Source: a virus | Reading direction: 5' to 3' (one strand) | IMG/VR virus record: IMGVR_UViG_3300022745_000152 | Span: 1 to 22,243 of that record | Length of the DNA: 22,243 nucleotides | Part shown: one piece after another, positions 1 to 22,243 of the stretch | Layout of the letters: each line of letters starts with the position of its first letter | Numbering within the stretch: the stretch's first letter is position 1 | Translations under genes and position numbers: made by a program | The notes under the pieces: model-generated | What the model was told of the DNA's origin: nothing | What the model saw: the letters and a program-made list of their open reading frames with translations, nothing else | The model's database searches: none

Positions 1-228
1 GTTGACGGCGGTGGACAGAGCACCCTGGGCCTGGGTGTCCCAGGGGTTCCAGCCGGCAAAACGTTGACCGGAGTAGGCCGGATAGTCCATGCCGGCTAGA
101 GCATTTGCGCGATTTAAGATCGCCTTTTGATATTCTTGGTAATAAGTTGGCAATCCGCTAATAGCGGTTACCTGCGAGGTAGTACTCGGTGGTGGAGAAC
201 CATTAAAAAGAAAGTCAGTTAGTGCCAT
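1..228 (-). CDS. N-terminus of an unidentified virion protein (partial)
   Basis: The first 76 codons of a minus-strand gene run off the left edge of the window. The protein begins MALTDFLFNGSPPP and continues with Tyr/Gln-rich text (LPTYYQEYQ). It is preceded by AGGAG eight bases before the ATG, inside the end of the homing-endonuclease gene, whose TAA overlaps this ATG (TAATG). Its position after the 402-aa structural protein suggests another virion or internal protein, but no domain is recognisable. Base composition changes inside the gene: positions 101-230 are about 42% GC by hand count and positions 1-100 about 65%. That suggests the first ~43 codons arrived with the endonuclease. Confidence 0.8.
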   Translation of the reverse strand, partial: MALTDFLFNGSPPPSTTSQVTAISGLPTYYQEYQKAILNRANALAGMDYPAYSGQRFAGWNPWDTQAQGALSTAVN

Positions 229-1094
229 TATACTTCTCCTTTATTTGTGCGTTTCTCTTCCATTTTCTCACGCCGCCGCTGCAACTGTTCTGGTGACAGT
301 TTGCGGCCTTTGAATACAGAAGACATGTGCGCTTTCATTTCAGGAGTTCTCTCAAATATTCCGCATTTACCTTTATTTGCTCGAGAAATACTTTCCTTAT
401 GCTCCGGTGAGAGCTTTAGACCTTGGCGGGCACGTGATATTGCCTGGCGGTGTTCAACTGAAAACTTGACACCTAGCCGCTTTCCTTTTAGTCTGACGGA
501 TATTTTGTTTTTCTGTTCATCGGTAAGCTTACGTCCACGTTGGGCGGCACCAATCTTTTCTTTGGTCTCCTCAGAAATCCGACGGCCCTTCAACTTTTCA
601 CGCCGTGTCAACTTCTTTTCCGGGTCAGCCCAACTCTTTAGGGCTGCGGCCGACATCTTAGCTTTGACCTCCGGCGTCATATTGTCTCTTATGGCCTGCT
701 CCATCTTTTCCCGTGTTTCCGGGTCCTGCCAGGCACGGCGAAGGGCTTCCTTTTTCTTCAGCTGCCCAGCCTCGTTCAAATCAACAACGCCTTCACCACC
801 CGCGGTCATGTTGTACAACGGCCAGCCGATGGACCGATATTCAGCAATCAAGGCTTGTTCAACGTGAAAAGCATCTTCCTTGGTTCGGCTCCGGGAAACC
901 TCGCGCACGGAGAAAGCTGCAACGCCGTGCTTGCGTATTCCACGGTGCAACCCCTGTTCAACCCCGGTCGCGGCAGCTTTAACGTGTTCCACCCAACGCA
1001 GTTCTACACTGCGGCTTGTCATGCCCACGTAATGACGACCGCTGATATTGTTTGTAACCACGTAGACGGCATATCGCCAAACGGAGTCGGCCAT
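101..1094 (-). mobile_element. Low-GC insertion: homing endonuclease plus possible co-converted flank
   Basis: A block of clearly lower GC (about 42-43% in hand-counted samples at 101-230 and 241-420, against roughly 60-65% nearby) covers the endonuclease gene and the first ~43 codons of the gene after it. It is bounded by a TGATG overlap on the upstream side. Free-standing homing endonucleases are known to spread with adjacent sequence through double-strand-break repair. The exact borders are inferred from composition only. Confidence 0.5.
228..1094 (-). CDS. GIY-YIG homing endonuclease with NUMOD-type C-terminal repeats
   Basis: A 288-aa free-standing homing endonuclease that should cut a specific DNA site so that its own gene is copied in by repair. 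The N-terminal GIY-YIG nuclease shows AVY at residues 9-11, YVG at 22-24, the conserved Arg at about 33, the metal-binding Glu at about 79 (HVEQAL) and Asn at 95 (YNMTAGG). From about residue 165 to the end, short basic repeats of the GRKLSPE/GRRISEE/GKRLGVKFS type alternate with helices, as in NUMOD3 DNA-binding modules. The ATG at 1094 overlaps the stop of the preceding gene (TGATG); a TTG lies one codon earlier. GC content is far below its neighbours. All catalytic positions appear intact, so it is probably active. Confidence 0.92.
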   Translation of the reverse strand: MADSVWRYAVYVVTNNISGRHYVGMTSRSVELRWVEHVKAAATGVEQGLHRGIRKHGVAAFSVREVSRSRTKEDAFHVEQALIAEYRSIGWPLYNMTAGGEGVVDLNEAGQLKKKEALRRAWQDPETREKMEQAIRDNMTPEVKAKMSAAALKSWADPEKKLTRREKLKGRRISEETKEKIGAAQRGRKLTDEQKNKISVRLKGKRLGVKFSVEHRQAISRARQGLKLSPEHKESISRANKGKCGIFERTPEMKAHMSSVFKGRKLSPEQLQRRREKMEEKRTNKGEV

Positions 1095-2302
1095 CAAACA
1101 GACCCCCCAAGATACGCCGTCAGGCTCTTCGCCCGCGGCGGCACCACCTGCTTGCGCCCCTTGTGCTTGGCCACGGCCTGCCGCAGCTGGTCCAGCTTCT
1201 GGGCCCCAGCCGCGTTGTTGCCGTCGCCCAGGTCGCTGACCGTGGCCGCGTCGATGACATACTCGCCGTCCGACAGGCGGGCCGGCACGGAGTCATCCTG
1301 GCCGCCACTGTCGCCGGCGACGTAGCGGGGTCCACGGAGAGCGGCCAGCCCACCTTGGGCATACACCGTGCCCCCGTTGGCCTTGCCCACGATCGGCGTT
1401 CCCGTCGGGGTGTAGGTCCCGGCCGGGTTGTTGAAGAACAGGATCGGCTGGCCGCTGCTCTGGTTGCCCAGGGTGTACCACTGCGTCGGGTTCATGAGGG
1501 CCGGTACCGGCGTCCGGTTGAAGGCGTAGTTCACCGCGGGCGACGCGTTGGCGGCCTGCTGGTCCTTCTGAGCCTGCGTGAGCTTCGGCGTGGACTGCTG
1601 CTTGGAACCTCCGGCCATGCCGGCCAGCAGCAGGCCGCCGGCCAGGAGGGGCCAGTTCTTACTGATCCAGGAGGATCCCGAGGCGCCGGCGGTGGAACCT
1701 GCCCCGGCAGCTGCCGAGGGCGCACCGGCCGAGTTGAAGTCGGTCCCGCCCCCGCCGGCATCCCATGCGGAACTCGGGGAGTAGGATCCCGACAGGACAG
1801 AGCTATCCCCGGTTCCAAACAAACCTGACAGCAGACCGCCCGCGTTGCCGTCGGTTCCCAGCGCGCCGGAGATCTCCGGTGAGAAGTAGCTCGTCAGGCC
1901 GCCACCCAGGGCACCAAGTCCCGCCGCCAGACCCATGTTCTTGCCGCCGGACAGGGCGCTTCCCAGCAGTCCAAGACCCCCTCCCAGGAGGGCGCCGCCG
2001 GCCGCAGAACCCAGGTTGGGACCCAACAGATCGGTGAGTCCCAGGGCTCCACCGACGCTATCACTGATCCCAGGCATCACCACCGGCAGGAGAGCCCCGC
2101 CGATCGAACCCAGGATGCTGCCGAGGCTGAAGGCCTCCGGAAGACCGGTATCGGGGTTGGTCGTCAAACGTCCGGTGGGAGACAGTCGCTGCAGAGCGCC
2201 GACCTCGGCCTTGGACATGTGCACGAGCTCGGTATCGCCGTGTCGTCCCTGCTCGGAGAGGATCTTAGCGTGCTGCCGCAACTGCGTGAGGGCACCAGTC
2301 AT
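1094..2302 (-). CDS. Glycine-rich virion structural protein (402 aa)
   Basis: A phage structural protein of unknown exact role, perhaps an internal or tail-associated protein. Residues 22-57 carry text (LVHMSKAEVGALQRL, then NPDTGLPEAF) that I recall from virion proteins of environmental podoviruses. Residues ~60-190 are Gly/Ala/Leu-rich and could be membrane-active. A hydrophobic segment (WPLLAGGLLLAGMAGG) lies near residues 215-232. Residues 328-374 form the most conserved-looking part (DDSVPARLSDGEYVIDAATV), a motif shared by several phage structural proteins. The RBS is AGGAG seven bases before the ATG. A promoter-like sequence precedes it in the only sizeable gap of this module. Its stop overlaps the start of the homing endonuclease. 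Confidence 0.75.
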   Translation of the reverse strand: MTGALTQLRQHAKILSEQGRHGDTELVHMSKAEVGALQRLSPTGRLTTNPDTGLPEAFSLGSILGSIGGALLPVVMPGISDSVGGALGLTDLLGPNLGSAAGGALLGGGLGLLGSALSGGKNMGLAAGLGALGGGLTSYFSPEISGALGTDGNAGGLLSGLFGTGDSSVLSGSYSPSSAWDAGGGGTDFNSAGAPSAAAGAGSTAGASGSSWISKNWPLLAGGLLLAGMAGGSKQQSTPKLTQAQKDQQAANASPAVNYAFNRTPVPALMNPTQWYTLGNQSSGQPILFFNNPAGTYTPTGTPIVGKANGGTVYAQGGLAALRGPRYVAGDSGGQDDSVPARLSDGEYVIDAATVSDLGDGNNAAGAQKLDQLRQAVAKHKGRKQVVPPRAKSLTAYLGGSV

Positions 2303-2366
2303 TCGTCACTCCTGTTGACGATGGACCAGCGTGCGGACAGGCGCTCGCTCGAGTTGTTTGCATCTT

Positions 2367-2396
2367 ATCATAGCTCGCGGCAAAAGTATCCCTCAA
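2367..2396 (-). promoter_or_regulatory. Candidate sigma70-like promoter for the 402-aa structural gene
   Basis: On the minus strand TTGAGG (2396-2391) is followed 18 bases later by TATGAT (2372-2367), in the 90-base gap between two structural genes. The gap is otherwise unexplained and locally AT-rich around the -10 box. The inferred transcript start, near 2360, would give a leader of about 58 bases. The -35 box overlaps the stop codon of the 82-aa gene. Motif match only. Confidence 0.4.
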
Positions 2397-2641
2397 GGGA
2401 AGATGCCCTTCACCCAGGCTCCCCACTCCCGCCAATCACTGAAACCGGCTGGGTGGGGAACATTCCACTGCACGAAACTGGAGTCCTCAAACAGACGCTC
2501 GGCCCACGAACGCCAGTCGTCTTCCCGCGGTGGCGGCAGCGGCGGGGCCGAGGTTTTGAACACGACCTCGACCAGGCGGTCGGCCCACGTTGGGAAGTCC
2601 ACCAGCCGTGGATCAATCACGTCGTGTAGAGGTACGGGCAT
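2393..2641 (-). CDS. Small Trp-rich tail-module protein (82 aa)
   Basis: A short protein with repeated Trp/aromatic motifs (FPTWADRLV, WRSWAERLF, DWREWGAWV), suggesting three amphipathic helical repeats. Small proteins with this W-x-x-WA pattern occur next to tail stabilisation genes in related podoviruses; I recall this but cannot verify it here. The ATG overlaps the end of the stabilisation-protein gene by 29 bases, implying translational coupling. The stop TGA lies within a short CCCTTGAGGG palindrome, followed by the promoter-like gap. Its function is unknown; assembly factor or minor tail component is the most that can be inferred. Confidence 0.7.
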   Translation of the reverse strand: MPVPLHDVIDPRLVDFPTWADRLVEVVFKTSAPPLPPPREDDWRSWAERLFEDSSFVQWNVPHPAGFSDWREWGAWVKGIFP

Positions 2642-4163
2642 CGGAGTCCTGCAAATGGAGGACCGGGGTTCCCATCAGGTAGTTCCCGTCGAGGGTGTTG
2701 CTCTCGAACTGCAGTTGCAGGAACCGGCGGGTGTGCTTTGGGTGGATGAGCTGCGTGGTCGGCGAGAAGGGAAACGGGTCGGAAAGGATATCGTCACCCC
2801 GAGCGTTATTCTTACCTGCCACACGCATCGACATGTCGCCGGCCTGCACAAAGTCGGGCTCGACCTTCTCGACATAGATGTTCTTGTTCACGCCGTTGTT
2901 GAGCAGCGCGAGGTTGCCCGTGCGATAGTAGCTGAAGATCGCGTTCGTGGTGTTACCGTCGACCTCGTTGAGACCCGTCTCATGCTGCCACACGTTGTAG
3001 CCGCCGCTGATCGGCGCGGGAGCTGCTCCCGTCAGGTAGGGGTAGCCCAGAACCTGCGCGGCGGCTCCTGAGGAGCGCCCATCCCCGGGCAGCTCGGTGT
3101 CGTACCACTTTCCGTTGCGGACGTTGTAGATCACAGCCCAGTTGCAGTAGGTGGAGTTTCCAAAGGGGAAGCACCACCATACCTCGCCGCGGCGTGGCAC
3201 CTTGAAGCTGAAGATCTTCTGTGCGTAGGTTCGGTTGACGTTGTCGAAGAAGAAGTCCAGGTTCATCTGGTTGGCCAACTCGCGGACCACACCGTTGAAG
3301 ACGTAGAACCGATCGGTGCCGAGCCAGAAGAACTGTCCGTCGTACTCGATCGGTGTGCTGCTGGACATGATCGTCGTATCGTTGCTGACGATGTCCGCCT
3401 GAAACACCGCTGAACCGCCGATGAACGAGAGACGCACGAGCGAGTTGAGCGACCAGAACAGGCCGGCGGGGGAGTTGCCCGGGCCGCCGCGGTAGGGTAG
3501 ACCCCGCACGATCTTGGACTCGGCGATGCGGGCCCCGGCAGCTTTGCCGCCGCCATCGGCCGAGGCGAGGTTCGCCGGTTCGTTGGGCGCTGACCACGTG
3601 ATGTAACCGTCGTTCCCGTAGTAGAAGGCATACGGGTGCAACACGGCTACCCCGCCGCTCACCCCGGTCAAGGTCGTCGTGCCGTCGGTGGGGTTCAAGG
3701 CGGCGAAGTCCGTCGTGTCATTGTCCACCGCGTAGTAGATCGGGCTGTTGGTCGAATTGGCGATGTCCTGCAGGTTCAGGCCCGGGTTGGCGATGATCAC
3801 CGAGGCTGAGCTCGTCGACGAGTAGAGCTGGTCGAACTGCCAGAGGTGACGCGCGTCGTCGGTGAAACCTGCTGGACTCCGGTCCACGGGCGGGTAGGGC
3901 GTCGTGCCCTGGAGACGAACATAGTCGATACCGTCGGTGCGCCCCGTGTAGATGCCTGGGCCAAGATCCTTGTCGCTCACCCAGATCGCGTTGGCCGGAC
4001 CCTTCGTCAGACCGATCAGGTTCTGGTAGCCGGCCATCTTGCGGGGCCGGCCACGATCGAACCGCACCCAGCGACCCTCGGTGCAGGTGAGGTCACCCTC
4101 GATGTAGGCCCCGTCGCGGCGGATGCCCGGGGGTAGGTTCAGGACGAGGGGCTGCTGGGGCAT
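2613..4163 (-). CDS. P22 gp10-like packaged-DNA stabilisation / tail protein (516 aa)
   Basis: Probably the structural protein that plugs the head-tail channel after packaging. The N-terminus (LPPGIRRDGAYIEGDLTC, then RWVRFDRGRPRKMAGYQN) matches the pattern I know from phage stabilisation proteins: an opening PPG(I/V)-R-G phrase, then a statement of how the protein wraps a repeated beta structure. The body is beta-rich, with repeated aromatic-Gly strands (for example LFWSLNSLVRLSFIGGSAVF and GQFFWLGTDRFYVFNGVVRE), consistent with a beta-propeller. At 516 aa it is slightly longer than P22 gp10 (472 aa). It sits just after the fibre genes and starts at an ATGA overlap with the glycine-rich adhesin. 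The family assignment rests on memory of motifs, not on a search. Confidence 0.7.
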   Translation of the reverse strand: MPQQPLVLNLPPGIRRDGAYIEGDLTCTEGRWVRFDRGRPRKMAGYQNLIGLTKGPANAIWVSDKDLGPGIYTGRTDGIDYVRLQGTTPYPPVDRSPAGFTDDARHLWQFDQLYSSTSSASVIIANPGLNLQDIANSTNSPIYYAVDNDTTDFAALNPTDGTTTLTGVSGGVAVLHPYAFYYGNDGYITWSAPNEPANLASADGGGKAAGARIAESKIVRGLPYRGGPGNSPAGLFWSLNSLVRLSFIGGSAVFQADIVSNDTTIMSSSTPIEYDGQFFWLGTDRFYVFNGVVRELANQMNLDFFFDNVNRTYAQKIFSFKVPRRGEVWWCFPFGNSTYCNWAVIYNVRNGKWYDTELPGDGRSSGAAAQVLGYPYLTGAAPAPISGGYNVWQHETGLNEVDGNTTNAIFSYYRTGNLALLNNGVNKNIYVEKVEPDFVQAGDMSMRVAGKNNARGDDILSDPFPFSPTTQLIHPKHTRRFLQLQFESNTLDGNYLMGTPVLHLQDSDARTSTRRD

Positions 4164-5074
4164 CAGATACCTATCGACGTGATCAGGGTGCCACGCGGGT
4201 CGACCGTGTAGATGAACACGACGATACCGACGCCGCCCAACGCGTTGCCTCCGCAGCCCGCGCCGCCGCCGTAGGAGCCGCCCACGCCACCTTGCCCGCC
4301 ACCGCCACCGCCTGGTCCAGCTGTCTCTCCGTTCGACGTCTGTGTCCAGATGCTTCCCGCGCCGCCAGCGTATGATCCACCCGCACCGCCAGAAATACCA
4401 CCGCCGCCACCGCCGCCAGCCGCGCCCGCTGTGGCCTGAACGCTCGACGTCTCGCCCACGCCGCCGGTTTGTCCAGCACTCGCGCCGCCAGCCCCGCCGG
4501 CGGAGGCCGTGGCAGCGCTTCCCGCGGTGCCGGCCGCTGAGTTCGTAGCGCCGGAGCCTCCGCCGCCCTTGCCGCCGAACGAACTGGACGAACCGTTGCC
4601 GCCCGTTCCCCCGTTACCGCCGGGCCCGGCCGCGCCGCCACCGCCGCCGCCCGGCCGTGATGCCCCGCCGTTACCCCCACTCCCGCCGGAAAACTTCGTC
4701 GCGCCGACCCCGGCCGAGGCCTGTCCCCCTTGCTCGCCGGTCGAGCTCCCAGACGTTCTACCGCCTTGCGCGAGAGCACCCTGCGTCGTGAGCGTCGGCG
4801 CGGCGTTGCTAGCCGCGTTGAACCACGTGTTGGTACCGTCGGTGTTACTTGCCGCGGCCCCGATCGACGTGTAGATCGTTTGCCCGCGCGTCAGCGTCAG
4901 GTCGGCCTGGGTGATCTTTGACCACGCGCCGCCCCCGTTGCCGCCGTCGTTGCTGCTGGAGTTGGCGCTGCCGCCCGCGCCGATGACATGAACCTCCCAG
5001 GACCCTGAGGGGTCAAAGTCGTCGGGCAGCGTTTGGGCGCCCGACGACTTCCAGAAGAGGGTTGCCTGAACCAA
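4163..5074 (-). CDS. Glycine-rich tail-tip adhesin (303 aa)
   Basis: A likely receptor-binding tip protein. The N-terminal 40 residues carry the Gly-rich-domain signature: TLFWKSSGAQTLPDDFDPSG followed by VHVIGAGG. From about residue 95 to 285 the protein is made of Gly-rich stretches (GGSGGNGG, GGGGGGAAGPGGNGG, GGAGGASAGQTGGVG), resembling the polyglycine-II sandwich of T-even gp38-type adhesins. It ends with a strand, GIVVFIYT. The start is a TTG directly after the TAG of the fibre gene, the first codon available in this frame; the SD is weak (AGGGCGG further upstream). It follows the main fibre gene, as gp38-like tips and chaperones do. Gly runs make it prone to slippage and recombination, which would suit host-range change. 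Confidence 0.75.
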   Translation of the reverse strand: MVQATLFWKSSGAQTLPDDFDPSGSWEVHVIGAGGSANSSSNDGGNGGGAWSKITQADLTLTRGQTIYTSIGAAASNTDGTNTWFNAASNAAPTLTTQGALAQGGRTSGSSTGEQGGQASAGVGATKFSGGSGGNGGASRPGGGGGGAAGPGGNGGTGGNGSSSSFGGKGGGGSGATNSAAGTAGSAATASAGGAGGASAGQTGGVGETSSVQATAGAAGGGGGGGISGGAGGSYAGGAGSIWTQTSNGETAGPGGGGGGQGGVGGSYGGGAGCGGNALGGVGIVVFIYTVDPRGTLITSIGI

Positions 5075-7036
5075 CTACTGCGCCGCCCTAAAACCACCCA
5101 GGGCGAACGTCGCAGCCTTGGGCGCGGGGGTGGACACACCGGAAATGACGAGAGAGAACTTGTCGCCGGCCGAGAAGGTCCCGCTCGTTGCCGTCGCCAA
5201 GGTGTCCGTCGACGCAGAGACCGTCAGACCGGACAGGCCTGTGATGTTGGAACCGTTGATCTGCACCGCGGCCGTAGCACTGCCCGCGTTGGTTCCCACG
5301 TTGTAGATGAAGTTGGACACGGTGCCGGGGCTCGGCGCCGAGCCGCAGAGGAGGTAGGTTCCCGCGATCAAGCTTCCCACGCCCCCAGGCATGGCCGTCA
5401 CGTCCCACGTCGAGGTGGTGCGAACCTGGGTTCCGTTGGCCGTCACGACACCGAAGGCCCCGGTGCCACTGATCGCCGCGGTCGTGCCGGAGAAGGTGTT
5501 TGCCGATACCGTTCCGGAGAAGGTGCCGCTGGTTCCGGAAAGTGATCCGAAGGCGCCGCTGGTTCCATTGAAGGATGAACCGCTGACGGCCCCAGAAAAC
5601 GTGCCGCTGGTAGCCTGCAACGAACCGAACGTCCCCGCTCCGGAGAAGCTGGCCGTCGTGCCAGAAACCGCGGAACCGGAGAGGGGCCCGGAGAACGTCC
5701 CGCTGGTGCCCGACAACGAGTTGACCGTGACCGCGCCGACCAGGCCGTAGTTTCCCGTACCCGTCCCGCCGGTGGTCGGCAGATACGGCAGGGAGAGGGC
5801 GCTGGAGGGCAGCGTGGTGGCACTCGTGATGAGGCCCTTGGTCGTAACCACGACCTGCGGCCAGCCGTCCGTGCCGCCGTAGGTGCCGCCGCTCACACCG
5901 GAGTTTGCGAGGCCCACGGTACCGGACCCGGTGATCGTGCCGCCGGACAGCGGGGCTTGGAAGGTGATGCTGGTGACGGTGCCCCCGCCACCCCCACCAC
6001 CCGAGCTGAAGGCCAAGGCGGCGTTGACCCCGTTGAGCACGATGATCGCGTGGGCGCCTTGGTCGACTACCACCCCGGGGTCGGAGCCGTCGACCCGGAA
6101 GGTGAGGGTATAGGCCCCCGAGGTGTTGTTGTAGACGTACCAAACACCGGTCAGCGAGCCGTAGGTGATGGTGCGGTTGCCCGTCAGTACGCCCTGGAAC
6201 TCCTGCAGCCCGAACGCGACGTCAGAGGACGTCATCGCGTAATCACCGGTTCCCGCGACGTTGATCACCCCAGAAGTCAGCGACGTGGAGTTGGTCGTCT
6301 GTCGGCCCACGGTGCGCCAGTTGCCGGTGCTGCCGTCAAGGATGACGAAGCAGGACTGTCCCTGGCTCAGCACCACGGTCGACTGTCCGTCGATCGTCTG
6401 CGTGGAGTAGGGATCCAGCGTCATCGAGCCGCTGCCGTCGTTGCGAGCAATGAAGAAGAAGTCGCTCTCGAAGGCGGTCAAACCGCTGGCGAAGCTCACC
6501 GTGAGGGCGCCGCCGGTGTTGACCAGGGCCGTCGCGCGATCGCCCTCGGTCAGGGCGTAGCTGGACGTCGCGATCGTTTCCGTGGGGTAACCCGCGTTGA
6601 GCAACCCGTTGAAGTAGACAAGACCTGCCCCGGTCTGACTGGCCAGCGACGGCGCGACACTACCCGCACCCAGTACAGCACTCTGCCACGAGCCGTTGGT
6701 CGTGGCGTTGCTCGTCAGCCAGACGTAGAGCGCCGTTCCGGCGGCAATGGTTGCGATCGACGAAGCACCGGAGTTGACCCGCAGGTCCACGGAGTGGGCG
6801 CCGGTGTTCACGATCACCGCGGCCGAACCCGGGCTGGCCTCGTTGCCGGGTGGCAGACGGAGCTGCAGGCCGGCATTGGCCGTCACGTCGAGGATCGCGG
6901 TAAGCTGGTCGGCATCGCTTGCCGTTTCCTCGGGCCAGACGAGCGTCGTCGTGGCCGTCATCGTCAGGAGACTGTAGGACCTCGACGAGGGGAGGACAAC
7001 CTGCGAGCCTGAAAAGACGTTGGTGTAGCCGCTCAT
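5075..7036 (-). CDS. Tail fibre with Ser/Gly/Thr repeat stem (653 aa)
   Basis: A putative trimeric tail fibre. Residues 1-~340 are beta-rich modules, including two similar-looking segments (DADQLTAILDVTANAGLQLR and, later, DRATALVNTGGALTVSFASG) typical of phage fibre shafts. A poly-Gly linker (GGGGGGG) near residue 350 precedes TVTSITFQAPLSGGTITGSG, a pattern common in phage fibre tails. Residues ~437-531 hold repeats of the SGTSGTFSG kind. The C-terminal ~110 residues form a jelly-roll-like domain (STWDVTAMPGGVGSLIAGTY). The RBS is GGAGGGG three bases before the ATG, which overlaps the preceding stop (ATGA). The adjacent downstream gene is a glycine-rich adhesin, so these two probably work together in host recognition. 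Confidence 0.82.
   Translation of the reverse strand: MSGYTNVFSGSQVVLPSSRSYSLLTMTATTTLVWPEETASDADQLTAILDVTANAGLQLRLPPGNEASPGSAAVIVNTGAHSVDLRVNSGASSIATIAAGTALYVWLTSNATTNGSWQSAVLGAGSVAPSLASQTGAGLVYFNGLLNAGYPTETIATSSYALTEGDRATALVNTGGALTVSFASGLTAFESDFFFIARNDGSGSMTLDPYSTQTIDGQSTVVLSQGQSCFVILDGSTGNWRTVGRQTTNSTSLTSGVINVAGTGDYAMTSSDVAFGLQEFQGVLTGNRTITYGSLTGVWYVYNNTSGAYTLTFRVDGSDPGVVVDQGAHAIIVLNGVNAALAFSSGGGGGGGTVTSITFQAPLSGGTITGSGTVGLANSGVSGGTYGGTDGWPQVVVTTKGLITSATTLPSSALSLPYLPTTGGTGTGNYGLVGAVTVNSLSGTSGTFSGPLSGSAVSGTTASFSGAGTFGSLQATSGTFSGAVSGSSFNGTSGAFGSLSGTSGTFSGTVSANTFSGTTAAISGTGAFGVVTANGTQVRTTSTWDVTAMPGGVGSLIAGTYLLCGSAPSPGTVSNFIYNVGTNAGSATAAVQINGSNITGLSGLTVSASTDTLATATSGTFSAGDKFSLVISGVSTPAPKAATFALGGFRAAQ
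5440..5730 (-). repeat. Degenerate in-frame repeats in the tail fibre
   Basis: About three copies of a 26-31-residue unit built on (L)SGTSGTFSG...SG...FGS lie at residues ~437-531 of the fibre. At DNA level the core of each copy reads as a recurring GC-rich word around GTGCCGCTGGT on the plus strand. Such repeats can expand or contract by recombination and would change fibre length. Confidence 0.6.
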
Positions 7037-7686
7037 GCTCCCCTCCGGATCGCGCTGCCGTCGCCGATCTTGCGGATGTCCTCGATGTTCAGGCGCTGCA
7101 CCCGCTCTTCGTACTGCGCCTTCCAGGTGGCGAGGCGCGTGTCGTCCTTCAGGAACGCCTCGGCCTGCACCAGCGCGCCATAGAGAAGCAGATTAGGCAG
7201 GTAGTTGGTGATCCAGTTTGTCTGTTGGTCGTCGCTCAGGAGCGGCGGGATCGCGTAGTAAGACCACTCGAAGGCATAGGCCGCGTCAGGCGTCGGCGAG
7301 ACGATGACGTTCGAGTAGTCATAGTAAGCGTAGAACCGCGGCGCGCCCTGCACTGATCGGTCGGGCTCGAACAGCTGCAGGTAGGTGTAGTCACGCTGGT
7401 TGATCGGCTTCCGTGCGTTGGCTACGGTCGTGTAGGTTAGCGAGATGGTCTCACGCCACCGGTCGGGGATCGCGTAGGTGTAGGTTCCGGCCGCCAGGTT
7501 GCCGGTGACAACCTCCTTGAAGCCGAGGATCTTGAGGTCCTGCAAGATCTGTTTTTCCGCGAGCATGATCAGCCGCGGTAGCTGCTCGTCGAAGGTCGCG
7601 TCGGAGTTGGCCGTGTCACCACGCTCCAGATACTGCTGGAGATCCTGCTTGAGCGTGGCGAAGGTCATGACGGCGGGACCGGTCAT
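7033..7686 (-). CDS. Head-tail adaptor protein, SU10/P22 gp4-like (217 aa)
   Basis: Likely an adaptor that docks under the portal and joins head to tail. The protein is largely helical at the N-terminus (FATLKQDLQQYLERGD, then LPRLIMLAEKQILQDLKILG). A beta section (YTYAIPDRWRETISLTY) and a C-terminal helix bundle (LPNLLLYGALVQAEAFLKDD) follow. This order, ending in a long YEERVQRLNIED helix, is what I know from phage adaptor families. The ATG at 7686 overlaps the stop of the zinc-ribbon-like gene (ATGA); a second Met at codon 7 is an alternative start. It is one of two adaptor-like genes here. Confidence 0.75.
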   Translation of the reverse strand: MTGPAVMTFATLKQDLQQYLERGDTANSDATFDEQLPRLIMLAEKQILQDLKILGFKEVVTGNLAAGTYTYAIPDRWRETISLTYTTVANARKPINQRDYTYLQLFEPDRSVQGAPRFYAYYDYSNVIVSPTPDAAYAFEWSYYAIPPLLSDDQQTNWITNYLPNLLLYGALVQAEAFLKDDTRLATWKAQYEERVQRLNIEDIRKIGDGSAIRRGA

Positions 7687-7994
7687 GGCGCGAGGTACTC
7701 ATCGTTGTTCGTGATGAAGGCGACGTTGTTCTCTGTGCCGAGCACGAGCGTCGGTGCCGCCTGCTCACCGTCCAGCGGAACGTCAGGACGCGGGTAGTTG
7801 AGCGTCACCCTCTCCGGCACGCGCGCCGGTAGCCGCCAGGGATCGAGCTGGTCGAGACAACCCTCGTTGCAGACCCGCAGCCCAGGGAAGTTGGGGTCGC
7901 GACCAAGCTGCGACAGGAACCGCTTCATCTTGCAGCGATCGCAGACCGCGATCGCGATGCCGGTCTGCCGTCCACCTACGAGCCAACGGGGCAT
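7683..7994 (-). CDS. Zinc-ribbon-like small protein between two adaptor genes (103 aa)
   Basis: Four Cys at residues 18, 21, 42 and 46 (CDRC and CNEGC) form a CxxC...CxxxC pattern consistent with one structural zinc site. Between them lies FLSQLGRDPNFPGLRV. The remainder (DPWRLPARVPERVTLNYPRPDVPLD) is Pro/Arg-rich. Small proteins of this design recur in phages and prophages beside tail-adaptor genes. ATGA overlaps on both sides link it to the two adaptors. Its role, probably a minor connector or assembly component, is inferred from position only. Confidence 0.72.
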   Translation of the reverse strand: MPRWLVGGRQTGIAIAVCDRCKMKRFLSQLGRDPNFPGLRVCNEGCLDQLDPWRLPARVPERVTLNYPRPDVPLDGEQAAPTLVLGTENNVAFITNNDEYLAP

Positions 7995-9064
7995 CAGCGG
8001 GTATACCTGCGGATGCTGGGCTGGAAGCGGACCGGCATGTGATCCTCCTCCTGCCCCATCGCGAGCTTGAAGCTGCTCTGCGCGTCGCTGATCAGCAGCT
8101 GGATGTCGACTGGGTTGTCCAACCCATGCTTGACGCCGGACTGATAGAGACGCGCGGCCAGGTTGCTCACCACCGCCTCGACCCAGCGCTTGGGAAAGTC
8201 CAGCGTGTCCGTCAGTTTGCCGACGTCCATCAGCTCGCGACGCGCGTTGAACACGACGGCCATGAAGTTTTGGTTGGGCACCGGCCAGAGAACGACCTGA
8301 GGAGCATCACGCTGCCGGTTCCACCAGTAGGACAGTGGATCCCCGGCGAAGTTCTTGTTGGGCAGGTTCAGATAGTCGTCGCGGTTCAGGGCACCCATCA
8401 TGATCTCGGACGGGTTGAACGCGAACAGCAGCTGGTAGCAGTTGAGCGTTCCAGCGGTGGCTCGGATGCGCCAGTACTGGTGCGGGGCTACCTGCTCGCA
8501 ATCCTTCATGATCCACTCACCGGCGACCGCCTCGGCGAGGAACTCCGGCACGGCCGTATGCCACGTCGCGCCGTCGTCACTGTACTCCCCGATCAGGGTC
8601 AACGTTGCGTCGGTCCCTGCCGGCAGATAGCCGAGGGTCGACACAGAGTAACCCGTCCCAAAGTCGTAGCTGACGTTACCCAGCGGGGCCGACTGCACGA
8701 AGACGTTGGTCAGCTCACCGTCGAAAGCATAGGCCAGTGTGCCGCCGGCGCTGCTGATTGCCTGCGTGTAGTCGTCGGCGCGAGACACCTTACGGCGAAC
8801 CGGGTCGCCCAGCTTGTCGACGATCCGAGTCGGAAGGTCGTAGGTGAACTGTCCGTCGTAGAGAGGCACGATCACCTTCTCCACGGTCCACAACGGCACG
8901 CCCATGCGGACGACCGTCTGCATGAAGAGGTAGAGGTCCTCGAGCGCGGTCTGCGCCAGTTCCGAGGTTATCGCGGCCGTCGGGATGCGCAGCTTCAGGC
9001 ACGCGCGACGGATCACGTCGTCGACGGTGAAGACGGTCGTCCCGTAGGTGCCGGAGACGGTCAC
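7994..9064 (-). CDS. Larger head-tail adaptor / tubular protein with inserted discoidin-like segment (356 aa)
   Basis: N-terminal residues 12-60 (FTVDDVIRRACLKLRI, LEDLYLFMQTVVRMGVPLW) and the C-terminal part (FPKRWVEAVVSNLAARLYQS at ~290-309, ending MPVRFQPSIRRYTR) have the plan of phage tail-tube or adaptor proteins of the gp4/gp11 kind. Between them, residues ~105-218 form a beta-rich segment with IGEYSDDGATWHT and HQYWRIRATAG, which resembles a discoidin (F5/8 type C) fold. The start is GTG, four bases after the stop of the preceding gene, with only a weak GGTGGA SD. It precedes the zinc-ribbon-like gene through an ATGA overlap. Adaptor assignment is moderately sure; the insert assignment is tentative. 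Confidence 0.7.
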   Translation of the reverse strand: MTVSGTYGTTVFTVDDVIRRACLKLRIPTAAITSELAQTALEDLYLFMQTVVRMGVPLWTVEKVIVPLYDGQFTYDLPTRIVDKLGDPVRRKVSRADDYTQAISSAGGTLAYAFDGELTNVFVQSAPLGNVSYDFGTGYSVSTLGYLPAGTDATLTLIGEYSDDGATWHTAVPEFLAEAVAGEWIMKDCEQVAPHQYWRIRATAGTLNCYQLLFAFNPSEIMMGALNRDDYLNLPNKNFAGDPLSYWWNRQRDAPQVVLWPVPNQNFMAVVFNARRELMDVGKLTDTLDFPKRWVEAVVSNLAARLYQSGVKHGLDNPVDIQLLISDAQSSFKLAMGQEEDHMPVRFQPSIRRYTR

Positions 9065-9068
9065 CCGC

Positions 9069-9383
9069 TCAGTCCACCAGGTGCTTCAGACCGCCGGAGC
9101 TCTTGCGGGTCACCGCGGCCTTGCGGGCGGCCATCGAGCGGATCGGAGAGACGTACCCGGAACCCGACTGCACGCTTGGGGTATTGACGATCCCGCCCAG
9201 GGCCTTCTTCAGCGCCCCGGGCTTGACCATCTCCTTGGCCAAGGCCCGATCCTCGGCAACGTCATCGTGCTTGACGCGTCCACCTCGCATGTGCGGCTGC
9301 ACGTAGGTCTTTCCAGCGCTGCCGGAAAAGCCGTGCGAGGCGGGGAACTTGAAGTCCTTGACACGCGAGGGGCCCTTGGCCAT
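9069..9383 (-). CDS. Small basic phage protein (104 aa)
   Basis: A basic protein of unknown function starting MAKGPSRVKDFKFPASHGF. It contains KTYVQPHMRGGRVKHDDVAE and ends with a Lys/Arg-rich stretch (MAARKAAVTRKSSGGLKHLV). The start at 9383 is chosen because AGGAG lies six bases upstream; the frame is open for 22 more codons, but that would overlap the glycosyltransferase gene. Small basic proteins of this type are common in podovirus structural operons, and DNA binding or head packing is possible but not shown. A short inverted repeat (CTGAC/GTCAG, 9392-9408 region) lies at the RBS. Confidence 0.7.
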   Translation of the reverse strand: MAKGPSRVKDFKFPASHGFSGSAGKTYVQPHMRGGRVKHDDVAEDRALAKEMVKPGALKKALGGIVNTPSVQSGSGYVSPIRSMAARKAAVTRKSSGGLKHLVD

Positions 9384-9405
9384 GCCGGTCTCCTGACGGT
9401 TGCTG

Positions 9406-10845
9406 TCAGTCGGCCGCGATCGGGGCCGGCTCCGGGTCGGCCGTATCATATACCAACGCGGGGCTGGATAAAACCGTGATGTTCTCCAGAGCCCGATCGA
9501 CAGCGGTCACCACCGCGTCCACGGGGATCGCCGCGGCGCAGACCGACACGCCGTCCGCGTTCGTCGGGCACTCGTCCCCGGCGAAGTGCAGCTTGTGGCA
9601 GGGAAACTGCGCGCAGTCCTGCGGTTCCAGGCCCTGGGTGAACCGCCAGTGCTTCGTCAGGTTCTCCGAGCTGGAGTGGCTGAGCAGGACGATCTTCTGG
9701 TTGGGACTGTAGGCGCAGGCCCACAGAACTCCGGTCTCCGGCGCCACCACGACGTCGCAGCGCTGTGCCTTGGCGTATGATACCCGCAGATCCTCGTCGA
9801 GGTCGTGGTAGACCCGGGCCAACTCATGCTTGCCGGCGATCTGTTCGACCTGCTGCAGCACGGCGTGGATCAGCTTGCGGTCACGGTCGCCGCCGCCCAG
9901 AAGGTGAAAGTTGATCTTCGGGTACTTCAGCAACAGGCGCGCCAGGGCGATCCCCTGGTAGGGCCAAGTTTTGTGCTCCGTGGAACCGGACAGCGCCCAG
10001 GCGACGTTGGTTCCTTCAGGCAGCTTGGCCTTCTCGACCTCCTCAACAAAGGGGTAGAAGCCCACGTGTCCAGGCTCGTGGGTCAACTCTGCGACAGCCG
10101 AGGTCACCTCCTCGTAGTTCCGGTTGCAGAGCTCGTGACGCAGCGCGTGCGGCCAGTGGAACCAGCCGTTCTTGGAACCGGGCAACAGCAGACTTTCCAC
10201 CGTCTCGTTGAGGTAGATCAGCTTCTGGAAGCGCGGCACGAAGTTGTGGGCCATCTGGCCGAAGCTCTCGTCGCCGTAGCGGTGACGCTCGAACACCAGC
10301 AGCCGATCGATGTTCGGGTTGTTCTGCAGGACCTTGCCGGCGTTCTCGCTCACCAGGTAGGTCACGTGTCGATCGGGATCTGCCTTCTTCAGCCGAGAGG
10401 CCACGTAGGAGGCCAGGAGACCGTCGCCGAAGCCGCCGGTGCGGATCACCAGCACATCACGGTTCTGCCGCTCCAGCGGCTCGTATACCTGCGCCTGCAC
10501 GGGTATCTTCATCAGCGCGGCGAACCAGCTCGTGGGGGCCCCGGGAACCCCCTCCATGTCGTCGAGGCAGCGCCAGGCCGGCCACTTCAGCACGTGCTCA
10601 CCGAACTTCTGCCGGGAGAAGACCGACTGTTCCGCGTGAACGGCCAGAACCCCGTTGTCGGGCAATCTCTCCCAGATGAGGTCGAGGATCTCCGTTGCGT
10701 TGGCCTGTCGCGACCACGAGTCGCTCAGGTACGCGTGATCCAGTTGCCCGGGTTTGAAGTCCTCAAGGACGTGAGGGGCGTAGAAACCTACGCCCCTCAG
10801 CCAGGGTAGCGCCAGCGCGAAACCAGCGTCGATCTGCACTCCCAA
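9406..10845 (-). CDS. GT9-like (heptosyltransferase-like) glycosyltransferase with extra N-terminal region (479 aa)
   Basis: Residues ~130-455 resemble glycosyltransferase family 9 (ADP-heptose:LPS heptosyltransferases). VLVIRTGGFGDGLLA at 131-145 matches the N-terminal nucleotide-fold motif; SGSTEHKTWP at 286-295 and APETGVLWACAY at 368-379 match the donor-binding motifs. A Cys-rich end (C411, C416, C426, C436) precedes IPVDAVV. Residues 1-~120 are not part of GT9: LDHAYLSDSW and ILDLIWERLPDNGVLAVHAE look like the second half of a class I methyltransferase, with no clear SAM-binding glycine loop. The start is TTG with AGGAG six bases upstream. It sits between the decoration and tail genes. 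It might glycosylate a virion protein or modify host LPS; neither is shown. Confidence 0.75.
   Translation of the reverse strand: MGVQIDAGFALALPWLRGVGFYAPHVLEDFKPGQLDHAYLSDSWSRQANATEILDLIWERLPDNGVLAVHAEQSVFSRQKFGEHVLKWPAWRCLDDMEGVPGAPTSWFAALMKIPVQAQVYEPLERQNRDVLVIRTGGFGDGLLASYVASRLKKADPDRHVTYLVSENAGKVLQNNPNIDRLLVFERHRYGDESFGQMAHNFVPRFQKLIYLNETVESLLLPGSKNGWFHWPHALRHELCNRNYEEVTSAVAELTHEPGHVGFYPFVEEVEKAKLPEGTNVAWALSGSTEHKTWPYQGIALARLLLKYPKINFHLLGGGDRDRKLIHAVLQQVEQIAGKHELARVYHDLDEDLRVSYAKAQRCDVVVAPETGVLWACAYSPNQKIVLLSHSSSENLTKHWRFTQGLEPQDCAQFPCHKLHFAGDECPTNADGVSVCAAAIPVDAVVTAVDRALENITVLSSPALVYDTADPEPAPIAAD
10759..10799 (-). other. Strong hairpin (12-bp perfect stem) near the start of the glycosyltransferase gene
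   Basis: TGAGGGGCGTAG (10772-10783) pairs perfectly with its reverse complement at 10788-10799 across a 4-base loop. A second small palindrome, GTCCTCAAGGAC (10759-10770), follows immediately on the minus strand. There is no U-tract after it, so it is not a standard intrinsic terminator. It lies 47-74 bases inside the coding region counted from the TTG. Confidence 0.7.
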
Positions 10846-10854
10846 GTGCGACTC

Positions 10855-11601
10855 CTATACCTGCGTTACCCCGTAGATGGAGGTACCGGAGGTAGACGCA
10901 TCGGGGCCGATCTGCGCATCGCTCGCGAACGCCGTCACGATAAGACGGCGGGTACCGTTCGACGCACCGGCGGTGCCGGGCGTGATGGTGCCGCGAACGT
11001 CGCCGGTGGCGCCCGTCGCGGGGGAGGTCTGGTCGGCGGTGGTGACCGTCTGGCACGCCGTACCGTTGAAGTAGGCGCTGCCGAGATAGCCACGATCGTT
11101 CAGGGCCACGTTGAGGCCGAATACGTCCGCGGTCGAGATCGTGACCGGGTTGGCCGTGCCGCTGGCCGTCATCGACTGGACCGCGCGAACGGCCTTCAGG
11201 AAGGTCGCCGTGCCGTTGTTGGGCCCGGTTCCCGTCGCGGTCAGCTGCTGCGCGTAGTTGTCGTAACCGGTCAGGGTGAAGGTCACCCCGGAGAGATCGG
11301 CCGTGGACGAGATGCTGATGCCGCGCTCACAGTCCAGCAGGTAGATGGAGCTGCCGTTGGCGGGGTGGTTCGTCCCGACGATGGACGAACCGTTCGACGT
11401 CAGGGTCAGCGTGCTGGAGCTGGCGACGTTCAGCGTGGTGGCCAGGTTGGCCTTGGTCAACGGGACCACGTCCAGCATGTAACCACGGCCGACGCCGTTC
11501 ACGCCGAAGGCGTTGTGCGAGCCGTTGTTGTTGATGCTGTCCCAGGGCAGCCGGCGACGAGGCACCGGACCCAGGGCGAGGAAGTCGGAGAACTGTGTCA
11601 T
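10855..11601 (-). CDS. Beta-rich virion protein, possible capsid decoration protein (248 aa)
   Basis: A Ser/Thr/Gly/Ala-rich, beta-rich protein without obvious catalytic motifs. The N-terminus has MTQFSDFLALGPVPRRRLPW. The middle contains YLLDCERGISISSTADLSG and VTFTLTGYDNYAQQ, a pattern I associate with virion proteins found beside capsid genes. The C-terminus (FASDAQIGPDASTSGTSIYG) is polar. It follows the major capsid gene by 52 bases that hold a 9-bp hairpin, and its RBS is AAAGGA eight bases before the ATG. A decoration or head-fibre role is inferred from position and composition. It is also the gene immediately before the glycosyltransferase, so it is a possible target of it. Confidence 0.65.
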   Translation of the reverse strand: MTQFSDFLALGPVPRRRLPWDSINNNGSHNAFGVNGVGRGYMLDVVPLTKANLATTLNVASSSTLTLTSNGSSIVGTNHPANGSSIYLLDCERGISISSTADLSGVTFTLTGYDNYAQQLTATGTGPNNGTATFLKAVRAVQSMTASGTANPVTISTADVFGLNVALNDRGYLGSAYFNGTACQTVTTADQTSPATGATGDVRGTITPGTAGASNGTRRLIVTAFASDAQIGPDASTSGTSIYGVTQV

Positions 11602-11624
11602 GTCATCATCCTTTCATCGGACGC

Positions 11625-11646
11625 GGGGTCCCGTTGCCGGGACCCC
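11625..11646 (-). terminator. 9-bp hairpin after the major capsid gene (partial terminator or processing site)
   Basis: GGGGTCCCG (11625-11633) pairs with CGGGACCCC (11638-11646) across a TTGC loop on the plus strand, 7 bases beyond the capsid stop codon on the minus strand. No run of T follows it on the minus strand, so strong intrinsic termination is unlikely. It may be a leaky attenuator or protect the 3' end of the capsid mRNA. Confidence 0.5.
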
Positions 11647-11653
11647 AACATCA

Positions 11654-12571
11654 TCACAGTCCCGCGGTGCCCCAGACGGTACGCGGATCGGTCCAGCCGA
11701 CGGTGTAGCGCTCGGTGGACTTGTAGCGCATGGAGTCGGTTTCGAAGTCGCCCTCCATGGCCTTGTCCAGCTTGCGCCGCATCAGCAGCTTCAGACCGTC
11801 CTGCACGTTACCGTTCTGGACCCACCAGGCCGTGCTGCTGGTCAGACGGGTCACGACCTTCGCCCCACCGTCAAGCATACCAGTGCTCTTCACGGGGTTG
11901 ATGTCGTTGTTCGCCGTGCCGGTACGCAGCACCGACTTCAGCAGCACCTCGGCCTGGAACACGTTGGCCGGGGAAACGATGAGCTGCTTCGGGTTCAGGC
12001 GGATCTTCTTGCCGTTGTTGTCAACGGCAGAGTAGATCTGCACCAGCATCGCTTCCAGGCTCGTCTGCGACAGCGCGGCGGCCGTCGACAGCTGGTTGGA
12101 AAACGTGCCGCTGGCGATCGGGTGCGCGGTGCTCACCAGGGAAACGCCGTCGCCGCCGGTATACGAGCTGTTGAAGGCGCGGTTCAGCACGTTGGCCGTC
12201 AGCGTCTCCTTGGTCTCGATCATCGACTGGGCGAGGTGCTTCGAGTAGGTCTGCCCGATGGCGATGTGGTCGCCATCCTCGGCCAGAACCCGGGTGATGG
12301 CAAACGCCATGCCGTACACCTTGTAGAGGTAGCGCTGGATGAACAGCGTACCGCCGCTCTGGTACGTCACGGGCATGCCGTCCGGCAGCTCGGGCGCGGC
12401 GCCGAAGCCGTAGAGGACCGGCTCTTCGTGGTAGTTGCGGGGAATGCCCTGCTGCTCCTTGAAGATGCCCACCCACTCGTCGGCGCGCTGGTCGTAGATA
12501 CCGTCGAAGGCCTCGTTCATGATGGGCTCGACGATGGCGCGGAAGTCTGTACTCCGCATCGGAATGGCCAT
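11654..12571 (-). CDS. Major capsid protein, HK97 fold (305 aa)
   Basis: A shell subunit, expected in several hundred copies per head. Its arrangement fits an HK97-like capsid protein: an N-terminal arm (FRAIVEPIMNEAFDGIYDQR), a beta section (TLFIQRYLYKVYGMAFAITR), and the conserved-looking loop STAHPIASGTFSN at 147-159 typical of Mu-type and many podovirus major heads. A P-domain helix (LEAMLVQIYSAVDNNGKKIR) and the LIVSPANVFQAEVLLKS helix follow, then a C-terminal A-domain (TDSMRYKSTERYTVGW). The scaffold, two structural genes and the portal lie upstream in the usual order. The SD is AAGGAGG nine bases before the ATG. A strong hairpin follows the stop. Confidence 0.9.
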   Translation of the reverse strand: MAIPMRSTDFRAIVEPIMNEAFDGIYDQRADEWVGIFKEQQGIPRNYHEEPVLYGFGAAPELPDGMPVTYQSGGTLFIQRYLYKVYGMAFAITRVLAEDGDHIAIGQTYSKHLAQSMIETKETLTANVLNRAFNSSYTGGDGVSLVSTAHPIASGTFSNQLSTAAALSQTSLEAMLVQIYSAVDNNGKKIRLNPKQLIVSPANVFQAEVLLKSVLRTGTANNDINPVKSTGMLDGGAKVVTRLTSSTAWWVQNGNVQDGLKLLMRRKLDKAMEGDFETDSMRYKSTERYTVGWTDPRTVWGTAGL

Positions 12572-12585
12572 TGTTCATGCCCTCC

Positions 12586-13161
12586 TTAGATCGCGACCTT
12601 GTTCGCCACGTACTGGTGATCGGCGATCTGGACGCGAACGACGGTGTAGGCGTCGCCCCATGCGTTGTCGATGGCCGGATCCAGTCCGGTGATGCGAAGC
12701 TGGCCCTGGTTTCCCGAGCCGGTCAGGGTGGCGTTGAGCATCGCGCCGGAGATCCCCGTTGAGGTGGATCCGGCGGTGACACTGGTGAAGTTGCCCTGGT
12801 CACCGATCGCGGTCTGCGCGACGGAGCCGCTGGCCTGGATCCGGTACTCGATGTTCGGATCGTCCCAGACGTAGGCCGTCATCGTGCCGGTGTAGGTCTG
12901 GCCCGAGCCCCAGTAGGGGGACACGACCGGACGCTGGGTCACGGGGTCGGTATACTCGACGCCGGCGAAGGCTCCCAGGAAGTTGTCGGTGGTGGCGGCG
13001 GCAAGGGCGAGGTAGCCGGTCGTGAGCATCATGACCGGAGCGCCCTTGTAGATGGCGGTCCCGTAGCCGCTGGAGATACCGTTCGGGTAGGCCGTAGCCT
13101 TGGGAAGACCCGACGGATGGTAGGCGGCATCGAGACCGAACGGTGCGGAGGTCGCAACCAT
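12586..13161 (-). CDS. Capsid-associated structural protein (191 aa)
   Basis: A beta-rich protein just upstream of the major capsid gene. Motifs include PVMMLTTGYLALAAATTDNF, FAGVEYTDPV and YVWDDPNIEYRIQASGSVAQ, and the C-terminus is DAYTVVRVQIADHQYVANKV. Proteins with a DPNI(E)Y-type strand and this position occur in podovirus heads as capsid stabilising or decoration proteins. The ATG has AAAGGG six bases upstream. A stop and an RBS fit the short gap to the capsid gene. Its role is inferred from position; no enzyme motif is visible. Confidence 0.72.
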   Translation of the reverse strand: MVATSAPFGLDAAYHPSGLPKATAYPNGISSGYGTAIYKGAPVMMLTTGYLALAAATTDNFLGAFAGVEYTDPVTQRPVVSPYWGSGQTYTGTMTAYVWDDPNIEYRIQASGSVAQTAIGDQGNFTSVTAGSTSTGISGAMLNATLTGSGNQGQLRITGLDPAIDNAWGDAYTVVRVQIADHQYVANKVAI

Positions 13162-13173
13162 GTTGGTCCCTTT

Positions 13174-13719
13174 CTAGCTGATGAAGGTGGGTGGACGCGC
13201 GAACTGGCGGATACGGGCGGAACCTTCCTCGGCAACGATACGGGCCTTCTGGGCCTGGGCGTTCGCCTGCAGTTGTTCCAACGCGTTCTCCAGCTTCTCC
13301 TCCTCGGAGAGTGGTGCGTCGTGGTGAACAGCCATCATGAAGCGCCGATACAGCTCTTCCCTGATCTTGAAGGCCACCATCTCGTTGACCGAGATGAAGC
13401 CAGCCATCTCCCCGTCCTTGTTACGTAGATGGCCAAAGCCCGGAACGTCCTCCTCCGTCACCGGCACGTAGCCGATGGCCTGGCGCTGGGCCACGCTATC
13501 GCGGACGTTCGTCGTGGTCAACCAGCACACGTGGTAGCCGGGGATGGGGGGCAGCGCAGGCAGCGCGGGCTTTGAGAACGTGTCCCGAAACATCTGCATG
13601 CGCAGCTCGTCGTCGGCGTCCAGAGGCTGGTCGCGATCTCCGCCGATGGCGGCACGACGTTCCAGCGCTCGGTCGGCGCGATCCTGTTCGTTCTTGGCGC
13701 CCTTCAAACGGTCGTCCAT
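13174..13719 (-). CDS. Hypothetical scaffold-region protein, charged and helical (181 aa)
   Basis: A charged protein with helices at both ends (RLKGAKNEQDRADRALERRA; SEEEKLENALEQLQANAQAQ) and a globular middle (GYHVCWLTTTNVRDSVAQRQ, then IGYVPVTEEDVPGFGHL). The start at 13719 is preferred over 13746 because AAGGAG lies nine bases upstream and it avoids overlap with the scaffold gene; the scaffold stop TGA lies one base upstream. It lies between the scaffold and a capsid-associated protein and may be a further assembly or minor head protein. I do not recognise a family. Confidence 0.72.
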   Translation of the reverse strand: MDDRLKGAKNEQDRADRALERRAAIGGDRDQPLDADDELRMQMFRDTFSKPALPALPPIPGYHVCWLTTTNVRDSVAQRQAIGYVPVTEEDVPGFGHLRNKDGEMAGFISVNEMVAFKIREELYRRFMMAVHHDAPLSEEEKLENALEQLQANAQAQKARIVAEEGSARIRQFARPPTFIS

Positions 13720-13720
13720 G

Positions 13721-14722
13721 TCAGCGGGCTCCTTGCTGCGAGTCATACTCTCGGTAGCGCGCGATCATCCGGTCGCGGGCCTCCTTGTTGTCCCAGACCC
13801 CGGCCTGCTTCATCGCCTCGATGCGCGCCGGGGTCAACGGGCTGGCCTCCGGGCGCGTTCCCGACGCGTTACCGCCGGGGCCGCTCACGGGTGGGCCGCG
13901 ACGGGCGCCGTTGCCGTTCGTTGCCACCGGTCGCTGAAAGCGGTGCGGAACACGTTCCTTGGTGCGCTCGCGCAGCTCCTGCCAGTAGGCCTCGCTGCGC
14001 GGGTCGTAACCCTCGGCCGACAGCTGCGAGTCGATGAGGCTCACCGCGACGGAGTCGGCGTCGGTTCCCTGCAGGTTATACCAGGGATGGTCCTGCATGA
14101 AGTTCAGGCCGTGGTCGGCGATCACGGGGTCAACGACCGGCTGCTGCGGCGGCTCCTGACGCCGCGGCTGCGTCATCTGCTGGCGGGCCTGCTGTGCCTG
14201 CCCACGTTGAGCGTCGATCCGCCGCGCCTCCTCGAGGGCCGCGTCTCGATCTGCCAGGGCCTGCACCGCCGCCGCGCCGTTGCCGTCGGTGATAGCCTGG
14301 GCATGCAGGCGCTCGGCGCGCTGGAAGCGCTCGCGTACCTGGTTGAACTGTGCCTCGAGCGAGGTGGTCGCGGCGTCGATCGAGTTGACGTGGCCGCGGG
14401 CAACCATCTCACGAAGCTGGGCAACCTCGCCGCGAAGCTGGGTCAGTTCCTGTTCGCTGCGCTGTCGGGCCAGCCGCTGCCGCTCGCGACGCAGGCGGTT
14501 CTGGCTCTGGTTGAAGCGCTCATCGTCGCCTTCCTCGGTCTCCCGCCCGGCGGCACGATGTTCAGGCTTGACGTCGGCGGTCGAGCTGGAGCCGCGGTCC
14601 TCGTTGCCCGCGGGCGGGACGGGCTTCTCGGTACTGGTCTCGAACAGCTTGAGGTCTTCGGTCGTGACCGGGATCTCGCCGCCGCCGACGTCGATCTGGT
14701 GCTCGTGGGTGGTGTCGCTCAT
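13721..14722 (-). CDS. Scaffolding protein (333 aa)
   Basis: A highly charged, Gln/Glu/Arg-rich protein directing procapsid assembly. The N-terminal ~65 residues are acidic and disordered-looking. Residues ~66-190 form a long coiled coil (NRLRRERQRLARQRSEQELT, LRGEVAQLREMVARG, RAERLHAQAITDGN). The Pro/Gln-rich linker RRQEPPQQPVV precedes a conserved-looking PVIADHGLNFMQDHPWY block, and the C-terminus contains a Pro/Gly-rich stretch then helices. This length and layout are typical of phage scaffolds located between portal and capsid. The SD is AAGGAGG seven bases before the ATG, which overlaps the preceding stop (ATGA). Confidence 0.8.
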   Translation of the reverse strand: MSDTTHEHQIDVGGGEIPVTTEDLKLFETSTEKPVPPAGNEDRGSSSTADVKPEHRAAGRETEEGDDERFNQSQNRLRRERQRLARQRSEQELTQLRGEVAQLREMVARGHVNSIDAATTSLEAQFNQVRERFQRAERLHAQAITDGNGAAAVQALADRDAALEEARRIDAQRGQAQQARQQMTQPRRQEPPQQPVVDPVIADHGLNFMQDHPWYNLQGTDADSVAVSLIDSQLSAEGYDPRSEAYWQELRERTKERVPHRFQRPVATNGNGARRGPPVSGPGGNASGTRPEASPLTPARIEAMKQAGVWDNKEARDRMIARYREYDSQQGAR

Positions 14723-15027
14723 TGCTGGGCCTCCTTGAGGTAGAGCTCGTTCCGGAGAGCATAGCCCTCCAGCGCCCAGACCTGGTTGAAGGCGTCCTTG
14801 AAGGCGTAGGTCTCGCCGATGTCCTTGTCGTAGTTTTCCGGCGAGGCGGCGGCTGACTTGCCAACCACCTTGAAGCCGTTGACCATGGTCAGGACGGCCA
14901 CGGTGAGGGTGCCGTCGTAGAAGTAGCGGACGGTCGAGATGCGGTCCTTGATGCTGTCCTCGGTTACCCGTGGGGCCAAACGGGTGGACATGGCCGCCTC
15001 GAGCTCCAGGTCGTTGAGAATGCTCAT
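14719..15027 (-). CDS. N4 gp49 / Sf6 gp66 family protein (102 aa)
   Basis: A small phage protein with the diagnostic pattern of this family: TLTVAVLTMVNGFKVVGKSA at residues 40-59, ASPENYDKDIGETYAFKDAF at 61-80, and WALEGYALRNELYL at 84-97. Its biochemical role is not established; in other phages homologues are widespread and poorly characterised. The start at 15027 is preferred over longer readings because GGAGGG lies seven bases upstream and it overlaps the GroES stop (ATGA). Its downstream stop overlaps the scaffold start. Confidence 0.85.
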   Translation of the reverse strand: MSILNDLELEAAMSTRLAPRVTEDSIKDRISTVRYFYDGTLTVAVLTMVNGFKVVGKSAAASPENYDKDIGETYAFKDAFNQVWALEGYALRNELYLKEAQQ

Positions 15028-15500
15028 ACCGGAGCCCTCCCCACGACGTAGGCCTTGATCAGACGGGGATCCACCCCGGACTTCAGCTTGCCGCGGATCT
15101 CGGTGTCCTTGAACAGCGCGAAGAGGGCCTTGCCCCGCTTCTTCTCGTCGCCCAGGTCTACCTCCCAGCGGTCGCCGCCGAACAGCGGGATGCGCACGTA
15201 GTCGCCGACCGAGCACCAGGCTCCCTCGGGCCACGGGTCTAGGGTCGTGCGGTTGCGGTGCGCCACGGGACCCACGGCAACCACCCGGGCCACCTGCTGG
15301 TTCCAGTACTCCGTGTCCACGGAGTCGTCGGACAGGATGATGCCGCCCTCGGTAGCGGTGCGCGGGGAGCGGATCTGCACGAGCACGTCGTGGCCGGTCG
15401 GCTCGATCATCGGATCGGCCTCCGGAAAGGGCTCGTAGGCTGTCCGGGTCGGGATCACGATGGACCGCGGGACAACAACGTTGAGTGCGGGTAGCGCCAA
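15024..15500 (-). CDS. Phage GroES-like co-chaperonin (158 aa)
   Basis: A lid-like co-chaperonin expected to work with host GroEL in folding phage proteins, analogous to T4 gp31. The core begins at PTGHDVLVQ (about residue 34). The mobile loop EGGIILSDD (51-59) contains the hydrophobic IIL at 54-56, the GroEL-contacting tripeptide of GroES (IVL). VARVVAVGPV (70-79) and WCSVGDYVRIP (95-105) follow, as in the Cpn10 fold. An N-terminal extension of ~30 residues (ALPALNVVVPRSIVIPTRTA) precedes the core. The start is TTG at 15500, with GAGGAG seven bases upstream, next to the preceding stop; an ATG at 15410 with GGAGG is an alternative. It sits beside the scaffold and capsid genes. Confidence 0.85.
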   Translation of the reverse strand: MALPALNVVVPRSIVIPTRTAYEPFPEADPMIEPTGHDVLVQIRSPRTATEGGIILSDDSVDTEYWNQQVARVVAVGPVAHRNRTTLDPWPEGAWCSVGDYVRIPLFGGDRWEVDLGDEKKRGKALFALFKDTEIRGKLKSGVDPRLIKAYVVGRAPV

Positions 15501-15501
15501 G

Positions 15502-15678
15502 TTATGGCTCCTCGGTTCCGCGCACGAGTTTCTCCATGATCGCCTGGGCATGCAGCATGCCCTGGTAGCGGCCCGCCGCGAGGTAGATCTCACGCTCGGT
15601 GCCGGCCTTCAGCAGAGTATCGTGCGCAAGCTTGCTCATGTCGCGCTGCAAGTCTCTCAGAAACTGTTCTTCGATCAT
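15502..15678 (-). CDS. Small charged protein at the start of the capsid operon (58 aa)
   Basis: A short ORF of 58 codons beginning MIEEQFLRDLQRDMSKLAHD and ending KLVRGTEEP. It is predicted to be almost entirely helical, with an EREIYLAAGRYQGMLHAQAI section similar to small helical proteins found upstream of capsid genes. There is no good SD before its ATG (15678). The leader from the divergent promoter candidate would be only about 16 bases, and a second Met at codon 14 is possible. Its TAA is one base from the GroES TTG start, supporting an operon. Function unknown. Confidence 0.65.
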   Translation of the reverse strand: MIEEQFLRDLQRDMSKLAHDTLLKAGTEREIYLAAGRYQGMLHAQAIMEKLVRGTEEP

Positions 15679-15698
15679 ATTAACCCGAAAGTGTGATC

Positions 15699-15726
15699 AC
15701 GGTATACGGTAGATTTTACGGTGTAC
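15699..15726. repeat. Three ACGGT direct repeats between divergent promoters
   Basis: ACGGT occurs at 15699, 15706 and 15718 on the plus strand, within ACGGTATAC, ACGGTAGAT and ACGGTGTAC. It lies between two outward-facing promoter candidates, so it could be an operator. A chance origin cannot be excluded. Confidence 0.3.
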
Positions 15727-15728
15727 AA
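15701..15728 (-). promoter_or_regulatory. Candidate divergent promoter for the 58-aa/GroES/capsid operon
   Basis: On the minus strand TTGTAC (15728-15723) is followed by a 16-base spacer and TATACC (15706-15701). Transcription would begin near 15694, about 16 bases before the 58-aa gene. It shares its -35 region with the plus-strand promoter. The -35 match is weak. Confidence 0.3.
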
Positions 15729-15750
15729 GGCTAACTTTTTATGTTATACT
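15722..15750 (+). promoter_or_regulatory. Candidate promoter with extended -10 for the plus-strand gene
   Basis: TGTACA (15722-15727), a 17-base spacer and TATACT (15745-15750) preceded by TG one base upstream (TGTTATACT) give an extended -10 element. The inferred start near 15757 leaves a leader of about 19 bases containing AGGAG at 15764-15768. This is the best promoter match I found in the window. Confidence 0.6.
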
Positions 15751-15775
15751 ATCCCCGTTGAACAGGAGAATCAAC

Positions 15776-16018
15776 ATGACCTATACCGTGTCTCTCGACG
15801 TTTCCCTCGAAGCCCCGTTTCCGACGCAAGCTCACTGTCTCAAACATAACATCCTGCGCCTGAACATCTTGGTCTGCGGGCCCGGGGGCGGAAACCCTGA
15901 ATACACTCTTACCTTCCCCACAAAACAAGCCGCCGAGAACTGGCTTCGCGAGATATATTTCGAAAACAGCCAAGTTTCAGACGAAGAACTGGCTGTTTAT
16001 CACGTGCCAGCCGGCTAA
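15776..16018 (+). CDS. Lone plus-strand small acidic protein (80 aa), function unknown
   Basis: The only convincing plus-strand gene. It begins MTYTVSLDVSLEAPF and has a strand-helix pattern (NILRLNILVCGPGGGNPEYT, then FPTKQAAENWLREIYFE), with an acidic C-terminal part (SQVSDEELAVYHVPAG). It is about 80 aa with a net negative charge. AGGAG lies seven bases before the ATG, and a promoter-like extended -10 lies just upstream. Its GC content is about 53% by hand count, below the roughly 63% of its neighbours. Its stop TAA (16016-16018) overlaps the stop TAG of the convergent minus-strand gene (16015-16017). This arrangement is typical of a moron or early-expressed accessory gene. No domain is recognised. 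Confidence 0.8.
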   Translation: MTYTVSLDVSLEAPFPTQAHCLKHNILRLNILVCGPGGGNPEYTLTFPTKQAAENWLREIYFENSQVSDEELAVYHVPAG

Positions 16019-16260
16019 CAGGCCCGACCACCTCTCTTCATGCCGGTCACCTTCTCGCCCATGGCCATGCGCTTGTGCTGGTTGACCGAGCCGCCCTTCT
16101 TCATCGCGACCTGCCCGGGACCCAGGGCTCCCATCGGAGACGGCGAACCCGAAGGTCCGGCGGGGGAGGGCGGCTGAGCGGCCTGCGAGGCAGCCGCGGC
16201 CATCACTGCCTGGCGGAGACCGCGAGCGGCCTTGGCACCAGCCTTCATCGGCTTCTTCAT
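16015..16260 (-). CDS. Small basic Gly/Ala/Met-rich protein after the portal (81 aa)
   Basis: A basic protein with a Lys/Ala-rich start (MKKPMKAGAKAARGLRQ), an Ala/Pro/Ser-rich centre (ASQAAQPPSPAGPSGSPSPM) and a Lys/Gly/Met-rich end (VAMKKGGSVNQHKRMAMG, then MKRGGRAC). Similar small KKGG-type proteins are frequent in podovirus operons; their function is unknown. The ATG overlaps the portal stop (ATGA) and the SD is AAAGGA. Its stop overlaps that of the plus-strand gene. Confidence 0.65.
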   Translation of the reverse strand: MKKPMKAGAKAARGLRQAVMAAAASQAAQPPSPAGPSGSPSPMGALGPGQVAMKKGGSVNQHKRMAMGEKVTGMKRGGRAC

Positions 16261-19034
16261 TCGCTTGGTCCTTTCTGTTTCGCCTGACGTTCACGTTCCC
16301 ACGCGGACATCCGCGCGATCTCCAGGCGCACGTCGTTGTCACGCGCGTTGAGCTCGTTCTGCTGGTGAAGTTGCGCGTACTGCAGGTCACGGTCGGCCGA
16401 CTGCTGCCGGGCGTCGAGGGCTCCCTCGAGCCGGGACTGGTCCTCGGAGGCGCGCGCCTCGTTGGCCTGCAGCAGCGCGTTGGCGGCCAGCTCGCGACGC
16501 TGGGTGTCCACGTCGGCCTGGTCGCGCGTGGCGTTCTGGAACAGTTGCGCGTGCTCGAGCGACGCGGCCTGCTGCAGCTCGGCGCCCTTGAGCTGGTTGA
16601 GACCGAGTTTGACCTGCAGCTCGCCTTGGTTACGCTGCTGGTCGAGCTGCAGTTCGCCCTGGTCCTTCTGGGCAGCCTGCTGCTGCTTCTGCGCCTCAAG
16701 CTGCAGACGCTGCGTACCGAGTTGCTGGTCGATCTGGTTCCGCTGCATCGCTGCCATCGCCGCCGGCCCGCCCTGCATCTGCGCCATCATCTGCATCTGG
16801 GACTGCTGCATCTGCTGGACCATCTGCGAGGCCTGTTGGACGATCATCGGGATCTGGCCCAGCGTCATTTTGGCCTTCTGCAGAACGATCGGCTGTGCCG
16901 TCGCGAGCATGCGGTCGAAACGCCGCAGCAGCGTTGGCGACTTGGTATCGATCAAACGCTCGGCCGGCTGGCCCGCCGCCGTGGTCACCTCGTCGTAGGT
17001 GTTCGAGACGTACCACATCGCGAGGTGCTCGATGAGATGCTTCAGCATCCCCGGCAACAAGCCCGACTGGATCGCCGGGTTGGCCCCGAAGGTCGGATCC
17101 ATCATGAACGCGAGGTGAGTCTGCAGGTGCGCGAGGTGGTCCTGGTCCGGGAACGCCATGACCGGCCGCTGCAGGACCAGCATCATGTTCTCGTTGACCG
17201 CGTTCTGGAACTCGGCCTCCTGCGGTTTCTGCAGGAGCTCGTCGTAGTTCGGCACCTTCAGCGTCTTGAGGACGTATTCCTCGACGTTGCGCTGGTTGTA
17301 GAGACCCACGGTGACGGGGTTCATCAGCGACTGCTGCGCCCGCTGCGCGACCGCCTGTACCTGGGCAAACCGCTGCTGCTCCGAGAAGATCGCCGGGTCG
17401 GAGACAGGGGCGACGTCGAGCGGTCCCTCGTAGTCGGACCGGTAGGCCAGTCGTTCCCCGGTCTCGATGACGAGGTCCTGCTCGTCGAGGTACAGCTCGT
17501 TGATGTTGTGGAGGGTCTCCAGGAGGGTCGCCAGCGCCCGGTGGTTACGCGCGTGGATCGCCTTGAAGACCTTCAGGCCCTGCTCCACGCGGGACAGCTG
17601 GGTGCCAACAGGCGTGTTCGCGTTGCTGTCGACCGCGGAGTCGTCGAGCGTGATGCGGACCATCTGCTCGGCCTGCTCAGACAGGAAACCGAGGAGCTGG
17701 AACAGCGCCGGTGAGGGCTGGTTGAACGGGACGGGCATCGCGACCTTGCGGATGTCGTCAACGTTCAGGCCGCCTTCGAGCTTGTTCACCTGCGTGAGGG
17801 CGATGTTCTGGTTCTGGCCGCTGATGTTCGCCCCCTCGAGGGCCAGCAGCGTCGGCGTGGTGTTCACCAGCGCGGAGTCGAGGAGCGCGCGCAGCGCCCC
17901 GGTAGCCGACACGCTCAGCGACGACAGAACCGCGTAGAGGCTCAGGTCGTAGGCGTCACGCCAGGCCAGGAAGGGGAACTTGATCAGCCAGTTGAGCCGA
18001 CGGTGTTTGTCGTCGTTCTCCTTCCAGTTGCGGTAGATGCAGCGAACGTTGTGCGTCTCTTGGTCGATCTCCATGATGTAGGGGTTGACCCCCTCACCCA
18101 CCAGATCGTCGACCACCGACATCCAGAGGATCGTCTGCACGTCGTCGGGGTTGGTCACCGGGTCGTTGCGGCCCGTCGTGCGGTTGATCGCCTGTTCGCT
18201 CTGGGTCGGCTCCGGCATCACCGAGGCTCGGATCAGGTCATCCTCAAGGTAGACCCCGGCAGCGATCTTCGCCTCGATGTCCGCGCGGGTCGTCACCATC
18301 TCCACGGTGATGCGACGGGCACCGTAGAACCACGTCGTCTCGTAGGGAACGAACACACGCTCGGTCGGGGTGAACTGGAACCGCGGCCGACGCTCCACGG
18401 CGTCGAACCACGCGAACATGAACTGGCACCCACCGACGGGAACCTGCGACTGGGTCTTCTCGAACTCGTCGAAGAACTCTGGTGCCTGCTTCGTCAGCTG
18501 CCAGTTCATGTGGCGGGCTTTGCGCTCCGCCTTCTCGAGCTTCTCGCCCGTAACGTCGCCCACCACGTGGGTCCGCACGGGGCCATCCGGCGGCAACAGC
18601 TCGGTGACGATCTGGCTCGTGTACTGGACCGCGGCCTTCAGGAACCCGGGGTGGGTGACGATCGATCCGCCCTCGAGACCGTCAGCCTCGGAGGGTCCAC
18701 CAGGCTCGTTTCCCTGAAGGCCCATACCCTCGATCGCATCGCGCTGGTTCTGATCGCGCTTCTGCCGGGTGTCCTTGTCCACCTCGTAGAGGTCGAAGTA
18801 GCGCAGGCCCAGGGCCCGCAGCTCGCCGGCGTCGAGGGTCTCAGCCAGGTTCTGGTAGAACTCGCCAAGCTCCGGGGCCGGCGAGGCCTTGTCCAGCTCG
18901 TTGCGAAGCTTGCGCTCGACCTCGTCCACCTCGTCGTCGGTGGCCATTGTGTCGAAGCCCTGTCCCGGTTGGAGCGACCCAGAGTCGTCATCATCGTCGG
19001 TATCAAACTGGTTTGCGGTCGGGTTGTCGCTCAA
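16257..19034 (-). CDS. Portal protein with long Gln-rich C-terminal coiled coil (925 aa)
   Basis: The 12-fold vertex protein through which DNA enters and leaves the head. Residues ~130-600 contain expected portal features: HPGFLKAAVQYTSQIVTELL, FQFTPTERVFVPYETTWFYG (wing/clip region), and IKFPFLAWRDAYDLSLYAVL (stem-like helix). They also contain QPSPALFQLLGFLSEQAEQM and VGTQLSRVEQGLKVFKAIHA. From about residue 728 to 920 it is Gln/Met-rich coiled coil (VQQMQQSQMQMMAQM, LEAQKQQQAAQKDQ), probably the barrel seen in P22-type portals. The N-terminus is acidic (DDDDD) and may be flexible. The start is TTG with GGGAG seven bases upstream, overlapping the preceding stop (TTGA). 925 aa is longer than P22 gp1 (725 aa). 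Confidence 0.88.
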   Translation of the reverse strand: MSDNPTANQFDTDDDDDSGSLQPGQGFDTMATDDEVDEVERKLRNELDKASPAPELGEFYQNLAETLDAGELRALGLRYFDLYEVDKDTRQKRDQNQRDAIEGMGLQGNEPGGPSEADGLEGGSIVTHPGFLKAAVQYTSQIVTELLPPDGPVRTHVVGDVTGEKLEKAERKARHMNWQLTKQAPEFFDEFEKTQSQVPVGGCQFMFAWFDAVERRPRFQFTPTERVFVPYETTWFYGARRITVEMVTTRADIEAKIAAGVYLEDDLIRASVMPEPTQSEQAINRTTGRNDPVTNPDDVQTILWMSVVDDLVGEGVNPYIMEIDQETHNVRCIYRNWKENDDKHRRLNWLIKFPFLAWRDAYDLSLYAVLSSLSVSATGALRALLDSALVNTTPTLLALEGANISGQNQNIALTQVNKLEGGLNVDDIRKVAMPVPFNQPSPALFQLLGFLSEQAEQMVRITLDDSAVDSNANTPVGTQLSRVEQGLKVFKAIHARNHRALATLLETLHNINELYLDEQDLVIETGERLAYRSDYEGPLDVAPVSDPAIFSEQQRFAQVQAVAQRAQQSLMNPVTVGLYNQRNVEEYVLKTLKVPNYDELLQKPQEAEFQNAVNENMMLVLQRPVMAFPDQDHLAHLQTHLAFMMDPTFGANPAIQSGLLPGMLKHLIEHLAMWYVSNTYDEVTTAAGQPAERLIDTKSPTLLRRFDRMLATAQPIVLQKAKMTLGQIPMIVQQASQMVQQMQQSQMQMMAQMQGGPAAMAAMQRNQIDQQLGTQRLQLEAQKQQQAAQKDQGELQLDQQRNQGELQVKLGLNQLKGAELQQAASLEHAQLFQNATRDQADVDTQRRELAANALLQANEARASEDQSRLEGALDARQQSADRDLQYAQLHQQNELNARDNDVRLEIARMSAWERERQAKQKGPSE

Positions 19035-19555
19035 CGGCCGACTCCCAGCATGTCCCAGATGGACGAGGTATGCTGCTCAGAGGGTTCCATCTGGTAGCCC
19101 AGATAGCGCGCGACGGGCGAGATGGGGTCGCCCTCACCGTGTTGGGTCGCCGCGTCGAAGGCCCGTTGTCCCGGGCCGTAATAACCGTAGGTCGCGGCCG
19201 GGCCGTAGACCTGCTCGTTACGCGCGTTGTAGGCATCTCGCAGCAGACGCAGGCCTGAGATCCCTCTCCCGAGGGCCTGACCCAGGCCCGGAGTCGCCGC
19301 GGCCAGTAGGTAGGGGGTTGCATCCAGGGCCCCCTGAGCCTCGGCGTGGCGCAACGGGAGCCGGACGTCGAGCGCGGAGTCCAGAGAACTTCCGCCGCGG
19401 GGGTTCCAGACCACCCACGGATCACGAGCCTGGTCCAGCTGTTGCTCGCGCGCCTGGCGCATCGCCAGCAACCGCGCGACGTTGCCCGGCTGCCGCAGCA
19501 GCTCGGCTAGCCGGTAGTCGGCGACGTCCTGTGGGTTGGGGGCAGCGTCCAGCAT
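19031..19555 (-). CDS. Hypothetical protein upstream of the portal (174 aa)
   Basis: A protein of unknown function starting MLDAAPNPQDVADYRLAELL. Helical and Gln/Arg-rich in the first half (LLAMRQAREQQLDQARD), it continues with a Gly/Ala-rich section (LLAAATPGLGQALGRG) and Tyr-rich text (GPAATYGYYGPGQRAF). It may be a minor virion or ejection-related protein, but nothing identifies it. ATG at 19555 is favoured (AGGA nine bases upstream); a GTG six codons earlier (19573) is possible. Its stop overlaps the portal TTG. Confidence 0.65.
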   Translation of the reverse strand: MLDAAPNPQDVADYRLAELLRQPGNVARLLAMRQAREQQLDQARDPWVVWNPRGGSSLDSALDVRLPLRHAEAQGALDATPYLLAAATPGLGQALGRGISGLRLLRDAYNARNEQVYGPAATYGYYGPGQRAFDAATQHGEGDPISPVARYLGYQMEPSEQHTSSIWDMLGVGR

Positions 19556-19588
19556 CGTGGACGATCCTATCACAACTCGTGTTCTAGG

Positions 19589-20137
19589 TTAAACGGAAGT
19601 TGTTCCCGCCAGCGCGGCCTGGGCCACCAGGCGCCGGGCCCAGCCTAGCCCAAACGTCCGCCAGGTGGCCAGGGAGCCCATGAAGGCCATCCGCTGGGCC
19701 ACAAACTCCTGGGCGGCCGCCCGGACAACCTCGGGACGCTGGAAGGCGGCCTGGGTCAGGGGGCCGACAACCCCGTCGGCGGCCAGACCCGCGGCGGCCT
19801 GGGCGGCCTTGACCGCCGGGGTCAGCCACGGCGTGACGCGGCCCAGCCCGTTGTTGACGGCCGCGTCAAACACCACGGCACACAGGGGCCACGGCAGGCT
19901 GTCGCACCCGGCCGGGGTCCAATAGCGGTTCCTGTAAATCCCCTCGGCCTGCGCCCGGGTCAGGTTGAGGATGTCCAGGTTGGGGAAGGCGGCCGCCGAG
20001 ATCCCGAACTTGGTGCCCTTCAGCGTCCCCAGGTTGACCGCCCCGCCGGTCCAGTTGCCCGGGTCGTCGGGGTTGGCCGTGTAGCCGCCCTCGTAGCCGA
20101 TGGTGAGGTCAAAGGCGCGGGAGAAGTTATCGGGCAT
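19589..20137 (-). CDS. Endolysin, GH108 N-acetylmuramidase with C-terminal PG-binding domain (182 aa)
   Basis: A peptidoglycan-degrading lysis enzyme. The N-terminal GH108 domain shows the catalytic Glu at residue 16 in GYEGGYTANPDDPGN, followed by VNLGTLKGTKFGIS and YRNRYWTPAGCDSLPW. The C-terminal part (PAVKAAQAAAGLAADGVVGP, then LTQAAFQRPE) matches the PG_binding_3 domain that usually accompanies GH108. No signal peptide is visible, so release should depend on a holin. It overlaps the preceding gene by 11 bases. This is the last gene of the lysis module before the portal region. Confidence 0.88.
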   Translation of the reverse strand: MPDNFSRAFDLTIGYEGGYTANPDDPGNWTGGAVNLGTLKGTKFGISAAAFPNLDILNLTRAQAEGIYRNRYWTPAGCDSLPWPLCAVVFDAAVNNGLGRVTPWLTPAVKAAQAAAGLAADGVVGPLTQAAFQRPEVVRAAAQEFVAQRMAFMGSLATWRTFGLGWARRLVAQAALAGTTSV

Positions 20138-20402
20138 CGGCCGGCCGGCTCAGCGCCACCAGCGCACCAACAAGGCTGTCCACCTCCGCAATCAACTGTG
20201 CCTCGGACAGCACGTCCTCGTGCACGACCTTGCGGAACCGGCGCTTCAGCGCGGCGCCCTTACGCTTGATCTTGGTATAGGACGCCACGTGCTCCGCCTG
20301 CGCCAGCACGCAGCCGGCGGGGGACCTCTGTTCCGCGCGGGTGGCGGGACGGCTGAGAACCGCCCCAGCCAGTTCCGCTAGCTCGGCGTGGGTGACAGCC
20401 AT
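20127..20402 (-). CDS. Small hypothetical lysis-module protein (91 aa)
   Basis: A basic, mostly helical protein (MAVTHAELAELAGAVLSRPA, then KIKRKGAALKRRFRKVVHED) with no transmembrane segment or known motif. It starts at an ATGA overlap with the 73-aa signal-peptide gene, and its end overlaps the endolysin start by 11 bases, so it is likely translationally coupled to the endolysin. Possible roles include regulation of lysis, but no evidence in the sequence supports one. Confidence 0.6.
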   Translation of the reverse strand: MAVTHAELAELAGAVLSRPATRAEQRSPAGCVLAQAEHVASYTKIKRKGAALKRRFRKVVHEDVLSEAQLIAEVDSLVGALVALSRPADAR

Positions 20403-20623
20403 CAGGGACGAACCTGGCAGTTCTCATCCACCCACTGGCCCGCGCGCAGGTGGTTGCCGGGGATGAAGCCGGGCAGCACCCAATGAGAGAAATCGCCCTT
20501 GGTAGCTTCGCTGATCGTCTGCCCGGTGCAGACGAGCGCGGCCTTCTGCGCGTCGAGGCCATAGGCAGCATGAGCACTCAGCGGCGCAATGGCGATGATG
20601 CTGGCGGCGAGGATGATTCTCAT
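20402..20623 (-). CDS. Small secreted protein with signal peptide (73 aa)
   Basis: Residues 1-19 form a Sec signal peptide (MRIILAASIIAIAPLSAHA) with an AHA-A type cleavage site near 19/20. The mature part is ~53 residues with two Cys (C32, C69) that could form a disulfide in the periplasm. It contains TISEATKGDFSHWVLPGFIP. The RBS is AAAGGA seven bases upstream and it starts at an ATGA overlap. Placement among lysis genes suggests a periplasmic role, for example a lysis accessory or superinfection factor, but this is inference. Confidence 0.65.
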   Translation of the reverse strand: MRIILAASIIAIAPLSAHAAYGLDAQKAALVCTGQTISEATKGDFSHWVLPGFIPGNHLRAGQWVDENCQVRP

Positions 20624-20790
20624 GGGGAGTTCCTTTGGATAGCGCGAAACAAAGCCTCAACAGCCGCCTCACGTCGCGCGCGTTCAGCGGCCTCACGTTC
20701 TGCTTTTTCCTTCTGCGCAGCGTCGTGCCGCGCCTTGCCAGTTGGGTCGAAGGACTGCTCGCCCTCGGCGCCTAGGTGGAAGGTGCTCAT
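20620..20790 (-). CDS. Small charged helical protein (56 aa)
   Basis: MSTFHLGAEGEQSFDPTGKA followed by a Lys/Glu/Arg/Ala-rich helix (KEKAEREAAERARREAAVEA). The start at 20790 is chosen because it overlaps the upstream stop (ATGA), like its neighbours; the frame stays open 22 codons further. Strongly amphipathic and without a membrane segment, so not a holin by itself. It might be a cytoplasmic partner of neighbouring membrane proteins. Function unknown. Confidence 0.6.
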   Translation of the reverse strand: MSTFHLGAEGEQSFDPTGKARHDAAQKEKAEREAAERARREAAVEALFRAIQRNSP

Positions 20791-20897
20791 CCGTCCCCCA
20801 CAGCCGGCCCGGCCCACGGCGGCGCTCCATCGCGGATCCGCTGCCAGCACAGCCACAGCGCGGCGACGACGATGCAGGCGACCGGGATGAGGATCAC
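20787..20897 (-). CDS. Tiny single-TM protein (36 aa)
   Basis: A GTG-started frame encodes VILIPVACIVVAALWLCWQR followed by a short hydrophilic tail, a single transmembrane segment. The stop overlaps the next gene (ATGA). SD GGGGTGA lies seven bases before the GTG. Too short to classify; could be a membrane component of the lysis system. The same frame continues upstream, but it would overlap the previous gene heavily. Confidence 0.5.
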   Translation of the reverse strand: MILIPVACIVVAALWLCWQRIRDGAPPWAGPAVGDG

Positions 20898-20904
20898 GAG
20901 CGCG

Positions 20905-21171
20905 TCACCCCGCGATATCCGCCGCCGGAGCGTCCTTCGCCGCCAGTTCCGCCTCCGCCGCAGCGGCGAGCGCCTGAAGATCATTCCCCGCCGCGTGGCA
21001 TTTCGCCATCAGCGATGCAAACTCGTCGGCGGTTAGGTCCACCCCGGATGCCTGTGCGTGCTTGATCGCATCGCGTGCCTCGGAGATGGCCTTCCACGCC
21101 TCGGTGCCTTGCTTGACGAGCGGAAGCAGGCTGCCAATCACAGAGATCGAAAGTGCAAGAGCGCCACCCAT
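20905..21171 (-). CDS. Membrane-anchored helical protein (88 aa), possible spanin-like
   Basis: An N-terminal hydrophobic segment of about 16 residues (GGALALSISVIGSLLPL) is followed by a long helix-rich region (EAWKAISEARDAIKHAQASG, LAAAAEAELAAKDA). The start at 21171 is chosen for AAAGGG seven bases upstream and its position one base after the lipoprotein stop. The layout (membrane anchor plus periplasmic coiled coil, next to a lipoprotein gene) resembles an inner-membrane spanin, but the coiled-coil evidence is modest and the pairing is inferred. Confidence 0.55.
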   Translation of the reverse strand: MGGALALSISVIGSLLPLVKQGTEAWKAISEARDAIKHAQASGVDLTADEFASLMAKCHAAGNDLQALAAAAEAELAAKDAPAADIAG

Positions 21172-21172
21172 G

Positions 21173-21565
21173 TTATTGCCCTTTCGCGGCAGAAGTTGCG
21201 GCAGACAAATCGGACAGCGCGGCCTGCACCCCGGCAAGCGCTTGCGTCTGCGCATCGGCGCCTACGGCAGCGTTGTCCAACTGCTCCGCCACGGTCAGCG
21301 CTGTGTTGACGGCGCGGCTGTAGCGGCCCAGCACCACCACCGTAGCCGCATCGGCACACAGCGGCGGCTTGGGTGCCGTGGCACCGCAACGGGGCTGGGA
21401 AGCGTAGGCAGTCGCCGCACGGGCAAGCGTGCTGTAGGTCACGCCCGCCTCAACCACGGCCTGGCGGTAGGTCTTGGGCGGCGGAGGCAACGGGCTATTA
21501 GCGGATGAACAGCCGGACAGCGCAAGTGCCGCGCCGCACAGCATGGCATAGATGGTTCGGTTCAT
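21173..21565 (-). CDS. Outer-membrane lipoprotein in the lysis module (130 aa)
   Basis: A signal peptide with lipobox LSGC (Cys at residue 19) indicates processing by signal peptidase II and a lipid anchor. SSANSPLPPPPKTYRQAVVE follows, then an Ala-rich helix (TYSTLARAATAYAS) and an extra pair of Cys (PRCGATAPKPPLC). At 130 aa it is larger than a typical Rz1 outer spanin, but it follows a holin-like gene and precedes a membrane-anchored helical protein. It could be the outer partner of a spanin-like pair or a lipoprotein moron. Its ATG overlaps the stop of the holin-like gene (ATGA). Confidence 0.7.
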   Translation of the reverse strand: MNRTIYAMLCGAALALSGCSSANSPLPPPPKTYRQAVVEAGVTYSTLARAATAYASQPRCGATAPKPPLCADAATVVVLGRYSRAVNTALTVAEQLDNAAVGADAQTQALAGVQAALSDLSAATSAAKGQ

Positions 21566-21741
21566 GCCTTCTGTCCGATCGCCGTGGTGGTGACGTAGCG
21601 CAGCGCCAGGTTGCCGACGGCCATGATTAGGGTCACGACCGCCGCTTGGGCGTCAGGGTCGAGATTCAAGCCGCGGGCGCCCAGCCACACGAAGACCGGG
21701 CCCAGCAGGTTGAAGATGACGGTGCGGTAGCCGACAAGCAT
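21562..21741 (-). CDS. Holin-like small membrane protein (59 aa)
   Basis: A protein with two hydrophobic segments: VIFNLLGPVFVWLGA at about 8-22 and VVTLIMAVGNLALRYV at about 35-50, linked by a short turn (RGLNLDPDAQ). It opens MLVGYRTVIFN and closes with TTTAIGQKA, the pattern of holin-like phage proteins I know (RTVI...N...R.(I/V)TTT.IG.K). The RBS is GGGAG seven bases before the ATG. Its stop overlaps the lipoprotein ATG. This is the best holin candidate in the window. Confidence 0.75.
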   Translation of the reverse strand: MLVGYRTVIFNLLGPVFVWLGARGLNLDPDAQAAVVTLIMAVGNLALRYVTTTAIGQKA

Positions 21742-21753
21742 GGGGAAGCTCCC

Positions 21754-21855
21754 TTAGCTGTGGGTGAGGACGCCCACCCGGTCAAGCACGAACAGCGCGC
21801 CGGTGAGGCCGCCGCCGAGAAAACCGATCAGGCCGGCCACGAGAACGTAAAGCAT
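21754..21855 (-). CDS. Very short single-TM protein (33 aa)
   Basis: A 33-residue frame begins MLYVLVAGLIGFLGGGLTGA and ends DRVGVLTHS, a single glycine-rich transmembrane segment. TGGAG precedes the ATG by eight bases, and the reading frame ends 12 bases before the holin-like gene. It is not found by length cut-offs that most gene callers use. It could be a second holin or antiholin; the sequence does not decide. Confidence 0.6.
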   Translation of the reverse strand: MLYVLVAGLIGFLGGGLTGALFVLDRVGVLTHS

Positions 21856-21888
21856 CGCTCGAGCTCCAGGCAGGTAGAAGGCAAGTCT

Positions 21889-21918
21889 ATAATAAGTTCA
21901 GCGGCCCCGTACACCCAA
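21889..21918 (-). promoter_or_regulatory. Weak promoter candidate for the lysis module
   Basis: On the minus strand TTGGGT (21918-21913) is followed by an 18-base spacer and TATTAT (21894-21889), in an AT-rich patch at the end of the preceding gene. The start would lie close to 21882, giving a short leader to the 33-aa protein. The -35 box is poor, and read-through from upstream is equally possible. Confidence 0.3.
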
Positions 21919-22243
21919 AACTAGGTCCTCCAGGGTGATGGGCTTGTCGGCCTGAACGGCACCGCCTTCCGCGTACAGCGGCACGCCGGCCCCCAGCTCA
22001 TCGCGAAGACGCTTGAAGGTGTCGCGCATGGACTCGGAGATGCGGAGGCCGGGGACGTCGGCGCCGGGTCCTTCAGCCCCAGGGACACGAAGAGCTCCCA
22101 TACCACTATAGACCGGGTTCCACCCCGCCCCCTCCAGCCGCGTCGTCGTCAGCAGCGCCTTGGGATCCTCGCCATAGGCCCGGGCAAAGCGCCTGGCGGC
22201 GTCCTCGACGACGCCGTTGGGGCCGTAGACGTTGTGGTACATG
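21898..22243 (-). CDS. C-terminal part of an unidentified gene (partial)
   Basis: A frame that enters the window from the right; the Met at 22242 is probably internal. It contains MYHNVYGPNGVVEDAARRFA, LEGAGWNPVYSGMGALRV and LRISESMRDTFKRLRDEL, and ends GGAVQADKPITLEDLVLG then VRGR. The end text with EGGAV resembles C-terminal tails of phage virion or internal proteins, but I cannot assign a family. Its stop codon lies 42 bases before the first lysis gene. Confidence 0.65.
   Translation of the reverse strand, partial: MYHNVYGPNGVVEDAARRFARAYGEDPKALLTTTRLEGAGWNPVYSGMGALRVPGAEGPGADVPGLRISESMRDTFKRLRDELGAGVPLYAEGGAVQADKPITLEDLVLGVRGR

Follow-up and report, generated by a model that had tools for sequence, protein, structure and literature searches.

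As defined for phage genomes, a moron carries its own promoter and its own terminator, is inserted between genes that are adjacent in relatives and differs from them in composition (PMC4378225). In Caulobacter phage RW and its cluster, the structural genes form one long operon, the annotation contains no RNA polymerase and the capsid gene was not identified (PMC11053796).

The window analysed here is a virus record of 22,243 bases that carries a virion block on the minus strand. Its major capsid protein shared 76% identity with gp86 of Caulobacter phages RW, GB2A, RLK and KcrB and 75% with the protein annotated as capsid in ctpbd312. The gene order portal, s81 (with an HKRMAMG-type motif), s58 and GroES-like gene was recognisable in RW, and related small genes were found in the same interval in ctpbd312 and many IMG/VR contigs. 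The relationship to RW indicates that the host is probably alphaproteobacterial. RW gp86 itself (L003:9001-9915, QDH50447) is annotated as a hypothetical protein; from its 76% identity to the window protein, it is very likely the capsid protein missing from the RW-cluster annotation. The record also holds a second mobile element, a free-standing GIY-YIG/NUMOD3 homing endonuclease gene at 228-1097 on the minus strand, with a GC content of 51%. The features of the locus under study are as follows.

15024-15500, minus strand: GroES-like gene, start codon approximate (PHROG 3188, E 6e-7; RW homologue annotated GroES)
15502-15678, minus strand: conserved late gene of 58 aa (s58), one flank of the insert (gene order kept in relatives)
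15679-16014, no strand assigned: 336-nt insert, from the start of s58 to the stop of s81 (junction in relatives, GC)
15722-15727, plus strand: -35-like hexamer TGTACA (sequence match only)
15742-15750, plus strand: extended -10-like element TGTTATACT (rank 3 in the window, shuffle fraction 0.05-0.09)
15764-15768, plus strand: Shine-Dalgarno sequence AGGAG, 7 nt before the ATG
15776-16018, plus strand: gene of an 80-aa GPGGGNP-family protein with a Frd.3-like predicted fold (sequence, family and fold comparisons)
16015-16260, minus strand: basic late gene of 81 aa with the motif NQHKRMAMG (s81), the other flank (motif, gene order in relatives)
16257-19034, minus strand: portal protein gene, 925 aa (PHROG 1216, E 2.7e-8; 71% identical to that of L002)

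The s81/s58 junction could be scored by motif in 52 of the 136 relatives having both portal and GroES genes; in the other 84, one gene was missed by the motif search, and most portal-GroES intervals there were too short for such an insert. The distance from the s81 stop to the s58 start was −11 to +2 nt in 45 of the 52, so that the two genes overlap or abut, and 18-19 nt in three. It measured 336 nt in the window, 597 nt in L002 and 279 nt in L045 and L065, where the gap holds a co-directional gene. The portal-GroES interval was 747 nt in the window against a median of 394 nt over 187 loci, a set in which intervals above 600 nt in L171, L187, L211, L218, L229 and L230 were left uninspected. 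Both RW and ctpbd312 had the empty site, with overlapping junction genes. Because the junction genes touch or overlap in most scored relatives, RW included, the polarity read from gene order is insertion, not loss. The survey of this locus in relatives that the earlier note suggested thus returned a lineage-specific insertion: no sampled RW-type relative carried an orthologue, which leaves the window as the single carrier in the sampled set, and no copy of the gene was found anywhere in the available sequence of L002, RW, ctpbd312, L005, L016, L026 or the genome of L224.

The nearest relative, L002 (portal 71% identical), also has an insert at this junction, unrelated to that of the window, and for that reason the junction looks like a cargo site. 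The L002 insert (L002:9015-9611, 597 nt) contained terminator-like hairpins, promoter-like sites and, on the strand that does not encode the late genes, a degenerate tRNA-like piece that scored 24.4 bits, below the gathering score of 29. A co-directional gene of 103-107 aa (MEDAALYIGEKAR...) was a third kind of insert at this junction, in L045 (3927-4238) and L065 (2937-3260). An HNH-endonuclease-like gene, judged by eye, was located directly after the portal gene and upstream of s81 in L130 (4086-4751); by this reading mobile elements recur in this interval. Rfam yielded no convincing match for the insert of the window. Scanning for the longest stretch free of late-direction ORFs was uninformative, as spurious ORFs masked the insert.

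The GC content of the insert (15679-16014) was 49.4%, 5.2 standard deviations below the remaining window (z −5.2; 49% against 66%), and its one convincing gene was the 80-aa plus-strand gene. This ORF begins with ATG at 15776 and ends with TAA at 16018, where its stop codon overlaps that of the convergent s81. Its GC was 53% and its GC3 60%, compared with 59-71% and 78-90% in 17 structural and late genes. Its codon adaptation to the late genes was 0.41, compared with 0.59-0.81 in the same 17; the sole gene with similar codon use was the homing endonuclease gene at 228-1097 (0.33). The predicted protein has a pI of 4.9 and a charge of −5. In these respects the earlier description was confirmed: a plus-strand gene of 80 aa that counts as real in the minus-strand late block, a clean AGGAG seven bases upstream of its ATG, a GC of about 53% below that of its neighbours, and an acidic product. 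ORF length by itself was a weak sign of coding, as the longest ATG ORF reached 80 codons in 2.6% of shuffles. Above all because protein relatives exist, comparison shows that the ORF is coding rather than a product of chance.

Direct searches with the 80-aa protein gave nothing significant in viral contigs, GTDB genomes, plasmids or phages (phages at E 1). There was no match in Pfam, PF05798 Phage_FRD3 included, in PADLOC (a library of defence systems, not of their inhibitors), in NCBIfam or among PDB sequences, and PHROG 5922 was not listed in a direct PHROG scan with E up to 10. The tblastn match in phages, to Erwinia phage FBB1, was at chance level (E 1) and contained a CGPGGGxPE motif at the same position. 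It was taken further only after the GPGGG motif and its position agreed, and was then checked with a profile free of FBB1. The relatives of the FBB1 protein itself are PHROG 5922, with members in Erwinia phages FBB1, Cronus and IT22, Serratia phages Muldoon and PS2, and Karamvirus. On a nine-member profile of this type made without FBB1, the window protein ranked first with 14.8 bits against 7.6 bits among 7,373 decoys and shuffles, and T4 Frd.3 scored 20.1 bits. The Serratia phage PS2 member matched Pfam FRD3 with E 0.0009, which does not reach Pfam's cut-off.

The two-sequence alignment, used for a pattern scan of IMG/VR, led to a 77-aa protein in L253-L255, which starts with MTYSITLDIS and contains GPGGGNPEIT. 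This family provided the best relative of the window protein, with 34% identity over 58 residues (pairwise E 4e-10). A further scan recovered L259-L261 (82 aa; MKYYIDLDIAW...CGPGGGNPIYRF) and L262. The window protein scored 35.9 bits on a profile of L253 and L259, and the next among the 7,373 decoys and shuffles scored 6.3. L253 alone matched PHROG 5922 with E 0.0023. Both significant similarity and the invariant GPGGGNP tie the window protein to L253 and L259. On this evidence it is a member of a scattered family of phage proteins of about 80 aa with a C/LGPGGGNP loop, and it appears to be linked to PHROG 5922 and Frd.3 through intermediates. The earlier label of an unrecognised protein thus fails in its strong sense. 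The profile and structure searches that the earlier note had recommended gave a family and a predicted fold through the intermediates and nothing from standard libraries. A match to KIL1 had no motif in common and was dropped. A P-SSM4 protein (PHROG 32861; E 0.019) showed a similar C-terminal pattern, lacked a GPGGG loop and was not assigned.

The FBB1 member lies directly after a gp32-like gene, the Cronus and IT22 members after the endonuclease gene denB, and T4 frd.3 between gp32 and frd. In L253-L255 the members are among small genes between SpeD-like and 2OG-oxygenase-like genes and a thyX-like gene (named by eye), upstream of the latter. In T4-like phages, the gp32, denB, thyX and frd neighbourhoods belong to the early or middle regions. 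Where neighbours are recognisable, most of the relatives lie among the small genes of such regions; the contexts of L259-L261 and L262 were unassigned. No literature on the function of Frd.3 was found, and a T4 knock-down screen treats frd.2, not frd.3.

The AlphaFold model of the 80-aa protein alone had a pLDDT of 50.1 and was set aside. With five relatives, six sequences in all, the pLDDT was 77.7 and the pTM 0.66. This model contains strands at 3-8, 28-32 and 42-47 and helices at 18-23, 50-61 and 69-74, a predicted beta-alpha-beta-beta-alpha fold in which the GPGGGNP loop (35-41) connects strands 2 and 3. A Foldseek search of viral models returned the member from Erwinia phage Cronus, not itself part of the alignment (E 1.2e-3, probability 1.00), two 'frd-gp32 intergenic' Frd.3 proteins (probability 0.98-0.99), and proteins from jumbo phages of Erwinia and from Gordonia phages. 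All matches in a fold search of the PDB were weak, the best with E 0.042 (ferredoxin-like and RRM folds), and gave no function.

The candidate promoter reads TGTACA-17-TATACT with TG preceding the -10 hexamer. A consensus scan over 20 kb found it as one of two matches, with 2.0 expected by chance; within 4 kb it was the sole 9-of-12 match (0.2 expected). By a weight matrix, which is E. coli-like and may not be that of the host, it ranked third in the window, narrowly below one site on the minus strand of the insert and another in the region of the homing endonuclease gene. Composition-matched shuffles equalled it in 5-9% of cases. It is thus only marginally better than chance. The extended -10 element claimed in the earlier note is present as described; its standing as the best promoter in the window is not, since it ranks third and lies near chance. 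On the minus strand, promoter-like sites at 15741 and 15774 (region 15713-15774) face s58 and the GroES-like gene, with scores close to that of the plus-strand site. No terminator-like site was found in 14000-18000. A perfect 9-nt inverted repeat, CACGGTATA/TATACCGTG at 15698-15706 and 15782-15790, flanks the promoter and the gene start. It is plausibly placed for an operator, and since it is at chance level we make no such claim.

We consider the 80-aa gene a laterally acquired accessory gene, reversed between touching late genes, expressed early and acting on the host, and not a part of the virion, with a probability of roughly 0.7. At the level of sequence, the lateral acquisition is documented by the insertion, the foreign composition, and the small-protein family with its GPGGGNP loop and predicted fold. 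Early expression is probable, because the RW-cluster annotation has no phage RNA polymerase and the virion genes form one operon, and the target is probably host physiology or defence; an anti-defence function is a guess. In the proposed course of events, the gene would have entered reversed between two touching late genes of an RW-related phage. Shortly after the DNA has entered the cell, host RNA polymerase would transcribe the gene from the extended -10 promoter that it carries, ahead of the opposing late transcription, with which it would later collide. The small acidic protein would then bind to a target in the host by way of the GPGGGNP loop that joins strands 2 and 3. Genes of this kind commonly act in takeover or counter-defence, and the binding may serve one or the other, as is presumably the case for the relatives in early regions of T4-like phages.

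The gene could instead be neutral cargo, recently acquired, poorly expressed, without benefit and bound for loss. Its presence in one genome of the sampled set agrees with this, and the different insert in L002 and the other gene in L045 and L065 at the same junction point to turnover; however, the ORF is intact, its Shine-Dalgarno sequence is good and the motif residues are kept, and we regard neutral cargo as unlikely. Nor do we favour an insert that is mainly regulatory with a secondary ORF, giving transcripts antisense to s81 and the portal gene or restarting transcription of the 58-aa, GroES-like and capsid genes from its minus-strand sites. Such a role is consistent with the convergence on s81 with overlapping stops and no terminator, with the scores of the sites at 15741 and 15774, and with the terminator-like and promoter-like sites in the 597-nt insert of L002; it is improbable given that the ORF product has relatives that agree with it in length and fold and that the promoter scores are near chance level. 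That the gene is a minor structural or morphogenesis gene of this lineage would suit its place in the virion block, between the portal gene and the GroES-like one, but is highly improbable for a gene on the opposite strand, of foreign composition, absent from relatives having the same virion genes and with a family mostly in non-structural regions. A spurious ORF in a non-coding spacer, short, found in a single genome and matched in length by 2.6% of shuffles, can be practically discounted, as independent phages have in common the MTYxxxLDxS start and the GPGGGNPExT motif, with profile and structure evidence besides.

Beyond the accessory gene itself, it is possible, though we hold it as a doubtful extension, that GPGGGxP/Frd.3-like proteins are a mobile takeover or counter-defence family across T4-like, jumbo, actinobacterial and RW-like phages, here carried as a self-promoted cassette and made before late transcription. 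The uncharacterised small-protein family and moron-like insertions were already known; the divergent member, the cargo junction and the family connection of RW-like with T4-like phages are new. An orphan ORF is thereby placed in a family that can be traced across unrelated phages, and lateral transfer is documented for a gene type whose other examples come mostly from early-gene regions. Genes of this type are often the accessory factors on which the outcome of an infection depends, and a junction with different inserts in different relatives would be a cargo site worth mining.

Compared with the phage moron (PMC4378225), the window gene is likewise a single coding unit of foreign composition between genes adjacent in relatives. 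It differs in that the promoter is a candidate, an extended -10 site marginal against shuffles, that no terminator was found and that the stop overlaps that of the convergent neighbour; for these reasons it is a moron-like insertion and not a textbook moron. The earlier reading as a moron or early accessory gene therefore stands as to insertion, foreign composition and codon use, and relatives mostly in early or middle regions, and gives way as to the strict moron. Caulobacter phage RW and its relatives (proposed Riverwalkvirus) agree with the window in the order of portal, GroES and capsid genes and in the 76% identical capsid, whereas in RW the two junction genes overlap and there is no gene of the 80-aa type. 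The proteins of L253-L255 (77 aa) and L259-L261 (82 aa), all from uncultivated phages, are similar in length, in the MTY/MKY-x-I-x-LD start, in the C/LGPGGGNP loop and in the following strand and helix. Those of L253-L255 lie in co-directional clusters of small genes in T4-like contigs, whereas the window gene stands by itself and runs against the late operon that surrounds it. PHROG 5922 proteins have W for N in the loop and an extra acidic segment after strand 1, but they are also small and acidic, with a GPGGGWPE loop and a similar predicted fold. T4 Frd.3 (PF05798), although it has no GPGGG loop, resembles the 80-aa protein in size, in its fold by Foldseek (two orthologues) and in the acidic YC-D tail region.
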